From Mesonia hippocampi (GTDB lineage Bacteria > Bacteroidota > Bacteroidia > Flavobacteriales > Flavobacteriaceae), in the NCBI RefSeq assembly GCF_014197445.1, contig NZ_JACIFO010000001.1:186001-250000 (forward strand): a stretch of DNA of 64,000 nt, written 5' to 3'. The number at the start of each line of letters is the position of its first letter. Position 1 is the first letter of the stretch. The position numbers and the translations under genes are program-made. Shown here in pieces: positions 1-64,000 of this stretch. The notes under the pieces were generated by a model. That model searched no databases. It was given only the letters and a program-made list of their open reading frames with translations, and was not told the DNA's origin.

Positions 1-2003
1 AACTTAATGGAACAGCAAATTATTTTAATAATAAAATGCGGCTTAGTTTATTGGGGAGCGGCAATAATATTAACTCTTCGGGGTTTACCTTCGATGAAGT
101 TTTTGATTCTATGGGGAGAAATGCCTATTCGGTAACAGGAGGTGGAAGTAATTCAGGGATTACCAAAACAGAAAATACAGGGGTTGATTTTGTAAATGAA
201 TGGGATAATAAAACAGAACTTTCGGCTAGTTATTTTTATAATAAAGCTGCTAATACAACAGCTTCTATAGGATATAGAGAAAATATTCTTCCAGATAAAC
301 ACTATTTTAATGAAAATAAAACAACCTCCAAACGCAATAATCAAAACCATAGAGCAAGTATTGGTTTTCACGCTGAACCCGATACGTTAACACGAATTTC
401 TATTTACCCTAATTTAACAGCAAATACAGGGTTTTCTACCAATACCTCTAAAGCCTTTTCTTATAACGCTAACGGAGATCCTATAAATGATGCAGAAACT
501 TCTACATTTTCGGAAGTGAAAAATATCAATTTTTCCAACACGTTAAATGCCATTAGAAAAATAGGTAAAAACGGAGCTTATGTTGCTTTAGAATTTTCTA
601 ATACAAATAACAATAGCAAGCAACAAGAGGAGTATTATGCTGAGCGAAAAATTTATAAGGAAACAGAAACCTTACCAGAAACAAGCATACAAGATCAGTA
701 TATTGAAGAAAATAAACAAACCGATAAGTATTCGGTGATGTTAGACACTAGAATTCCGATAACCGAAAAATCTTCTATAGATATAAATTATACGTATGTA
801 AAAGAAAATCAAGCTAACGAGCGCTTGGTGTATGAGAAAGATCAAGCAGCACATTATAATGCTTTAAACGAAAATTTAAGCAATAATTTTCAGACCACCA
901 TATATAAATATCAGCCAAGTTTAGGTTGGGTATATAAAACAGAGAAGCTAATAACAAAGGTTTCTTCGGGGCTTCAGCAGACCAAATTGAGTAACGAGGA
1001 TTATTTTTCAGACAAACGCTTTAGCAATACCTACAACAACTTGTATGCAAGAATATTTGCTCGCTATAAAATTACCAAAACTAAATCTTTGCGTTTTACC
1101 TACAGAAACTCTCGTAGTACACCTTCTATACAGCAATTACAACCAGTAGCAAATGTTACCAATCCGTTAAATACGGTTGTTGGAAATCCAGACTTAAACC
1201 CCACACTGTCACACCGTATGAGGTTAAATTATTACGATTACAATTTTAAAGCTCAAACAGGTTTTTATGCTTATATAAATGGAAGTGTGGTTAACGATAA
1301 AATAGTTAGTGTAAGCATAACCGATGAAAACTTGATTAGAACCACTACTTATGCTAACGTAAACGGATCTTGGCGTGTAACTATGGGAGTAAATGGAGAT
1401 AAAAAGTATGATTGGGTAAATGGGGATGCGTTAAAAATTTCTATAGGAGTTACGGGGAATTATAGTAATAATATAGGTTTCTCTAACGGGAAAAAGTATA
1501 CCGCCAAACGTTTTACTACTTCTCCTAGAGTTTCGGTAACTTACGATGTTGGCGAAATAATAAGTATAACCCCTAATTATAGTATCGATTTTAATAATTC
1601 GCGATACAGCTTAAATAATAATAGGAATGAGCAATACATCAACCAAGCTTTAGGTTTAAATATAACCTCTTATTTTCCCGAAAATTTGGTTTTTGGTAGT
1701 GATATGCGTTATACCAAGTTAGGAAATGTAGCTCCAGGTTTTAAAGATAATTTTTTATTATGGAATGTAAGTTTGGGCTATAAGTTTTGGGGAGAAGATG
1801 GGATTATAAAATTAAAAGTTTTTGATATGCTAAACGAGAACACGTCAACTTCTCGTTATACAGGACAAGATTATGTTCAGGATACCGAGCAATTGGTTTT
1901 AGAGCAATACATAATGCTTAGCTTTACGTATAAATTCAATAAATTTGCAGGAAGCAAGACTTCGCCGCCATCTAAACGTAATCGCCGTTACAGAATAAGG
2001 TAA
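1..2003 (+). CDS. TonB-dependent receptor / outer membrane beta-barrel protein, C-terminal part
   Basis: The frame is open from the window edge (first full codon at 3), so the N-terminus, with signal peptide, carboxypeptidase-like domain and plug, lies outside. What is seen is about 667 residues of alternating aromatic/polar beta-strands rich in N, T, S and Y, ending in a basic tail (NRRYRIR). This fits the OMP_b-brl_3 class of Bacteroidota TonB-dependent receptors, which import siderophores, glycans or peptides across the outer membrane. The substrate cannot be told. An in-frame ATG at 36 is internal, not the true start. No terminator is obvious before the convergent gene at 2062. Confidence 0.85.
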   Translation, partial: LNGTANYFNNKMRLSLLGSGNNINSSGFTFDEVFDSMGRNAYSVTGGGSNSGITKTENTGVDFVNEWDNKTELSASYFYNKAANTTASIGYRENILPDKHYFNENKTTSKRNNQNHRASIGFHAEPDTLTRISIYPNLTANTGFSTNTSKAFSYNANGDPINDAETSTFSEVKNINFSNTLNAIRKIGKNGAYVALEFSNTNNNSKQQEEYYAERKIYKETETLPETSIQDQYIEENKQTDKYSVMLDTRIPITEKSSIDINYTYVKENQANERLVYEKDQAAHYNALNENLSNNFQTTIYKYQPSLGWVYKTEKLITKVSSGLQQTKLSNEDYFSDKRFSNTYNNLYARIFARYKITKTKSLRFTYRNSRSTPSIQQLQPVANVTNPLNTVVGNPDLNPTLSHRMRLNYYDYNFKAQTGFYAYINGSVVNDKIVSVSITDENLIRTTTYANVNGSWRVTMGVNGDKKYDWVNGDALKISIGVTGNYSNNIGFSNGKKYTAKRFTTSPRVSVTYDVGEIISITPNYSIDFNNSRYSLNNNRNEQYINQALGLNITSYFPENLVFGSDMRYTKLGNVAPGFKDNFLLWNVSLGYKFWGEDGIIKLKVFDMLNENTSTSRYTGQDYVQDTEQLVLEQYIMLSFTYKFNKFAGSKTSPPSKRNRRYRIR

Positions 2004-2061
2004 TAAACAATAAAGGTTTCTTTAATGCTTACTATTAGGAGAAATATATTTTTATAAGGTG

Positions 2062-2811
2062 TTAAATAATTTTTTTAATCACCCTTAAGTTGTGCGAATA
2101 CCTTTTGGTATCAACATTAAAAATACCTGTATGGTCAATACGGTCAATACGTACTTTACCATGTGCATGGATAATGTAATTGTCTTCCATAATAATACCT
2201 ACATGGATAATATTTCCTTCATGGTTATCAAAAAAAGCTAAATCTCCTGGTTCGCTTTCTTCTATAAAACTTAATGGTTCTCCTTGTGTTGCTTGTTGTT
2301 TAGCATCTCGTAATAAGGCATAACCGTTAATTTTATAAACCATTTGTGTAAAGCCACTACAATCTATACCAAAAGGAGATTTTCCGCCCCATAAATAAGG
2401 CGCATTAAGGTACATATATGCGGTTTCTAGCAGTTTGCTTTTAGGGTATTCCCCTTGTTGGGAACGACCTTCGTATTGATGTTGTAAAAAAGAAAGATGT
2501 GAGAGGTTAGCGCCTAAAGATACCGGGATAAGCTCTTGGTTTTTTGTGGTGATAAACTCTATTAAATCAGCAACATACCTATTGCTGAGTTGTTTTTGGT
2601 GATCAAAAATTTCTTTATGAAGTAAACAGGTTTGTTTAGGGTCTATCCAGCCTTCATAATTATCAAATGCAATACGGATTTTACACCAGTTTTTCCGTTG
2701 TTCTATAATGGTAAAAATATCTCCGTAAAGAAGTTGGGTAACCATTTCGCTAGCATCGTTTGCTTCTGCTCTCACAGGAACAATGTTTAGTGTGCAAACT
2801 CCGTATTGCAT
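2062..2811 (-). CDS. C40 family (NlpC/P60) peptidase with N-terminal SH3b domain
   Basis: 249 aa. The first ~60 residues form a bacterial SH3 domain (VPVRAEAND...GDIF...GWID). The C-terminal half has the NlpC/P60 cysteine-peptidase signature DCSGF followed by the histidine region IIHVGI and IIHAHG. Family members cleave gamma-D-Glu to diamino-acid bonds in peptidoglycan peptides. No signal peptide is visible, so, as for YkfC-type enzymes, a role in muropeptide recycling is more likely than secretion (inference). It lies 30 nt downstream of the thiolase on the same strand and may share its transcript. Confidence 0.88.
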   Translation of the reverse strand: MQYGVCTLNIVPVRAEANDASEMVTQLLYGDIFTIIEQRKNWCKIRIAFDNYEGWIDPKQTCLLHKEIFDHQKQLSNRYVADLIEFITTKNQELIPVSLGANLSHLSFLQHQYEGRSQQGEYPKSKLLETAYMYLNAPYLWGGKSPFGIDCSGFTQMVYKINGYALLRDAKQQATQGEPLSFIEESEPGDLAFFDNHEGNIIHVGIIMEDNYIIHAHGKVRIDRIDHTGIFNVDTKRYSHNLRVIKKII

Positions 2812-2841
2812 GTGTTTTTTATAAAAATGATTTGTAAAAAA

Positions 2842-4020
2842 TTAATTTCTTTCAATAACCATTGCCGAAGCACCACCACCGCCATTACAAATAGCTGCAG
2901 CACCAATTTTGGCATTGTTTTGTTTTAAAACATTGATAAGGGTAATTAAAATTCTTACGCCAGAGCAACCTAATGGATGTCCTAAAGAAACAGCACCACC
3001 ATTAACGTTTACTTTATCGTCGGTAAGGCCTAAAATTTTCATATTGGCTAAGCCAACAACCGAAAAAGCTTCGTTAAACTCAAAGTAATCTACATCTTTA
3101 ATGTCGATATTTGCTTTTGCAAGCGCTTTGGGAAGTGCTTTTGCAGGAGCTGTGGTAAACCAGTTAGGTTCTTGTGCTGCATCGGCATAAGCTTTAATAG
3201 TAGCTATTGGAGTAAGCCCTAATTCTTCGGCTTTTTCTTTACTCATTAAAATCATGGCACCAGCACCGTCGTTTATGGTAGAGGCGTTGGCAGCAGTTAC
3301 AGTTCCTTCTTTTGTGAAAGCTGCACGTAGTTGAGGTATTTTTTCGAGTTTAATGTTTTTAAACTCTTCATCCTGGTTTACAATAATAGGTTCTCCGCGA
3401 CGCTGAGGAACTTCTACAGGAACTACTTCTTCATCAAATTTTCCTTCTTCCCAAGCTTTTTTAGAGCGCTCATAAGATTGGATAGCAAAATTATCCTGAT
3501 CTTCTCTAGAAAATTTATATTCAACCGCACATTCATCGGCACAAACACCCATGGCATTTCCGTCGTAAGCATCGGTTAGTCCGTCTTTTTGCATACCATC
3601 TTCCATCATTTTAGGACCAAATTTGTGTCCGTTTCTTAAATGGGTATAATGCGGAATTAAACTCATGTTTTCCATTCCTCCAGCAATAACAATCTCGTTA
3701 TCACCAAGAGCAATACTTTGTGCAGCTTGCATTACGGCTTTCATACCGCTAGAGCAAACTTTATTTACAGTAGTACAAGGTACGTTATTTGGGATGCCAG
3801 CAAATAAAGCTGCTTGTCTTGCAGGAGCCTGGCCAACGCCTGCTTGTACAACATTACCCATAATTACTTCTTCTACTAACTTTGGGTCTAGATTTATTTT
3901 AGCTAAAGCTCCTTTTATTGCGGTAGCTCCTAATTTTGGGGCAGTTACACTCGATAAGCTTCCTAAAAAGCTACCTATTGGTGTTCTGGCTGCACTTACA
4001 ATTACAACTTCTTTACTCAT
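2842..4020 (-). CDS. Acetyl-CoA C-acetyltransferase (thiolase)
   Basis: 392 aa from the ATG whose product begins MSKEVVIVSAARTP, the usual thiolase N-terminus. The frame stays open ~80 codons upstream, but that stretch has no family similarity, so the shorter start is preferred. Active-site landmarks: nucleophile Cys in NKVCSSGMKA, NEAF with the following acid/base region, and the GHPLGCSG motif with the second Cys. Family enzymes condense or cleave acetoacetyl-CoA or 3-ketoacyl-CoA. Direction (biosynthetic or beta-oxidation) cannot be told. It is divergent from the 7TM-HD gene across 114 bp. Confidence 0.93.
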   Translation of the reverse strand: MSKEVVIVSAARTPIGSFLGSLSSVTAPKLGATAIKGALAKINLDPKLVEEVIMGNVVQAGVGQAPARQAALFAGIPNNVPCTTVNKVCSSGMKAVMQAAQSIALGDNEIVIAGGMENMSLIPHYTHLRNGHKFGPKMMEDGMQKDGLTDAYDGNAMGVCADECAVEYKFSREDQDNFAIQSYERSKKAWEEGKFDEEVVPVEVPQRRGEPIIVNQDEEFKNIKLEKIPQLRAAFTKEGTVTAANASTINDGAGAMILMSKEKAEELGLTPIATIKAYADAAQEPNWFTTAPAKALPKALAKANIDIKDVDYFEFNEAFSVVGLANMKILGLTDDKVNVNGGAVSLGHPLGCSGVRILITLINVLKQNNAKIGAAAICNGGGGASAMVIERN

Positions 4021-4107
4021 GTTTTGTGTTTTTAGAATAATGCTTTGCGAATTTAATGATTTTATAGCGAACATCCGAATAGAATCTAAGATGACGTACA
4101 TTTTTAG

Positions 4108-4115
4108 TACATTTG
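4108..4115 (+). promoter_or_regulatory. Putative -7 box (TACATTTG) of the 7TM-HD gene
   Basis: TACATTTG fits the Bacteroidota -7 consensus TAnnTTTG and lies 19 nt before the ATG at 4135. A TTG at the -33 position is not evident, so support is moderate. Confidence 0.4.
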
Positions 4116-4134
4116 ACCTAAGAAGCATTTCAGG

Positions 4135-6195
4135 ATGAAAAATTTTATCAATACAATTTATAAAAAACAAGGACTTATTTATAAGATTTTCTTGTATGTA
4201 TTTGCCACGGCACTTATCGTTTATGTTTTTCCAAAAGGGAGTAAGTTTAAATACGATATTACGCAAGGAAAACCATGGCAGTACGAGACTTTATATGCTC
4301 CTTTTGATTTTGCTATTCTTAAATCTGAAGAAGAAATAACGAAAGAGAAACAAGAGATAAGAAGAGGCCATATTCCTTATTATGTTTTTAATACCGATGT
4401 ACCACAGTTGGTAAATAAAAAACTTGCAGAGAATATATCAGAAATTTTCACCGAAGAAGAAATTGCAAAAAATGGCGTGGAGTTGGTAAAATTTTCTACA
4501 CAGCTTTTAGACGATATTTATTCTCGTGGAGTTCTGGCAGAAATAAAGCCTTTAGACGAAAACCGTATTGTGTACCTTAAGAAAGGAAATCAAGCAGAGG
4601 AAGCCGTTTATAAAAGTGTTCTGAAAGAAAAAGAAATTAAAGATTATGTAAACCTAGCTATAGATAACAGTAGCTTACAGCAGTATAGAAATGCATTGTT
4701 AGAGCTCTTTTTTAATACAGTAAAACCTAATGTAAAAGCAGATGAAGCATTAACACAGCAAGATTTAGAAACCAAGCTAAATACAATTTCATATACACGA
4801 GGGAGCGTTGTACAAGGGAGTAAAATTATTAGCAGAGGAGAAATTATAGAAGGAAATAAGCTGAGTATTTTGGCTTCATTAAAAAAGGAATACGAGTCTA
4901 AAATATGGACAGAAACCAATTACTATATTGTGGTTCTAGGTTACACCATGCTGGTTGCTTTAGCATTGCTTATGTTAATGTTATTTATTTACAAATACCG
5001 TCCTTTTATTTTTGAAAACAACACCAAGGTTACGTTTATTTTTTTCAATATTGTAATGCTTGTTTTGCTGAGCATAACGGCTATAAAGTGGCTAGGGAAT
5101 TCCTATATATATATCGTGCCTTTGTGTATTCTTCCGCTTACGCTGAAAGCTTTTTTCGATACACGTTTAGGTATGTTTGCACATGTGCTTACCGTGTTGA
5201 TATTAGGTTTTATTGTGCCGAATAGTTTTGAGTATATGTTTTTGCAAATCATCGCAGGGATTGTAACTATTTTAACCACCTCAGAGCTTTATAAACGAGC
5301 TAATCTTTTTATCTCGGTAGGGCAGATTACGGGCGTGTATATATTTGCCTATTTTGCATTTACCATTATTCAGGAAGGCGCTATAGCTTCGATAGATTAT
5401 AAGCCTTTCCTTATGTTTTTATTAGGCGGTGTAGCCACCCTATTCGTACAGCCGCTGATTTATGCCTATGAGAAAGTATTTGGGCTTATTTCAGACATGT
5501 CTTTGCTAGAGCTATCCGATACCAATTCAAAATTGTTAAAAGAACTTTCTAACAAAGCACCCGGAACTTTTCACCATAGTCTAAATGTTGCAAACTTAGC
5601 AGAAGCATCAGCTAATGAAGTAGGGGCAAATGCCATGCTGGTAAGGGTAGGAGCCTTGTATCATGATATAGGAAAAATGGCAAATCCTAGCTTTTTTACA
5701 GAAAATCAAACCTCTTCGGTAAACCCTCACGACGATTTATCGCCTATAGAAAGCGCTCAAATTATTGTGAACCATGTGGTTTATGGAATAGAAATAGCCA
5801 AGAAGCATAACTTGCCAGATCGGATTATTGACTTTATTCGTACACACCATGGTACAAGCCTAATCTATTATTTTTATAAGAAAGCACAAGACTTGGCTGA
5901 AGAGCAAAATGAAACCATCGATATCGAAAAATTTAGGTATCCAGGGCCTACACCTTTTAGCAAAGAAACCGCCATTTTAATGATGAGCGATAGTGTAGAA
6001 GCTGCAAGTAAAAGCCTTAAAGAACCAAGCGCCACAAGTATAGAAAAATTGGTAGATAAAATTATCAATAAACAAATGGAAGCAGGGCAGTTTTTAAATG
6101 CAGATATTACATTTAAAGAAATTAAAGAAATTAAGAAGATACTAAAGCAAAAACTTAAAAATATTTATCATTTAAGAATTGAATATCCAGAATAA
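4135..6195 (+). CDS. 7TM-HD family cyclic-di-AMP phosphodiesterase (PgpH-like)
   Basis: 686 aa. One N-terminal membrane segment (~20-37) is followed by a ~240-residue extracytoplasmic domain (7TMR-HDED), a cluster of hydrophobic segments (~262-460) and a C-terminal cytoplasmic HD domain. HD residues are visible: FHHS around 480, then H510-D511 in YHDIGKM, NPHDD and THHGT further on. This is the layout of PgpH, which hydrolyses cyclic di-AMP to pApA. The family assignment is secure; the nucleotide substrate is by analogy. It stands alone on its strand. Confidence 0.9.
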   Translation: MKNFINTIYKKQGLIYKIFLYVFATALIVYVFPKGSKFKYDITQGKPWQYETLYAPFDFAILKSEEEITKEKQEIRRGHIPYYVFNTDVPQLVNKKLAENISEIFTEEEIAKNGVELVKFSTQLLDDIYSRGVLAEIKPLDENRIVYLKKGNQAEEAVYKSVLKEKEIKDYVNLAIDNSSLQQYRNALLELFFNTVKPNVKADEALTQQDLETKLNTISYTRGSVVQGSKIISRGEIIEGNKLSILASLKKEYESKIWTETNYYIVVLGYTMLVALALLMLMLFIYKYRPFIFENNTKVTFIFFNIVMLVLLSITAIKWLGNSYIYIVPLCILPLTLKAFFDTRLGMFAHVLTVLILGFIVPNSFEYMFLQIIAGIVTILTTSELYKRANLFISVGQITGVYIFAYFAFTIIQEGAIASIDYKPFLMFLLGGVATLFVQPLIYAYEKVFGLISDMSLLELSDTNSKLLKELSNKAPGTFHHSLNVANLAEASANEVGANAMLVRVGALYHDIGKMANPSFFTENQTSSVNPHDDLSPIESAQIIVNHVVYGIEIAKKHNLPDRIIDFIRTHHGTSLIYYFYKKAQDLAEEQNETIDIEKFRYPGPTPFSKETAILMMSDSVEAASKSLKEPSATSIEKLVDKIINKQMEAGQFLNADITFKEIKEIKKILKQKLKNIYHLRIEYPE

Positions 6196-6304
6196 TGCTA
6201 AATGGTTACTTTTTAAAATGACAGCATAGATAAATTCGATTGTTTTTGCTGGCTAAAAAAGTAAAATAGAGTATCTTGTAAAGGCACAATAGTAAAACCT
6301 TGAT

Positions 6305-6691
6305 ATGATGAAGTACCATACACGTAAATGGATTAAACCAGAAGACTTAAACCCTAACGGAACCTTATTTGGTGGGAGACTCTTAGAATGGATAGACGAA
6401 GAAGCTGCGCTATATGCTATTATCCAGTTAGAAAACCCAAAAACAGTTACCAAGTTTATGAGTGAGATAGATTTTAGAAGCTCGGCTCGTGAAGGTGATA
6501 TTATAGAAATAGGAATTGATATCCTTAAATTCGGAACCGCTTCTCTAACACTTACTTGTCAAGTAAGAAATAAAATGACACACGAAGTAATTATTGCCAT
6601 CGATAAAATTGTTATGGTAAGCTTAGATGAAAACGGCAAAGCAATCCCTCACGGAAAAACACAAAAAGAGTTTGCTAAAGATAGGCTTTAA
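6305..6691 (+). CDS. Acyl-CoA thioesterase, hotdog fold
   Basis: 128 aa, a single hotdog domain. The motif LNPNGTLFGGRLLEWIDEEA carries the Asn-Gly-FGG and catalytic Asp region of BACH/YciA-type thioesterases, which hydrolyse acyl-CoA to free acid and CoA. ATGATG offers two adjacent starts. The gene ends 2 nt from the convergent DUF3817 gene. Chain-length preference cannot be read from sequence. Confidence 0.85.
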   Translation: MMKYHTRKWIKPEDLNPNGTLFGGRLLEWIDEEAALYAIIQLENPKTVTKFMSEIDFRSSAREGDIIEIGIDILKFGTASLTLTCQVRNKMTHEVIIAIDKIVMVSLDENGKAIPHGKTQKEFAKDRL

Positions 6692-6693
6692 GC

Positions 6694-6993
6694 TTAAGCT
6701 TCTTTCTTACGTGGCAAAAACTTTTTCTCGGCGTAAAAAGGACCAAATGGTAATACAGAGCAAAAAATACAAATCATTAATGTTTTAAAACTCCAATTAA
6801 GTTTTTCATACATAAAATAAGCTCCAATAACATAAAGCACAAACAAAACTCCGTGTGCCATACCTACGGGGCGTACCATCTCAGGTATGTCCCAAACGTA
6901 TTTTAACGGCATTGCAATAAATAATAAAACTAGAAAAGAAATAGCTTCAAGAGTACTAATTAATTTGAAGATTTTTACCTGATTATCGTACAT
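6694..6993 (-). CDS. DUF3817 domain integral membrane protein
   Basis: 99 aa with three hydrophobic segments (~14-32, ~43-61, ~69-86) and the DUF3817 pattern PVGMAHGVLFVLY in the second. The C-terminus is basic. The molecular function of the family is not established. No partner gene is suggested by the neighbourhood. Confidence 0.8.
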   Translation of the reverse strand: MYDNQVKIFKLISTLEAISFLVLLFIAMPLKYVWDIPEMVRPVGMAHGVLFVLYVIGAYFMYEKLNWSFKTLMICIFCSVLPFGPFYAEKKFLPRKKEA

Positions 6994-7129
6994 AAAAATA
7001 ACATTTAATAGCTAGCGAAGATAAGTATTATTTTTACTTAATCTTAATATTGAAATTGTTAAAATTTCATAAGCTTTGTTTTTTATACTAGCGTATAATT
7101 AGTACTTTAGACAAAAAATAAAATCAATT

Positions 7130-8155
7130 TTGAAAATTCTTGTTACAGGAGGTTTAGGCTTTATTGGTTCGCATACCGTAGTTAGTTTGTTAGAGGCAGG
7201 TTATGAGGTTATTATTATAGATAACCTATCTAATTCTAGCTTGCATGTGTTGGAAGGTATAGCTGCCATAACACAAAAAACACCCACATTTTGTAAGTTA
7301 GATTTACGAGAGACCGAAAATGTTTCGGCTTTTTTCGAAACGCATAAAAACATAGCAGGGGTAATTCATTTTGCAAGTTCCAAAGCAGTAGGAGAGAGCG
7401 TAGAAAATCCTTTGTTATACTATCATAACAACATCTCTACGTTAATTACCTTGTTGCAGGAAATGCAAAAACACCAGATAAATAATCTGATATTTAGCTC
7501 ATCTTGTACCGTTTACGGAGAACCAGATAAGCTTCCAATTACAGAGGAAGCACCAATAAAACCAGCACTATCACCTTACGGAAATACCAAGCAAATAGGG
7601 GAGGAAATTATACAAGATACCTGCAAAAGCGCTACAGCTTTTAAGAGTATTGCTTTAAGGTATTTTAACCCAATAGGAGCGCATCCGTCTGCAAAAATAG
7701 GAGAGTTGCCTATCGGAACGCCTCAAAATTTAGTTCCGTATATTACACAAACCGCTATCGGAAAGCGTAAAGAATTATCGGTTTTTGGAAACGATTACCC
7801 AACACCAGATGGTACTTGTGTTCGGGATTATATTCATGTACTAGATTTAGCAGAAGCCCATATTGCAGCTTTAAAACGTTTGATAGCCGCTAATAACAAA
7901 CAAAAATTTGAAGTTTTTAATATAGGAACAGGAAGCGGAAATTCTGTATTAGAAATAATAAAAACTTTCGAAAAAGTAACGTCAAAAAAATTACCTTATA
8001 AATTTGCAGAACGAAGAGAAGGCGATGTGATTGCAAACTATGCCGAAACTCAAAAAGCGAATCACGAACTAGGTTGGGAAACAAAACGAAGCCTAGACGA
8101 AGCATTATTGAGTGCCTGGGAATGGGAGCAAGCTTACGCTGAAAATAATTCGTAG
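7130..8155 (+). CDS. galE: UDP-glucose 4-epimerase
   Basis: 341 aa, extended SDR. The start is TTG, because the NAD-binding GGLGFIGS motif begins 7 residues in and no ATG fits. The SSCTVYG segment and the catalytic SPYGNTK (Tyr-x3-Lys) are present, as is the RYFNPIGAHPS motif typical of GalE. It interconverts UDP-glucose and UDP-galactose, or the HexNAc forms, for surface glycans. The Nif3-like gene follows 22 nt downstream, so the two may be co-transcribed. Confidence 0.93.
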   Translation: MKILVTGGLGFIGSHTVVSLLEAGYEVIIIDNLSNSSLHVLEGIAAITQKTPTFCKLDLRETENVSAFFETHKNIAGVIHFASSKAVGESVENPLLYYHNNISTLITLLQEMQKHQINNLIFSSSCTVYGEPDKLPITEEAPIKPALSPYGNTKQIGEEIIQDTCKSATAFKSIALRYFNPIGAHPSAKIGELPIGTPQNLVPYITQTAIGKRKELSVFGNDYPTPDGTCVRDYIHVLDLAEAHIAALKRLIAANNKQKFEVFNIGTGSGNSVLEIIKTFEKVTSKKLPYKFAERREGDVIANYAETQKANHELGWETKRSLDEALLSAWEWEQAYAENNS

Positions 8156-8177
8156 GATAAAAAGACAATATAATAAA

Positions 8178-9272
8178 ATGAAGATACAAGCTGTAATTAC
8201 CGCTTTAGAAGAATGGGCTCCTTTAGCATACGCAGAGGATTTTGATAATGTAGGGCTTCTTGTAGGTGATAAAAACAAAGAAGTAACAGGAGTATTAGTA
8301 ACCCTAGATACATTAGAAGAAACACTTAACGAGGCAATAGCCCAACAATGTAACCTTATTGTAAGTTTTCATCCTATTATTTTTAGCGGACTTAAGAAAA
8401 TTACCGGAAAAACCTATGTAGAACGTGTGGTGCAAAAAGCCATTAAACATGATATTGCGATTTATGCCATACATACTGCATTAGATAATAGCTTTACTGG
8501 GGTTAATGCCAAAATTGCCGAAAAACTTAAGCTAGAACAGCAACAAATTTTAGTTCCTCAGGCTAAAACAATTAAAAAACTAACCACCTATGTTCCAAAA
8601 GCAGCAGCCAACAATTTACGAAAAGCATTGTTTGAAGCAGGTGCAGGAGCTATCGGGAATTACGATAATTGTAGCTTTAACATCTTAGGAGAAGGAACTT
8701 TTAAAGGAAATGAAAAAAGCAACCCAAGCATAGGCGAGCCAGAAGTTTTACAAAACGAAACAGAAATTCAGTTAAATCTGGTATATGAAAAGCATTTAGA
8801 AAATAAAGTTTTAACAGCATTGTTTGCTAACCATCCGTATGAAGAAGTGGCTTTTGAAGTGGTTCAAGTAGAAAATAAACACCAACATATAGGAATAGGG
8901 ATGTTGGGAACATTACCCGAAGCAATACCTCCAGAAAAATTTATTACCTTTGTAAAACAGACCTTTAATTGCAGAATAATACGGCATAGTGAACTGTTAC
9001 AAAAACCGATAAAAAAAGTAGCTGTGCTCGGCGGAAGTGGTGCTTTTGCCATACCTAATGCAATAGCAGCAAATGCAGATATTTACCTAACTGCCGATTT
9101 AAAATATCATGATTTTTATAAGGCCGAAGGAAAGTTAATTTTAGCAGATATAGGACATTATGAAAGTGAACAATTCACAAAAAACTTAATACATTCTTAT
9201 CTTAAAGAAAAATTCCGTAATTTTGCAATCGTTTTATCAGAAAAAAGTACCAACCCAATTCAATATAGTTGA
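8178..9272 (+). CDS. Nif3-like dinuclear metal centre hexameric protein
   Basis: 364 aa from the ATG at 8178 (MKIQAVITALEEWAP). Family features: FDNVGLLVGD near the N-terminus, SFHPIIF with a metal-binding His, IYAIHTALDN, an inserted middle domain with an NGG1-like NHPYEEVAFEV segment, and DLKYHDFYKA plus DIGHYESE near the C-terminus. Members bind two metal ions. Cellular role is unsettled, and the label 'GTP cyclohydrolase I type 2' is often attached. An earlier in-frame ATG overlaps galE and was not chosen. It is followed 6 nt later by the coiled-coil protein, a pairing common in this group. Confidence 0.9.
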   Translation: MKIQAVITALEEWAPLAYAEDFDNVGLLVGDKNKEVTGVLVTLDTLEETLNEAIAQQCNLIVSFHPIIFSGLKKITGKTYVERVVQKAIKHDIAIYAIHTALDNSFTGVNAKIAEKLKLEQQQILVPQAKTIKKLTTYVPKAAANNLRKALFEAGAGAIGNYDNCSFNILGEGTFKGNEKSNPSIGEPEVLQNETEIQLNLVYEKHLENKVLTALFANHPYEEVAFEVVQVENKHQHIGIGMLGTLPEAIPPEKFITFVKQTFNCRIIRHSELLQKPIKKVAVLGGSGAFAIPNAIAANADIYLTADLKYHDFYKAEGKLILADIGHYESEQFTKNLIHSYLKEKFRNFAIVLSEKSTNPIQYS

Positions 9273-9278
9273 TTAATT

Positions 9279-10058
9279 ATGGCAGATAAAAAAGAAATGA
9301 CCGTAGAAGAGAAGCTTAGAGCATTGTATGATTTACAATTAATCGATGCACGTATAGATGAAATACGTAACATTCGCGGGGAATTGCCTTTAGAAGTAGA
9401 AGATTTAGAAGACGAAGTGGCGGGGTTAACCAAGCGCTTAGACAAATTTAATACAAGCTTAGAAAGTATTGATGACGATATTAAGGCTAAGAGAAACAAA
9501 ATAGAAGAGGCAAAGGAGCTGATAAAAAAATACACCACACAACAAAAAAATGTGCGTAACAACCGTGAGTATAATGCCCTTTCTAAAGAAATAGAATTTC
9601 AGGAATTAGAAATAGAGCTGGCCGAAAAGCATATTAAAGAATTTTATGCTCAAATAGAGCATAAAAAAGAAGTGATAGAAACTACGCAAAAACGTTTAGG
9701 AGAACGTCAAGAACACCTAACGCACAAGCAAGATAAGCTAAGCGATATTCTAGCAGAAACCGAAAAAGAAGAAAAAGCTTTACAGGACAAGTCAGAAGAC
9801 TTTAAAGCGCAGATAGAAGAGCGTTTGGTAAAAGCTTATGCCCGCATTAGAGGAAGTGTAAAAAATGGTTTAGCCGTTGTGCCAATAGAACGTGGAGCAT
9901 CGGGAGGATCTTTCTTTACAATTCCACCTCAAGTACAAATGGAAATTGCTGGTCGTAAAAAAATTATTACCGATGAGCATAGTGGACGTATTTTGGTAGA
10001 CCCAGAATTAGCACAAGAAGAAAAAGAAAAAATGCAAGCACTTTTCCAAAAGCTGTAA
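9279..10058 (+). CDS. Coiled-coil hairpin protein of the C4-type zinc-ribbon family, zinc site lost
   Basis: 259 aa. Residues ~5-185 are charged heptad-like helices (CT398-type coiled-coil hairpin). The C-terminus aligns to the family zinc ribbon at SGGSFFTIPPQ...EHSGRILVD, but the usual CxxCGRIL is replaced by D-EHSGRIL and no cysteine occurs in the protein. The fold may persist without metal. A role in nucleic-acid binding or trafficking is suggested only from distant relatives. Its terminator lies ~28 nt past the stop codon. Confidence 0.82.
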   Translation: MADKKEMTVEEKLRALYDLQLIDARIDEIRNIRGELPLEVEDLEDEVAGLTKRLDKFNTSLESIDDDIKAKRNKIEEAKELIKKYTTQQKNVRNNREYNALSKEIEFQELEIELAEKHIKEFYAQIEHKKEVIETTQKRLGERQEHLTHKQDKLSDILAETEKEEKALQDKSEDFKAQIEERLVKAYARIRGSVKNGLAVVPIERGASGGSFFTIPPQVQMEIAGRKKIITDEHSGRILVDPELAQEEKEKMQALFQKL

Positions 10059-10085
10059 TCTTCAGTAAAAAATATCATAAAGAGG

Positions 10086-10125
10086 AAATCGTCTAAGAAG
10101 TAATTTTTAGACGATTTTCTTTTTT
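10086..10125 (+). terminator. Rho-independent terminator after the coiled-coil gene
   Basis: 11-bp perfect stem AAATCGTCTAA / TTAGACGATTT with a 10-nt loop, running into a T-rich tail (CTTTTTT). It marks the end of the galE-Nif3-coiled-coil block and the border of the accessory region. Confidence 0.85.
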
Positions 10126-10157
10126 ACAGCTATTTCTGTAAAACTGTCGGTTGGGTT

Positions 10158-10214
10158 GAAATCAACTTTGTTGATTCATGAACACCATTAGCAAATAAAA
10201 GGTTTGTGAACTAA
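10158..10214 (+). repeat. Dispersed direct repeat C, copy 1
   Basis: Contains the core TTGATTCATGAACACCATTA followed by an AAATAAAAGG...GTGAACTAA block, shared with copies at 10395, 11814 and 13306. This copy stops matching just after GTGAACTAA. The start also contains a small inverted repeat (AATCAA/TTGATT). Confidence 0.85.
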
Positions 10215-10220
10215 TACAAT

Positions 10221-10372
10221 TTTTTCTGGCATCACGAAAATTGTCTGTAAAATTTGCCACGAAAGAAGCGTTAAAATTTTAGGTTGTTTGAGTATTGGCT
10301 TGCCAATACGAGTTCTCTAAAATTTAGCTTTTGAGTAATAAATTTAAGACAAGATTCGGTAGCCTAGATTTT
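10221..10372. repeat. ~150-bp imperfect palindrome (MITE-like or structured RNA)
   Basis: The two halves are reverse complements with small indels around the centre GTATTGG-CTTG-CCAATAC (10292-10309). Further out, AAATTTTAG pairs with CTAAAATTT, TTGTCT with AGACAA, and TGGC with GCC, with T-runs at the outer ends. It sits between direct repeats C1 and C2. No ORF runs through it. It could be a non-autonomous mobile element or a long RNA hairpin; the sequence alone does not decide. Confidence 0.6.
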
Positions 10373-10394
10373 TTTGATTCGTTTTTTTATCAAT

Positions 10395-10515
10395 GAAATC
10401 AACTTTATTGATTCATGAACACTATTAACAAATAAAAGGTTTGTGAACTAAAAAAAGTAAGTGTAATAATGTTTTTAACTTATACACTTTAACCAAACCA
10501 TCTTAGGTTTTATAC
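10395..10515 (+). repeat. Dispersed direct repeat C, copy 2 (long form)
   Basis: Matches copy 1 over the core and matches copy 4 for about 120 bp, through AAAAAAAGTAAGT, TTATACA and TTTAAC to TTAGG and TTTATA. Same orientation as all other copies. Confidence 0.85.
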
Positions 10516-10521
10516 CCTCTC

Positions 10522-10550
10522 TTGTTTTAACGTAGAAAGTTATATATTTG
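10522..10550 (+). promoter_or_regulatory. Putative promoter ahead of element A, locus 1
   Basis: TTG (10522) - 18 nt - TATATTTG (10543-10550) fits the flavobacterial -33/-7 consensus. It would give a ~110-nt leader containing element A before the ATG at 10665. A TATATTTG is found at the matching place in locus 2 (33190-33197). Confidence 0.5.
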
Positions 10551-10568
10551 AAACTGATAGTTTAACTT

Positions 10569-10596
10569 AAATCGTCATATCCGTCAGGGCGTTGTG
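10569..10596 (+). repeat. Element A, locus 1 copy
   Basis: 28 bp containing CATATCCGTCAGGGCGTTGT. The same 28 bp occurs once more, on the minus strand at 33133-33160, with one mismatch. In both places exactly 68 nt separate it from the first downstream ATG. Confidence 0.8.
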
Positions 10597-10664
10597 TTCA
10601 ATTAAAAAATACCGTCTCATGACATAACCTATTTAAATGATTGTATCTTTGATGATATCAATAA

Positions 10665-10784
10665 ATGAATCCAGCTTACGAAATAACATCTTCTATTTCA
10701 GAGAAAATAGGAGAAGTAAATGCTAATTTATTAGGTAATCCATTGTTTTTGCATCACCTTTTTGGGTACCACTTGCTAAGGTAA
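10665..10784 (+). pseudogene. Remnant of a Fic-family protein N-terminus
   Basis: A 39-codon frame whose first ~22 residues (ITSSISEKIGEVNANLL) resemble the N-terminal helix seen in Fic/DUF4172-type AMP-transferases of Bacteroidota. The frame then diverges and stops; no Fic motif HPFxxGNGR is present anywhere in the window. It is probably what is left after deletion or replacement. Recognition is from memory of the family pattern. Confidence 0.5.
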
Positions 10785-10821
10785 ACTTTACTTGTTTAAG
10801 TTATACACTGAAAACTAATAA

Positions 10822-11760
10822 ATGAAAAAACTAATCACACTTTTTTTACTAACTATCTTTCATTTCCAATCTTGTAGTGGACAGAATAAAGAATTTGTAC
10901 GATTTGTAGTTCAACCAGAAGCAGAAGTCGGGAAGTCTATTTTGTTCAATATATATTTTGAACAAAAGCCAGACAGTATAATTGTTGCCAGCAACTATGT
11001 TGACGGATTGGAGTTGACCTATAATTTAGACGAAATTTTGAAAAGAATTTCTAGCAGTAATACCACAGATGAAAACGGTGAAATAATTCAAGCCTATTAT
11101 AGTTTTGAGAGCTATGCCGTTCCTACAAAAACAGGACGAATTGACCTTCCTGTTTTGACCGTGATACATGAAGGAAAAGAATATAAAAGCAAACCGTTTC
11201 ATATCAACGTAGTTGACAACATCACGATTGACCAAAACGACTTAAAAGTTAGTTGGACATCAGACAAAGCCACTTATAACAAAAACGATACTATTAAAGT
11301 AAGTCTGTATGAATACTCCCGATTTTTTGAAACTAAAAGAAAATACTTGCCTCCCGAAAACTTGCCATCGCTGAAAGGAAAAGAAAACGAAATTCATGTC
11401 GGTTTTGAAGAAACCATTGACAATATTGTAGGAATAGAGAATTTTGAAGAAATGATCGATAAAAATTTTGAGGTTGTACACTTTGATTGGAATCCGTTTA
11501 GAACACAAAAACAAACAATGGAATATATTGATAATATGCAATATATTAAAACAATGATTGCGGAATTTCATCTTTTAGCAAAATCCAAAGGCACATTTGA
11601 TATAGGCATCAGTGAATTTGAATTTTCATTATACAAAAGCAATACAGATTATTTTGACAATAGGTTTGTTCCTAATGACAATGGCACATATACTGTAACT
11701 GACAATGGAGCAACAAAGTTTAAAATAAAATCTAACGAACTAAAAATTAATGTAAAATAA
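10822..11760 (+). CDS. BatD-like lipoprotein, hypothetical
   Basis: 312 aa. The N-terminal lipoprotein signal MKKLITLFLLTIFHFQSCSG has a lipobox-like Cys at 18. The body resembles the N-terminal part of BatD/oxygen-tolerance proteins: VRFVVQPEAEVGKSILFNIY, then YAVPTKTGRIDLPVLTV and SKPFHINVV, followed by a second beta-rich domain. It is shorter than full BatD, and no BatA/B/C/E neighbours exist, so it is a stand-alone relative. It lies inside the repeat-rich accessory segment with repeat C just downstream. Function unknown. Confidence 0.65.
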   Translation: MKKLITLFLLTIFHFQSCSGQNKEFVRFVVQPEAEVGKSILFNIYFEQKPDSIIVASNYVDGLELTYNLDEILKRISSSNTTDENGEIIQAYYSFESYAVPTKTGRIDLPVLTVIHEGKEYKSKPFHINVVDNITIDQNDLKVSWTSDKATYNKNDTIKVSLYEYSRFFETKRKYLPPENLPSLKGKENEIHVGFEETIDNIVGIENFEEMIDKNFEVVHFDWNPFRTQKQTMEYIDNMQYIKTMIAEFHLLAKSKGTFDIGISEFEFSLYKSNTDYFDNRFVPNDNGTYTVTDNGATKFKIKSNELKINVK

Positions 11761-11813
11761 AAGCACGTTGCACAACACGGACAAATGCTACACTAGCTAT
11801 AACTTTGCCTAAG

Positions 11814-11870
11814 TTGATTCATGAACACCATTAGCAAATAAAAGATTTGTGAACTAAAAAAAGTAAGTAT
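11814..11870 (+). repeat. Dispersed direct repeat C, copy 3
   Basis: Core TTGATTCATGAACACCATTA plus the AAATAAAAG...GTGAACTAAAAAAAGTAAGT continuation, about 54 nt after the BatD-like stop. Similarity ends soon after AAGTAAGT. Confidence 0.85.
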
Positions 11871-11896
11871 ACTAAAGTTTATTATTCGTTCATTTT

Positions 11897-11929
11897 GTCT
11901 TGACACAAAACGAACCAAAAAGTCAAGAC
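11897..11929. repeat. Stem-loop GTCTTGAC/GTCAAGAC
   Basis: Perfect 8-bp inverted repeat with a 17-nt A-rich loop in the gap before the arsR-like gene. There is no T-tail on either side, so it is not a simple terminator. The role is unknown. Confidence 0.5.
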
Positions 11930-11992
11930 CGTTTTAAGTAAATTTTTAAAATCGCTGCTAAATCAATTTGGTTAACAAGCAAAACAAAATTT

Positions 11993-12030
11993 TTGATTAT
12001 CAAATTATATGCATACATTTGCACGTATTA
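11993..12030 (+). promoter_or_regulatory. arsR-like promoter with overlapping operator
   Basis: TTG (11993) - 18 nt - TACATTTG (12014-12021) is a good flavobacterial promoter. Overlapping it, TGCATACATTTGCACGTATT (12010-12029) is nearly the reverse complement of the element in front of the next gene (12371-12394). A shared element at both starts, one over a promoter, points to an autoregulated ArsR operator. Confidence 0.65.
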
Positions 12031-12037
12031 GTGAAAT

Positions 12038-12358
12038 ATGGAAAATTCAAAACATAACCTAGAAGAATCTATCAATTTGAAATTTTTTCTCACCTTGTTT
12101 GAGCCTGTTCGTTTTGAACTTGTAAAACACTTAGCTGATGGAAAGGAACGCAGTATCAAAGAAATTGCAGAAAATTTTCCACAGGATAGATCAGTGATTT
12201 CAAGACATTTGGAACAATTACAAACACAAGGAATAGTTGTAAAGGAGAAACGCTCAAGACACACATTCTATACACTCGACTGTGAATTAATTACTCAACA
12301 TGTTGAAAAAACTGCTAAGTCGTTGAGAGACTTAATGAATATACATACTACTGATTAA
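12038..12358 (+). CDS. ArsR-family winged-helix transcriptional regulator
   Basis: 106 aa. A single winged-helix domain: LFEPVRFELVKHLADG, then the recognition region SIKEIAENFPQDRSVISRHLEQLQTQGIV and the wing KEKRSRHTFYTL. There is no cysteine cluster near the recognition helix, so a metal sensor of the classical ArsR type is not supported; the ligand is unknown. The target is very likely the oxidoreductase 48 nt downstream, since both starts carry the same inverted operator. Confidence 0.85.
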   Translation: MENSKHNLEESINLKFFLTLFEPVRFELVKHLADGKERSIKEIAENFPQDRSVISRHLEQLQTQGIVVKEKRSRHTFYTLDCELITQHVEKTAKSLRDLMNIHTTD

Positions 12359-12370
12359 AAAAATTTAACT

Positions 12371-12394
12371 TAATACGTGCATGTATGCACATGT
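12371..12394 (+). promoter_or_regulatory. Second ArsR operator, before the oxidoreductase
   Basis: AATACGTGCATGTATGCACA contains the inverted repeat GTGCAT-GT-ATGCAC and matches, in reverse, the element at 12010-12029. It ends 12 nt before the chosen start of the oxidoreductase. Confidence 0.6.
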
Positions 12395-12406
12395 AAACAA
12401 ATTAAA

Positions 12407-13237
12407 ATGATGAAACATAAAAAAAGACATTTCCTAGTTGTAGCAGCAGCATCTCGTGGTGCACGTTTCTTTATCAAAAAAGCATTAAGACAAGGTCATG
12501 ATGTAACAGCGCTTTGCCGTGCAGCAGATGATAAAGCAGCACTAAAACGAATGAATAATGTACTGGAAAATACAAACCTGACCCCCAACGGAATAGCGGT
12601 AAAGCACACAGCAGGCAAATTGAAAGCAAAGAATAGCAACATTTTAAAACCTGAAACTTATGCGCAGCTACTCAGAGAGGATGAATCTATAGATGCGATT
12701 TGTTGTTTTGTTGGAGTAACAAAGGTTAAAGACATGATAAACGCTAAAAACATGCTTTACACCGATACGATACAAGCAATAGTTGATGGTCAGCGAAATA
12801 GCCGTTGGGTAGAAACATTCTATCATGGCTCGGTAGGTACTGAGGGCGTACCAGGGCAAAGCATAACTGCATGGCCTGCAAATTACAATAGGTTATCTAA
12901 CTTGGTTCAAGTGATTTTTCCTATTTTTAAAAATGTGACCAAGAGCGAGGCGATTCTTGCTAAAGCGCAATCGGAAGGTTTAAACTTTATCATATTTAGG
13001 CCTGCAGCATTAAAAGATACCCCTGCAAAAAGACAGTACGGGTATGTTTTTGATACAACAGCATTAGATAGTGAAGAACTTCCACTACGATATGCTAAGA
13101 GAACAATTAGTAGGGAAGATACAGCCGAAGAGATATTAAGAGTAGCTACGTTACCCAATGACGAAAGAACACAATGGTATGGTCACGGCGTGTATCTAGT
13201 AGATATGAAAGATAAATATTTAAAAAATAATAAATAG
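12407..13237 (+). CDS. NAD(P)-binding (NmrA/SDR-like) oxidoreductase
   Basis: 276 aa from ATGATG at 12407. An upstream GTG at 12377 would put the operator inside the gene and was rejected. The N-terminal beta-alpha-beta reads FLVVAAASRGARFFIKKALR with TALCRA after it, as in NmrA-like or NAD(P)H-binding atypical SDRs, although the glycine motif is degenerate. YHGSVGTEG and FIIFRPAALKDTP are typical of the family. The substrate is unknown. ArsR control suggests an inducible stress or detoxification role (inference). Confidence 0.75.
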   Translation: MMKHKKRHFLVVAAASRGARFFIKKALRQGHDVTALCRAADDKAALKRMNNVLENTNLTPNGIAVKHTAGKLKAKNSNILKPETYAQLLREDESIDAICCFVGVTKVKDMINAKNMLYTDTIQAIVDGQRNSRWVETFYHGSVGTEGVPGQSITAWPANYNRLSNLVQVIFPIFKNVTKSEAILAKAQSEGLNFIIFRPAALKDTPAKRQYGYVFDTTALDSEELPLRYAKRTISREDTAEEILRVATLPNDERTQWYGHGVYLVDMKDKYLKNNK

Positions 13238-13305
13238 CAATAATAAAAGTTTAAGTTGAGAAGTCACCTTTTTTAGTTTTAGGAAACCTTTTTGTTTTTT
13301 ATCGA

Positions 13306-13430
13306 TTAAATTAACTTTGTTGATTTATGAACATCATTAGTAAATAAAAGGTTAGTGAACTAAAAAAAGTAAGTGCAATAATGCTTTTTGCTTATACATT
13401 TTAACTAAACTCCCTTAGGGTTTATATTAT
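13306..13430 (+). repeat. Dispersed direct repeat C, copy 4 (long form, more diverged)
   Basis: Core with substitutions (TTGATTTATGAACATCATTA), then the same AAATAAAAGG...GTGAACTAAAAAAAGTAAGT and the long extension shared with copy 2. Just beyond it lies an imperfect palindrome around TCGCGA (GAAAAT-CCTCGCGA-ATTTTC, ~13438-13457). Together these fill the gap between the oxidoreductase and the HxlR gene. Confidence 0.8.
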
Positions 13431-13529
13431 TTCTTACGAAAATCCTCGCGAATTTTCTATTCGGGTTTTATTTGCTAAGTTTAGTGTTTAAACCATACAA
13501 CAAGCTATATGTGAATACGTTAGGTGATT

Positions 13530-13865
13530 TTACCCAACTGAATTGTCTAAAGATTTCCCCCATTCGTTTAAATCCCAAAGAATTTTTAGCAATCCATTTC
13601 CTAAATCCGTCAATTGATATTCGACACGGGGAGGAAGTTCGTTAAAAGAAGTTTTGGTAAGCAATCCGTCTTTAACCATTTCGGAAAGTTGTTGATTGAG
13701 TACTCTTCGATCAACATTTTTTATGCCGCGCAAAAACTCGCTTGGTCGTTTTTTTCCTTCGTTGATTTGCCAAACGATGGCGATTTTCCATTTTCCACTA
13801 ATGGCGTTTACCGCTTTTTCCAACGGACATATTTTTTCTTCTATCGCTAAAGCCTTTGTACTCAT
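13530..13865 (-). CDS. HxlR-family winged-helix regulator
   Basis: 111 aa. The HxlR signature is clear: CPLEKAVNAISGKWKIAIVWQI, RPSEFLRGIKNVDRRVLNQQLSEM, then a wing ELPPRVEYQLTDLG. Such proteins commonly respond to electrophiles and control adjacent reductases. It is divergent from the azoreductase gene across 94 bp, so it most likely regulates it. Cys 13 near the N-terminus is the place where HypR/YodB-type regulators sense quinones or diamide (inference). Confidence 0.88.
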   Translation of the reverse strand: MSTKALAIEEKICPLEKAVNAISGKWKIAIVWQINEGKKRPSEFLRGIKNVDRRVLNQQLSEMVKDGLLTKTSFNELPPRVEYQLTDLGNGLLKILWDLNEWGKSLDNSVG

Positions 13866-13959
13866 AAAATTGACTTTTTTATCCCCTATTGATTAATTAA
13901 TGCGGTATTGCGAGAGCATTTTTGCTATTCTAAATTTGAGTAAATTTAATTACAAAAAT

Positions 13960-14583
13960 ATGAATATTTTAAGAATCGATTCAAGCGTAAGAGTACAAAA
14001 CTCAAAGTCAAGAGAACTGACGGATTTCTTTCTCAAAAAACTTTCAATAAAACAAGACTTTAATCTAAAAATTCGTGATGTAGGCATTAATCCACCTGCA
14101 TTTCCAACTGATGATTTTATAAAAGCCAATTATACTGTACCCGAAAACAGGACGGACGAAATGAAATCAATTTTAGCAAATTCAGATGCTTTAATTGATG
14201 AATTGCTTTGGGCAGATAAAATCGTGATTACTTCCCCAATGTACAACTTTACCGTTTCGGCAACATTAAAGGTGTTTATCGACAATATAGTAAGAGTCGG
14301 ACGTACATTTTATATCGATGAAAATGGCGATATGCAAGGTTTACTCAATGATAAAAAACTATTGGTCATTACTTCCAGAGGTGCAATGTTTTATGGCAAA
14401 AATAAAAGTTTGGAATCGTTTGATTTTCAAGAAAGTTATCTAAAATCGGTGTTTCTGTTTATGGGAATTTCCGATTCCATTTTTGTAAATACAGAAGCCC
14501 AAGACTTTGGAACTGCCGAAATGAAAATGATTAACTTTGAACATTCTAAAAATCAATTATCCAAACTTTCTAAAATATGGTAG
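13960..14583 (+). CDS. azoR: FMN-dependent NADH-azoreductase
   Basis: 207 aa from the ATG giving MNILRIDSSVRVQNSKSREL. The flavodoxin-like fold has the phosphate-binding SSVRVQNSKS loop, SPMYNFTVSATLKVFIDNIVRVGRTF and VITSRGAMF, which bind FMN in AzoR. The enzyme reduces azo compounds and quinones with NAD(P)H. It is divergent from HxlR and overlaps the next gene by 7 nt, so the two are translationally coupled. Confidence 0.87.
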   Translation: MNILRIDSSVRVQNSKSRELTDFFLKKLSIKQDFNLKIRDVGINPPAFPTDDFIKANYTVPENRTDEMKSILANSDALIDELLWADKIVITSPMYNFTVSATLKVFIDNIVRVGRTFYIDENGDMQGLLNDKKLLVITSRGAMFYGKNKSLESFDFQESYLKSVFLFMGISDSIFVNTEAQDFGTAEMKMINFEHSKNQLSKLSKIW

Positions 14584-15395
14584 AACCACAGATTTTAAAC
14601 AGAAAAGGAGCTTTAAAAGCAGAAAATATTCCAACCGAAGTTTTGGAGTTATTGAATAACGGAAAAATTGAAACTGTGAATTTAACAGAATGGTTGATTG
14701 TAAATCATATTCAACTCATCAAAACCAATTTTTCGGGATTGGGAATTTCAAATTCAGCTATTGAAAAGGTTTTGAGTGAAATCCAAAATCAGAAAAAATC
14801 TTCAACAATGAACACCATAAAAGTTGTTGGCGAAATGCTTTACCAAGAATTGAAAGACAAAAAAGAGTTTGAAAATATCTTAGACAGTTTAAGCAATCAT
14901 CCGTCCGATTCTATTCGCTGTTATGCCCCGTATTTAATTTCGTTGAATGAAAAGCTAAAAATTCAAGAAAAATTAAACCAAGCCAAACCTTTGGTTGCCG
15001 ACAAGCATTTTGGCGTTCGTGAAATTGTTTGGATGGCTTTACGCCCAGAAATTGAAAAAAATCTTGAAGAATCAATTGTATTTCTAATCGATTGGACAAA
15101 AAGTGAAGATGAAAACATTAGACGCTTTACGACCGAAGCAACACGACCGAGAGGCGTTTGGTGTAAACACATTGATAGACTGAAAGAAAACCCCGAAATT
15201 GCTTTGCCTATTTTGGAACATCTAAAATCTGATACATCAAAATATGTTCAATACAGTGTTGGCAATTGGCTTAACGATGTAAGTAAATCTCAACCCAATT
15301 TCGTGATTGAACTCTGCAAAAAATGGCAAAAAGAATCTCCTGCAAAAGAAACCGAGAAAATTATCAAAAGAGCGAAAAGGACAATTGAGAAATAA
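14577..15395 (+). CDS. HEAT-repeat DNA alkylation repair protein (AlkC/AlkD-like)
   Basis: 272 aa, all-helical. Short helical repeats (DSIRCYAPYLI, HFGVREIVWMALRP, DENIRRFTTEATRPRGVW, KYVQYSVGNWLNDVSKSQP) match the COG4335-type alkylpurine glycosylases that excise N3/N7-alkylated bases. The conserved Trp/Asp/Arg positions of that group are present (EIVWMALRP, RPRGVW, GNWLND). It overlaps azoR (ATGGTAG junction), suggesting an electrophile-stress operon. Its stop codon lies directly before element B. Confidence 0.8.
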   Translation: MVEPQILNRKGALKAENIPTEVLELLNNGKIETVNLTEWLIVNHIQLIKTNFSGLGISNSAIEKVLSEIQNQKKSSTMNTIKVVGEMLYQELKDKKEFENILDSLSNHPSDSIRCYAPYLISLNEKLKIQEKLNQAKPLVADKHFGVREIVWMALRPEIEKNLEESIVFLIDWTKSEDENIRRFTTEATRPRGVWCKHIDRLKENPEIALPILEHLKSDTSKYVQYSVGNWLNDVSKSQPNFVIELCKKWQKESPAKETEKIIKRAKRTIEK

Positions 15396-15402
15396 AAGAA
15401 CT

Positions 15403-15466
15403 GCCTACAATCGAGTAGACGGATCCGTACCTAAATAGGTGCGGAGTTCGCCTCTCAATTATTTAT
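15403..15466 (+). repeat. Element B, locus 1 copy (palindromic)
   Basis: About 64 bp from GCCTACA to ATTTAT. The centre TCCGTACCTAAATAGGTGCG is part of a 22-bp near-perfect palindrome (ACCTA-AA-TAGGT core), followed by TTCGCCTCTCAA. The second copy is at 32389-32456 on the other strand. It begins 7 nt after the stop codon of the AlkD-like gene. There is no T-tail. Confidence 0.8.
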
Positions 15467-15468
15467 AC

Positions 15469-15800
15469 TCACGAAGTCCTATAGTTGAAATAATTAGGTT
15501 CGGTACCAAGGTTATATATAAGAAGTCCATCTGCAGGATTTGGAATTGTAACCATGTCTAGCCTATCTGTTAATGCTACTCTAGGGGCTAAAAAGCCTTT
15601 TTTACTTCCTACTGCAAACTCGTTAACATTAAGTTCTAGAATAGCGGATGGGTCTGGAGAGATGGTTCCTATACCTATACTTCCATTAGAAAGTATAGTG
15701 AAATCATCTTTTTGTTCTGCAGCAGTGGGAGCTCCTGTGGTATTGTTGTTGCCTTCGGCATCAACATGAAAGATTCCTCTAGGGTTTATTGTTAAAAAAT
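15469..15800 (-). pseudogene. C-terminal remnant of a repeat-type surface or tail-fibre-like protein
   Basis: On the minus strand a frame without a start codon encodes a segment with SNGSIGIGTISPDPSAILEL, KKGFLAPRVALTD, TIPNPADGLLIYNLGT, ending at TGA (15469-15471). The IGIGT-PDPSA-LEL / KGFL-PR / P-GLLIYN pattern is typical of the repeat region of large flavobacterial surface proteins. No start codon or signal peptide is present, so this is a fragment. It abuts element B. The frame is still open towards 15870 but with no recognisable content. Confidence 0.65.
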
Positions 15801-15915
15801 CGATAATTACGATAAAGTGTGTAAAGGAATGAAATTTTAAGCTTAGGCTTTTGTTTCTATTATATTTGATAATTTAACTCTATATTTACAGGATGTAACT
15901 AATTGATATTTTTTT

Positions 15916-17130
15916 ATGAAAAAAATTGTTTTTTTATTATTAAGTTTGTTATTAACTGCTTGTAAAAACGATGATGTAGATGATAAACCTTATGAAATAG
16001 CTATAGCTGAAATACAAAAAATAGTCACTACGTATCAGCAAGATTTTTCTGCTAAAATGGATAATAAACCTATAGGCATAGGTTTATATGTGTTGGAAGG
16101 TGATAAAGGTTTTTATGTGTCGGAAGGTTTTCCCGAAAGTTATAAAGAGAATATACAATTTAGAATTGCGAGTAATTCTAAAACTTTTACAGCAGCTGCA
16201 ATTTTAAAATTGCACCAGGAAGGAAAGTTAGATATTAATCATAAAATAACCGATGTAATACCAACTACCCAAAAAACCTATATTCCAGCAACCGAAAATT
16301 TTAACATTCCTTATAAAAACCAAATTACAATAAAAACATTGTTGCAGCATAGAGCAGGGGTGTTTGATGTTACTAATAGCCCTATTCCTGAGAATCTTCA
16401 AGTTCCTTATGCGGGAAATTATTATATCGATTATATAAAGGAAATTAACGGTGAAGATTATACATTTAGTTTTGAGGAATTGATAGGTGTGGTTGCAGAA
16501 ACGCAACTTAGTGATTTTGAACCAGGGGCAGCGTTTCATTATTCTAATACAGGATATAATATTTTAGGGTATATTGTAGAAAATGTTTCGGGGAAACGCT
16601 TACACGAATATTTACAAGACGAATTTTTTATACCTTTAAATTTAGAAAACACTTATTCTCCGCATTTAGGGAGCGATATGCAAATGCCCTCACCTTATAC
16701 TTTTTCTTATCTTAATTATGAAGGAGAAATTATAGAAATAGATAAGGATAACCTAACAGGAAATATTTCTGAAGGACAAATAATAAGTACTCCAAAAAGC
16801 TTAGCAAAGTGGGGGAAAGCTCTGCTGGGCTCAACTAAAGTGCTAACCCCAGAAGTACAAGCCATGATGCTAGATGTATTACCAGCCGATGAAAGCCATG
16901 GTTTTTATGGCTTAGGCATACAAGCTTACCCTACAGAATTAGGTTATGGCCATGACGGGGCGCATATGGCATATTTAAGTACGATGCGTTATGAGCCTAA
17001 TAGCGATCGGACTTTTGTTATTTTTACCAATCACTTAAATGTAGAAACAACAGAAACTTTTATAAACGAGGCAACAGCACTTTATGATATTCTTATCGAA
17101 ACGATGCGTATTTTGGATGAAAAAAAATAA
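15916..17130 (+). CDS. Serine hydrolase (class C beta-lactamase / D-aminopeptidase family) lipoprotein
   Basis: 404 aa. Lipoprotein signal MKKIVFLLLSLLLTACKN with lipobox Cys 16. Beta-lactamase fold motifs: S86-N-S-K89 (SxxK), YSNTGYN (YxN) and GHDGAHM near the C-terminus in place of KTG. Family members hydrolyse D-amino-acid peptides or esters; penicillinase activity cannot be assumed. Monocistronic, with its own terminator. Confidence 0.87.
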   Translation: MKKIVFLLLSLLLTACKNDDVDDKPYEIAIAEIQKIVTTYQQDFSAKMDNKPIGIGLYVLEGDKGFYVSEGFPESYKENIQFRIASNSKTFTAAAILKLHQEGKLDINHKITDVIPTTQKTYIPATENFNIPYKNQITIKTLLQHRAGVFDVTNSPIPENLQVPYAGNYYIDYIKEINGEDYTFSFEELIGVVAETQLSDFEPGAAFHYSNTGYNILGYIVENVSGKRLHEYLQDEFFIPLNLENTYSPHLGSDMQMPSPYTFSYLNYEGEIIEIDKDNLTGNISEGQIISTPKSLAKWGKALLGSTKVLTPEVQAMMLDVLPADESHGFYGLGIQAYPTELGYGHDGAHMAYLSTMRYEPNSDRTFVIFTNHLNVETTETFINEATALYDILIETMRILDEKK

Positions 17131-17143
17131 GGGCTATTTCTAT

Positions 17144-17195
17144 AAGCGATGTAAAAGATTAAGTGTATTTAAATAATTTACATCGCTTCTTTTTT
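17144..17195 (+). terminator. Terminator of the serine hydrolase gene
   Basis: 12-bp perfect stem AAGCGATGTAAA / TTTACATCGCTT with a 21-nt loop and a CTTTTTT tail, 13 nt after the stop codon. Confidence 0.85.
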
Positions 17196-17238
17196 ATAAG
17201 AAAAACACTGATTTTAGGTGTAAATTCGCAGGGTTATG

Positions 17239-17664
17239 CTATAAGTTTTTAGTTAGGTAATGAGAAGCATGCCCTTTTGGTCTATCATTAATTGTTGCGA
17301 TATGTTGGTAATTGTTTTTTTCGTAGAAAGGTTTTGCTTGCCAACTGGTGGTTTCTACAAAAGCTTTTTCACAATTATTTTTCTTAGCAAAATCTTCAGC
17401 TTCTTTTAGTAGTTTACCACCTATACCCGTACCTCTACATGTTTTAGCTAACCATAATAGTTCTATATGTAAGGTATTCCAATAGCAAGAAGCTCTAATT
17501 CCTCCTACAATATTTTTATCTTTATCGCGTACAAAGGTGAAAAATTTAATTTCTTTTTCGATAGGTTCTAAGTTTGGAATTTCTGCATTATTAAAAGCAA
17601 TAATTCCTTTACTAAGTATTTCAGCTTCTTCTTTTTTGGGAGTAATGGTAGTTTCTATAGTCAT
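17239..17664 (-). CDS. GNAT family N-acetyltransferase
   Basis: 141 aa, single GNAT domain. The acetyl-CoA pyrophosphate loop is CRGTGIGGKLLKEAE, preceded by the beta4 segment LHIELLWLAK and followed by AFVETTSWQAKPFYEKNNY. The acceptor is unknown. It lies 34 nt after the DUF2130 gene on the same strand and may be co-transcribed. Confidence 0.85.
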   Translation of the reverse strand: MTIETTITPKKEEAEILSKGIIAFNNAEIPNLEPIEKEIKFFTFVRDKDKNIVGGIRASCYWNTLHIELLWLAKTCRGTGIGGKLLKEAEDFAKKNNCEKAFVETTSWQAKPFYEKNNYQHIATINDRPKGHASHYLTKNL

Positions 17665-17698
17665 TTTAAAGGTTTATTTCTCTTTATTAGAAGAGTAA

Positions 17699-18967
17699 TT
17701 ATTGATTTAAATCATCAAATTTAGCTTTCATGGTAGGATTGCCATAAGTAAGCTTTTTTATGGTTAAATCATCTGCTTTATTGTTGGCCAAGCGCAAGTT
17801 ATTTTCTGATGATAAAAGGGCTTCTTTTGTTTTGTTAAGGTGATTTATTGTTTTGTCAATTTCATCGATTGCCGTTTTAAATTTTCGACTTGCCAGGTCG
17901 TAATTGTAGGCAAAACCTTTTCTAAAAGCATCTATCTTTTCTTCGAATTTAGTAATGTCTATGTTTTGATTTCGCATGATGTTTAATTCTTGTTTGTATT
18001 TTAAAGAATTCATGGCTGCATTACGAAGTAGTGTTATAATCGGGATAAAAAACTGCGGGCGTACCACATACATTTTTTCATATTTGTGCGATACATCTAC
18101 AATACCAGTGTTGTAAAATTCATTTTCGGCCTCTAGGAGAGATACCAAGACGGCGTATTCGCAGTTTTTATCGGTTCGGTCTTTATCAAGTTTTTTAAAG
18201 AAGTCTTCGTTTCGTTTTTTTGTACTGGTCTCGTCGTTTTCGTTTTTCATTTCAAACATAATCGAAATGATTTCGTTGCCTTCGTTGTCGGTTTCTCTAT
18301 AAATAAAATCTCCTTTGCTGCCTTGTTTTGCATCGTTATCTTTTTCAAAATAAGCATTTTGAAAGGCGGTTGCGCGAAGTTTATTAAATTCTGATTCACA
18401 GTGTTGTTCTAAGGTTTCGCCTACCATTTTTGTAGAAAGCTTTTGTTTAAAATCTTTTAAGCGTGCAATTTCATCGTCTTTCATTTTAATGGTTTCATCT
18501 TTAACGCTAAGCTTATTGTTGAATTGCTCTCGGATAGATTTTTCTAGGAGTTGCTTTTCTGTTTCCTTGATTTTAAGGTTATTAGCTAGTGTATCACGCT
18601 CTTTTTCTACATTTTTTATAGCTTCAGATACTTCGTATTTTTTTTGCGTTTCTGCATTTTCAATTTTAGATTTCATCTCTGCAAGTTCAGCTTCTTTTTG
18701 AGCTATTTTTTTTGCTAGCCTTGCATGACTGTTGGCTTGTTGCTCGGTAAGTTGTTTTTCTCTATCGGCAAATTCTTTTTGTAATGCGTTTTTAAGGTTT
18801 GCTTCGGCAAGTTGTATGGCATTTTTTTTCTCTTTGTCGGCAAGTGCTAATCTGTTTGCAAGTTCTTCTTCAAATTGGTGATCGCGCACTTGTTTAAGAA
18901 TGTCTGCAAATCCGGCTTCATCTACTTTAAAAGTTTTTTTGCAGTTTGGGCATATAATATCGTTCAT
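17699..18967 (-). CDS. DUF2130 coiled-coil protein
   Basis: 422 aa. It begins with a knuckle-like CPNCKKTF, then a long charged coiled coil (~30-190; many K, E and A heptads), then the DUF2130 core with [43 protein letters not shown], a restriction-nuclease-like D-x-E-M-K arrangement, and [12 protein letters not shown]. The nuclease-like reading is inference from the motif; the family has no settled role. Only one CxxC is seen, so a zinc site would need a partner. Confidence 0.82.
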
Positions 18968-19021
18968 GGTTTACAAATTTTGGAAGATTAAAAATACACG
19001 AATACGTTAGGAATATAAAAT

Positions 19022-19075
19022 AAAAAAGCCTTTTATAAAAGATTATTTTTACAAAAGGCTTTTTTGAAGGAGGAT
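19022..19075 (-). terminator. Terminator of the lipoprotein gene 19083-19946
   Basis: Stem AAAAAGCCTTTT / AAAAGGCTTTTT with U-runs on both strands, placed just after the minus-strand stop codon. Confidence 0.8.
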
Positions 19076-19082
19076 GCTAATT

Positions 19083-19946
19083 TTAGCTAGATATTAGTCT
19101 TACTTCTAGCTTTATTTGTGTGTTTACATTTTTGCCGTCTTTTTTTCCAGGTAATAATATGTCATGAAATACAGAAAGACTTCTTACAATATCTTGTTTT
19201 AGAATTGTGTTTTCTGTGGTGCTTGTTTCTGTACTTATTGTGCGTTGCCGTTTTTTTGTATTGCTAACAGCTTTAATCTCTATGTTACGGATATCGCCTT
19301 TAGTATCGATAACAAAATCTATAAAGTAACTGGTATCTTTATGTGCCTGTACATAATCTAGGTGATATTTTATTGCTGACTGGAAACTACGGTATAAACA
19401 ATCTATACGGCAGTCATCATCGAATTCTGTCATTTTTAGTTTAGGAGGAATAGTTACATTTTCAATAGCGTAAATGGTTTCGGTAGGTGAGAGTTTTTTA
19501 TCTTTAATCTTGGCTACTTTACTATTATCTATTGGGATTTCTTCAAATTTATTTTTAGCGCCTTTATAAGTTTTTATTTTTTCTAATTGGAGTACGATGT
19601 TATCAAAAAAGAAATAGCAATTTCCTCCTCTTAGTAGGAGTATATACGGCTGATTGTCTATTATAATTTCTTGGTACTCGCTAACGTGGTAAGTTTTCTT
19701 TTCTAGATGTTCAAAAAATTTGGGGTTGTTGCTAGCAAAAGTATTGTCTGTGTTAAATTCTATAATTAGGTCATTAAAGCTGGTATTCATATTTTCGACC
19801 TCATCGGTATCTAGCGATCTTCCTACAAAACTGCTATAAGTCCAATCGGTTATTTTCCATTTTCCCTCTAGTGTGATGCTGTTTTCTGTTTGTGAGGTGC
19901 ATGCGCTAATGCAAAATAGCAGCACTATTAATTTGATGGTGTTCAT
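19083..19946 (-). CDS. Lipoprotein with lipocalin-like N-domain and TonB-C-like C-domain
   Basis: 287 aa. Signal MNTIKLIVLLFCISACTSQ with lipobox Cys 16. The N-terminal half starts LEGKWKITDW, as in lipocalin-like Bacteroidota lipoproteins. The C-terminal ~90 residues (YFIDFVIDTKGDIRNIEI...LPGKKDGKNVNTQIKLEVRL) resemble the energy-transducer TonB C-terminal fold, usually a peptidoglycan or receptor-binding module. No transmembrane or proline-rich linker exists, so it is not a true TonB. Function unknown. Confidence 0.65.
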   Translation of the reverse strand: MNTIKLIVLLFCISACTSQTENSITLEGKWKITDWTYSSFVGRSLDTDEVENMNTSFNDLIIEFNTDNTFASNNPKFFEHLEKKTYHVSEYQEIIIDNQPYILLLRGGNCYFFFDNIVLQLEKIKTYKGAKNKFEEIPIDNSKVAKIKDKKLSPTETIYAIENVTIPPKLKMTEFDDDCRIDCLYRSFQSAIKYHLDYVQAHKDTSYFIDFVIDTKGDIRNIEIKAVSNTKKRQRTISTETSTTENTILKQDIVRSLSVFHDILLPGKKDGKNVNTQIKLEVRLISS

Positions 19947-20192
19947 AGTTAAAAGGTTAGTTTAGTTATTTTAGTTTGTAAATTGGATTTTATAATTTAT
20001 CTCTGATCGTTCTGTAGTATATATGTATTTTAATTTGATAGTTATCTTAAGAGGTTAATTTATAGGTAGTTAATAAAATAATGAAGAAGTTTTTTAAGCC
20101 ATATTTTCGAGTTGTATTTCTAATAAAAAATGTTAAAAATAGTTATTTGTTTCCTTATAGGAAATAAAATTACACGCATATTTTATAATCAT
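19947..20192. other. Intergenic, no gene seen
   Basis: AT-rich gap upstream of the lipoprotein gene on the minus strand. I see no ORF, repeat or RNA gene in it; only the terminator at its right end is recognisable. Confidence 0.6.
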
Positions 20193-20233
20193 AAAAAAAC
20201 ACCATTAATCTATTAAAAGACTAATGGTGTTTT
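20193..20233 (-). terminator. Terminator of the metal-efflux operon
   Basis: Stem AAAACACCATTA / TAATGGTGTTTT followed on the minus strand by a T-rich run, 18 nt after the CDF stop codon. Confidence 0.8.
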
Positions 20234-20250
20234 CTTTGCATAAAAAGCTA

Positions 20251-21213
20251 TTAACAGGTTAGAAACTCACATTTATTTTTGTTTGTTTCAATTTGTACAG
20301 TAGGATGCTGAATATTAAATTTTTGCATGAGCTTGATGATGTTTTTCATAACATCTTGTTCTGCAAATTTACTGTTTATTACTGCGTGAAGCGAACCTAC
20401 ATTGTAACTGCCATCCATTGTCCAAACATGAACGTCGTGGATATTTACAACGCCATTTATTTGTTGTAATTCATTTTGAAGCTTATTTATGTTAACATTT
20501 TGAGGTACAGCTTGTAGCATTACTTTTACTGTATCAATTAAGTTTTTAGTAGCATTGTAGCCAATAAATATGGCAATACCTATGGCTAGAACTCCATCTA
20601 TCCAATTCCAACCCGTAAAGTAAATTATTATAGAACCAATTAAGACTGCAGCCCATCCGAGTACATCTTCTAATAAATGCAACATGATCGATTGGCTGTT
20701 GTTATTATGTTCGCTATGGCTATGCCCATGATTATGTCCGTGATGGTGGTGATGTTCGCCGCCATTTTTTATTCTAAGGAAAGCAAACCCGTTTACAGCA
20801 AGTCCTAAAATTGCTATCCAGAGCATTCCTAAGCTATGAACTTCTTTAGGGTTTATAAAGGAATTATACGCGGCTATAATCATTGTAAAAGAGCCTACTA
20901 ATAGGAAAATAGATAATATTAAAGCAGATAAGAGAGAAAAGCGTTTGTATCCGTACGAAAATGTTTTGCTGCGTTTATTTCCCGATATTTTCTCCATAAT
21001 TATAGCAAGCCCAATAGCTCCAGCATCCATAAAATCGTGAAAAGCATCGGCAATAATGGCAGTAGAGTTGGTTAAGATCCCTCCAATTAATTCGATTATC
21101 GAAAAGAAAAGGTTTAACCAAAAAGCTAAGGATAAGCCATCTTTAGTAGAAGATGGCTTATTTGAGGTGTTTTTGTGAGCAGTGCAGCTACTTTTTTCGT
21201 TAGTATCTATCAT
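20251..21213 (-). CDS. Cation diffusion facilitator metal transporter
   Basis: 320 aa, six membrane segments. Both CDF metal-site motifs are present: HxxxD in TM2 (H59, D63) and LHLLEDVLGW in TM5. A histidine-rich cytoplasmic loop (five consecutive His, then GHNHGHSHSEH) sits between TM4 and TM5, as in ZitB/CzcD zinc exporters. The C-terminal ferredoxin-like domain has VHDVHVWTMD. It probably exports Zn, Co or Cd by proton antiport. It is the last gene of the copA-HMA-CDF run, 13 nt after the HMA gene. Confidence 0.9.
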   Translation of the reverse strand: MIDTNEKSSCTAHKNTSNKPSSTKDGLSLAFWLNLFFSIIELIGGILTNSTAIIADAFHDFMDAGAIGLAIIMEKISGNKRSKTFSYGYKRFSLLSALILSIFLLVGSFTMIIAAYNSFINPKEVHSLGMLWIAILGLAVNGFAFLRIKNGGEHHHHHGHNHGHSHSEHNNNSQSIMLHLLEDVLGWAAVLIGSIIIYFTGWNWIDGVLAIGIAIFIGYNATKNLIDTVKVMLQAVPQNVNINKLQNELQQINGVVNIHDVHVWTMDGSYNVGSLHAVINSKFAEQDVMKNIIKLMQKFNIQHPTVQIETNKNKCEFLTC

Positions 21214-21226
21214 GATATTATTTTTA

Positions 21227-21448
21227 TTATTCTATCAATTCTGCTTTAAAACCTTTACGTTTAATAATGGTAATTACTTTTTCTGGGGTAATTTCTTTAG
21301 CATTTATTGTAAGGAGTTTATCAGGATTATCGGTATCTACACTCCAGTTGCTAATGGCATCGGTACTGTCTAAATCGGCTTGTACTTTGGCTACACAATT
21401 ACCACAATTTAAATTGGTTTTAAATATAAATTCTTTGTTATTTTCCAT
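21227..21448 (-). CDS. Free heavy-metal-associated (HMA) domain protein, CopZ-like
   Basis: 73 aa, one ferredoxin-like HMA domain with metal ligands Cys15 and Cys18 (NLNCGNC). The usual Met before the first Cys is replaced by Asn-Leu-Asn. Cytosolic copper chaperones of this type hand Cu(I) to CopA. It lies between copA and the CDF gene in one transcription direction. Confidence 0.85.
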   Translation of the reverse strand: MENNKEFIFKTNLNCGNCVAKVQADLDSTDAISNWSVDTDNPDKLLTINAKEITPEKVITIIKRKGFKAELIE

Positions 21449-21547
21449 GTGACTTGTTTTTTATAGTTATAATATGGTACAAATTTCATTAAAATAAATA
21501 GAGAAAGTGTTGTACAATTCTGCGTATGATTTATGAGATTTACAGAT

Positions 21548-23965
21548 TTATTTTTTCCATTTTAGGCGTAAACTATTAGTAACTACACTAACACTACTCA
21601 TTGCCATGGCAGCTCCTGCAATCATAGGATTTAGCAAAAAGCCATTTATAGGGTATAAAATACCAGCAGCGATAGGAATACCTATAAGGTTGTAAATAAA
21701 TGCCCAAAATAGGTTTTGTTTAATAGTAGCAACGGTGTGTTTAGAGAGTTTAATTGCTTGAGGGATTTTACTTAAATCGGAAGATATAATCGTCATTTTA
21801 GCAACATCCATAGCAATATCGCTTCCTTTTCCCATGGCAATACTTACATCGGCGGTAGCAAGTGCTGTACTATCGTTAATGCCATCGCCTACCATGGCTA
21901 CTATTTTTCCTTTTTGTTGCAATTCTTTTACAAAATCGGCTTTATGTTGTGGTAAGACCTCGGCTTTATAGTGGTTTATACCTGTTTCTTTTGCAATTGC
22001 TTTTGCCGTTGCCTCATTATCTCCTGTTAGCATATAAAGGTCTATACCCATAGATTGTAGCGTTTTAATAGCAGCAGCGGAGGTTTCTTTAATTTTATCT
22101 GAAATGGCTAGTACAGCAAGTGCCTTGGTACTTGTAGCAAACCAAATTACTGTTTTTGCTTCAGCGCTCCATTTTTTAGCATGGTCTAAGAGTTTAGCAT
22201 CTATTTGAATTGCATTTTCGGCAAGGAGTTTTTTGTTACCCACATAATAGGTTTCCTGATTATGCTGGGCTTTGGCGCCTTTACCTGTGATGCTTTCAAA
22301 ATTAGATAACTTGGTTATAGGTAAGTTTCCTAATTTTTTAACCACGGCATCTGCTAAAGGATGCTCCGATTGTTTTTCTAAACTGTATAAAATGGCTTGG
22401 GCTGAAGAATCGCTATTAAGCCAATGCATGTTGGTAACAATAGGCTTTCCTTCTGTAATGGTACCTGTTTTATCTAAGATAATTGCGTTAACTTGTTTTG
22501 CTAATTCGAGGCTTTCTGCATCTTTAATTAAAATACCTTGTTCTGCACCTTTTCCTACACCTACCATAATGGCTGTAGGCGTAGCTAAACCTAATGCACA
22601 AGGGCAGGCAATAACTAGTACGGTAATGGCAGCTAATAATCCTTGAACTATTCCGTTATCGCCGCCTAGTATTATCCAAAGTATAAAGGTAAGTAGCGCA
22701 ATACCCATTACTATTGGAACAAAAATACCAGCAATTTTATCGACTAATTTCTGGACAGGTGCTTTGCTACCTTGTGCATCTTGTACCATTTTGATAATTT
22801 GGGCAAGCATGGTTTCTTTACCTACTTTTTCTGCCTTAAAATTAAAGCTGCCTTTTTGATTGATGGTTCCTGCAAAAACTTTTTCATTTTCCTTTTTTAA
22901 TACAGGGATTGGTTCGCCGCTAAGCATACTTTCATCTACATAAGAGGTTCCGTTGGTTACTATACCGTCTACCGCAATTTTTTCTCCGGGTTTTACCAGA
23001 ATAATATCGTTGGTAACAACTTCTTCTATAGGGATTTGTTTTTCTGTTCCATCAGGTTTTACGATTACTACTGTTTTAGGTTGGAGTCCCATTAGTTTTT
23101 TGATGGCAGAGGAGGTGTTTCCTTTGGCTTTTTCTTCTAGTAATTTTCCTAATAATATAAAAGCGATAATTACTGCAGCAGCTTCAAAGTAAACATGTGC
23201 TTCTAAGCCTCTGGATTCCCAGAATTTAGGGAACAGCATATTAAAAACACTAAATATGTAAGCGATTCCTGTACTTAATGCGACAAGCGTATCCATATTT
23301 GCCGAACGATGCTTGGCTTGTTTCCATGCATTGATAAAAAAATCTTTACCAAACCAGAGTAATACAGGAGTAGAAAACACCCACATGATTTCGTTGGCGT
23401 AAGGGATGTTCATAAAAAACATTCCGATTACAACAACAGGGATTGATAGCAGTACAGCCCATGTGGTTTTTGTTTTTAATTGCTTGAATTTTTTTTCATG
23501 AATGGCTTCAAGAGATTCTTGTTGGGTAGACTCATCTTCAATCAATAAGTCGTAACCAGCCTCTTGAATGGCATTTTGTAATTTCTGGGCGTTAGTTATG
23601 TTTGGGAGGTATTCTACCGTTAAGTTTCCTGTCGCAAAATTAACAGCAGAGCTTATCACACCAGGCACATAAGCAATAACATTTTCGGCACTTCCAGCAC
23701 AGGAGGCACAGGTCATTCCTAACACGGGGAAAACTTTTTTTACAACAGTAACACCATAGCCTAAATCTTTAATGGCTTGTACTGCTTTGGGAAGTACTTC
23801 TTCGTCTTTAATATTAATTGCAGCACGTTGATTGTTTAATTCTACTTTGTGAGATATAATGCCATCAACTTGGGCTAAACCTTTTTCTACAATTAGTGCA
23901 CAATGTTCGCTCTCAACACCTTCTAATGGAAGGTAAATAATGTTTTCATTTATAGTTGTTGCCAT
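21548..23965 (-). CDS. copA: Copper-exporting P1B-type ATPase
   Basis: 805 aa. Two N-terminal HMA domains: the first (~10-75) has only S19-x-x-C22, the second has intact C86-x-x-C89 (GMTCASC). Then eight membrane segments with the Cu(I)-binding C454-P-C456, the phosphorylation site D498 in DKTGT, TGDN and GDGIND hinge motifs, and HPLA for nucleotide binding. It pumps Cu(I) out of the cytosol. It heads the run copA-HMA-CDF. The degenerate first HMA may be regulatory or non-functional. Confidence 0.94.
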   Translation of the reverse strand: MATTINENIIYLPLEGVESEHCALIVEKGLAQVDGIISHKVELNNQRAAINIKDEEVLPKAVQAIKDLGYGVTVVKKVFPVLGMTCASCAGSAENVIAYVPGVISSAVNFATGNLTVEYLPNITNAQKLQNAIQEAGYDLLIEDESTQQESLEAIHEKKFKQLKTKTTWAVLLSIPVVVIGMFFMNIPYANEIMWVFSTPVLLWFGKDFFINAWKQAKHRSANMDTLVALSTGIAYIFSVFNMLFPKFWESRGLEAHVYFEAAAVIIAFILLGKLLEEKAKGNTSSAIKKLMGLQPKTVVIVKPDGTEKQIPIEEVVTNDIILVKPGEKIAVDGIVTNGTSYVDESMLSGEPIPVLKKENEKVFAGTINQKGSFNFKAEKVGKETMLAQIIKMVQDAQGSKAPVQKLVDKIAGIFVPIVMGIALLTFILWIILGGDNGIVQGLLAAITVLVIACPCALGLATPTAIMVGVGKGAEQGILIKDAESLELAKQVNAIILDKTGTITEGKPIVTNMHWLNSDSSAQAILYSLEKQSEHPLADAVVKKLGNLPITKLSNFESITGKGAKAQHNQETYYVGNKKLLAENAIQIDAKLLDHAKKWSAEAKTVIWFATSTKALAVLAISDKIKETSAAAIKTLQSMGIDLYMLTGDNEATAKAIAKETGINHYKAEVLPQHKADFVKELQQKGKIVAMVGDGINDSTALATADVSIAMGKGSDIAMDVAKMTIISSDLSKIPQAIKLSKHTVATIKQNLFWAFIYNLIGIPIAAGILYPINGFLLNPMIAGAAMAMSSVSVVTNSLRLKWKK

Positions 23966-24139
23966 TTTCTATAGTGTTTATTTTGAACTACAAAGATGAC
24001 AGGAAGTTACGAAAAAATTATTGCGAAATTTTAGAATTGTTTTATAAGATTTACATAAGAGGCTTTATAATAATTTTTTTGAAATAGTTATATTAACTGT
24101 AACTAAAAGTGTACAATGTTATTGAAAAAAAGGATGATT

Positions 24140-24166
24140 ACTTTCTCTGTAAGAAAGTTTTTTTTT
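24140..24166. terminator. Possible weak terminator hairpin
   Basis: ACTTTCT-CTGTA-AGAAAGT followed by eight T on the plus strand; flanking genes both run on the minus strand, where the tail is poor. Real terminator function is doubtful. Confidence 0.3.
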
Positions 24167-24191
24167 GTAATTTATGGAGAGAGATAACAGC

Positions 24192-24773
24192 TTAAGAAAG
24201 CTTTTTTATAGCTAAATTTTTAACAATTGTTTTTCCGTTTGTTATTAAGCCTAAATAGCCAGGTTTATTAAGTTTATATTTAGCGATTTGCTTATCGATG
24301 ATAAGGACATCGTCTATAAAAATGCTTAGGTTATCTTTGTAAAGCTTTACCTTTAGGTTATACCATGTATTGTTTTGGATTTCGATAGGTTTTTCTATAA
24401 ATGTAGAACCTCCTCCTGGGCGTTCTGTATTGGTTTCATCAAATTCTCCTCGGCCTATTTTTAGCGCGTTTTCTATGGTATAAAGGTAAGCCCGAAGGTA
24501 TTCATCTTGGTTGAGGTTTAACATAAGTTCAAACAAAGAACCATTAAGCATGTTAACATCTAATTCTATGCTGTAGTTTTTGGGTAGCTTTTCTAAAGAT
24601 GTTAGGGTAGCCCATTCTAGGCTTTTTCCGTTGCCTATATAAGTATATTCATCTAGCGTCCAATTTCCTGAAATAATTTTCCAATTTGGTTCTTCTAAGG
24701 AAATGTTTTTACTTCCTGCGCAAGAAAAAAGTAGAAGTATAAATAGCGGTAATACAATGTGTTTAGTTTTCAT
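24192..24773 (-). CDS. Lipoprotein with concanavalin-A-like (DUF1080-type) domain
   Basis: 193 aa. Signal MKTKHIVLPLFILLLFSCAG with lipobox Cys 18. The body is a laminin-G/DUF1080-like beta-sandwich: WKIISGNWTLDEYTYIG, KNYSIELDVNM, WYNLKVKLYKDNLSIFIDDVLI, KPGYLGLITNGKTIVKNLAI. Such domains bind or cleave glycans at the cell surface, but no catalytic residues are recognisable. It stands between the copper genes and the small membrane protein genes and has no clear link to either. Confidence 0.7.
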   Translation of the reverse strand: MKTKHIVLPLFILLLFSCAGSKNISLEEPNWKIISGNWTLDEYTYIGNGKSLEWATLTSLEKLPKNYSIELDVNMLNGSLFELMLNLNQDEYLRAYLYTIENALKIGRGEFDETNTERPGGGSTFIEKPIEIQNNTWYNLKVKLYKDNLSIFIDDVLIIDKQIAKYKLNKPGYLGLITNGKTIVKNLAIKKLS

Positions 24774-24878
24774 AAGTGGTGATTAGTTAGAAGTTAAAAA
24801 AAATACGTGATTCTAATACTTGTTAAAGTGAATAACAAATTTTTGAGAATCACGTATATAAGTTGGGTAAGGTTTAAA

Positions 24879-25112
24879 TTAGCTCATTGAAGCTGCGCCA
24901 ATCCCAAGTACAGTTGCTATAATTTGAAGAAGTATTCCAAATCCAAACCCCCATAAGGCAGCATAACAAGCAGTTTTAGCTTTTTGAGGACTTTCGTTTT
25001 TATTCATAAAATAAATAATAGCTCCTGCTAAAGGAATACAAAAAGATAAAACTTTTAACCCAGTGCTTAACTGGTCGTTATTGTTTTCGTTTGTGTTTAA
25101 TTGTTCTGACAT
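24879..25112 (-). CDS. Small two-TM membrane protein
   Basis: 77 aa. A hydrophilic Asn-rich N-terminus (~1-18) is followed by two hydrophobic segments (~22-37 and ~52-74) joined by NKNESPQKAKTACYAALWG, a pattern seen in small Bacteroidota membrane proteins linked to DUF4190-like families. It begins 10 nt after the DUF2085 gene, so the two form a pair. No function known. Confidence 0.65.
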   Translation of the reverse strand: MSEQLNTNENNNDQLSTGLKVLSFCIPLAGAIIYFMNKNESPQKAKTACYAALWGFGFGILLQIIATVLGIGAASMS

Positions 25113-25122
25113 AGTTTAAAAA

Positions 25123-25491
25123 TTAATTGATGATTGTTAGTATTAGATTTCCGATATAAATTCCGATTATAGATATTAACGACATAGTGCCTATTCCGCT
25201 CATTAACCCGGTTATAAACCTTCTGCTATTAGTACTCTCTATATTGAAGTATGCTTGGATAGCTCCATCTATATAAGTAGGGATAATTAATAAAACTGTC
25301 CAGAGAAGCGGTATTTTTATAACACCAAAAATAAAGAGTGGGAGCACAACATAACCTAAGTTAATTCCTGTACATCGTGCGCATAGGGGGAATTGTTTTC
25401 CTTTCCAAAAAAAAGAGCGTTCAGGTTTTCTGTGGCAGTAGGTAAATTCTAGATTAGCTCCTTTTAGTTTAAAATCTTTTATTTTTCTCAT
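25123..25491 (-). CDS. DUF2085 membrane protein
   Basis: 122 aa. The DUF2085 motif is clear: CHRKPERSFFWKGKQFPLCARCTGI, i.e. C-H then C-x2-C, likely a metal or redox site, followed by three hydrophobic segments. Biochemical role unknown. It is paired with the 77-aa membrane protein. Confidence 0.82.
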   Translation of the reverse strand: MRKIKDFKLKGANLEFTYCHRKPERSFFWKGKQFPLCARCTGINLGYVVLPLFIFGVIKIPLLWTVLLIIPTYIDGAIQAYFNIESTNSRRFITGLMSGIGTMSLISIIGIYIGNLILTIIN

Positions 25492-25649
25492 TAATTATTT
25501 CTTTCTGATGATAGAAACATTTTACATGGGTTACTTTGTATGTAAACTATGTAAATATAATATTTTTAAGCGACTGCTAATTTAGTGTTTTTTGAGGTTT
25601 TACAATTCTTTTTTTATCGTGATGCTTGTAATTTGAGGTGTTTTTTTAT

Positions 25650-26213
25650 TTACACTTCATCTAAGGGTTTTCGTTTTTCATTTCTAATTTTTTTAAAGTG
25701 GCTAGGGGTTAATCCAGTAACTTTTTTAAACTGATTGCTTAGGTAAGCAACGCTAGAATAGTTTAAACGGTGTGCAATCTCACTTAGTGATAACTCGTCA
25801 TAGACAAGTAATTCTTTGACCTTTTCAATTTTTTGGGCGATAAAATATTTTTCGATGGTGGTACCTTCAACTTCCGAAAATAGGTTGGAAAGGTAATTGT
25901 AATCAAGGTTTAATTCTTTACTAAGCAGGTTAGATAGGTTTGTTTTTGTTTCGCCATCTTGATGATGTACAAGGTCTATGATAATTGTTTTTATTTTTTC
26001 TATAATGCGGCTTTTTTTGTCATCGATTAATTCAAAGCCTAAATTTGATAAAATTTTACTGAGGTTAAGTTTTTCTTCTACGCTAAGCTGATTTTCTATA
26101 ATAACTTCTCCAAGCTTAATACTTCTAACGTTTATGTTTAGTTTGTCTAACTCGTTTCTAATAACCATATTACAACGATTACAAACCATGTTTTTAATGA
26201 ATAGCACTGTCAT
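25650..26213 (-). CDS. HMA domain - AraC-type DNA-binding fusion regulator
   Basis: 187 aa. Residues ~1-65 look like an HMA ferredoxin domain with C11-x-x-C14 (MVCNRCNMVI) and a FELIDDKKSR end. Residues ~85-187 are an AraC double helix-turn-helix (LSLSEIAHRLNYSSVAYLSNQFKKVTGLTPSHFKKIR). The fusion suggests a one-component Cu(I) or other soft-metal sensor whose likely targets are copA, HMA and CDF nearby on the same strand (inference). Confidence 0.82.
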   Translation of the reverse strand: MTVLFIKNMVCNRCNMVIRNELDKLNINVRSIKLGEVIIENQLSVEEKLNLSKILSNLGFELIDDKKSRIIEKIKTIIIDLVHHQDGETKTNLSNLLSKELNLDYNYLSNLFSEVEGTTIEKYFIAQKIEKVKELLVYDELSLSEIAHRLNYSSVAYLSNQFKKVTGLTPSHFKKIRNEKRKPLDEV

Positions 26214-26289
26214 ACTCTTCTGTTTAGAATTACAAAGATAAAATTCTAAATTAACCCCTGTTGTTTTATTTAGGCTTTTTATATAAAGT

Positions 26290-26329
26290 AAAAAGGTAAA
26301 CCTTCTTGTTGTAGAGGTTTACCTTTTTT
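26290..26329 (-). terminator. Terminator of the pirin gene
   Basis: Stem AAAAAGGTAAACC / GGTTTACCTTTTT with a 13-nt loop, 21 nt past the minus-strand stop codon at 26351; T-run on the minus strand. Confidence 0.85.
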
Positions 26330-26350
26330 AATAGCAATAAGTTCTTTTAA

Positions 26351-27232
26351 TTAATCGTGTAAAACCCCAAATTTTCCGGCGTTAAAGTCTGCAAAGGCTT
26401 GTATTATTTCTTGGTGCGTATTCATTACAAAAGGACCATGTGCAGCAATGGGCTCATTTAAAGGTTCGCCACTTAAAACAAGCACAAGCGCATCATTTTT
26501 TGCCGTAATACTAAAGTTTTCTCCGCTATTGTCCAGCAAAGCTAGGTGATCTAAAGCCACTTCGTTATTTTGGTTAATAGTAATATTACCTTCTATTACC
26601 AAAATACAAGTATTGTAATGCTTAGGGAAATTGAAGCTTGCAGAAGCTTCTTTTTTAAGCTTTAGGTTAAACATATTTATTGGACTAAATGTACTTGCAG
26701 CTCCAGTAATATGGTTATAATTTCCTGCTATAATTTCTATTTCGCCAGTTTCATTTGCTAACTTTACCTTAGGGATTTCACTATTTAGTATAGATTGGTA
26801 TTTAGGTAATGTATTCTTATCTTTTTTAGGAAGGTTAACCCAAAGTTGTACCATCTGGAAATCGCCACCTTGTTTACTCCATTCTTTTTCGTGATATTCT
26901 TTATGTAAAATTCCGTTTCCAGCAGTCATCCATTGTACATCACCTTGACTAATAATACCGCCACCTCCAGCGCTATCATGATGGGCAATTTTTCCTTTAT
27001 AAGCTATAGTAACTGTTTCAAAACCTTTATGCGGATGTACACCAACACCTCTAGGGGTTTCTGTAGCCGAAAAATTAAACTTAGAATTATAATCTAACAT
27101 GATAAAAGGATCCATTCTTCTCATCCCTAAACTAGGATGACTAGGGATAAAGTTATGTACCCTAAAAGCATCGCCCACGTAATGTGGTACATTTGGAGCT
27201 ATAATTTGTGTAACGTGTTTTGTATCCATCAT
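26351..27232 (-). CDS. Pirin family protein (bicupin)
   Basis: 293 aa. The N-terminal cupin has the pirin metal ligands in GVGVHPHKGFETVTIAYKG and GILHKEYHE. The C-terminal cupin (INMFNLKLKKEASASFNFPK) is typical. Bacterial pirins include quercetin 2,3-dioxygenases and proteins that modulate central metabolism; the activity here cannot be predicted. It lies 65 nt downstream of the Crp-family regulator on the same strand, which may control it. Confidence 0.88.
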   Translation of the reverse strand: MMDTKHVTQIIAPNVPHYVGDAFRVHNFIPSHPSLGMRRMDPFIMLDYNSKFNFSATETPRGVGVHPHKGFETVTIAYKGKIAHHDSAGGGGIISQGDVQWMTAGNGILHKEYHEKEWSKQGGDFQMVQLWVNLPKKDKNTLPKYQSILNSEIPKVKLANETGEIEIIAGNYNHITGAASTFSPINMFNLKLKKEASASFNFPKHYNTCILVIEGNITINQNNEVALDHLALLDNSGENFSITAKNDALVLVLSGEPLNEPIAAHGPFVMNTHQEIIQAFADFNAGKFGVLHD

Positions 27233-27297
27233 TTTTAATTTTTAGTAAAAATACTACCTATTTAAGGCTTAAAAATTGATGTATGTTAATAAATAGC

Positions 27298-27882
27298 TTA
27301 GCCTTTTTTAGCTAAGTCGTTTCTAATTCGACTTAGGCTTTCTGGGGTAATACCTAAATAAGAAGCAATCATATTTTGTGGGACACGCAACATAATATTG
27401 GGGTAATTTTCTATAAAATCTAAATAACGCTCTTTGGCAGAAGTGCTTAAAAGCATATCTATCCGAATTTGTAAATGCCTAATATGTTTATGTAAAGCAT
27501 TTACGTTAAATTGATTAAAGTTTGGGAATGTATGCGATAGTGTTTCTATAAAATTAGTATCAAATACCATAAGCTCACAATCTTCTATAGCTTGGATATA
27601 ATATCTTGATTTTTGATTGAAATACAAACTTTCTCTATCGGCAATCCACCAGCCTTCCGAGGCGAAAAGTAAAATATGTTCTTTTCCTTTTGCATCTATA
27701 GAGTATTGTTTTAAAAGTCCTTTCTCTACATAAAACAAATGTTTACAAGCCTCATTTTTACGTAAAAGATAATCCTCTTTCTTTAAACGCTTAATTTTAC
27801 TATTTTCGAAAAATGGACATAATTCGTCTTCGTCAATATGAAGGTATTCCGATAAAAATTGGATTAATTTAAGTCCATTCAT
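27298..27882 (-). CDS. Crp/Fnr-family transcriptional regulator
   Basis: 194 aa from the ATG giving MNGLKLIQFL; a longer in-frame start would read into the divergent gene. An N-terminal cyclic-nucleotide-binding beta-roll (RLKKEDYLLRKNEACKHLFY, EHILLFASEGWW) is followed by a helix-turn-helix VPQNMIASYLGITPESLSRIR. There is no Fe-S cysteine set as in Fnr. A 17-bp perfect inverted repeat just upstream may be its own operator. Confidence 0.87.
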   Translation of the reverse strand: MNGLKLIQFLSEYLHIDEDELCPFFENSKIKRLKKEDYLLRKNEACKHLFYVEKGLLKQYSIDAKGKEHILLFASEGWWIADRESLYFNQKSRYYIQAIEDCELMVFDTNFIETLSHTFPNFNQFNVNALHKHIRHLQIRIDMLLSTSAKERYLDFIENYPNIMLRVPQNMIASYLGITPESLSRIRNDLAKKG

Positions 27883-27887
27883 GTTTG

Positions 27888-27904
27888 TTGTTATTTTATA
27901 ACAA
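27888..27904. promoter_or_regulatory. 17-bp palindrome between the Crp gene and the BtuF-like gene
   Basis: TTGTTAT-TTT-ATAACAA, a perfect 7-3-7 inverted repeat, 5 nt upstream of the Crp-family start and 18 nt before the divergent ATG at 27923. It is a plausible operator for both genes. Confidence 0.5.
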
Positions 27905-27922
27905 AATAAAGAAAGTATTTTA

Positions 27923-28687
27923 ATGATACAAGACCAATTAAAAAGAAACCTTTGTATTCCCACTGTTCCTAAACGGATAATCTCGCTGGTGCCTAGCCAA
28001 ACAGAGCTATTGGTAGATTTAGGGCTTAAAGATTACCTCGTAGGTATTACTAAATTTTGTGTACATCCAGTTGAGCTTCGAAAAGAAAAAAGAGTAGTAG
28101 GAGGGACCAAGCAAGTAAATTACGATAAAATAAAAGCCTTATGCCCAGATATTATTTTATGTAATAAAGAAGAAAACACCAAGGAAATGGTTACCGAATT
28201 GGAGAAAATAGCTCCTGTTCATGTGTCTGATATTTACACCATAACAGATGTGTATGCGTTGATAAACCAATATGGAATTCTGTTTGAAGTACAGCCTAAA
28301 GCATCGGAGTTGATAGCGGTAATCCAACACGCGTTTTTAAGATTTTGTGAAGAAGTAAAAACACAGCCAAGTTTAAGGGTAGCATATTTTATATGGAAAA
28401 AACCATGGATGATAGCGGGAAAAAATAATTTTATAGATTATATGTTGTCGGTGTGTAATTATGAGAATTTTTATCAAGGGGAGGAGCGTTATCCAGAAAT
28501 AAACTTAGAAGGATTAGAAAATAAAGTAGATATGGTATTTTTATCCTCAGAGCCTTATCCTTTTTCCGAAGCTCATTTTTTATGTTTTCCTGAAAATTTG
28601 CAAGTAAAATTGGTAGATGGAGAGTTTTTTAGTTGGTACGGTTCGCGCTTGCAATATGCTTTTAATTACTTTAGGACTTTACGGTAA
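27923..28687 (+). CDS. BtuF-like helical-backbone metal receptor (cobalamin/metal binding)
   Basis: 254 aa. The fold of class III periplasmic binding proteins: RIISLVPSQTELLVDLGLKDYLVGITKFC, CPDIILCNKEEN, and a long backbone helix in the middle. No signal peptide is visible, which is common for flavobacterial members and leaves location open. Likely ligands are cobalamin or chelated metal. It is divergent from the Crp-family gene. No ABC permease or ATPase is near. Confidence 0.8.
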   Translation: MIQDQLKRNLCIPTVPKRIISLVPSQTELLVDLGLKDYLVGITKFCVHPVELRKEKRVVGGTKQVNYDKIKALCPDIILCNKEENTKEMVTELEKIAPVHVSDIYTITDVYALINQYGILFEVQPKASELIAVIQHAFLRFCEEVKTQPSLRVAYFIWKKPWMIAGKNNFIDYMLSVCNYENFYQGEERYPEINLEGLENKVDMVFLSSEPYPFSEAHFLCFPENLQVKLVDGEFFSWYGSRLQYAFNYFRTLR

Positions 28688-28690
28688 AAT

Positions 28691-28722
28691 AAAAGAGCCA
28701 TAGTAAACTATAGCTCTTTTTT
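28691..28722 (+). terminator. Terminator of the BtuF-like gene
   Basis: AAAAGAGC-C-ATAG / CTAT-A-GCTCTTTT stem with one mismatch and a run of six T, directly after the stop codon. Confidence 0.82.
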
Positions 28723-28835
28723 GACTTAACCCAAATAATTTTATGTATGAGATACCCTAAATCTCGATGCAAATATGAGGCAGTTTTACTTTTTTTAGGT
28801 TACCTAAACATTAGCTTTAGGTTATACCTACGTAA

Positions 28836-29549
28836 TTAATCTTGTAGGGCAAATACTTTTTTAAGTAAATCTGAGGTACGCGAGTTAATGTTTTCTCGGA
28901 TATCTTTTTCTTCTACAGCAATCATTTTATACACGCCGTTTAAGGCTTCTTGTGTTACGTAATCGGTTAAATTAGGGTTTACATTGTTGGTTAGCGGGAT
29001 GTTGTTGTAACGTTCTATGATATTGCTCCAAATCTCGTTAGCTCCAACTTTGGCAAAAGAGTTTTCAATTACAGGTTTAAATTTATTGTAAAGTTCTGTA
29101 TTTGTTTTTTCTTCAAGGTATTGTGTGGCTGCATTATTTTGCCCTAAAAGAATGTTTTTAGCGTCATTTATACTCATTTCCTGAATGGCGTTTACAAAGA
29201 TAGGCGTTGCTTCTTTTACGGCTTCTTCTGCGGTATGGTTTAGTGCTTCAATTCCTTTATCGGCAAGGCTTCCTAACCCAATGTCTCGTAATACATTTTC
29301 TACTTTTTGTAATTCTTCAGGAAGGGCTATTTTTACCAAAGGGTTGTTATAAAAACCGTTTTTTTGAGTGAGCTTTTGCACTTGATCGTCTATTCCTTTA
29401 GTAAGTGCCTCTTTAAGTCCGTTAGCAATTTGTTCATTACCAAGAGGTGCGTTTTGCTCTATTTCAGGAAGATTTTCTGCAATTTGTTGTAGTTCTGCAC
29501 AAGCAGTTGTGCTTAAAATTAAGCCGATAAGAAGTGTTTTTTTTAACAT
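28836..29549 (-). CDS. DUF4197 lipoprotein
   Basis: 237 aa from the ATG giving MLKKTLLIGLILSTTACAEL (lipobox Cys 17). The mature part is helical and matches DUF4197: IANGLKEALTKGIDDQVQKL, YNNPLVKIALPEEL, AVEEKDIRENINSRTSDLLKKVF. No known activity. It is probably monocistronic. The promoter region carries TATTTTTG and an 8-bp inverted repeat. Confidence 0.85.
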   Translation of the reverse strand: MLKKTLLIGLILSTTACAELQQIAENLPEIEQNAPLGNEQIANGLKEALTKGIDDQVQKLTQKNGFYNNPLVKIALPEELQKVENVLRDIGLGSLADKGIEALNHTAEEAVKEATPIFVNAIQEMSINDAKNILLGQNNAATQYLEEKTNTELYNKFKPVIENSFAKVGANEIWSNIIERYNNIPLTNNVNPNLTDYVTQEALNGVYKMIAVEEKDIRENINSRTSDLLKKVFALQD

Positions 29550-29553
29550 AAGA

Positions 29554-29604
29554 ATGGTGTTTTTTTTATTTTTTTCAAAAATAAGCAACTTTCCGAAACA
29601 CCAT
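29554..29604 (-). promoter_or_regulatory. Inverted repeat around the DUF4197 promoter
   Basis: ATGGTGTT (29554-29561) and AACACCAT (29597-29604) flank a TATTTTTG box read on the minus strand. It could be an operator or a leader hairpin; it may be chance. Confidence 0.25.
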
Positions 29605-29741
29605 CTTAATTCTTTCTTTAAAATAATAGTGTTTGGTTGCTCTAGGTTTAAGTTGCTTAGCGCGAATCTTCTGAGAAAATAGAGCCTTGTATATGGTTAG
29701 TCTTTATCATCTTGAGCTAAAAAATAGTGTAGGCTTAGGTA

Positions 29742-30908
29742 TTAATCATCAAGTCCGAGTGTCATTTTGGCTATCGCTATCTCTTTATGATTTCCCGTAT
29801 TTTTCCCCATAACATCGGATAATTTTACTGCTTGATGGAATTCTCCTTTGGGGGAACTCTTCACATTGGTTAATTTAATAACCATATTAAGAGGTGTGGC
29901 TCCCACGTCGTTACTAAAAAAAGTTCCTATGCCATAAGTGTCGTGTAAGCGATTGCTTACGTGATTTTTGATGCGTTTTACAGCTTCAAGATTTAAAGAA
30001 TCACTAAATACTACCGTTTTAGACTCCGTTTCTATACGATTTTGTTTATAAAAATCGAGCGTTTTATCAATAAACGCTATTGGGTCGCCACTATCGCATC
30101 GTAAGCCATCAAATAACTTTGCTTGTTTTAAGCTAAAAGACTCAAAGAAAGAGTCTGTGGTGTAAGTGTCGGTTAAAGTTATCCCTAGGCTTCCTCCAAA
30201 AACTTCAACCCAAGCTTCTAGCGCTTTCATATTAGCAGCCCTATACCCATAAAGAGCTCCGTGGTACATAAACCATTCGTGAGGCATTGTTCCTATTGGT
30301 GTTGTATTATGTCGCATAGCCAAATAGAGGTTACTTGTACCCTTAAAGAACTGTCCGGAATTTGATTTTAAGCAGCTTATAACACGGTCTTGTACTTCGA
30401 AAGAAAAGCGTCTTCGCGTTCCGAACTCAGAATAATCGGCACCAATTTCGGCCAATTTTTTAGCTTTAGGAATAGCTCTAGCCTCTATATCTGTAGGTGT
30501 GGTAGCAGTCATTTGAAAATACAATTCAGAAATAATAGCCATTAATGGCACCTCCCAAAGCACCGTTCTGTACCAATATCCCTCAATAGAGATCGATAGT
30601 TCTCCTTCTTCTGATAAACTTACCGATACTTCGCTTGAATCATATCTATAGCCTTCAAGAAAATCGATAAAAACAGGATCAAAGAAATAACATTTCTTTT
30701 CCATAAAACGTTTTTCTTCTCTAGTCATCTTCAATGACTCCATATTTACTAACTCTTCTTTTAAACGCGCTGCAAAACCTTCAGGAAAACATGTATCTCC
30801 TCTATTTATAAACTCATATTTCACATAAGACCAAGGGTAAAGTCGCTGTATGGCATACATTACCGAGAATTTATAAAGATCGTTATCCGTGAAGTATTTA
30901 ATTATCAT
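29742..30908 (-). CDS. pncB: Nicotinate phosphoribosyltransferase
   Basis: 388 aa, standard PncB length. It begins with the family pattern YFTDNDLYKFSVMYAIQRLYP and carries FGTRRRFSFE, GTSNLYLA, a regulatory His in MPHEWF, and KLFDGLRCDSGDPIAF with FSDSLN for PRPP binding. It makes nicotinate mononucleotide from nicotinate in NAD salvage. It is monocistronic; an inverted repeat lies in its upstream region. Confidence 0.94.
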   Translation of the reverse strand: MIIKYFTDNDLYKFSVMYAIQRLYPWSYVKYEFINRGDTCFPEGFAARLKEELVNMESLKMTREEKRFMEKKCYFFDPVFIDFLEGYRYDSSEVSVSLSEEGELSISIEGYWYRTVLWEVPLMAIISELYFQMTATTPTDIEARAIPKAKKLAEIGADYSEFGTRRRFSFEVQDRVISCLKSNSGQFFKGTSNLYLAMRHNTTPIGTMPHEWFMYHGALYGYRAANMKALEAWVEVFGGSLGITLTDTYTTDSFFESFSLKQAKLFDGLRCDSGDPIAFIDKTLDFYKQNRIETESKTVVFSDSLNLEAVKRIKNHVSNRLHDTYGIGTFFSNDVGATPLNMVIKLTNVKSSPKGEFHQAVKLSDVMGKNTGNHKEIAIAKMTLGLDD

Positions 30909-30941
30909 CTCTATTTTGTTTTTTATTTACATTGTTTCCTT

Positions 30942-30997
30942 TTCAGGTAATTATTGTTAAAAATAATATATTGTCCTGTTTTGTATATTTACCTGAA
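30942..30997 (-). promoter_or_regulatory. Inverted repeat upstream of pncB
   Basis: TTCAGGTAA (30942-30950) and TTACCTGAA (30989-30997) are perfect inverted copies 38 nt apart, with AT-rich sequence between. Their place before an NAD-salvage gene suggests operator sites for an NAD-responsive repressor; this is inference only. Confidence 0.35.
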
Positions 30998-31038
30998 TGA
31001 TTGTTTTATAGAAAGCTAGTGTTTTTAGCATACTAATA

Positions 31039-31497
31039 TTAATGCATACAGCCTATGTAAATGTTAGATTTTATGAGGTATGCATTGTTGTTGGTTAGTA
31101 AAACTTTATCAAGGTGTTTTTTTGCTTCATCTTTACTTTCAAATATCCCCGTTATTAGCGCTAATGTTTTTTCGGTAGTTGTTGGGGTGTAGAAGTTAAG
31201 GTACTCGATGCTTAAACTTTCTGAAGGAAATCTTCTAGGGAAATATTGTCCTGCATACAGCTCATCTTCATCATCTTCGGCTAAGCAAATTAGGTCTTTC
31301 TCGGCATTATATCCGCGCCCCATGGTGTCTATTTTTATATTAAGCTCTGTTTGCAAATTAACCATCTTATTTTTTAGGCTTTTATAGTTTACAGCGGTAT
31401 CCGCCACGCTTATATAAAAATCGGCATAATCTTCCTGTTGGGCAAGTAGGTAGATAGGTGATAAGAGTAAGCTAAGAAGTAAAAGTGTTTTTTTCAT
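31039..31497 (-). CDS. Exported hypothetical protein with SPOR-like end
   Basis: 152 aa. Signal peptide MKKTLLLLSLLLSPIYLLAQ, then an acidic, Tyr-rich body. The C-terminal part ALITGIFESKDEAKKHLDKVL...AYLIKSN recalls a SPOR-like repeat fold, but the match is weak. Not recognised otherwise. No evident partner. Confidence 0.6.
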   Translation of the reverse strand: MKKTLLLLSLLLSPIYLLAQQEDYADFYISVADTAVNYKSLKNKMVNLQTELNIKIDTMGRGYNAEKDLICLAEDDEDELYAGQYFPRRFPSESLSIEYLNFYTPTTTEKTLALITGIFESKDEAKKHLDKVLLTNNNAYLIKSNIYIGCMH

Positions 31498-31595
31498 TAT
31501 ACAGGACTTAGTTTATAGCTAAACTAAAAAAAGTGAAGCTTTAATTAAAGGAATTAGGTATAATTGTTTTGTTTATGAGTTGTTCTTAAGGCTAA

Positions 31596-32342
31596 TTAAT
31601 ATTCGTTTCCATCTATATCGATATAAACGGTTTTCCCTTCTATGGTTTCTGCTTTAGCTAGGTAGTAGGTAAAATCTTCGATTTTCTTGTATTTAGGAGG
31701 ACTTACTTCTAGGATTCCGTAGCAATTATTTCTTTTCGTTTTAATGTAATTGTAGAAATTAGAAAAATTAAGCTCGTCATAATAAATGTTAGGATTATTA
31801 GCGGTAGTGTATTTTCCGTTTTTGATTAAGATGAGCATTTCTGGATTGGCAGAGGTGATTCCTACGCTAAAATTTCCAGAATAATTAAAATCATTTTTTC
31901 CGTTGATAAATAAAACTTTATCGGCAATCTCTTTGCTTATTGTGTTAATTTTTTCTGGTGGGAATTTATTTTTACTGTCAAAAAAAATTTCGTCACGATA
32001 AATTTCAAAATGGTTTTGGGTTTCTTTTATGCTTAATACATATTCGGGTACGGTGCCACATACATAAAAAATATCCTCTACATTATTTTTTATAGTCCCT
32101 TTATTATTGATGTAAAACAGTTGGTTTTTTTTTGTTAACACCTGATAATAAGCGTTAATCTGTTTGGTGAATTTTAAGTTTTTATACTTTTTTCCTGTCT
32201 GTTTTATATGAAGTTTATATTTTTTAGTCTTATTATTTTGCTTTAGTAAAATATATTCAGACTCGGTGATAACTGTATTTTTTTCCTGTGCCGATAAAGT
32301 TATCGAGAAACAAATGATAAGAAGTGCTAAAAGGTTTTTCAT
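31596..32342 (-). CDS. Exported hypothetical protein
   Basis: 248 aa from the ATG giving MKNLLALLIICFSITLSAQE, a clean signal peptide; an upstream in-frame start would add a second hydrophobic stretch and is less likely. The mature part is lysine/tyrosine-rich with short beta-like segments (AYYQVLTKKNQLFYINNKG, KTVYIDIDGNEY) reminiscent of WG-type repeats. Not recognised. Element B lies just upstream of it. Confidence 0.6.
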   Translation of the reverse strand: MKNLLALLIICFSITLSAQEKNTVITESEYILLKQNNKTKKYKLHIKQTGKKYKNLKFTKQINAYYQVLTKKNQLFYINNKGTIKNNVEDIFYVCGTVPEYVLSIKETQNHFEIYRDEIFFDSKNKFPPEKINTISKEIADKVLFINGKNDFNYSGNFSVGITSANPEMLILIKNGKYTTANNPNIYYDELNFSNFYNYIKTKRNNCYGILEVSPPKYKKIEDFTYYLAKAETIEGKTVYIDIDGNEY

Positions 32343-32388
32343 GGTGTTTTTATTGGTTAGGCAATAATATGTTATCAATAACAATACC

Positions 32389-32456
32389 ATAAATAGTTGA
32401 GAGGCGAACTCCGTACCTATTTAGGTGCGGAGCCGTTTATTTGATTGGGTGTAGGC
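32389..32456 (-). repeat. Element B, locus 2 copy (palindromic)
   Basis: Read on the minus strand it matches the locus 1 copy from GCCTACA through the 22-bp palindrome (ACCTA-AA-TAGGT centre) to TTCGCCTCTCAA and TATTTAT. It begins 2 nt after the stop codon of the DUF6169-like gene. Confidence 0.8.
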
Positions 32457-32458
32457 TT

Positions 32459-32920
32459 TTATTTTTCTGTGGATTTTAAGTCTTTTTCTATCTTAAGTAA
32501 TAATTTGAAATTTTCTTTATGACAAATTAAGGAAGTATAATGATGTCCATTTTCAGGGTCATTTATTTTTATAGGTTTTTCTATGAAATCTTGTGAGTTT
32601 ATTTTCTCAAAAATTCTAGAAAATAGTTTACTCCTAAATTCCTGCGGAGTTATTTTTCGCTTCCTATTATTTCTTATAGTTATATTTGAGGTGTCACAGT
32701 AATAATATAATATCACATTATTCTCATTCAAATAATCCAATATTAATTGTGAAAATCTAAAAAATGTTTTTAAACTATTAATAGGAGTAATATCATCCAT
32801 CAAGATGATAGAAACATCAATTATTACAATTCCATAATCTCTGGGAGTATTACAAAATTCCTTAAAAACAATTAGGTATTTGTAACCCTCATCAGTTATT
32901 AAAGGAATCTCTTTTTCCAA
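32459..32920 (-). CDS. DUF6169-like protein
   Basis: 153 aa. The segment ILYYYCDTSNITIRNNRKRKI...FSRIF...PENGHHYTSLICHKEN matches my memory of DUF6169 (Y-x-CD-S...R-RKF...D-x-G--YISLI). Function unknown. It follows a 43-aa gene by 12 nt and is followed at once by element B, so the two genes are the whole cargo of this accessory unit. The two-gene layout of tiny basic protein plus ~150-aa protein recalls toxin-antitoxin pairs, but nothing in the sequence proves it. Confidence 0.65.
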   Translation of the reverse strand: MEKEIPLITDEGYKYLIVFKEFCNTPRDYGIVIIDVSIILMDDITPINSLKTFFRFSQLILDYLNENNVILYYYCDTSNITIRNNRKRKITPQEFRSKLFSRIFEKINSQDFIEKPIKINDPENGHHYTSLICHKENFKLLLKIEKDLKSTEK

Positions 32921-32932
32921 TATTAAAAGTAC

Positions 32933-33064
32933 TTATTTTGGAAAGTATAATTCTTTGTTTGAACGGTATTCAGACTTTCGTTCTTGCTTTTTAGAGCGTA
33001 AATCTCTTACAAACTCGAGTAACTCTTTAGAGGGTTTCGATATGTGAAGTCTTTTAGTTTTCAT
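32933..33064 (-). CDS. Small basic protein upstream of the DUF6169-like gene
   Basis: 43 aa beginning MKTKRLHISKPSKELLEFVR and rich in Lys/Arg, with one amphipathic helix (~11-30). It ends 12 nt before the DUF6169-like gene. Its ATG lies 68 nt after element A. No family recognised. Coding is supported by the tight spacing and the position right after the shared leader, not by homology. Confidence 0.55.
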   Translation of the reverse strand: MKTKRLHISKPSKELLEFVRDLRSKKQERKSEYRSNKELYFPK

Positions 33065-33132
33065 ATTGCAAATGTATAAATGTATTCATAACTAAACAAA
33101 TATTATTCTATATATCTGTTTTTCAGCTTGCT
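33065..33132 (-). other. 68-nt leader between element A and the 43-aa gene
   Basis: Same length as the leader in locus 1 but different in sequence. It contains TTG-N20-TACATTTG (33099-33069), yet that box ends only 4 nt before the ATG, so the upstream TATATTTG at 33190-33197 may be the real -7 element. Confidence 0.4.
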
Positions 33133-33160
33133 CACAACGCCCTGACGGATATGGCGATTT
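33133..33160 (-). repeat. Element A, locus 2 copy
   Basis: 28 bp, one mismatch to 10569-10596. Here the element is also the right arm of a small hairpin (CAACGC ... GCGTTG read on the minus strand). About 30 nt farther upstream the two loci again share an AAAGTTAT...ATATTTGA stretch. Confidence 0.8.
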
Positions 33161-33189
33161 GCGTTGAAGTGTGAACTTCAATATTCTCT

Positions 33190-33197
33190 CAAATATA
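33190..33197 (-). promoter_or_regulatory. Putative -7 box ahead of element A, locus 2
   Basis: TATATTTG on the minus strand, at the position matching the promoter of locus 1 (10543-10550). No clean TTG is seen at -33. It would give a ~120-nt leader containing element A. Confidence 0.35.
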
Positions 33198-33302
33198 GAT
33201 AACTTTTTAACAGTAAATACTTAATTACATATTGTATTTCACTGTTTTTACAAAGTACTTTGAAGGTGCTTCTAGTTTATGCCCAATGTTTTTATAAGAA
33301 AT

Positions 33303-33346
33303 ATTGGACACACCTTGGAGGTACATTGGACTCACCTTGTACTTAC
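33303..33346. repeat. Tandem 22-bp repeat, two units
   Basis: ATTGGACACACCTTGGAGGT.. and ATTGGACTCACCTTGTACTT.. lie end to end in the non-coding gap before the tRNA gene. No ORF of note covers them. Confidence 0.6.
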
Positions 33347-33476
33347 CTAAGGTTTTATAAAGATACTAAAACCCAGAAAATGTTCTTGAGCTCTCCCAAG
33401 ATGGCACAAATCTGACACAGCTTTTAAATGAAATAAGCCTTAATTATCATGTATTAGACAATTAAGGCTTATGCAG

Positions 33477-33550
33477 TAGCGAGAACGAGATTTGAACTCG
33501 TGACCTCCGGGTTATGAATCCGACGCTCTAACCAACTGAGCTACCTCGCC
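33477..33550 (-). tRNA. tRNA-Met (anticodon CAT)
   Basis: 74 nt with a full cloverleaf: acceptor GGCGAGG pairing TCTCGCT with two G-T wobbles, D-arm TAGCTCAGTTGGTTAGAGC, anticodon loop TTCATAA, T-arm ACGAG-TTCAAAT-CTCGT, discriminator A. CCA is not encoded. Elongator Met is the likeliest identity; a CAT tRNA modified to read Ile (AUA) cannot be wholly excluded by eye. Confidence 0.93.
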
Positions 33551-33679
33551 ATTTTCACGGCTGCAAATATAATGTTATTTTAGATTCTACCAAATAAGTT
33601 TTAAAAAATAAATTTCATTTTTTTTTTTAAATCTAAACAAAGAATACATATATTGCCTTACAATCAAAAAAGTAAGTAT

Positions 33680-34066
33680 ATGAATGCGAAAATTAAATAC
33701 GAGATGGAATTTCCTATTCAGGCGTCGCCATCATTGTTATATCAATACATATCAACTCCTTCTGGTTTAAGTGAGTGGTTTGCTGATAATGTGAATTCTA
33801 GAGGAGAAATTTTTACTTTTTTATGGGAAGGTAGCGAGGAGCAAGCCAAATTACTAAGTAAAAAAAGTGATGAGCGTATAAAATTACGCTGGTTGGATGA
33901 TGATGATAACAACTTTTTTGAAATGCGTATTCAAGTAGATGAAATCACAAAAGATGTTTCTTTGATGATTACCGATTTTGCCGATGATGAAGATGATGTT
34001 AGTGAAGGGAAGATGCTTTGGGAAAACATGATATCAGATTTAAAACATGTGTTAGGCTCTGCTTAA
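33680..34066 (+). CDS. START-like (SRPBCC) domain protein
   Basis: 128 aa from the ATG giving MNAKIKYEMEFPIQASPSLLY; a TTG nine codons upstream is possible but less fitting. The START/AHSA1-like fold is recognisable by YISTPSGLSEWFADNV and the closing helix WENMISDLKHVLG. Flavobacteria keep this small protein next to a class IV aminotransferase. Ligand unknown. Confidence 0.85.
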   Translation: MNAKIKYEMEFPIQASPSLLYQYISTPSGLSEWFADNVNSRGEIFTFLWEGSEEQAKLLSKKSDERIKLRWLDDDDNNFFEMRIQVDEITKDVSLMITDFADDEDDVSEGKMLWENMISDLKHVLGSA

Positions 34067-34090
34067 AAAATAGTAAACAAATAAAACAAC

Positions 34091-34115
34091 ACCTCGGTTT
34101 TAATCGAGGTTTTCT
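34091..34115 (+). terminator. Terminator of the START-like gene
   Basis: ACCTCG / CGAGGT stem with an 8-nt loop and TTTTCTT tail, 24 nt after the stop codon. Confidence 0.75.
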
Positions 34116-34141
34116 TGTATATATAATACTTTAGTTATCTT

Positions 34142-34993
34142 ATGAAAGTAAATTTATCTGGTGAAATTCTTACCGAAGAACAAGCTAATTTTTCTATTTA
34201 TAATCGAGGCTACCAATATGGCGATGCACTTTTTGAAACCATAAGGGTAATAAACACCAAGATTATGTTTTGGGAAGATCATTATTTTAGGCTGATGGCT
34301 TCGATGCGTATCTTACGGATGGAAATTCCTTTAAGTTTTTCTCCAGAATTTCTCGCCGAGGAAATTCAACACCTAATTAAAATAAATAACCTAGAAGATA
34401 AAGCACTTCGGGTTAAAATTAATATTCACCGTAAGGAGGGCGGTTTGTATTTGCCAGAAGATAGAGAGATAAGCTACCTTATTAGCTTAAAACCGATTTC
34501 CGATTCGTTTTACCTTCTAAAAAAAGAAGCTTATGAGGTAGAACTTTATAAAGACTATTTTCAGGCAAGTGGTTTGTTAAGTACCTTAAAAACCAATAAC
34601 AGGAGTCTAAATGTGTTGGCAAGTATTTTTGCAGAAGAGAATGCCTATGATAATTGTTTGCTTATCAACGAAAAGAAAAATATTATTGAAGCCGTAAACG
34701 GAAATATTTTTGTTGTTAAAGGAAATACAATAAAAACACCTCCGTTAGCAGAAGGTTGTATACAAGGAATAATACGCAAAAAGCTTATAGAAATTATCAA
34801 TAAAACAGAAGAGTACACTTTGGATGAATCTCCAATTTCACCATTTGAGTTGCAAAAATCTGACGAGATGTTTATTACAAATGTAATACTAGGAATCCAG
34901 CCCATTACCAAATACCGTAAAAAAACATATACAAAAAATGTGGCTAAGCAATTATTAGCAAAGTTAAATTTAACAGCGCGTTTGGGCGATTAA
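34142..34993 (+). CDS. Class IV aminotransferase (aminodeoxychorismate lyase / BCAT-like)
   Basis: 283 aa. Fold type IV PLP enzyme: NRGYQYGDALFETIR, PLP lysine in LSTLKTNNRSLN, glutamate in IIEAVNGNIFVVKG, and TPPLAEGCIQGIIRK. The short length and sequence favour 4-amino-4-deoxychorismate lyase (PabC, folate synthesis), but BCAT or D-amino-acid aminotransferase cannot be excluded. Its 3' end overlaps the convergent YqgE gene by 4 nt. Confidence 0.85.
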   Translation: MKVNLSGEILTEEQANFSIYNRGYQYGDALFETIRVINTKIMFWEDHYFRLMASMRILRMEIPLSFSPEFLAEEIQHLIKINNLEDKALRVKINIHRKEGGLYLPEDREISYLISLKPISDSFYLLKKEAYEVELYKDYFQASGLLSTLKTNNRSLNVLASIFAEENAYDNCLLINEKKNIIEAVNGNIFVVKGNTIKTPPLAEGCIQGIIRKKLIEIINKTEEYTLDESPISPFELQKSDEMFITNVILGIQPITKYRKKTYTKNVAKQLLAKLNLTARLGD

Positions 34994-35547
34994 TTATAAC
35001 TAGGATTTTCGGGGGCGTTAGACCAAATTAGGTATTCGCCTCCTAATTCTTTCATTTTTTCTTTCCAAAGTCCCGTGTTATCTTCAAAAATTTCTCTTTT
35101 TTTATTATCAAGCATCGCCCAGGATGCTGAATTCAACTCATTTTCTAATTGGTGTACTTGCCAGCCAGCATAACCAAGAAAAAATTTTATTTCATTTTCG
35201 GCAATTTCATCCTTTCTAAGCAGTTCTTTTACGGTGTCAAAATCTCCGCCCCAATATATATCGCGAACAATTTTTATGCTTCCAGGAATTTTTTCGGGAA
35301 TACTGTGAATAAAAAATAGTTTATCCTGCTCTACAGGACCGCCATTAAAGATATGGAAGTTTCGGTGGATGATATCAGGAAATATATCAGAGAGGTTAAA
35401 ATCTAAGCTTTTGTTGATGATAAAGCCTACCGAACCATCTTCGGAATGATCTGCCAATAGAATAACCGAGCGATTAAAAGTGAAATCACCAAAAATAGAG
35501 GGACGAGCAATGAGAAAATTTCCTTTCTCTGGTTGGTTTAAAGGCAA
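34990..35547 (-). CDS. YqgE/AlgH family protein
   Basis: 185 aa. Family motifs: NFLIARPSIFGDFTFNRSVILLADHSEDGSVGFIINK, FNGGPVEQDKLFFIH, and FFLGYAGWQVHQLENEL. Role not firmly defined. Standard length. Convergent with the aminotransferase. Confidence 0.9.
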   Translation of the reverse strand: MPLNQPEKGNFLIARPSIFGDFTFNRSVILLADHSEDGSVGFIINKSLDFNLSDIFPDIIHRNFHIFNGGPVEQDKLFFIHSIPEKIPGSIKIVRDIYWGGDFDTVKELLRKDEIAENEIKFFLGYAGWQVHQLENELNSASWAMLDNKKREIFEDNTGLWKEKMKELGGEYLIWSNAPENPSYN

Positions 35548-35576
35548 AATTTTAATTTTTATTATATAAAGCTACA

Positions 35577-35613
35577 AAAAAAAAGCTTCTCTTAAAAAGA
35601 TAGAGAAGCTTTT
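35577..35613 (-). terminator. Terminator of the HU gene
   Basis: 11-bp perfect stem AAAAGCTTCTC / GAGAAGCTTTT followed on the minus strand by a run of nine or more T. Confidence 0.88.
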
Positions 35614-35636
35614 ATCTGTATTTTATTTACCTGAAA

Positions 35637-35909
35637 TTAGTTTACAGACTTCTGTAAATCTGAACCAGCTTTAAATTTCACTACATTTTTAGCAGCAATT
35701 TTGATGGTTTTTCCAGTTTGTGGGTTTCTTCCTTCACGAGCAGCTCTTTTAGATACAGCCCAAGAACCAAAACCTACTAAAGATACACGGTCACCTTTTT
35801 TAAGTGTGTTTTCTACGTTTCCTAAAAAAGATTCTAATGCTTTTTTTGCTGCAGCTTTAGAGATTCCAGCATCTTCCGCCATAGCGTCAATTAAATTTGT
35901 CTTGTTCAT
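35637..35909 (-). CDS. HU-family DNA-binding protein
   Basis: 90 aa, the usual HU length. MNKTNLIDAMAEDAGISKAAAKKALE, VSLVGFGSWAV, and the beta-arm with GRNPQTGKTIKI that contains the conserved RNP tip. A nucleoid protein that bends DNA. It is monocistronic, with a textbook flavobacterial promoter and terminator. Confidence 0.96.
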   Translation of the reverse strand: MNKTNLIDAMAEDAGISKAAAKKALESFLGNVENTLKKGDRVSLVGFGSWAVSKRAAREGRNPQTGKTIKIAAKNVVKFKAGSDLQKSVN

Positions 35910-35961
35910 AATTTTTGTAATTAAAATGAAATGTTGGTTAAACTTCGATTATTATTCCTTA

Positions 35962-35991
35962 CAAAATTATACGGAATTCTGTTCTATGCAA
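35962..35991 (-). promoter_or_regulatory. HU promoter (TTG-N19-TAATTTTG)
   Basis: On the minus strand TTG (35991-35989), 19 nt, then TAATTTTG (35969-35962): an exact fit to the Bacteroidota primary sigma consensus. It gives a leader of about 45 nt before the ATG. Confidence 0.8.
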
Positions 35992-36095
35992 GTAATATCA
36001 AGGGAAATACTTAATTTTGTTTATAACTTCACTTAATTGTTAATAACTTTACTTGATTATTTGTAAAATTTGCTTGTTTCAGTATTCATAAGGGG

Positions 36096-37043
36096 TTAAC
36101 TCATATATGAATTTTCAGGAAAAGAAAAACCATTTAATAAATCGGTGGTTTTCATTTTGCGTTTTCCTGGCAATTGTATTTCTTCGATAAGCAAATACCC
36201 ATCGCGAGCATAAACTTTTATTTTTTTATTTTCTACTATCAGCATCCCTGGAGTGTGGTTATGGGGTTCTGCTACCGGTGAAACGGCGTGAATTTTAGCT
36301 CGTAATTTTTCCTCATTTATATGTAAAAAGGTATAAGCAACGGGGTATGGAGCTAAACCTCTTACAAAATTATGTATTGTGCTTACATTGTTATCCCAAT
36401 TTATTTTGGTGTTTTCTGGGGTTAATTTATAAGCTGTTTTTTGTGGATTTTCTTGTTTTTGTGGGTGTGTTTTTGGGGTTCCATCTTCAATAAGCTGAAG
36501 GGTTTTTGTAACTAAATTGGCACCTTGTTCCATTAGTTTGTCGTGTAGGCTTCCGGCTGTATCGGTAGCTGTAATTGGGGTTTCAGTTTGTAGGATAATG
36601 TTGCCGGTATCTATGGCTTCATCGATAAAAAAGGTAGTTACGCCTGTTTTTGTTTCTCCGTTTATAATTGCCCAGTTTATTGGCGCAGCACCACGATAAT
36701 CTGGTAATAGAGAGGCATGGAGGTTAAAGGTTCCATATTTTGGGAAGCTCCATACTTTTTTAGGCAACATTCTAAAGGCAACCACTACACATAGGTTAGG
36801 TTGGAGTTCTTGGAGCTGTTCTTGAAATTCTTCCGATTTTAAATTAGTAGGTTGTAAAACAGGAATATTTTTACGCAGTGCAAATTCTTTTACGGCAGAT
36901 TGGTTTAGTTTTTTTCCTCTTCCTGCAGGTTTATCGGGAGCAGTAACTACTCCTACAACATTGTATTTTGCTTGTATTATTTTATCTAAAATATGTACAG
37001 CAAAAAGGGGAGTGCCCATAAATAGAATTCTAAGGTTTTTCAT
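36096..37043 (-). CDS. fmt: Methionyl-tRNA formyltransferase
   Basis: 315 aa. RILFMGTPLFAVHIL at the start, KPAGRGKK loop, NLHASLLPDYRGAAPINWAI with the catalytic Asn/His, and IDTGNIILQ with the catalytic Asp; then a C-terminal OB-like domain. It formylates initiator Met-tRNA. The start overlaps recQ by 14 nt, placing it last in the AAA-recQ-fmt operon. Confidence 0.95.
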   Translation of the reverse strand: MKNLRILFMGTPLFAVHILDKIIQAKYNVVGVVTAPDKPAGRGKKLNQSAVKEFALRKNIPVLQPTNLKSEEFQEQLQELQPNLCVVVAFRMLPKKVWSFPKYGTFNLHASLLPDYRGAAPINWAIINGETKTGVTTFFIDEAIDTGNIILQTETPITATDTAGSLHDKLMEQGANLVTKTLQLIEDGTPKTHPQKQENPQKTAYKLTPENTKINWDNNVSTIHNFVRGLAPYPVAYTFLHINEEKLRAKIHAVSPVAEPHNHTPGMLIVENKKIKVYARDGYLLIEEIQLPGKRKMKTTDLLNGFSFPENSYMS

Positions 37044-38952
37044 GGTCTATGTTTTTGGTAAGTATATATGAGTTTTGAATAGTTTGTTTAATAATGTTTT
37101 TTTCTGTTAAGATGCGTAGCATTGTTAAGGTATCTTTTTCAGGGACATTAACGTGCGTTGTAATTTCATGTGAATATTTTTCGGTATTACCTATAAAATT
37201 AATAATGCTTTCTTTTAAAGAAGAAGCATTTAACCTGTTTTTATTGCTGTTTTTTTCGTAACAAACCGAGCAATATTGACAGTCTTTTTTTAGGTCTTCT
37301 CCAAAGTAGGAGAGCAGTAGTTTAACCTTACAGGTGGTAGAATTATTTATATAATCTACCATGGCTTGAATTTGATTTACCTTGTGTTGATACTCTTTTT
37401 TTATAGATGTGTTTAAAGGGTTTATTGTTATATTATCTTCTCTAGGAACTAAGAATTTTAACTGTGTATCTTTATCTTTTAAGTATAATTGAATAATTTC
37501 TTGCTCATGTAATTGTTGTAGTTGCTCTATACATTCCTTTTTTGAAATACCTGCTTTTTTTGATACTTGCTCTGGGTTAAAACTGGTTAACATATCAAAA
37601 TAGCCAGATTTTATACGCAATAAGGCTTCTATTATTTGCTTAGCGTTTTGTTTGTTCTGAAGGTATGTTTCTAGGGTTTTTGCACTAATTTCTATTTTTA
37701 ATAAAGGAAGCTGTTGAGATTGCTCTAACTGGATAATATTGTAGCGTTCTAAAAGCTTTAAACTTAAAAGTGCGTTAGTGTATGGTATGTTATATCGTTT
37801 GCAAAAACTAATGAGGTTAAATTGGTAATCTGCGGTAGTTCCTTCTCCATAGGCTACTCCAAGGTAAGCATTTAGTTTTTTATAAATGTAGGCTACGTTT
37901 TTTGGTGTGGGCAATACCTCGATAAATTGATGTTCTAGTTTTTTAAAATCGGCTTCATTGTAAAGTAGGAGTGCTTTTGCGGGGAGTTGATCTCTACCTG
38001 CTCTACCTGCTTCTTGGTAATAGCTTTCGATGCTTTCTGGAATATCAAAATGTATAACATTGCGAACATTGCTTTTGTCAATTCCCATTCCAAAAGCACT
38101 GGTGGCAACAATATAAGGTTTAGCTTCTGTAAGCCATTGGTTCATATTTTGTTGTTTTTGTTTGGGAGGGATTCCTGCGTGATAATAAGTAGTAGAGAGT
38201 CCTACATTATTTAAAAAATCGCTTAAATCGTGTGTGGCTTTTCTGGAGCGCACGTATATTATGCTTATACCAGTGTTTTTTAGTAGAAATTTCCTAAGGA
38301 TTTCATATTTGTTTTCTGTTTTAAATATTGAAAAAAAGATATTAGGCCTAGCAAAACTAGCTTTAACAACGGGAGCTTCAGGAATTTCTAAAGATGTTTT
38401 AATATCCTCCAATACTTTTGGTGTAGCTGTAGCGGTTAATGCAATAAGTTTAGCTTTGGGAAATGTAGCGGTAAGCAGAGAAAGCTTTTTATAGGCAGGT
38501 CTAAAATCGGTTCCCCATTCAGAAATACAATGTGCCTCATCTATCGCGATAATGCTAACAGGTAAAGAAGCTAAGCGTTCTTGTACAATACTGTTTTGTA
38601 AGCGTTCTGGTGAGATGTAAAGGAGTTTATAATTTCCGTATAAACAATTGTCTAATTGTTGGTTAAGTTCAGCATGGCTTATGTTTCCACTTAAATTAAT
38701 TGTTTTTACACCTCTTTTTTTTAGGTTTTCTTGTTGGTCTTGCATTAAGGCAATAAGCGGTGATACAACAAGGCAAATACCAGGTTCGGCAATTGCAGGT
38801 ACTTGGAAGCAAATAGATTTTCCTGCACCTGTAGGTAGTAAACCTATTACTTTGTTTTTATGGTATAGTGTATCTAAAACTGCTTTTTGGCTAGGTCTAA
38901 ATGAGGTGTAACCCCAATACTTTTGTAGAATATGTATTAGGTTCTCTTGCAT
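37030..38952 (-). CDS. recQ: ATP-dependent DNA helicase RecQ, short form
   Basis: 640 aa. Walker A LLPTGAGKSICFQVPA, DEAH box IDEAHCISEWGTDFRP, motif VI YYQEAGRAGRDQLP, and the RQC zinc site with CKVKLLLSYFGE then CQYCSVC. The C-terminus has a winged-helix part but no clear HRDC domain. A 3'-5' helicase in recombination and repair. It is preceded by the AAA gene at 3 nt spacing and overlaps fmt. Confidence 0.93.
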   Translation of the reverse strand: MQENLIHILQKYWGYTSFRPSQKAVLDTLYHKNKVIGLLPTGAGKSICFQVPAIAEPGICLVVSPLIALMQDQQENLKKRGVKTINLSGNISHAELNQQLDNCLYGNYKLLYISPERLQNSIVQERLASLPVSIIAIDEAHCISEWGTDFRPAYKKLSLLTATFPKAKLIALTATATPKVLEDIKTSLEIPEAPVVKASFARPNIFFSIFKTENKYEILRKFLLKNTGISIIYVRSRKATHDLSDFLNNVGLSTTYYHAGIPPKQKQQNMNQWLTEAKPYIVATSAFGMGIDKSNVRNVIHFDIPESIESYYQEAGRAGRDQLPAKALLLYNEADFKKLEHQFIEVLPTPKNVAYIYKKLNAYLGVAYGEGTTADYQFNLISFCKRYNIPYTNALLSLKLLERYNIIQLEQSQQLPLLKIEISAKTLETYLQNKQNAKQIIEALLRIKSGYFDMLTSFNPEQVSKKAGISKKECIEQLQQLHEQEIIQLYLKDKDTQLKFLVPREDNITINPLNTSIKKEYQHKVNQIQAMVDYINNSTTCKVKLLLSYFGEDLKKDCQYCSVCYEKNSNKNRLNASSLKESIINFIGNTEKYSHEITTHVNVPEKDTLTMLRILTEKNIIKQTIQNSYILTKNIDHEKP

Positions 38953-38955
38953 GTT

Positions 38956-39498
38956 TTAGTGCTTCAGTTGGTTTAAGATAAACTGTATGCGTTGCGCTAT
39001 AGGTAATTTAGGAACTTCGGTTAAGTTGTAGCCTAAATTTTGATAGGTTTTTAATAAAAATTTCTGAATTTCTTTTGCTTCATTTAAGCTTTCATAACGT
39101 TCATTATCAGATAAATATATTTCATCCCAAATAGGGAATACAAAAACTTTATCATACCTGTATTTTTTGTTAGCTTGGGTGAAAAGATTAGGGTAAGAGG
39201 TGTTTTTGTAATCCAAGTAAGTGCTTACATCTGGGATTCCTCTATCTAGAAATACAAAAGGCTCTTTACTTTTATCAGCTTCTTGGTGTTGTTTAATTCT
39301 GCCTTCGAGTAATTTTTCACTAAACAATAAGGGTTGCGTAAGAAAAAGTTGTGTAATTCCTTCTTCTTGAGCTTTTTTAGTAACTTCTCTAGATACTTCT
39401 TCAAAACAAGTATATCCTTTTTCTTTTAATATTTTGATAGTAGAAGTTTTTCCTGTACTGGGGCCTCCTATAAGTAAAATTTTCAAAGCTTTATTCAT
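38956..39498 (-). CDS. AAA-family ATPase, NadR/Ttd14-like kinase fold
   Basis: 180 aa. P-loop LLIGGPSTGKTST, then EEVSREVT, FLDRGIPDVSTYLDY and a YDKVFVFPIWDE strand, the AAA_28 pattern. It probably binds a nucleotide or phosphorylated small molecule; substrate unknown. First gene of the minus-strand operon with recQ and fmt. Confidence 0.85.
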   Translation of the reverse strand: MNKALKILLIGGPSTGKTSTIKILKEKGYTCFEEVSREVTKKAQEEGITQLFLTQPLLFSEKLLEGRIKQHQEADKSKEPFVFLDRGIPDVSTYLDYKNTSYPNLFTQANKKYRYDKVFVFPIWDEIYLSDNERYESLNEAKEIQKFLLKTYQNLGYNLTEVPKLPIAQRIQFILNQLKH

Positions 39499-39597
39499 TC
39501 TGTAAATAATCTAGCAACTTATATATTAATTGATTAAATTTAATAAAAAAATAATAGGGTATTGGCTAAGTACAACTTATACAAGCCTATTATTTTG

Positions 39598-39605
39598 TAC
39601 ATTTG
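39598..39605 (+). promoter_or_regulatory. Putative -7 box (TACATTTG) of the DUF493 gene
   Basis: TACATTTG 21 nt before the chosen ATG at 39627. The box overlaps an in-frame TTG at 39603, which is one reason not to start the protein there. No TTG at -33. Confidence 0.4.
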
Positions 39606-39626
39606 CGGTACGAAAGTATTAATATT

Positions 39627-39920
39627 ATGAGCAAATCTAACAATTCTGACGAATTTTATAAACGACTACAAGCACAACTTGTAGAAACCTCTAGCTGGCC
39701 TAACGAATATTTGTATAAATTTATCGTACCTTCAGATAACCATAAGATAGCATTGATGGAAGAAATTTTTGATGGCATGGGAGCGGTTATCAGAACACAA
39801 CCATCTTCTAAAGGTACTTATACAAGTATATCTGTAAATGTAGAAATGCAAAGCGCACAAGCCATTATAGATAAATATAAAGAAGTGGGAGAGAAAGTGC
39901 CAGGTGTAATTTCTTTATAA
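39627..39920 (+). CDS. DUF493 (YbeD-like) family protein
   Basis: 97 aa from ATG 39627 (MSKSNNSDEFYKRL). An ACT-like ferredoxin fold: WPNEYLYKFIVPSDNHKIALMEEIF, TQPSSKGTYTSISVNVEMQSAQAIIDKYKEV, GVISL. A small cytosolic protein of uncertain regulatory role. It leads the plus-strand series DUF493, DUF4290, murA. Confidence 0.9.
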   Translation: MSKSNNSDEFYKRLQAQLVETSSWPNEYLYKFIVPSDNHKIALMEEIFDGMGAVIRTQPSSKGTYTSISVNVEMQSAQAIIDKYKEVGEKVPGVISL

Positions 39921-40017
39921 AAAAAAGAATTAAAACAATTACATCAGATAAATATTTTATATTTTGCAAACCTACGCAGAAGTTTAATGCTATTCCTTGT
40001 TTAAAACCAGATACATT

Positions 40018-40656
40018 TTGATAGATAACCTAGAATACAACACAGAAAGAAACCATTTAATTATTCCGGAATATGGAAGGCATATACAAAAAATGGTAGA
40101 GTATGCCTTAACAATAGAAGATAAAGAAAAAAGAAACGAGGTGGCAAAATCTATTATTGCTGTTATGGGGAATTTAAATCCACACCTGCGTGATGTGCCA
40201 GATTTTCAACATAAATTATGGGATCAGTTATTTATTATTAGTAATTTAGAACTAGACGTTGATTCACCTTTCCCTAAGCCCTCTGACGAGATACTGAAAA
40301 AAGCACCATTGCCTCTGTCATATCCTCAAAATTATCCTAAATACCGCTTTTATGGGAATAACATAAAACGTATGATAGATCAAGCTAGAACTTGGGAAGA
40401 AGGAGAGAAAAAAGAAGCCCTTATCTACACCATAGCTAACCACATGAAAAAAAGTTACCTTAATTGGAATAAAGATGTGGTAGAAGATGCTGCGATATTT
40501 AATCACTTGTATGAGCTTAGTGAAGGAGAAATAAATCTAAACAAAAAAGATGAAGATCTTTCTGAGTCATCAGATTTAATGACTTATACTAAACGCAAAC
40601 CCACTAGTAGAAATACCAATACTAAAAAGAAAAATAGAAACCGTAAACGTTACTAA
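40018..40656 (+). CDS. DUF4290 protein
   Basis: 212 aa if started at TTG 40018, giving (M)IDNLEYNTERNHLIIPEYGRH, the usual N-terminus; an earlier TTG at 39997 adds seven residues. The DUF4290 core continues to about residue 170, and the C-terminal ~45 residues are a basic low-complexity tail (TKRKPTSRNTNTKKKNRNRKRY). The family is restricted to Bacteroidota and unassigned. It ends 9 nt before murA. Confidence 0.87.
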   Translation: MIDNLEYNTERNHLIIPEYGRHIQKMVEYALTIEDKEKRNEVAKSIIAVMGNLNPHLRDVPDFQHKLWDQLFIISNLELDVDSPFPKPSDEILKKAPLPLSYPQNYPKYRFYGNNIKRMIDQARTWEEGEKKEALIYTIANHMKKSYLNWNKDVVEDAAIFNHLYELSEGEINLNKKDEDLSESSDLMTYTKRKPTSRNTNTKKKNRNRKRY

Positions 40657-40665
40657 TTTATACCT

Positions 40666-41979
40666 ATGGCTGTATTTAAAATAGAAGGAGGTCATCATCT
40701 TTCAGGAGAAGTTATTCCACAAGGAGCAAAAAACGAAGCCTTACAAATTTTATGTGCTGTTTTACTTACCGATCAAGAAGTAATTATTCATAATATTCCA
40801 GATATCAGAGATGTAAATAAACTAATTGTCATCTTAAAAAATCTAGGGGTAAGAATAGAAAAACTAGCCAAAGGGAGTTACTCTTTCCATAGCGATAATC
40901 TAAATTTAGCTTATTTAGAAGGCGAACAATTTAAACAAGAAGGAAGTGGACTTAGGGGTTCTATAATGATTGTAGGACCATTATTAGGCAGGTTTGGTAA
41001 AGGATATATTCCTCGCCCTGGTGGAGATAAAATAGGTAGAAGACGTTTAGATACACATTTTGAAGGTTTTATAAAACTTGGAGCAGATTTTAGGTACAAC
41101 AAGGAAGAACGTTTTTATGGGGTAGAAGCTCCAAATGGACTTTCAGGAACCTCGATGTTGCTAGAGGAAGCCTCGGTTACCGGAACAGCAAATATTATTA
41201 TGGCAGCGGTTTTGGCAAAAGGTAAAACAACCATTTATAATGCCGCTTGCGAACCCTATATCCAGCAACTGTGCAAGATGTTGATAGCGATGGGAGCAAA
41301 AATACAAGGCGTAGGTTCTAACCTCATAACAATAGAAGGGGTAACAAGCTTAAACGGATGTACGCATAGGATTCTGCCAGACATGATTGAAATAGGTTCA
41401 TGGATAGGTTTAGCAGCAATGACGCAGAGCGAAATAACCATAAAAAATGTAAGTTGGGAAAACCTAGGTTTAATTCCTACTACATTTAGAAAACTAGGGA
41501 TTACTTTAGAAAAAAGAGGAGACGATATTTATGTCCCTCCGCATACCAACGGTTACGAAGTACAAAGTTTTATAGATGGCTCTATAATGAATATTAGCGA
41601 TGCTCCTTGGCCTGGATTTACCCCAGATTTATTGAGTATTGTATTAGTAGTAGCAACGCAGGCTAGAGGTAGTGTACTTATACATCAAAAAATGTTTGAA
41701 AGTAGGTTGTTTTTTGTAGATAAATTAATTGATATGGGAGCAAAAATTATATTATGCGACCCGCATAGAGCTACTATTATAGGGCATGATTTTAAATCTA
41801 CTTTAAAAGCAACTACTATGACAAGTCCCGATATTAGAGCAGGAATTTCGTTATTAATTGCTGCATTATCTGCCAAAGGAACATCAACTATTCATAATAT
41901 AGAGCAAATAGATCGAGGTTATGAAAATATAGATGAGCGTTTGCGTGCTTTGGGGGCGAAAATTACACGTATAGAGTAA
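40666..41979 (+). CDS. murA: UDP-N-acetylglucosamine 1-carboxyvinyltransferase, Asp form
   Basis: 437 aa, EPSP-synthase fold. It joins PEP to UDP-GlcNAc in the first committed step of peptidoglycan synthesis. KNEALQ near residue 22 and RGSIMIVGPLLGRFG are typical. In the active-site loop the usual PGGCxIG reads PGGDKIGRRRLDTH: Asp121 takes the place of the catalytic Cys that fosfomycin alkylates. C-to-D MurA variants in other bacteria remain active and are fosfomycin-insensitive. Confidence 0.95.
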   Translation: MAVFKIEGGHHLSGEVIPQGAKNEALQILCAVLLTDQEVIIHNIPDIRDVNKLIVILKNLGVRIEKLAKGSYSFHSDNLNLAYLEGEQFKQEGSGLRGSIMIVGPLLGRFGKGYIPRPGGDKIGRRRLDTHFEGFIKLGADFRYNKEERFYGVEAPNGLSGTSMLLEEASVTGTANIIMAAVLAKGKTTIYNAACEPYIQQLCKMLIAMGAKIQGVGSNLITIEGVTSLNGCTHRILPDMIEIGSWIGLAAMTQSEITIKNVSWENLGLIPTTFRKLGITLEKRGDDIYVPPHTNGYEVQSFIDGSIMNISDAPWPGFTPDLLSIVLVVATQARGSVLIHQKMFESRLFFVDKLIDMGAKIILCDPHRATIIGHDFKSTLKATTMTSPDIRAGISLLIAALSAKGTSTIHNIEQIDRGYENIDERLRALGAKITRIE

Positions 41980-42150
41980 TGGTTTAATCTTATAAGTTTC
42001 TGATATTTAGTTTTATATGTAAATATTCGCTATAGTTGTTGAATATCTAGTAGAACTAATCAATATATTAAAGTGTACAGTGTTTTTTTATAATTGAATA
42101 TGTACGAGCGTACACTAACAATTAGAGATTAAAATACGTATAAAAAATTA
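41980..42150. other. Intergenic, no gene seen
   Basis: AT-rich stretch after murA. A short GTGTACA/TGTACG.. motif pair (~42073-42116) is the only structure noticed; no ORF or RNA gene. Confidence 0.5.
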
Positions 42151-42192
42151 TAAAAGCATAAAAGGGGTATTTGTATCCCTTTTATGCTTTTA
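42151..42192. terminator. Strong hairpin, probable terminator
   Basis: 15-bp perfect stem AAAAGCATAAAAGGG / CCCTTTTATGCTTTT with a ~10-nt loop, 172 nt after the murA stop codon. The T-tail is short, so it may act in either direction. Confidence 0.7.
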
Positions 42193-42381
42193 ATAAGTAA
42201 AAGTTTTGGTTTTTTTTAATGTAATATCCTATGTTACGGGTTAACTTTTAAATGTTTTACAATAGCTTTAGTTGTCTAGGCTTTATGTTTTTTATAAAGA
42301 ATAATAAAAGCAAAATAATTACTAGAAAAGTCCGATTATACACGGAAATAAATTTTAATAATATTTAGGAATAAAAAATGG

Positions 42382-42424
42382 CTGAAAACAGGGGTTTTTC
42401 ATCCCCTATTATTGTCTAATTTTG
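42382..42424 (+). promoter_or_regulatory. Palindromic element and promoter before the LRR locus
   Basis: CTGAAAACAGGGGT (42382-42395) recurs inverted at 47622-47635. It overlaps GGGG-TTTTTCAT-CCCC (42391-42406). TAATTTTG (42417-42424), a good -7 box, follows, 34 nt before the ATG at 42459. It is a candidate binding site for the locus's own LuxR-type response regulator. Confidence 0.5.
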
Positions 42425-42458
42425 TTATTTATTCCCAGATAATATTTAAAAAAATAAT

Positions 42459-42635
42459 ATGATTTTTTTACCCCAAAGTATTAACAATGCCGAAGATGTT
42501 TTATACCATACTTGGACAACTATGGTAAACAATATGAATACAGCGCAAGGTCAAGAGGAGTTTAACGTAAAGTTTGCTTTGTTTGTGCCTGTTGTGCTAA
42601 AAAAAATGGAGCTAATTACTAAATCTGAATCCTAA
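42459..42635 (+). CDS. Small protein upstream of the LRR gene
   Basis: 58 aa beginning MIFLPQSINNAEDVLYHTWT and ending ELITKSES. Coding is supported by its promoter 34 nt upstream, clean frame and the 16-nt gap to the LRR gene. It contains one hydrophobic run (FALFVPVVL). No family recognised. It could be a leader or partner of the LRR protein. Confidence 0.55.
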   Translation: MIFLPQSINNAEDVLYHTWTTMVNNMNTAQGQEEFNVKFALFVPVVLKKMELITKSES

Positions 42636-42651
42636 ACTTTTATTTATTTCT

Positions 42652-45045
42652 ATGACTCTGGATATCCACAATATTGATACTGAATTTAAGCGTTTAAAAC
42701 TCCAACAACAATATACTTCTGATGATTTATATGCCTTATTTATTATTGGTAAAATCAGCAGAGATGAAGCCGTAATTTCTGAAGTAGCCGAATTGCTACA
42801 ACAATTTGGTACCCAAGCTATAAACCAATCTTTTAAAACCAGAAATAAACTACCTGAGCAAGATGGTAATAGAACCAAAATATTAAGTTCATTAATCACC
42901 TATGCTAGTAAAGATGCTAACTTTCCTGTTGGAGAAGCGTATAAGTTATTTGATTTTATTGAAATCCGTTTAAGTGACGAGGAAGTTTTTAAAAAACTAA
43001 ACAAAAACCCTTCGATTATTGCTCAGTTTAAAGGCATAACTCACTTGCATATTTATGAGGGTTTTACCAACGGTATTCCTGCTGAAATTGGAGAAATAAC
43101 ATCGTTAACAAATCTTGAAATAGAAGGCGATTATTCCCATTTGCCAGAGACCATAGGGAATTTAGTACACTTAGAAGAACTTGATATTGATTGTGAGGGG
43201 TTACAAGAAATTCCAGCAAGTATTGTAAAGTTATCAGCTCTAAAAGAGTTCGATATTATGGTTAGTTCTGAGGCGGAAGCCCCCTTAAAAATGCCTTTTA
43301 ATTTATCGGCACTTAAGCAATTAGAGAGTTTAACTTTCTATAAAATAAATGTTGAAAACTTCACAGAACTTCAACTGCCAACATCATTAAAAAAAATAGG
43401 GTTTTATCGTTTACCTAAACTTAAGGCGTTACCCCAGACCATTACTCAATTAAAAAACCTTGAACGCTTAGAAGTTTATAATTGTCCGCTTTTAGAAACT
43501 ATTCCAGATGAACTAAGTGAGCTTGAAAAATTAACCTATATCAGACTTCAGGAAGTTCCGCTTATAAAGCAAATAAAAGATACAATTATATTTGCTCCAA
43601 GTATAAGTTCGTTATCTTTAGATGATACGGTAGAAATAATTTCGACACAAACCCATTTCCAAAACACCACATTAAGTATTAGAGATGCACGTATGTTAAA
43701 TTTCGTACTAAGCCATGCCAAATACTTTTCTAACCTTAAGTGTTTAAGTTTAGGTAATTTTAGGGATTTTGAAAATATAAAAGCAGGAATAGAACAACTA
43801 AAAAACCTGGAAAAAATATCGGCGATTTCGCTTAATAACAGCGATGTTTTATGGGGGAGTTTAGCAGCTTGCAAACAGTTAAAAGAATTGCATTTTAACA
43901 ATATAGGTTTAGCGGAGCTTCCTAATTTAAGCACACTTCAAAACCTTAAAAAGGTCAGTATAGAACGAAGTGATAATTTTGTTTTAAATACAAATCATTT
44001 ACCACTAGATTTAGAAGAATTAAACCTTGCATTTATAAAAGGAATACAAGTGGGTAAAAACAGTATATATTCCGATTCGATAAGATTAGAAGGGGTAACC
44101 ATAGAAAACCCTAAAGCTTTATTCAGTAAAATAACAACTCCTTTCCTTTCTTTTTACCCAAAATTAGAAGAAGCTTATACACCTGAAGACTTAACCCCAT
44201 ATTTACAAAAACCAGGGGTTTTAAAAACCTTATACACTACTTGTCCTACAGGTTCTTTTGAATCAATATTTAAGCACTGTACGCAATTAGAACGTTTATC
44301 GATAGATAATAAAAACGAAGACAAAACTGAACTGCAAAGCCATCCTGCCACACAGCTTAAGGTTTTAAGGCTAACAAATTATAAAGGGGCTAACCTAAAG
44401 GCATTGTTAACCAATATGCCAAACTTAAATTTACTTTTTATCAATGGGCACAATGCACTACATACTTTCCCTAAAGTAAATTTACCTAAACTAGAAAATT
44501 TATTTCTGGTAAGTACATCATTCGAAGGGCTTCAAAATTTGAAAGCCCCAAAACTAGACCGGCTCTATATGCTTATGTGTTATGAGTTTACGTCCGAAGC
44601 TTATGCAGCCCTACCACAATTTACAAAGTTAAAAAAGTTGAGTTTTTCAGGGTCAAACAGCATTAAGACTATTCCAAAAGAAATTACAACATTAAAGCTT
44701 ACAGAGTTTTTAATGGAGCATGATGTAGATGAATTCCCTGACTATATAAAAAACATGACTACACTAGAAACGCTTTCGCTTGGTGCAAACTCTTTTGAAA
44801 ACTTGCCTTTATGGATTGCTGATTTACCTAACCTAACCCGATTATCCATTGATCATTGTAGGTTTGAAAATCCTATTCCAGACTATTTTAAAAAGCTAAA
44901 ACTACTAGAGTTAAAGTATTACATTAATAAATTCTCGGGTTATAATATACCTTATGATAATTACAGAAATTTGATAACTCCCAATTATACCAAACAGGTA
45001 GGTGAATTTAGTAATCATTTTAATGTATATGTAAAAGATTTGTAA
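42652..45045 (+). CDS. Leucine-rich-repeat protein
   Basis: 797 aa, no signal peptide. After a ~110-residue helical N-domain come many ~22-23 residue LRRs (LTNLEIEGDYSHLPETIGNL, LEELDIDCEGLQEIPASIVKL, LERLEVYNCPLLETIPDELSEL, LETLSLGANSFENLPLWIADL). The spacing and P-x-x-I consensus are those of plant-like/Ras-group LRRs common in Bacteroidota. It is probably cytosolic, acting in protein-protein contacts. It precedes the histidine kinase by 36 nt, so it may belong to the same regulatory unit. Confidence 0.87.
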   Translation: MTLDIHNIDTEFKRLKLQQQYTSDDLYALFIIGKISRDEAVISEVAELLQQFGTQAINQSFKTRNKLPEQDGNRTKILSSLITYASKDANFPVGEAYKLFDFIEIRLSDEEVFKKLNKNPSIIAQFKGITHLHIYEGFTNGIPAEIGEITSLTNLEIEGDYSHLPETIGNLVHLEELDIDCEGLQEIPASIVKLSALKEFDIMVSSEAEAPLKMPFNLSALKQLESLTFYKINVENFTELQLPTSLKKIGFYRLPKLKALPQTITQLKNLERLEVYNCPLLETIPDELSELEKLTYIRLQEVPLIKQIKDTIIFAPSISSLSLDDTVEIISTQTHFQNTTLSIRDARMLNFVLSHAKYFSNLKCLSLGNFRDFENIKAGIEQLKNLEKISAISLNNSDVLWGSLAACKQLKELHFNNIGLAELPNLSTLQNLKKVSIERSDNFVLNTNHLPLDLEELNLAFIKGIQVGKNSIYSDSIRLEGVTIENPKALFSKITTPFLSFYPKLEEAYTPEDLTPYLQKPGVLKTLYTTCPTGSFESIFKHCTQLERLSIDNKNEDKTELQSHPATQLKVLRLTNYKGANLKALLTNMPNLNLLFINGHNALHTFPKVNLPKLENLFLVSTSFEGLQNLKAPKLDRLYMLMCYEFTSEAYAALPQFTKLKKLSFSGSNSIKTIPKEITTLKLTEFLMEHDVDEFPDYIKNMTTLETLSLGANSFENLPLWIADLPNLTRLSIDHCRFENPIPDYFKKLKLLELKYYINKFSGYNIPYDNYRNLITPNYTKQVGEFSNHFNVYVKDL

Positions 45046-45081
45046 TTAAAAAAACTAATTTTAGGTATAAAAAAGAAACGT

Positions 45082-46962
45082 TTGAATAAGGTTATAAAAC
45101 AGCTTAAAAAATTAAATAGACTACTGCTTGTTGTTAGTTTGTTTTTTACAGCAACATTTCCCGTTGCTTCGCAATCAGATGTGCTTTTTCAGCAGTTTAA
45201 AGCTTTTGGAGTAAACCCGGCTATTCCTAACGATACTCTTTTTATCAAACTTAAGCAAGCCGAAGATTTTCCTTCAAAATATAAGCGCACATTAGATATC
45301 ATTAAGTTCCATGAGGCTAAAGGAACAATAGATTCTATTATTTTTTATGGAAATAAACTCTATGTAGAAGCAATTAATGCACCTCATAAAAACAACGACG
45401 CTTATTTAGCTGAACCTTGCTATATAATAGGAAAAGGAAAACTAGAAAAAGGCTTGTTTGACGAGGCTTTGAAATGGTTTTTTAAGGGAATAGATTATAC
45501 CGATAAACATTTTGAAACAGACGATTATGTAAGAAATAGAATTGGTATAGGAAGTGTAAAGGCGGTAAGAGGTAATACAAATGAAGGGAAAAAAATTATA
45601 GAAGAATGTATTGCAAATACCAAAAACGATACCTTAAAAAATATAGCTATAACAGAACTGGCCGTTATCCATTATTCAGAAGGTGATTTTTCAGCATCAA
45701 AGCAACTTTTTAACAAAGCTCAAGCCTATTTTAAGCAAGTAAACCTAAAAAAAGAAAGTTTACAAAACAGCCTGTGGTTAGGCAGTATTTATTACAAAGA
45801 AGGCGATTTAGATCAAGCCTTAACCACTTGTTATCATGTGTTTAATGAAGCTTTAACCTTAGAGTATTTTACGCTTTATGCAAAAGGGGGAAGTGTGATA
45901 GGTAACATTTATTTAGCAGAAAAAGATTTTGAAAATGCAAAGAAGATATTATCTACTGTGCATATAAATTCCATTCAATGGGGGAATTTTGAAATAGAAC
46001 GCCAAGCGGTTTTAAAACTGCAAGAAGCCTATGCAAAAACAGGCGATTATAAAAATGCATACGCATTAATGACGCAGCTTAATCGAGTCAATAACGAGAT
46101 TTTGGTAAGCCAAAATAAACAACAAGTTAACGAGTTAGAGTTTCAATACAAAACCGCCGAACAGGCACAAGAAATAGCTTGGCAAAAAGCCCAAAAATTT
46201 TATATTCTTATAGGTTTTGTAATTGTTTTAGTACCTGTTTTAGCATTGCTATACATGTATTACCAGAAATTACAAACCCAAAGTAAATTAACAAAAACAT
46301 TAGAAAAAGTAAGTCAGCAGAAGATAGCCGCCTTGTTAAAAGATCAAGAATTACAATTGGTAACCGCCTCTTTAAAAGGGCAAAATATAGAGCGAAAACG
46401 CATCGCACAAGAGCTTCATGATAGTATAGGAGGGAATCTGGCAACCATAAAGCTACAGCTTTCTAATATGCATAAAATAAATAAGGAAAACCTTATTCAG
46501 CAAATAGATGATACTTATGTTCAAGTGAGGGAATTATCGCACAACTTAATGCCTAATAAGTTTAAAAATACTGCATTTACATCGATACTTTCAGAGTATA
46601 TCGCTCGTGCAAGTCAATCTTCACAAGAAGAGATAACCTTACAACTCTACCCCAAAGGCAAGCTAAATAAAATAGACGAACATATAAAAATCGAAATTTA
46701 TAAAGTTATACAAGAACTGTTAACCAATGCGTTAAAACATGCCAAAGCCTCACAAATAGATATTCAATTATCCTTATTTAACAACAACATAAAACTTCTT
46801 TTTGAAGACGACGGAAAAGGTTTCGAAATAGATAAAATTAAACTAGGCTTAGGTTTTCAGAACTTAAAAGATAGATTAAAAAAAATGGACGGAAATCTAT
46901 GCATTAACAGCTCTCCAAATCGAGGAACAGTAATCGATATAGATATTCCTTTAACAAAATAA
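45082..46962 (+). CDS. TPR-containing sensor histidine kinase (NarL/DesK class)
   Basis: 626 aa with a TTG start (MNKVIKQLKKLNRLLLVVSL leads into a signal sequence). Periplasmic TPR region ~95-345, one membrane segment (~374-394), a coiled coil, a HisKA_3 motif ERKRIAQELHDSIGGNLA with phospho-acceptor His446, and HATPase_c with ELLTNALKHA and GKGFEIDKIKLGLGFQNL. It transmits to the response regulator 6 nt downstream. Confidence 0.93.
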   Translation: MNKVIKQLKKLNRLLLVVSLFFTATFPVASQSDVLFQQFKAFGVNPAIPNDTLFIKLKQAEDFPSKYKRTLDIIKFHEAKGTIDSIIFYGNKLYVEAINAPHKNNDAYLAEPCYIIGKGKLEKGLFDEALKWFFKGIDYTDKHFETDDYVRNRIGIGSVKAVRGNTNEGKKIIEECIANTKNDTLKNIAITELAVIHYSEGDFSASKQLFNKAQAYFKQVNLKKESLQNSLWLGSIYYKEGDLDQALTTCYHVFNEALTLEYFTLYAKGGSVIGNIYLAEKDFENAKKILSTVHINSIQWGNFEIERQAVLKLQEAYAKTGDYKNAYALMTQLNRVNNEILVSQNKQQVNELEFQYKTAEQAQEIAWQKAQKFYILIGFVIVLVPVLALLYMYYQKLQTQSKLTKTLEKVSQQKIAALLKDQELQLVTASLKGQNIERKRIAQELHDSIGGNLATIKLQLSNMHKINKENLIQQIDDTYVQVRELSHNLMPNKFKNTAFTSILSEYIARASQSSQEEITLQLYPKGKLNKIDEHIKIEIYKVIQELLTNALKHAKASQIDIQLSLFNNNIKLLFEDDGKGFEIDKIKLGLGFQNLKDRLKKMDGNLCINSSPNRGTVIDIDIPLTK

Positions 46963-46968
46963 AACATC

Positions 46969-47610
46969 ATGAATTATAACCTAATTTTAGTAGATGACCA
47001 TAAAATGTTTCTAGATGGCTTATGGAATATTTTTAAAAATGAAGCCAATTGCACTGTTTTACAAACCGCACATAATGGCGCACAGGTTATAAAATATATG
47101 GAAACGAACCCAAATCAAGCAATAGATATTGTAATAAGTGATATTAGCATGCCAACAACCGATGGCATTACGCTTAATAAGTATATAAAGAAAGAGCGTC
47201 CAGAAATAAAAACCCTAATGGTGAGCATGCATACCGATGCAGGAATGATAGATACATTGATTAAAAATAATGTAGACGGATATTTATCTAAAAACGCAAC
47301 CCAAACCGAATTGCTTGAAGCCGTAAAAACCATATTGAAAGGAGAAAAGTACTTTTCGCAGTCTGTACAGCAAGCATATATGAAAGGAGTTTTAGAAAAA
47401 AAGACAGAAACAACCATTACATTAACGAAACGAGAAAAAGAAGTACTAAGACTAATAGCCGAAGAATATACTACACAAGAAATTGCAGACGAGCTCTTCC
47501 TAAGTAAACATACAATAGAGAGCTACCGTAAAAATTTAATTGCAAAACTGAATGTAAAAAATCTTGCAGGATTAACAAAATATGCCATAAAACTAGGCTT
47601 GGTAGAATAA
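46969..47610 (+). CDS. LuxR/NarL-family response regulator
   Basis: 213 aa. The receiver has acidic pair D9-D10, phospho-acceptor Asp58 (VISDISMP), conserved Ser and a Lys in YLSKNA. The C-terminal LuxR helix-turn-helix is LTKREKEVLRLIAEEYTTQEIADELFLSKHTIESYRKNLIAKL. Cognate partner of the TPR kinase. An inverted repeat right after its stop codon is a likely target site. Confidence 0.93.
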   Translation: MNYNLILVDDHKMFLDGLWNIFKNEANCTVLQTAHNGAQVIKYMETNPNQAIDIVISDISMPTTDGITLNKYIKKERPEIKTLMVSMHTDAGMIDTLIKNNVDGYLSKNATQTELLEAVKTILKGEKYFSQSVQQAYMKGVLEKKTETTITLTKREKEVLRLIAEEYTTQEIADELFLSKHTIESYRKNLIAKLNVKNLAGLTKYAIKLGLVE

Positions 47611-47621
47611 TATAAACCCAT

Positions 47622-47637
47622 ACCCCTGTTTTCAGGG
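47622..47637. promoter_or_regulatory. Inverted repeat CCCTG-TTTT-CAGGG
   Basis: Perfect 5-4-5 palindrome 103 nt before the next gene's ATG (47741). Fourteen bases are shared, inverted, with the element before the LRR locus (42382-42395). It is a candidate operator for the neighbouring LuxR-type regulator. Confidence 0.5.
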
Positions 47638-47740
47638 AGGTGATTTTCGCTACATATAGCCTATTTTACAACATACATCTTGTTGCATATTTGCACTGTA
47701 ATAATCAAATAAGATATAAACCATCAAAAAAAATTAAAAA

Positions 47741-48160
47741 ATGATTTACGGAATTTCTTTAGTGTTTTTAAGTATTGTAGCAGTGCCATCTTTATTACTT
47801 TCTAAAAAACCAAACGCAAAAGAGTTGTTGGCAAAAGTAGAACCTTATCAAGGTTGGATAGGACTTATATTTTGTTTTTGGGGTGTTTGGGGCGTTATCT
47901 CTGCAGTTTTAAACCTAGGCTGGTTAACCTCTGCACCTATCTGGTGGATAACACTTTTAGCAGGAAGTATTGTAGAAGCAGGTTTGGGCTTTATGTTAGG
48001 CTATGGAATGATTAATAAATTATTCTTATCTAAAAATGCTAGTGCACAAGAAAAAGCAGAAAAAATAAGAGAGAAAATAGCTCCCTTACAAGGAAAATTA
48101 GGTCTATTAGGTATAGGTGTAGGTATTTGGATGATTATAGCTTCGTTCTTATTTATCTAA
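47741..48160 (+). CDS. Four-TM membrane protein with internal duplication
   Basis: 139 aa. Two related halves: [26 protein letters not shown] (about 32-57) and [26 protein letters not shown] (about 112-137), each P-x-QG followed by a Gly/Trp-rich membrane helix, with two more helices. Not recognised as a named family. It is transcribed after the two-component genes and has a candidate regulator site upstream, so it may be a target of that system. Confidence 0.7.
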
Positions 48161-48227
48161 AAATATAAATTAACTAACCATTCTTTTATAAAAAATAAAC
48201 CAATTTAATAGTAACAAAAAAACAAGC

Positions 48228-48923
48228 ATGGAAAAATCAGCATCAGGTGCACCGATATATAAATACGAAGAGAACACTAGAAGAGAGTTTGAAGTAGCTT
48301 CGGGAGATTCCTCTATCGAAGAAATATCTAATCACATAGAAAAACATGTAGGAAAAGTAGACATGGTGTTTCATGAAATAATTTCAGACAAAGTACACCT
48401 TGATGTGCATTGGGTAAAACCAACACCAGAAAGACCATTTCATACCTTGATAACTTCTGGGATGAGCGATAAGCCTATGAATGCTCCAGAAGGAATGGAA
48501 GATGCAAAATATGCAGAACTTAGTATTTGTTTGCCTAAAGATTGGAAAATTTCAGAAGAAGATTTTAAAGACGAAAACAACTATTGGCCTATACGCTGGT
48601 TAAAATACATGGCTAGATTTCCGCACGATTACAACACTTGGTTATGGTGGGGGCATACCGTTCCTAACGGAAATCCAGCAGAGCCTTTTGCAGAAAACAC
48701 CAACCTAGATACCATGCTTCTTTTACCTGGAGTTATGTTTGAAAAAGGGTATCATCAATTGGTATTACCACATAAAACCATTAGTTTTTTTGCCCTTATT
48801 CCTTTATACAAAGAGGAAGTTGAATTGAAATTAAAAGAAGGAGTAGAAGCGCTTTTCGAAGGTTTTAATAAACATCAAGTTTCAGATATCTTTCAATTAG
48901 ACAGGCCCAATACGGTATTATAA
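48228..48923 (+). CDS. Suppressor-of-fused (SUFU) domain protein
   Basis: 231 aa, a single SUFU-type domain: HVGKVDMVFHEIISDKVHLDVHWVKPT, FHTLITSGMSDKPMN, AELSICLPKDWKI, YNTWLWWGHTVPNG. In bacteria SUFU domains are known as immunity proteins in polymorphic toxin systems. No toxin gene with a recognisable secretion head lies in the window, so here it may be an orphan immunity protein or have a housekeeping role. Confidence 0.87.
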   Translation: MEKSASGAPIYKYEENTRREFEVASGDSSIEEISNHIEKHVGKVDMVFHEIISDKVHLDVHWVKPTPERPFHTLITSGMSDKPMNAPEGMEDAKYAELSICLPKDWKISEEDFKDENNYWPIRWLKYMARFPHDYNTWLWWGHTVPNGNPAEPFAENTNLDTMLLLPGVMFEKGYHQLVLPHKTISFFALIPLYKEEVELKLKEGVEALFEGFNKHQVSDIFQLDRPNTVL

Positions 48924-48947
48924 ATAGTAAATTAACTTTGTTGTAAG

Positions 48948-49487
48948 ATGAAAATAAAAAATATTTTTGGAATTCTACTACTACTTACATTACTTACAAG
49001 TTGTAAAAAAGAAAGCCCTCATGAAATAGTAGAAAAAACAGTACTTAACGCTAACTTGTTAATGGCAAGCTATGGTAGTCAATACTTTCAGCAGTTAGAG
49101 GCTTTAGAGAGGAGCGGCAATTTAATGTACCTATCAAAAAATGGAGAAATGCAACCCGCAACCTATTCGCAATATTTAAAAAAAGTTAGTATTCCAGAAA
49201 TAGAAAACATTATAGCAGAGGTAGAAGCGCTTCAGGTAGATGAAGATTCCAAACCATTAATCGATAGTTCTCTCGATCTTTTTAAGCTATGTCTTGATTT
49301 TTATGAAACCGATTATCCTAAAATTGTACTTATGTACGACGAAAATAAGCCAAGAAAAAAAATTATAGATAAAGTACGAAAGTTTGAAGAGGAACATTAC
49401 CAGGCGTTCGAAGAAAAAAATGCTAAACTAGATGAAGAAGCAAAAAAATATGCCGAAAATAACGGTGTGAAACTAAAATTTGTATAA
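48948..49487 (+). CDS. Lipoprotein, hypothetical
   Basis: 179 aa. Signal MKIKNIFGILLLLTLLTSCK with lipobox Cys 19; the mature part is helical and acidic (IVEKTVLNANLLMASYGSQY; a C-terminal EEHYQAFEEKNAKLDEEAKK coiled coil). Not recognised. It lies 24 nt after the SUFU gene and ends with a terminator, so it is probably the last gene of that transcript. Confidence 0.7.
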   Translation: MKIKNIFGILLLLTLLTSCKKESPHEIVEKTVLNANLLMASYGSQYFQQLEALERSGNLMYLSKNGEMQPATYSQYLKKVSIPEIENIIAEVEALQVDEDSKPLIDSSLDLFKLCLDFYETDYPKIVLMYDENKPRKKIIDKVRKFEEEHYQAFEEKNAKLDEEAKKYAENNGVKLKFV

Positions 49488-49510
49488 CTATAATTAACTA
49501 ACCAAGCTAT

Positions 49511-49552
49511 GCAGAGCACATAAACTATTTTTGTTTATGTGTTTTGCTTTTT
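49511..49552 (+). terminator. Terminator after the lipoprotein gene
   Basis: CACATAAAC / GTTTATGTG stem, extended by GCA..TGC pairing, with a T-rich tail (TTTTGCTTTTT). Confidence 0.75.
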
Positions 49553-49577
49553 AGTATAAAACTACTCTACAATACCC

Positions 49578-50603
49578 ATGAAAAAACCAGTTACAGTACC
49601 CAAAGAGGCCAGATGGAATGAAGATGATTACGAATGGGAATTAGGAATAAGAAACAAAAAAGGCGATAAAATAGGAGAATGGAGCTGGTGGGAAGCTTCA
49701 GAAGGTTACTTATCTTGCCATGCTTTTTTTACGGATGATGGAAACCTTGTAAGTGTTAAAAGATTTCACCCTAATGGCGAATGCTCTCTAGAGCTTTCTT
49801 ACAATCAGGAAGGAAAGGAACTATCGGTGTATTATGCATCTGAAGAAGATACAATGGAGTATTTTCCTGAAAATAGATTTAAAAACGCTTGGAAAGCAGA
49901 AAGAATAGTGGGAAGCTCTCCTAAAGCTTATAATTTTTACGATAAAGCAGGAAGACAATTATCGGTATTAGGAAATCACACTGCTGAAATAGAAAAACTG
50001 AAAACAGCTCCCGAAAACGAAACCGCCGAACAGGCTATAAAACGCTTAAATAAAGTAATTAGCCTTTTAACAGAAAATAAAGATCTCGATGAGGAAATTA
50101 TAGAGGAATTAGATATTCTTCATAAACCACATCATATAAAAACAGTTACTGAAACAGAATTAAATACGTACGAGAAACACTTAGGAGTTCAATTTCCGCC
50201 ATCCTATAAAGAGTTTGTACTAAAACATGGCTTTATTAAGTTTGGAGAAGTTAACGATTTTAACAGAATGTTATTTTCCGATTATAATGTATTAAGCGAT
50301 AGTTTAGCTTATTGGGGAATAGATTCTGAAAAAGCCTTCTCTAAAGAAACAAAAAACAGGCTAGATAAAATAATTACGTTTTCTTACGGAGATGAAGGGC
50401 TGCAAATAGAGTGGTTTCACTGTTTTGATTACAATACATTAAACCCTGAAACAGGCGAAGTTAGTGTTATGGATTTTTGTCAAGACGATAGCAACACGCC
50501 TTTAGAAAATAGCACTACCATTACCTGTAAAGGAAGAGGATTTGATAAGCACATGAGTTCAATAGTAGATAAAGAGATTGAAATGTTGTTAATGGAATAT
50601 TGA
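49578..50603 (+). CDS. SMI1/KNR4 domain protein with N-terminal MORN/YwqK-like repeats
   Basis: 341 aa. The N-terminal ~140 residues have antitoxin-YwqK/MORN-like beta-hairpins (GDKIGEWSWWEASEGY, HPNGECSLELSYNQEGKELS, FYDKAGRQLSVLGN). The C-terminal ~150 have the SMI1/KNR4 (SUKH) motif TETELNTYEKHLGVQFPPSYKEFVLKHGF and DEGLQIEW. SUKH proteins are widespread immunity proteins against nuclease toxins. Together with the SUFU gene this makes two immunity-type folds side by side without a toxin. Confidence 0.85.
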   Translation: MKKPVTVPKEARWNEDDYEWELGIRNKKGDKIGEWSWWEASEGYLSCHAFFTDDGNLVSVKRFHPNGECSLELSYNQEGKELSVYYASEEDTMEYFPENRFKNAWKAERIVGSSPKAYNFYDKAGRQLSVLGNHTAEIEKLKTAPENETAEQAIKRLNKVISLLTENKDLDEEIIEELDILHKPHHIKTVTETELNTYEKHLGVQFPPSYKEFVLKHGFIKFGEVNDFNRMLFSDYNVLSDSLAYWGIDSEKAFSKETKNRLDKIITFSYGDEGLQIEWFHCFDYNTLNPETGEVSVMDFCQDDSNTPLENSTTITCKGRGFDKHMSSIVDKEIEMLLMEY

Positions 50604-50607
50604 TAGT

Positions 50608-51831
50608 TTACTTTTTATCCATATTAAGCATATGCGCCATGTTTTTGATAATATTTTTATGCTTTTTTACAAAGGGATTACTCTTATCCCAAACATAGCC
50701 TGCAAGCACTGAGCAAATTTTCTTTTTAACTTCAGGGTTTTCAGGTTGATGAAAAAATAAGGTCTGTAAATTTCCCGTATACCATTCTTCTACATAGGTT
50801 CTAAAGGTTTCTATACCCTGTTGCATGTAATGGCTATAATCGTTTTCCCAATCTACAGTCTCTCCACTGAGTTCTTTTAAAGCAAGTTTTGCCGCTAGCA
50901 TTCCAGACTCTGTAGCAAAAGCAACCCCCGAAGAAAATACAGGATCTAAAAACTCGGTACTATTGCCTGTAAGTGCAAACCCGTCGCCATACATTTTTTT
51001 TACGGTTCTGGAGTAATTTTCAAGTTTTATCGGTTTAAATAGAAAATCTAATGTTCCAAATCTATCTTTATAATGATTAGACATTAAAATTGCTTTTCTA
51101 AGCGCTTCGGTGGTAGATGTGGTGGAGAGCGAATTAATAAATTCTGTAGAGCCAACAATTCCTACACTAGAGTTGCCGTTAGAAAACTGTATAACCCATA
51201 ACCAAACTTCTGTTTGGATAATATCAAAAGAGATGATATCGTTTTTAGGCCTATTAACGTCTTTAATATGTGTAAAAATAGCCGAGTGTGGTGCTAAACC
51301 TGATGGAGAATCAAGATTTAATAACCTAGGAAGAACCCTTCCATATCCGCTAGAATCTATTACAAATTTGGCATGAATTTTTTTTAGATTTCCATTTTTA
51401 TCCTTAACCGTAGTAATCGAATTTTTTCCGTTAAATTCAATAGCAATTACTTCTGTTTCAAAGGCTAAATCTATTCCTTTTCTAACCACCTCTTTTGCCA
51501 TAGCTTGGTCAAAATCGGCTCTAGGTACTTGCCATGTCCAAGTCCAACCTTTGGTGTAATTCTGGCTAAAATCAAACGTACATACTTCTTTACCTCTTAT
51601 AAAACGTGCGCCCGATTTTTTCTCGAAATTCATTTGTTGTAAAGCATCAAGAAGCCCAGCTTCCTCAAAATGATCCATTACTCGAGGAATTAAGCTTTCG
51701 CCTACCACTAAGCGTGGAAATTTTGTTTTCTCTACTACTTTTACTTTTATTCCATTATTGTGCAGGTAGCATGAAGAAACACAGCCTGAAGGACCTGCTC
51801 CGATAACCAGAACATCAACAAATTCATTCAT
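50608..51831 (-). CDS. FAD-dependent monooxygenase/halogenase-like protein of the flexirubin cluster
   Basis: 407 aa. FAD-binding GAGPSGCVSSCYL at residue 10, VVGESLIPRVMDHF, and a later GDGFALTGNSTEFLDPVFSSG. Flavin-dependent halogenases carry WxWxIP; here the same place reads VWLWVIQFSNG, a near match. Flexirubins are often chlorinated or hydroxylated on the aryl ring, so tailoring of the pigment is the likely role (inference). Divergent from the ammonia-lyase across 94 bp with overlapping promoters. Confidence 0.82.
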   Translation of the reverse strand: MNEFVDVLVIGAGPSGCVSSCYLHNNGIKVKVVEKTKFPRLVVGESLIPRVMDHFEEAGLLDALQQMNFEKKSGARFIRGKEVCTFDFSQNYTKGWTWTWQVPRADFDQAMAKEVVRKGIDLAFETEVIAIEFNGKNSITTVKDKNGNLKKIHAKFVIDSSGYGRVLPRLLNLDSPSGLAPHSAIFTHIKDVNRPKNDIISFDIIQTEVWLWVIQFSNGNSSVGIVGSTEFINSLSTTSTTEALRKAILMSNHYKDRFGTLDFLFKPIKLENYSRTVKKMYGDGFALTGNSTEFLDPVFSSGVAFATESGMLAAKLALKELSGETVDWENDYSHYMQQGIETFRTYVEEWYTGNLQTLFFHQPENPEVKKKICSVLAGYVWDKSNPFVKKHKNIIKNMAHMLNMDKK

Positions 51832-51848
51832 AGTAGGATAATAAATTT

Positions 51849-51868
51849 TATATTTGCATTCAAAAATA
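51849..51868. promoter_or_regulatory. Overlapping divergent -7 boxes
   Basis: TATATTTG on the plus strand (51849-51856) and TATTTTTG on the minus strand (51868-51861) lie back to back between the flavoprotein and the ammonia-lyase genes. Neither has a clean TTG at -33. They may allow coordinated control of the pigment cluster. Confidence 0.4.
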
Positions 51869-51925
51869 GTTATAATTTAACGGAAATAAAACAACTTTTA
51901 GTTTTTAAAACTACCCAAGATATAG

Positions 51926-53443
51926 ATGAAAAATTTAAATAATTATTTAAATATAACCGATTTTGAAGAAGTAATTTTCAAATCAGAAAAAATTTCAATC
52001 AGTGATGAGGTATATCAACGCGTAAATAAAAGTTATGCGTTTCTGAAAGATTTTGCTGCAGAAAAAATTATTTATGGCGTAAATACAGGTTTTGGGCCAA
52101 TGGCTCAATATAAAATAGAGCAACAGCAGCAAATAGAACTGCAATATAACCTCATTAGAAGCCATGCTTCGGGTACAGGAGCCTATTTAACAAAACAGCA
52201 AGTTAAAGCGGCTATTTTAGCTCGGATAAATTCATTATCTTTAGGAAACTCTGGAGTGCATTATTCTTCGGTAGAATTAATGAAAGAGTTACTGAATAGA
52301 GATATTACACCACTTATTTTTGCTCATGGAGGCGTTGGAGCAAGTGGAGATTTAGTGCAATTGGCTCATTTAGCTTTGGTGCTTATCGGAGAAGGAGAGG
52401 TGTTTTATAAAGGCAAAAGGCAGCCTACAAAAACTGTTTTTGAGTTAGAAAAATTAAGCCCGATGAAGATTCATTTAAGGGAAGGAATTTCTATAATGAA
52501 CGGAACTTCGGTAATGACAGGTATAGGGATTGTAAACCTGGTTAATGCAAAAAAACTAATCGATTGGAGCGTGAAGTTTTCTTGTGTTATTAATGAAATA
52601 GTTTCAGCTTACGACGATCATTTTTCTGCAGAGTTAAATCAAGTGAAATTGCATAATGGTCAACGCGAGATAGCTGGTAAGATGAGAAAGCATTTGGCGG
52701 ATAGTAAACTTATTCGTAAACGCGATGAGTATTTATATACAGGAGAAAATCAAGAAAAAGTTTTTAAAGATAAAGTACAGGAATATTACTCTATACGCTG
52801 TGTTCCGCAGATTTTAGGCGCTGTTTTAGATACCGTTATAAATGCAGAAAATGTTTTAGAAAACGAGCTTAATTCTGCCAACGATAACCCGATAGTTGAT
52901 ACAGAAACAAAACAAGTATTTCATGGAGGTAATTTTCATGGAGATTACATTTCTTTAGAAATGGATAAACTGAAAATAGTAATCACCAGGTTGAGTATGC
53001 TTGCTGAACGCCAATTAAATTACTTGTTAAATTCTAAAATAAACGACATTTTTCCTCCATTTGTAAATTTAGGAACTTTGGGCTTTAACTTTGGGATGCA
53101 AGGAGCGCAATTTACAGCAACTTCTACCACTGCAGAAAATCAGACGTTATCTAACCCAATGTATGTACATAGTATTCCTAATAATAACGATAATCAGGAT
53201 ATTGTAAGCATGGGAACAAATAGCGCTTTGATTACGGCAAAAGTAATAGAAAATGCTTTTGAGGTATTAAGTATTCACTTAATAACCATTGTTCAAGCAA
53301 TAGAATATTTAGAATGTCAAGATAAGGTTTCATCAGAAACTTTAAAAATTTATAAAGAAATTCGTAAGCTTGTTCCTGCATTTAAAGATGATGAGGTTTT
53401 ATACCCATATATCCAGAAAGTAAAAGATTATTTAGCTAATTAA
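51926..53443 (+). CDS. Tyrosine (aromatic amino acid) ammonia-lyase
   Basis: 505 aa. MIO-forming triad Ala139-Ser140-Gly141 in GGVGASGDLVQLAHLA; catalytic Tyr50 in IYGVNTGFG; NSANDNPI and NFGMQGAQFTATSTTAENQ near the active site. Overall very like the characterised Flavobacterium johnsoniae tyrosine ammonia-lyase (from memory), including LIRSHxSGTG in the substrate pocket. It makes 4-coumarate, the starter for the aryl polyene part of flexirubin. The pigment context rules against histidine degradation: no hutU, hutI or hutG is near. Confidence 0.92.
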   Translation: MKNLNNYLNITDFEEVIFKSEKISISDEVYQRVNKSYAFLKDFAAEKIIYGVNTGFGPMAQYKIEQQQQIELQYNLIRSHASGTGAYLTKQQVKAAILARINSLSLGNSGVHYSSVELMKELLNRDITPLIFAHGGVGASGDLVQLAHLALVLIGEGEVFYKGKRQPTKTVFELEKLSPMKIHLREGISIMNGTSVMTGIGIVNLVNAKKLIDWSVKFSCVINEIVSAYDDHFSAELNQVKLHNGQREIAGKMRKHLADSKLIRKRDEYLYTGENQEKVFKDKVQEYYSIRCVPQILGAVLDTVINAENVLENELNSANDNPIVDTETKQVFHGGNFHGDYISLEMDKLKIVITRLSMLAERQLNYLLNSKINDIFPPFVNLGTLGFNFGMQGAQFTATSTTAENQTLSNPMYVHSIPNNNDNQDIVSMGTNSALITAKVIENAFEVLSIHLITIVQAIEYLECQDKVSSETLKIYKEIRKLVPAFKDDEVLYPYIQKVKDYLAN

Positions 53444-53455
53444 CCAAAACTTTAT

Positions 53456-54568
53456 ATGATGAAAAAACTAATTTTATTTCTAACGCTTCTTATTGCTCAC
53501 AGTAGTTTGGCTCAAGAATTGGCCTTGGTGAATGAAAACAAAAAATTCGGATACATAAATAAATCTGGAGAAGTTGTTTTGGAACCACAATATGATAAAT
53601 CAGGTAATTTTAATAACGGATTAGCACCTGTTTTGGAAAATGGTAAATGGGGATTTATCAACCCAAAAGGCGAATGGGTAATTAAACCTAAATACGATAG
53701 GGTAAAAGATTTTAATTCGGGGATAGCCGTTGTACTTCATACCGAAGAGTGGTTCTACATAAACAAAAAAGGAGAGCGACTTACTTTTGCCGAAACCGAA
53801 AAGATTTTTGATTTTAATCAAGGAGTAGCTTTTATAAGAAACGCCAACAAAGTAGGGCTTATAAATCCATCGGGAGAGGTTGTTTTAAAACCTACTTACG
53901 ATATAATCAAGCCTTTTGAAAACGGCTTTGCAAGAGTGAAAAAAGGAGATTTTTGGGGAGTAATTACTACCACAGGAAAAATTGTAGTTCCTGTAGAGTA
54001 TCAATCTGTAGGAAACTACAACAAAGGAGTAGTGCAGGTAGAAAAAGATGGGGAATTTGGTGTTTTTACAAAAGGAAAATTTAAACCTGTTGAAGGCGTT
54101 GAGAAAATATGGGACTTCTCTGAAGGCTTAGCTTATGCAAAAAAAGAAAAGAAAATAGGTTTTATAAATGCGCAAGGAAATTGGGTGGTAGCGCCTATAT
54201 ATAAAAAAGCAAAAATGTTTAAAAACGGTTTAGCACCAGTTGTACTTAAAAAAAATTGGGGCTATATTAATAAGCAAGGAAAAGTAATTATTGATTTTAA
54301 TTATAGAGACGCAGAGGTATTTAGTAACGATGAATTGGCTCCTGTGAAAATAGGGAAAACCTGGGGTTTTATCAATAAAAAAGCAGTATTGGTAATTCCT
54401 AACCTATATCAAATAACGGCAGGAAGTTTCAATTTTTTTAGTTCTTCACCCAAAGGTTTTATTAATGGTGTGGCTAGAGTTAAAAAAGATAACAAATGGG
54501 GCTTTATACGTACCGATGGTTCTGTAATAGGAAAATGGTATGATAATGCAGAATTATTCAGTAAATAA
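53456..54568 (+). CDS. WG-repeat exported protein inside the pigment operon
   Basis: 370 aa. Signal peptide MMKKLILFLTLLIAHSSLAQ, then eight or more WG (KWGFI) repeats of ~40-45 residues: KFGYINKSGEVVLEPQYDK, KWGFINPKGEWVIKPKYDR, FWGVITTTGKIVVPVEYQS, KNWGYINKQGKVIIDFNYR. WG proteins are widespread exported beta-repeat proteins of unknown function. The gene starts 12 nt after the lyase and ends 14 nt before fabG, so it is embedded in the operon, perhaps a pigment-envelope partner or a later insertion. Confidence 0.85.
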   Translation: MMKKLILFLTLLIAHSSLAQELALVNENKKFGYINKSGEVVLEPQYDKSGNFNNGLAPVLENGKWGFINPKGEWVIKPKYDRVKDFNSGIAVVLHTEEWFYINKKGERLTFAETEKIFDFNQGVAFIRNANKVGLINPSGEVVLKPTYDIIKPFENGFARVKKGDFWGVITTTGKIVVPVEYQSVGNYNKGVVQVEKDGEFGVFTKGKFKPVEGVEKIWDFSEGLAYAKKEKKIGFINAQGNWVVAPIYKKAKMFKNGLAPVVLKKNWGYINKQGKVIIDFNYRDAEVFSNDELAPVKIGKTWGFINKKAVLVIPNLYQITAGSFNFFSSSPKGFINGVARVKKDNKWGFIRTDGSVIGKWYDNAELFSK

Positions 54569-54582
54569 ATTATAAATTAACT

Positions 54583-55314
54583 ATGAAATACGCAATTGTT
54601 ACTGGAGGTTCTAGAGGCATAGGAAGTGCGATTTGTAAAAAATTAGCTCAAGAAACCAATTATCACATACTTATTAATTACCAATCTAATAAAGAGGCAG
54701 CTTTAGCAACACTTAAAGAAGTAGAAGAAATAGGAGGAAAAGCCGAAATCATACAATTTAACGTAGCAGACCATAAGCAAGTAAACGAAGTTCTAACGCA
54801 ATGGCAAGAAAAAAATCCAACAGCCATCGTGGAGGTAATAGTAAATAATGCTGGGATTACGCGCGACGGACTTTTTATGTGGATGCCACAACAAGATTGG
54901 AACGATGTGATTAACACAAGTTTAAACGGATTTTATAATGTTACCAACTTCTTTATCCAAAAATTACTTCGTAATAAATACGGCAGAATCATTAATATGG
55001 TATCTGTTTCTGGGGTAAAAGGAACACCAGGGCAAACCAACTATTCCGCTGCAAAAGGAGCCTTAGTAGCCGCTACAAAAGCACTTGCGCAGGAAGTCGC
55101 AAAACGAAATATTACAGTAAACGCCGTAGCTCCAGGATTTATAAAAACCGATATGACGAGTGATTTAGATGAAAAAGAACTAAAAAAACTTGTTCCAGCT
55201 AACCGTTTTGGCGAAGCTGAAGAAGTAGCAGAATTAGTAAACTTTTTAGCCTCTAAAAAAGCAGGATATATTACAGGTGAAATAATTAATATTAACGGAG
55301 GAATTTATTCTTAA
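54583..55314 (+). CDS. 3-oxoacyl-ACP reductase (FabG-like SDR)
   Basis: 243 aa. NADPH motif TGGSRGIGSAI, NNAGITRD, catalytic Ser in MVSVSGVKG and Tyr-x3-Lys in NYSAAKG, plus VNAVAPGFIKTDM. It reduces the keto group during polyene chain extension. It lies in the operon with the ketosynthase 47 nt downstream. Confidence 0.92.
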   Translation: MKYAIVTGGSRGIGSAICKKLAQETNYHILINYQSNKEAALATLKEVEEIGGKAEIIQFNVADHKQVNEVLTQWQEKNPTAIVEVIVNNAGITRDGLFMWMPQQDWNDVINTSLNGFYNVTNFFIQKLLRNKYGRIINMVSVSGVKGTPGQTNYSAAKGALVAATKALAQEVAKRNITVNAVAPGFIKTDMTSDLDEKELKKLVPANRFGEAEEVAELVNFLASKKAGYITGEIININGGIYS

Positions 55315-55361
55315 ATTGTAAGAGTAAAAAACCTTAATTATTTTGCATTAGATAAGTATTT

Positions 55362-56588
55362 ATGAGTAAAAGAGTTGTTATTACAGGGATGGGAATTTAT
55401 TCCTGCATTGGAACTTCCTTAGCGGAGGTAACACAATCTTTATATCAAGGGAAATCAGGAATTATTTTCGATACCGAGCGCAAAGCGTTTGGGTTTCGTT
55501 CTGCACTTACAGGAATGGTGCCTAAGCCCGATTTAAAACCCTTTCTAACACGAAGGCAACGCGTAAGTATAGGCGAAGAAACAGAATATGCCTATATGGC
55601 AACCATCCAAGCTTTAAAACAAGCCGGTATTAAAGGTGATTTTTTCGATACTAATGATGTTGGTATTTTATACGGAAACGACAGTGTATCAAAAGCCATT
55701 ATCGATGCGGTAGATATTGTAAGAGAAAAAAAAGACACCACTTTGATAGGCTCTGGGGCTATCTTTAAATCTATGAATTCTACCGTAACCATGAATTTAT
55801 CTACCATTTTTAAGCTTAAAGGAGTTAATATGACTATTAGTGCAGCTTGTGCTAGTGGATCACACTCGGTGGGCTTAGGATACTTTTTAATAAAAAGCGG
55901 ATTCCAAGACATGATTATTTGCGGAGGAGCTCAAGAAATTAATAAGTATGCCATGGGAAGTTTTGATGGTTTAGGAGTTTTTTCTAATGATGAAGATACC
56001 CCAACAAAAGCTTCACGGCCATTTGATGCTTCAAGAAATGGGTTGATACCTAGTGGAGGAGGGGCAACACTGGTGTTAGAAAGTTATGAATCTGCAATAA
56101 ACCGAGGTGCTACCATTTTAGCAGAAGTTGTAGGTTATGGTTTTTCTTCTAACGGAGGGCATATTTCTACCCCAAATGTAGAAGGTCCTGCAAAAGCGAT
56201 GAAAAAAGCCTTAGAAAACGCACAAATAGATGCTAGTGAAATAGATTATATCAATGCACATGCAACCTCTACAGTATTAGGCGATAGCAATGAAGCTAAA
56301 GCTATTTATGAAATTTTTGGAACGAATCAAACCCCTGTAAGCTCTACAAAATCGATGACAGGGCACGAATGCTGGATGGCAGGAGCAAGCGAAATTATTT
56401 ATACCATTTTAATGATGCAAAATAATTTTATAGCTCCAAATATAAACCTGAAAAATCCAGACGAAGATTCTGCTAAATTAAATTTAATCCGAGAAGCTCA
56501 AAAAACACAACTTAATACCGTTTTATCTAATTCCTTTGGTTTTGGCGGTACAAACTCTGCTGTAGTGCTAAAGAAATTTAAAGAGTAA
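55362..56588 (+). CDS. Beta-ketoacyl-ACP synthase (KAS I/II type) of the aryl polyene system
   Basis: 408 aa thiolase-fold ketosynthase with a complete triad: Cys163 (SAACASGS), His300 (NAHATST), His335 (TGHE), and the glycine loop SFGFGGTNSA near the end. It elongates the coumaroyl starter with malonyl units. The partner is probably a chain-length factor outside the window, or it acts alone. Confidence 0.92.
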   Translation: MSKRVVITGMGIYSCIGTSLAEVTQSLYQGKSGIIFDTERKAFGFRSALTGMVPKPDLKPFLTRRQRVSIGEETEYAYMATIQALKQAGIKGDFFDTNDVGILYGNDSVSKAIIDAVDIVREKKDTTLIGSGAIFKSMNSTVTMNLSTIFKLKGVNMTISAACASGSHSVGLGYFLIKSGFQDMIICGGAQEINKYAMGSFDGLGVFSNDEDTPTKASRPFDASRNGLIPSGGGATLVLESYESAINRGATILAEVVGYGFSSNGGHISTPNVEGPAKAMKKALENAQIDASEIDYINAHATSTVLGDSNEAKAIYEIFGTNQTPVSSTKSMTGHECWMAGASEIIYTILMMQNNFIAPNINLKNPDEDSAKLNLIREAQKTQLNTVLSNSFGFGGTNSAVVLKKFKE

Positions 56589-56658
56589 TTTTTTAAACGA
56601 TTGTAAAACAGGAGTGTATAGGTTGTTTTTTAGAATAGTTTTAAACAATTTATGCACT

Positions 56659-56688
56659 TTGTTTATATGTTAAAAAAGGTTAACTTTG
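56659..56688 (+). promoter_or_regulatory. Promoter of the ACP gene (TTG-N19-TAACTTTG)
   Basis: TTG (56659-56661), 19 nt, TAACTTTG (56681-56688), 20 nt before the ATG at 56709. An exact consensus promoter inside the pigment cluster; it also shows that a longer in-frame start at 56652 is false. Confidence 0.8.
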
Positions 56689-56708
56689 CCGTCCAAAAAA
56701 ATATTAAA

Positions 56709-56960
56709 ATGAGCAGAGAGGAGATCGTAAAAATTGTAAATGATTTTTTGATTGAAGAATTTGAGGCAGATGGTTCTATGATTCAAGAAGACGCAAACCT
56801 AAAGGAAACCTTAGATTTGGATAGCCTTGATTATGTAGATTTGGTCGTAGTCATTGAATCTAATTTTGGCGTGAAGCTAGGCGAAGCAGATTTTACAGGA
56901 ATCTCTTCTTTTGGAGATTTTTATAACCTAATAGAGGCAAAAGTAAAACAAGAAGCCTAA
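56709..56960 (+). CDS. Acyl carrier protein
   Basis: 83 aa, acidic. The phosphopantetheine Ser lies in LDLDSLDYVDLVV. It carries the growing aryl polyene chain. It has its own consensus promoter and overlaps the acyltransferase gene by one base (TAATG). Confidence 0.93.
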   Translation: MSREEIVKIVNDFLIEEFEADGSMIQEDANLKETLDLDSLDYVDLVVVIESNFGVKLGEADFTGISSFGDFYNLIEAKVKQEA

Positions 56961-57832
56961 TGAGCCAATGGGACGGAAGGTCTGGAGGTAGTTTATTAGG
57001 CTACAGAATTTTTGTCTTTTTTATAAAAAAAGCAGGTGTAAAAACCGCTTATTTTATACTCTATTTTGTTGCTTTTTATTACCTTTTAACGGCATGGCAA
57101 AGCAATAAAGCTATCTATACTTATCTTTATAAACACCTTAAGTATTCTTCGTTTAAAGCTGGTGTTTTGGTGTACCAAAGTTACCTTATCTTTGGTAAAG
57201 TACTTATCGATAAAGTAGCTATCAATTCCGGACTTCGAAATAAATTTACCTATGAGTTTGATGGGATAGAAAACCTACAAAAACTTCTTGCAGATAAAAA
57301 AGGAGGGATTCTAATAAGTGCACATATAGGTAATTTTGAAGTAGCAGAAAAGTTTTTTGCAGAAATAGACTTCGATATGCAAATAAATTTGGTTACTACC
57401 GATTTAGAGCGTAATGAAATTAAAGAATATTTAGAAAGTATTTCAGAAAAATCATCTATTAAATACATTATTGTAAAAGACGATATGTCGCATATTTTCG
57501 ATATTAACGCCGCATTGGCAAATAATGAACTAATTTGTTTTACTGGTGATAGGTATTTTGAGGGGGGAAAAACTTTCGAAGCCACTTTTCTGGGAGAAAA
57601 AGCAAAATTTCCTACTGGGCCATTTTTATTAGCATCGAGGTTAAAAGTCCCCGTTGTTTTTGTTTATGTAATGAAAGAAAAAAACCTTCATTACCATTTA
57701 TACGCCCGAAAAGCAGAAGTAAAACATCGAGACGCACAAGCTTTGTTAGAAAACTATGTAGCAGATGTAGAAACAATGTTGCATAAATATCCGCTGCAAT
57801 GGTTTAATTATTTCGATTTTTGGAAGAAGTAA
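56960..57832 (+). CDS. LpxL/HtrB-like lipid acyltransferase
   Basis: 290 aa. One N-terminal hydrophobic segment, then the acyltransferase HxxxxE/D pattern ISAHIGNFEVAEKFF, CFTGDRYFEGGKTF and a later FPTGPFLLASRLKVPVVFVYV. Family enzymes move acyl groups from ACP to lipid hydroxyls at the inner membrane. In aryl polyene clusters such enzymes attach the chain to its lipid or alcohol acceptor; here it is one of two candidates for making the flexirubin ester. Confidence 0.88.
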   Translation: MSQWDGRSGGSLLGYRIFVFFIKKAGVKTAYFILYFVAFYYLLTAWQSNKAIYTYLYKHLKYSSFKAGVLVYQSYLIFGKVLIDKVAINSGLRNKFTYEFDGIENLQKLLADKKGGILISAHIGNFEVAEKFFAEIDFDMQINLVTTDLERNEIKEYLESISEKSSIKYIIVKDDMSHIFDINAALANNELICFTGDRYFEGGKTFEATFLGEKAKFPTGPFLLASRLKVPVVFVYVMKEKNLHYHLYARKAEVKHRDAQALLENYVADVETMLHKYPLQWFNYFDFWKK

Positions 57833-57880
57833 TAATGTTAACTACTACTTTTGTAACTTAGTTTGAAAATTTGGTGTGAA

Positions 57881-58789
57881 ATGAAAAAAAAAGTATTACT
57901 TATATATTATTCACAATCTGGGCAGTTAAAAGAAATCACTCAACAGATTACCAAACCGTTGCATGAGGAAGACCAAGTTCAGGTAGATGTTTTAACGATA
58001 AAAATGGAAACCGATTTTCCTTTTCCGTGGACAAGTGAAGCTTTTTTTGATGTGTTTCCAGATACTTTTCTGCAAGAGCCTCACGCCATTAAACCTGTTT
58101 CAGAAACCATATTAAAACAAGAATATAACTTAATTCTTTTTGCATATCAGCCGTGGTATTTAAGTCCGTCAATTCCTGCAAATTCATTTTTAAAATCCAG
58201 TTACGCTCAGCAATTGTTTTCTAAAGGCGTGCCTGTAGTTAGCATTATAGGAAGCAGGAATATGTGGGCAATGGCACAAGAAAAAGTAAAACAGCTTTTA
58301 AAAGATTATGATACAACATTGGTAGGAAATATTGTTTTGGCAGATAGAAACCCAAACTTAATTAGTGCCTACACCATAGTAAAATGGATGTTTACAGGAG
58401 AAAAGCGCAAATTTGGGATATTTCCTAAACCAGGAATTTCTCAAGCAGAAATAAACGCTTCAGACAAATTTGGAGAAGTTATCCTAAAACATTTAAAAAG
58501 TAATAATTATAATAAACTTCAAACCGACTTATTAGAAAAAGGAGCAGTAGAAATTCCGCATTTTTTAATACAAATAGACAAAACTGCCAATAAAATGTTT
58601 ACAAAATGGGCAAATGCTATTAAAAATAAAAAAGGAAAATCTAGAAAAAGATGGCTAAAAGGATTTTATTACTATCTTGTCATCGCAATTTGGATTTTAT
58701 CTCCAATAGTAAATGTAATCTACTGGTTAATTTATCCTTTTAGGTACAAAAAAATTAAAAAAGAAACCACATATTTTAGAGGCGTTTAA
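57881..58789 (+). CDS. darA: Dialkylresorcinol aromatase/oxidase, DarA-like
   Basis: 302 aa from the ATG giving MKKKVLLIYYSQSGQ; the TTG six codons upstream is less likely. The N-terminal flavodoxin-like domain (YYSQSGQLKEIT, YQPWYLSPSIPANSF, ISIIGSRNMWAMAQE region) and two C-terminal membrane segments are typical of flavobacterial DarA relatives. It oxidises the cyclohexanedione made by DarB to a dialkylresorcinol. It stands 8 nt before darB. Confidence 0.85.
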   Translation: MKKKVLLIYYSQSGQLKEITQQITKPLHEEDQVQVDVLTIKMETDFPFPWTSEAFFDVFPDTFLQEPHAIKPVSETILKQEYNLILFAYQPWYLSPSIPANSFLKSSYAQQLFSKGVPVVSIIGSRNMWAMAQEKVKQLLKDYDTTLVGNIVLADRNPNLISAYTIVKWMFTGEKRKFGIFPKPGISQAEINASDKFGEVILKHLKSNNYNKLQTDLLEKGAVEIPHFLIQIDKTANKMFTKWANAIKNKKGKSRKRWLKGFYYYLVIAIWILSPIVNVIYWLIYPFRYKKIKKETTYFRGV

Positions 58790-58797
58790 AGAGATTT

Positions 58798-59931
58798 ATG
58801 GTTGATGTATATATAACAGGAGCAGCTAAATTTTTACCCAATAAAGCTGTTGCAAATGATGAAATAGAACAAAAGTTAGGGCTGATTAATGGGAAGCTTT
58901 CTAGAGCTAAAAATATTATCCTTCGTAATAACAAAATAAAGCAACGTTATTATGCCTTGGATGATAAAGGGAATTCTACGCACTCTAACGCTGCAATTAC
59001 CAAAATTGCTATCGAAAATTTACAAAATAAGCATTTTAACTTGCAGGAACTTCAAGTATTATCCTGTGGGACTTCTACACCAGATCAGCTATTGCCATCA
59101 CATGCAGCAATGGTACATGGGTTATTAAAAAACCATTCGGTAGAATTAAACTCATCTTCAGGAGTATGTTGTGCAGGGATGAACTCATTAAAGTATGGAT
59201 ATTTATCTATAAAATCAGGAAATTCAGAAAACGCCGTTTGTACAGGCTCAGAAAAAGTATCTACTTGGTTGCAAGCCGACCGATTTAAACACGAAGCCGA
59301 AAATTTAAAAAAAATAGAGGAACAGCCAATTATTGCGTTTCAAAAAGATTTTTTACGCTGGATGTTATCAGACGGTGCCGGAGCTTTTCTATTGCAAAAT
59401 AAACCCGCAGGAGAAGTCTCGTTAAAAATAGAATGGATGGATACCTATTCGTATGCGTACGAATTGGAGCCTTGTATGTATGCAGGCGGAGATAAACAAT
59501 CCAACGGCGAGCTTAAACCCTGGAATGACTACAAAACCGAGGAATGGCTAGAGAAATCTGTACTGTCTATCAAACAGGATGTAAAGTTGCTCGATGAACA
59601 TATATTAGAAAAAGGAGCTTTAAGCATGAAAGAAGCCCTTAAAAAACATCAAGTAAACCCTAAAGATATTACCTATTTTTTACCCCATGTATCTTCTGGC
59701 TATTTTGTAGATAAGCTACACGATAAGCTTTATGATTTTGAAATTGGCATTCCAAAGCAACATTGGTTTATGAATTTGCCTTATGTAGGCAATGTAGGTT
59801 CGGCCTCAATATATTTAATGCTTGAAGAACTTATGAATTCTGGAAAACTTAAAAAAGGAGATAAATTACTGCTTTCTGTTCCAGAAAGTGGAAGATTTTC
59901 ATACGCATACGCATACTTAACTGTTGTTTAA
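58798..59931 (+). CDS. darB: Dialkylresorcinol-forming ketosynthase III, DarB-like
   Basis: 377 aa, KAS III fold. Catalytic Cys in SGVCCAGMNSLKYG, His in FLPHVSSGYF and Asn in LPYVGNVGSASI. DarB condenses two fatty-acid-derived units into a cyclohexanedione. Adjacent DarA aromatises it. The product is the dialkylresorcinol half of flexirubin. Confidence 0.9.
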   Translation: MVDVYITGAAKFLPNKAVANDEIEQKLGLINGKLSRAKNIILRNNKIKQRYYALDDKGNSTHSNAAITKIAIENLQNKHFNLQELQVLSCGTSTPDQLLPSHAAMVHGLLKNHSVELNSSSGVCCAGMNSLKYGYLSIKSGNSENAVCTGSEKVSTWLQADRFKHEAENLKKIEEQPIIAFQKDFLRWMLSDGAGAFLLQNKPAGEVSLKIEWMDTYSYAYELEPCMYAGGDKQSNGELKPWNDYKTEEWLEKSVLSIKQDVKLLDEHILEKGALSMKEALKKHQVNPKDITYFLPHVSSGYFVDKLHDKLYDFEIGIPKQHWFMNLPYVGNVGSASIYLMLEELMNSGKLKKGDKLLLSVPESGRFSYAYAYLTVV

Positions 59932-60365
59932 TGAAATATACATTTCCTATAACCGATAAAAAATTTGTAGAGACGCTAATTCCGCAAAAATATCCTTTTG
60001 CAATGGTTGATGGGTTAATCGCTTATTCTCCTACAGAAATTACCGCTTCTTTAGCCGTGTGTCCCGAAAATATTTTAGCAACTCATAAAGAGTTTTCGGC
60101 ATCAGGGCTTATCGAGCACATGGCACAAACCGTGGCATTGCATACGGGTTTTGAATATCATATTGCAGAAAAACAAGCGCCAACGGGATATATAGGGTCT
60201 ATAAAAACAGTCGAGGTAACCAAACTGCCAAAAACAGGAGAAACAATAGAGACAACAGCCGAAATTTTACAAGAATTTATGGGCGTTACTTTAGTAAATA
60301 TAACGTCTAAAGTAAATAATGAAATTATTGCAAAAGCCCAAATGAAAACCGTTTTGGCAAAATAA
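59931..60365 (+). CDS. Hotdog-fold hydroxyacyl-ACP dehydratase, first
   Basis: 144 aa. FabZ-like start (IPQKYPFAMVDGL) and GLIEHMAQTVALHTG, where FabZ has its catalytic Glu. The canonical GHFPxxP His motif is not evident; a His in ATHKEF is the only candidate. It would dehydrate the hydroxyacyl-ACP made by FabG. It overlaps darB by one base and abuts the second hotdog gene. Confidence 0.83.
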   Translation: MKYTFPITDKKFVETLIPQKYPFAMVDGLIAYSPTEITASLAVCPENILATHKEFSASGLIEHMAQTVALHTGFEYHIAEKQAPTGYIGSIKTVEVTKLPKTGETIETTAEILQEFMGVTLVNITSKVNNEIIAKAQMKTVLAK

Positions 60366-60809
60366 ATGAAAGCAATCTCGGCAATAGAAATACGAAATTT
60401 TTTACCACATCGAGCTCCAATGCTAATGGTAGATTTGATAACTAACATTAGTGAAGACTATGTAGAAACTACTTTTTGTATTCCAGAAGATTGTATTTTT
60501 ATCGCTAAAAAACGCTTAGCTGAAGCAGGTTTAATAGAAAATGCTGCCCAAACTTGCGCAGCAATAGTTGCGCAAAATTATTTTACACCAGAAAAAACAG
60601 ATGTAAAAGTAATAGGTTTTATAGGAGGAATTAAAAAATTAATAATAAAGGCTTTACCTTTGGCAAATCAAACTTTAGTATCTAAGGCAAAGCTGATCTC
60701 AAAAATGAATACGGAAGACTTTACTTTATGCCTGATAGCATGTGAGGTTTTTGCAGAAAATAAATTGCTTTTAGAAACACAAATGAACTTGTTTATAAAA
60801 GAACAATAG
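60366..60809 (+). CDS. Hotdog-fold dehydratase-like protein, second
   Basis: 147 aa. FLPHRAPMLMVDLI at the start and LIENAAQTCAAIV at the central helix resemble ApeP/FabZ proteins, but the catalytic-His position reads FIAKKRL. It probably pairs with the preceding hotdog protein as a heterodimer, as in aryl polyene systems, with one partner carrying the His and the other supporting it (inference). The two coding regions are directly adjacent. Confidence 0.8.
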   Translation: MKAISAIEIRNFLPHRAPMLMVDLITNISEDYVETTFCIPEDCIFIAKKRLAEAGLIENAAQTCAAIVAQNYFTPEKTDVKVIGFIGGIKKLIIKALPLANQTLVSKAKLISKMNTEDFTLCLIACEVFAENKLLLETQMNLFIKEQ

Positions 60810-60811
60810 CC

Positions 60812-61213
60812 ATGAAAGCAGAACAAGTACCACAAGACAAGAGCAGCTTATCAGACAAAGAACTAAAAGAGCTTTGTTATGCTGTTGATGATAAAGGAAA
60901 CTACACCACTGCGCTTAGCTCAGGATGGGAGCCTAAATCGGTAGCTTTAAACGGTTCTATCCAACTTATTCAGCAACGAGTAGAAGAAGCAAAAAAGCTG
61001 GTTTTGGTAGGAAAAAAAAGTCCGATTGTATATTTTATGGAAAAAAACAAGATGGATTTATCTATTCTTGCAAGTTATGTTTCTCTATGGAAATGGCGAG
61101 TTAAAAGGCATACAAAACCAAAAGTATTTAAAAAACTATCTTCCAAAACACTACAGAAATATGCCGATGTATTTGAGATTTCTGTAGAAGAATTAAAAAA
61201 TTTTAAAGGATAA
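60812..61213 (+). CDS. XRE-like helix-turn-helix protein of the flexirubin operon
   Basis: 133 aa. An N-terminal part SLSDKELKELCYAVDDKGNY, then a C-terminal ~65 residues with MDLSILASYVSLWKWRVKRHTKPKVFKKLSSKTLQKYADVFEISVEELKN, the order of helices of an XRE DNA-binding domain ending in the typical L-x-x-YA-x-F-x-IS-x-EEL. It may regulate the cluster, or the fold may serve another purpose. It overlaps the BtrH-like gene by one base. Confidence 0.7.
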   Translation: MKAEQVPQDKSSLSDKELKELCYAVDDKGNYTTALSSGWEPKSVALNGSIQLIQQRVEEAKKLVLVGKKSPIVYFMEKNKMDLSILASYVSLWKWRVKRHTKPKVFKKLSSKTLQKYADVFEISVEELKNFKG

Positions 61214-62208
61214 TGCAGGTAGAATTTAAACACCAGCAAGCTGCCCATTGTGAAAATGGGGTAGCATCTAATTTGTTAAAACATCAAGGTATAGAAATTA
61301 GCGAACCTATGGTTTTTGGTTTAGGTTCGGGTTTGTTCTTTGTTTATTTACCTTTTTTAAAAGTGAACTTTTCTCCAGCTTTTAGTTACCGACCTATGCC
61401 TGGGTGGATTTTTAAACGCATGGCAAAACTTTTAGGGATAAAGTTTAAACGGCAAAAATTTAATAGTCCAGAAAAAGCACAGCAAACCCTAGATAAAAAC
61501 CTAACAGAAAATATCCCAACAGGTTTACAAGTAGGGGTTTATGGATTATCTTATTTCCCGGAAGAATATCGTTTTCATTTTAACGCTCATAACTTAGTAG
61601 TTTATGGAAAAGATGATAAACAATATCAAATAAGCGATCCTGTAATGCAGTTCCCAACAAGCTTAACGCATAAGGAATTAGAAAAAGTACGTTTTGCAAA
61701 AGGCGCTTTAGCACCTAAAGGACATTTATATTACCCTATCTATATCCCAGAAGAAATTAATTGGGAAAAAGCCATAAAAAAAGCCATAAAGAAAAATTGT
61801 AGAGATATGCTAGCTCCAGTTCCAATTATTGGCGTAAATGGTATGCGGATGGTAGCTAAAAACATAAAAAAGTGGCCTAAAAAAATAGGAGTTCCAAAAA
61901 CCAATCATTATTTGGGGCAATTAATCCGTATGCAAGAAGAAATAGGTACAGGCGGCGGAGGCTTTAGGTTTATTTATGCAGCTTTTTTACAAGAATCGGC
62001 AGAAATCCTTAAGAACAATAAGCTAAAAGAACTTTCGGAAGAAATGACGCAAATAGGAGATATGTGGAGAGATTTTGCAGTCCAAATAGCGCGGGTATAT
62101 AAAAAACGAAGTAATCAAGAAGATGTATACCAATACCTGTCTGATAAAATGCTTGAAATTGCAGATAGAGAAGAGGCTTTTTTTAAACAACTTAAAAAAG
62201 CAGTTTGA
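61213..62208 (+). CDS. BtrH-type acyltransferase
   Basis: 331 aa. The N-terminal BtrH_N fold has QAAHCENGVASNLLKHQGI with a Cys nucleophile next to His, then FGLGSGL, and VYGKDDKQYQISDP containing the His/Asp region; the C-terminal half is DUF4872-like and helical. BtrH of butirosin synthesis moves an acyl group from an ACP to an acceptor. Here it could join the aryl polyene acyl-ACP to the dialkylresorcinol (inference). Confidence 0.82.
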   Translation: MQVEFKHQQAAHCENGVASNLLKHQGIEISEPMVFGLGSGLFFVYLPFLKVNFSPAFSYRPMPGWIFKRMAKLLGIKFKRQKFNSPEKAQQTLDKNLTENIPTGLQVGVYGLSYFPEEYRFHFNAHNLVVYGKDDKQYQISDPVMQFPTSLTHKELEKVRFAKGALAPKGHLYYPIYIPEEINWEKAIKKAIKKNCRDMLAPVPIIGVNGMRMVAKNIKKWPKKIGVPKTNHYLGQLIRMQEEIGTGGGGFRFIYAAFLQESAEILKNNKLKELSEEMTQIGDMWRDFAVQIARVYKKRSNQEDVYQYLSDKMLEIADREEAFFKQLKKAV

Positions 62209-62221
62209 TACATAAGTAATA

Positions 62222-62980
62222 ATGATGAGCAAATCGGTAATAGAGATTAGTAACCTATATAAGCAATATCAGCATACAAATAATTTTGTAGTTAAAGATG
62301 TGAGCTTAGTTATTCCTGAAAAAGAAATTTTTGGACTTTTAGGGCCTAATGGAGCAGGAAAAACAACCTTAATTTCTATTCTTTGTGGCTTATTAAAACC
62401 TACTTCTGGCAATGTTGTTATTTTTGATAAACAATACAATAAACAGCAAAAAGAAATTCACCAACAAATAGGCGTAGTACCACAAGAGTATGCCTTATAT
62501 CCAACGCTTACTGCACGCGAAAACATTATATATTTTGCGAGTATGTACGGACTAAAAGGAAAAGAATTACATCAAAAAGTAGATAAAGCACTAAAAAGAT
62601 TAGGGCTATTAAATTTTGCCGATAAAAAAATAGTTACTTTTTCGGGAGGAATGAAACGTAGAATTAACCTTATAGTAGGAATGTTGCATACTCCTAAAAT
62701 TTTATTTTTAGACGAACCCACCGTTGGGGTAGATGTGCATTCTAAAAATGTAATTATCGAATTTTTGAAGGAGCTTAATGAAAAAGGAACAACCATTGTT
62801 TATACCTCGCATCACCTTACCGAGGCAGAAAATTTTTGTACAGATATTGCCATCATTGATCATGGAGAAATCTTTGCTCACGACACTCCTAAAAATCTAA
62901 TTAACGCTACAAAAAACGCCTCAAACCTTGAGGATGTTTTTATAGAATTAACAGGAAAACAGCTTCGAGATGATGTATAA
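62222..62980 (+). CDS. ABC transporter ATP-binding protein
   Basis: 252 aa. Walker A GPNGAGKTT, Q-loop VVPQEYALY, signature VTFSGGMKRR, Walker B ILFLDEPTVGVD, switch SHHLTEAE. Exporter-type (ABC-2) ATPase. Overlaps the permease gene by 11 nt. It presumably exports a pigment precursor or the finished flexirubin. Confidence 0.92.
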   Translation: MMSKSVIEISNLYKQYQHTNNFVVKDVSLVIPEKEIFGLLGPNGAGKTTLISILCGLLKPTSGNVVIFDKQYNKQQKEIHQQIGVVPQEYALYPTLTARENIIYFASMYGLKGKELHQKVDKALKRLGLLNFADKKIVTFSGGMKRRINLIVGMLHTPKILFLDEPTVGVDVHSKNVIIEFLKELNEKGTTIVYTSHHLTEAENFCTDIAIIDHGEIFAHDTPKNLINATKNASNLEDVFIELTGKQLRDDV

Positions 62981-64000
62981 AATAGGGCAATCGGTAAAAA
63001 AAGAAGTATTGCTTTTAGCAAGAGATTGGGGTGGCTTAGTTATTCTTTTTTTAATGCCCATTATATTGGTTATTACCGTAACGCTTATTCAAGATAGTTC
63101 TTTTAAATCTATTTCTACTAAGATAGAAATAGCTTTTGTAGATCATGATAAAGGAAAAATTTCAGAAACTATTGTTTCTAATTTAGCAAAAAGCGATGCC
63201 TTTGTTTTGATTTCAGAACGAGAAGGCAATTTAATTTCAGAGGAAGAATTGCAAAACTTAGTTTTTAAAGGAAAATATCAAATGGGAATTGTACTTCCTG
63301 AAAATTTGAGTACAGAACTAGAAAGCAAAGTAAACCAAAATGTAGAAAAGGCAATAAGCGCTTTTGGCTTTGGAGCAGAAGAAACCACGCCAAATGCAGT
63401 TACAACAACTAAAGAGATTAAGTTGTATTTTGACCCCGCGACGCATTTATCTTTTAAATCGGGGGTAAAAAACGCCATCGATAAAATTGTTACCCAAATA
63501 GAAAATCAATCTATTTATAATGCTTTTCAAGCACAATTCACAGAAGAAGATAATGCTTCGTTTTTCGATCAAGAGAGTCTAATTGTTTTTAAAGAAATTC
63601 TTCCTAATTTACCAGAAAATCAGGTAAAACCTACTTCAGTACAGCACAATGTTCCTGCCTGGACGCTTTTTGCTATGTTTTTTATTGTTGTTCCGCTTTC
63701 TATCAATATGGTAAAAGAAAAAAACCAAGGTACACACATACGCTTATTAACAAGTCCAGTATCGCCAATTGTATTTCTTACCGGCAAAATAATAACTTAT
63801 TTGCTAATATGTTGGTTGCAGTTTTTGGTAATGTTAGCCATCGGGAAGTTTGTTTTTCCTTATTTCGGACTGCTTCCGTTAGTATTAACTAACTTTGGGT
63901 GGCTTAGCCTTATCGCTTTATTCTCGGGCTTAGCGGCCATTGGTTTTGGAATTTTATTAGGAACTTTTGCCAAAACGCAAGAGCAATCTGCTCCTTTTGG
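62970..64000 (+). CDS. ABC-2 type transporter permease, truncated by the window edge
   Basis: Open from ATG 62970 to the window end (343+ residues). One N-terminal membrane segment (~22-41, VILFLMPIILVITVTLI), a ~190-residue extracytoplasmic loop, then several membrane segments (AWTLFAMFFIVVPLSINMV, ITYLLICWLQFLVMLAI, LSLIALFSGLAAIGFGILLG), the ABC2_membrane_3 layout. It pairs with the ATPase just upstream. Confidence 0.88.
   Translation, partial: MMYKIGQSVKKEVLLLARDWGGLVILFLMPIILVITVTLIQDSSFKSISTKIEIAFVDHDKGKISETIVSNLAKSDAFVLISEREGNLISEEELQNLVFKGKYQMGIVLPENLSTELESKVNQNVEKAISAFGFGAEETTPNAVTTTKEIKLYFDPATHLSFKSGVKNAIDKIVTQIENQSIYNAFQAQFTEEDNASFFDQESLIVFKEILPNLPENQVKPTSVQHNVPAWTLFAMFFIVVPLSINMVKEKNQGTHIRLLTSPVSPIVFLTGKIITYLLICWLQFLVMLAIGKFVFPYFGLLPLVLTNFGWLSLIALFSGLAAIGFGILLGTFAKTQEQSAPF

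Follow-up and report, generated by a model that had tools for sequence, protein, structure and literature searches.

The locus lies in a window of 64,000 nucleotides, the whole stretch of DNA that was analysed, and consists of a small gene followed closely by a gene for a DUF6169-like protein, both on the minus strand and both enclosed by repeats. Its features are the following:

32389..32467, plus strand: LEFT, the downstream flanking hairpin repeat, cassette 3' boundary
32459..32920, minus strand: gene for a 153-aa diverged DUF6169 relative, the proposed toxin; TTG start, GNAT-like predicted fold
32921..32932, minus strand: spacer of 12 nt, in frame with both genes and of equal length in loci L056, L110, L113, L115 and L116
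32933..33064, minus strand: 43-aa basic small gene, the proposed antitoxin; ATG start, TAA stop; recognised by its reading frame, spacing and counterparts
33135..33181, plus strand: RIGHT, the upstream flanking repeat; the cassette 5' boundary was placed by eye between GGCG and TT on the minus strand
33174..33365, plus strand: second repeated module, overlapping RIGHT in AACTTCAA
33476..33550, minus strand: tRNA-Met, anchor of a variable spot, with the gene pair on the variable side

Both frames are real and open, the first running from 33064 to 32933 and the second from 32920 to 32459. They are separated by four sense codons that remain in one frame with both genes (TAA GTA CTT TTA ATA TTG). 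The original prediction had a 43-aa frame ending 12 nt before a gene of about 150 aa. The same prediction described the pair as the whole cargo between two elements, A and B, given without coordinates. If these are taken as the repeats at 32389-32467 and 33135-33181, the description is correct, and the pair is the sole cargo between LEFT and RIGHT. A promoter-like motif, TATATTTG, is found on the minus strand at 33190-33197 inside the second repeated module. Searches of NCBIfam and PHROGs returned nothing credible for the pair, the best PHROG match of the 153-aa protein (E 0.079) being of unknown function.

Copies of the flanking repeats recur throughout the genome. With weak matches and the window included, 43 were found for the right side and its neighbour and 19 for the left; the stretches read contain 23 copies of RIGHT and 11 of LEFT, again counting the window. 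Arrays in which cargo and repeat alternate are present on contig C1 at 399-455 kb (L018-L021) and on contig C8 at 33-37 kb (L022), and further copies are scattered across the genome outside the arrays. The window pair is a single cassette outside any array. Judged by eye, the repeats measure about 260-360 nt and end in GTT and AAY. Twenty proteins encoded behind repeats were scanned, and among them are three ParE and two ParD proteins, a DUF6364 protein with PIN, a Fic protein and an HTH protein, as well as a TdeIII restriction enzyme and two cytosine methylases. Other cassette cargo comprises P5CR (dimerisation domain), TetR and CrtO-like proteins, and some proteins gave no match.

The window itself holds a further copy of the upstream repeat at 10548-10596, with a 312-aa ORF behind it (10822-11760), and a further copy of the downstream hairpin repeat at 15387-15466. 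Elsewhere, a cassette protein of L024 (7016-7675) has no Pfam match, and that at 14461-14919 of L018 appears to be another uncharacterised cargo of the integron-like system.

Taken together, repeats and cargos look like an integron-like cassette system. They resemble integron attC cassettes in the arrays of small cargo between repeats, in the presence of an integrase-like recombinase in the genome and in the toxin-antitoxin cargo. The recombinase is a 589-aa tyrosine recombinase (C1:469815-471581) that scores 212.4 bits against the integron integrase model TIGR02249 and does not reach its cut-off of 265. Just past its stop codon lie 36 nt with a weak resemblance (E 0.04) to the window cassette's leader, and a weak link between integrase and repeats may be drawn from their shared genome and this short match only. 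The system differs from attC cassettes in the length of its repeats and in the sub-threshold integrase. Complementarity between the R' and R'' ends of a cassette is not significant: 31 matches were counted versus 27.8 after permutation, and a fraction of 0.27 of the 120 permutations reach 31, both ends having been set in five of the nine cassettes tried, the window's not among them. The integrase was searched at E <= 1e-100 in 60 genomes, its own included; the RIGHT repeat is found in its own genome and as one 37-nt match in one of the 59 others. Integrons do occur in Bacteroidota, and some two-gene integron cassettes are toxin-antitoxin systems, according to excerpts of PMC8618304. The excerpts of PMC8618304 and PMC8138268 describe no Bacteroidota cassette system of this kind.

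The assignment of the larger protein to DUF6169 is weak but real. It scores 24.2 bits (E 3.7e-5) against PF19666, aligning across most of the domain, and is called a diverged relative because this score lies below the curated Pfam cut-off of 27. With a profile of 17 relatives built independently of the window, it ranks first among the 177 window frames with at least 60 residues (E 3.4e-6; runner-up 0.094), so that the similarity proposed in the original prediction is upheld. Close relatives were not found by single-protein scans of genome contigs, viral contigs and plasmids, nor did four other DUF6169 relatives find any in viral contigs; four weak matches to phage records (E 0.01-0.2) were seen with the window protein. 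None of the PMC papers searched names DUF6169. The family is sporadic. Across the phylum it occurs at 12 places in 8 of the 395 genomes. The genome contigs hold ten loci, three of which (L058, L061 and L064) duplicate sequences of the phylum set and one of which (L060) is a near copy that is broken; in a single genus, 37 of 299 genomes carry the family. The 45 places in that genus comprise 29 new loci, one that is L049 again and 15 without a locus, which were left out.

An alignment of 44 sequences, from which the broken or truncated copies at L053, L060, L095, L113 and L117 and identical sequences were omitted, shows Y90, R102 and F106 in every member, the window copy included. At five other positions, which 42-43 of the 44 sequences conserve (F19, D66, T72, W109 and K120), the window copy differs from the consensus, and it carries an 11-residue insertion, a shorter N-terminus and a TTG start. 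In addition, its LEFT repeat is, by eye, cut short relative to the array copies. These features would suit a decaying remnant of a pair of this kind, an improbable reading given that both frames are open, that the 12-nt spacing and upstream layout of the related L056 clade are exactly kept and that the three invariant residues are retained. The window copy has nevertheless diverged, and its activity may be reduced or altered.

Is the small gene a regular companion of DUF6169? The original prediction suggested looking for its frame upstream of other DUF6169 genes, and there it was indeed found: in 49 of 51 loci, one of two small-protein profiles matches a frame that precedes DUF6169, within a zone reaching from 400 nt upstream to 120 nt downstream of the point where the DUF6169 match begins. 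The 51 loci include the repeat sequences L058, L061 and L064 and broken copies, and the profiles were built from rows of L046-L067, one of them also containing the window row. Of the 29 new loci, none of which was used in profile building, 27 are matched. The matches are weak in L110 and L113 (E 0.01), L112 (0.1) and L057 (0.03). No match was obtained in L095, whose sequence begins at the edge of a contig, or in L117, where the first half of DUF6169 is lost. Under a similar rule, a small frame also lies near the start of 17 out of 66 unrelated ORFs with a length of at least 150 aa; presence by itself therefore says little, and it is conservation that lifts the small frame above chance.

The pattern of substitution points the same way. 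In eight of eight pairs of relatives, drawn from ten sequences and therefore not all independent, silent change in the small frame (pS 0.46-0.99) far exceeds replacing change (pN 0.09-0.32), which was the outcome sought by the earlier proposal of a dN/dS comparison. Purifying selection on the small frame is thus supported in relatives, and some of the constraint near the 3' end of the gene may stem from its overlap with DUF6169. The spacing is shared as well: in the window, L056, L110, L113, L115 and L116 alike, a TAA stop is followed after exactly 12 nt by an in-frame start codon. Beyond DUF6169 the small protein is hardly seen. In the 395 genomes, a profile of type I finds seven places, six beside DUF6169, with the broken L053 among them, and the orphan L091, and a profile of type II finds two, both beside DUF6169. 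Seven of these nine places supplied profile rows, as themselves or as an identical copy, and the result therefore shows absence elsewhere more than new finds.

The window's own 43-aa protein ranks first among 172 window ORFs with a profile of types II and III (7.5 bits; 3 of 500 shuffles as good) and with that of type II (10 of 500 shuffles as good, 158 of 5000 in another set), and 20th with type III alone (117 of 500 shuffles as good). Its profile match is weak, and its kinship is therefore drawn mainly from position and spacing. The small frames span about 34-86 aa. Five of the proteins, the window's included, were scanned and gave no DNA-binding domain, no RHH/DUF1778 and no Pfam match over the cut-off: that of the window has no Pfam match at E <= 1, and the four others no RHH match, one of them having two weak matches to other families. 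From these comparisons of sequence, the small gene is in relatives a real, conserved partner of DUF6169.

AlphaFold2 models were obtained for the window protein (pLDDT 76.4, pTM 0.69) and, with high confidence, for the L058 relative (pLDDT 90.2, pTM 0.83). The two share their order of strands and helices, apart from a short strand and a short helix. Nearly all of the 50 best structural matches listed for the L058 model are GNAT acyltransferases by title, with phage Mu Mom (Z 8.3, 135 aligned) and DfoC (8.2) at the top and others at 7.1-8.0; Z 8 is reached by 7 of 998 chains, and a Z under 8 may reflect only a common arrangement. The window model has an RNase E subdomain as its first match (Z 8.1), followed by GNATs up to 7.3, and IF3 appears as well. 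In Foldseek against the PDB, the L058 model has no match at E <= 0.001 (best 1.2e-3), and in a viral structure library it has eight, mostly unnamed or uncharacterised phage proteins. Sequence searches against solved structures gave nothing credible (best E 0.058 and 0.11). The window protein and nine relatives were compared with Pfam at E up to 10, by a program that discards most weak matches; no acetyltransferase family was among the matches listed, and it is therefore the predicted structure that ties DUF6169 to the GNATs. The R/QxxGxG/A pattern, the acetyl-CoA motif of GNATs, is present in one of the 44 sequences (L057), where it follows the conserved W and is therefore not at the expected place. 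A GNAT-like fold without the usual acetyl-CoA motif is likely for DUF6169 from these models.

The resemblance to Mom brings up a two-gene anti-phage or DNA/RNA-modifying unit, composed of a Mom-like GNAT-fold modifier and a small translational or folding partner, the role that Com plays for Mom. The phage Mu com-mom operon likewise has a small gene preceding a GNAT-fold gene; here a small basic gene lies near or overlaps the start of the GNAT-like gene, Mom is the first structural match, and the cassettes also hold restriction and methylase genes. However, the Z score of Mom is level with those of ordinary acetyltransferases (7.1-8.2), the five small proteins have no Pfam match over the cut-off, no sequence link to com-mom was seen, and the only trace of the pair in PADLOC and PHROGs is the above match without a function. 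Such a modifying unit is accordingly quite unlikely.

The best single reading, to which we give slightly less than an even chance, is that of a type II toxin-antitoxin-like module with DUF6169 as the toxin, carried as one integron-like cassette. The typical type II layout (two genes, the small one first, close spacing) is found in 49 of the 51 loci. In such a module, the 43-aa basic protein would be the antitoxin, translated first and coupled to the toxin by stop and restart across the 12 nt. DUF6169 would use a GNAT-like acyltransferase fold to modify something in the cell, for instance charged tRNA, and binding of the small protein would block it and end the modification. These roles, together with the target, the binding and the coupling, are inferred from the layout, from the decay of some loci and from the company that the pair keeps. 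The earlier proposal of a toxin-antitoxin-like or defence unit is thus sustained in part: the pair is tight and conserved and sits alone between repeats that elsewhere carry toxin-antitoxin cargo, but PADLOC has no match for either window protein.

TacAT is a toxin-antitoxin pair of the GNAT-DUF1778 type, and the KacT and AtaT pairs of this type are like the present one in having two genes and in the predicted GNAT-like fold of DUF6169. Their toxins (150-245 aa in the excerpt of PMC9177977) fall into one length class with DUF6169 (about 153-170 aa). They differ in that RHH/DUF1778 is not matched in the five DUF6169-linked small proteins and in that the R/QxxGxG/A pattern is absent from 43 of the 44 DUF6169 sequences. 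Some GNAT toxins pair with DUF4065 instead of DUF1778, according to the same excerpt of PMC9177977, and exchange of the partner is therefore known.

Decayed loci offer a view of what happens when the pair breaks up. DUF6169 is broken with the small frame left open in L053 (frameshift), L060 (about 188 nt missing relative to L058) and L113 (internal stop), and in L091 the small frame is open and DUF6169 gives no match. Four of the five decayed loci have thus retained the small frame but no intact DUF6169; in the fifth, L117, the small gene is gone along with the first half of DUF6169. The asymmetry could be explained by gene length alone, DUF6169 being about three times longer than the small gene, in which case four breaks out of four there are expected at 0.75^4, about 0.32. 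Next to its orphan small gene, L091 holds on the opposite strand (781-1472, +) what by eye resembles a HigBA pair, made up of a 97-aa protein and an HTH-like one of 128 aa.

Two loci may be counter-examples to this asymmetry, with a normal small gene perhaps absent beside an intact DUF6169. By eye, L052 has ATT where relatives have the ATG of the small gene, and the first ATG of L067 lies only 34 codons from the end of the small frame. They would fit an accessory enzyme with a small subunit or chaperone, spread by mobile elements in an ordinary metabolic role and involving no toxin, and so would the metabolic cargo of other cassettes (the P5CR dimerisation domain and CrtO-like proteins) and the likeness of the predicted fold to many metabolic GNATs. 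A metabolic role sits less well with the sporadic distribution given above, in the phylum as in the one genus, and with the 12 loci viewed by eye, in which the pair lies among unrelated genes. We regard this explanation as unlikely.

Beyond the single locus, DUF6169 and its small gene may form an undescribed Bacteroidota toxin-antitoxin family, with a GNAT-fold toxin devoid of the motif and a minimal antitoxin in which no DNA-binding domain is recognised, moved here as a cassette with very long recombination sites; as a whole this proposal is doubtful. If true, it would give a function to an uncharacterised family found in 37 of the 299 sampled genomes of one genus, add a GNAT-like toxin with a very short antitoxin, and explain a small gene that annotation likely skips. 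Recombination sites of such length may be overlooked by integron tools, and the cassette setting makes the other uncharacterised cargo of this genome worth similar scrutiny.

The pair also occupies a variable spot. All 16 genomes of the genus, that of the window among them, retain the tRNA-Met and the adjoining SRPBCC gene. On the opposite side of the tRNA, the stretches read contain the pair in the window's genome and in none of the 15 congeners, where other frames occupy the spot. The content of the spot varies across these 16 genomes (L122-L136 and the window), and in L127 it includes, by eye, a ParD-like frame.
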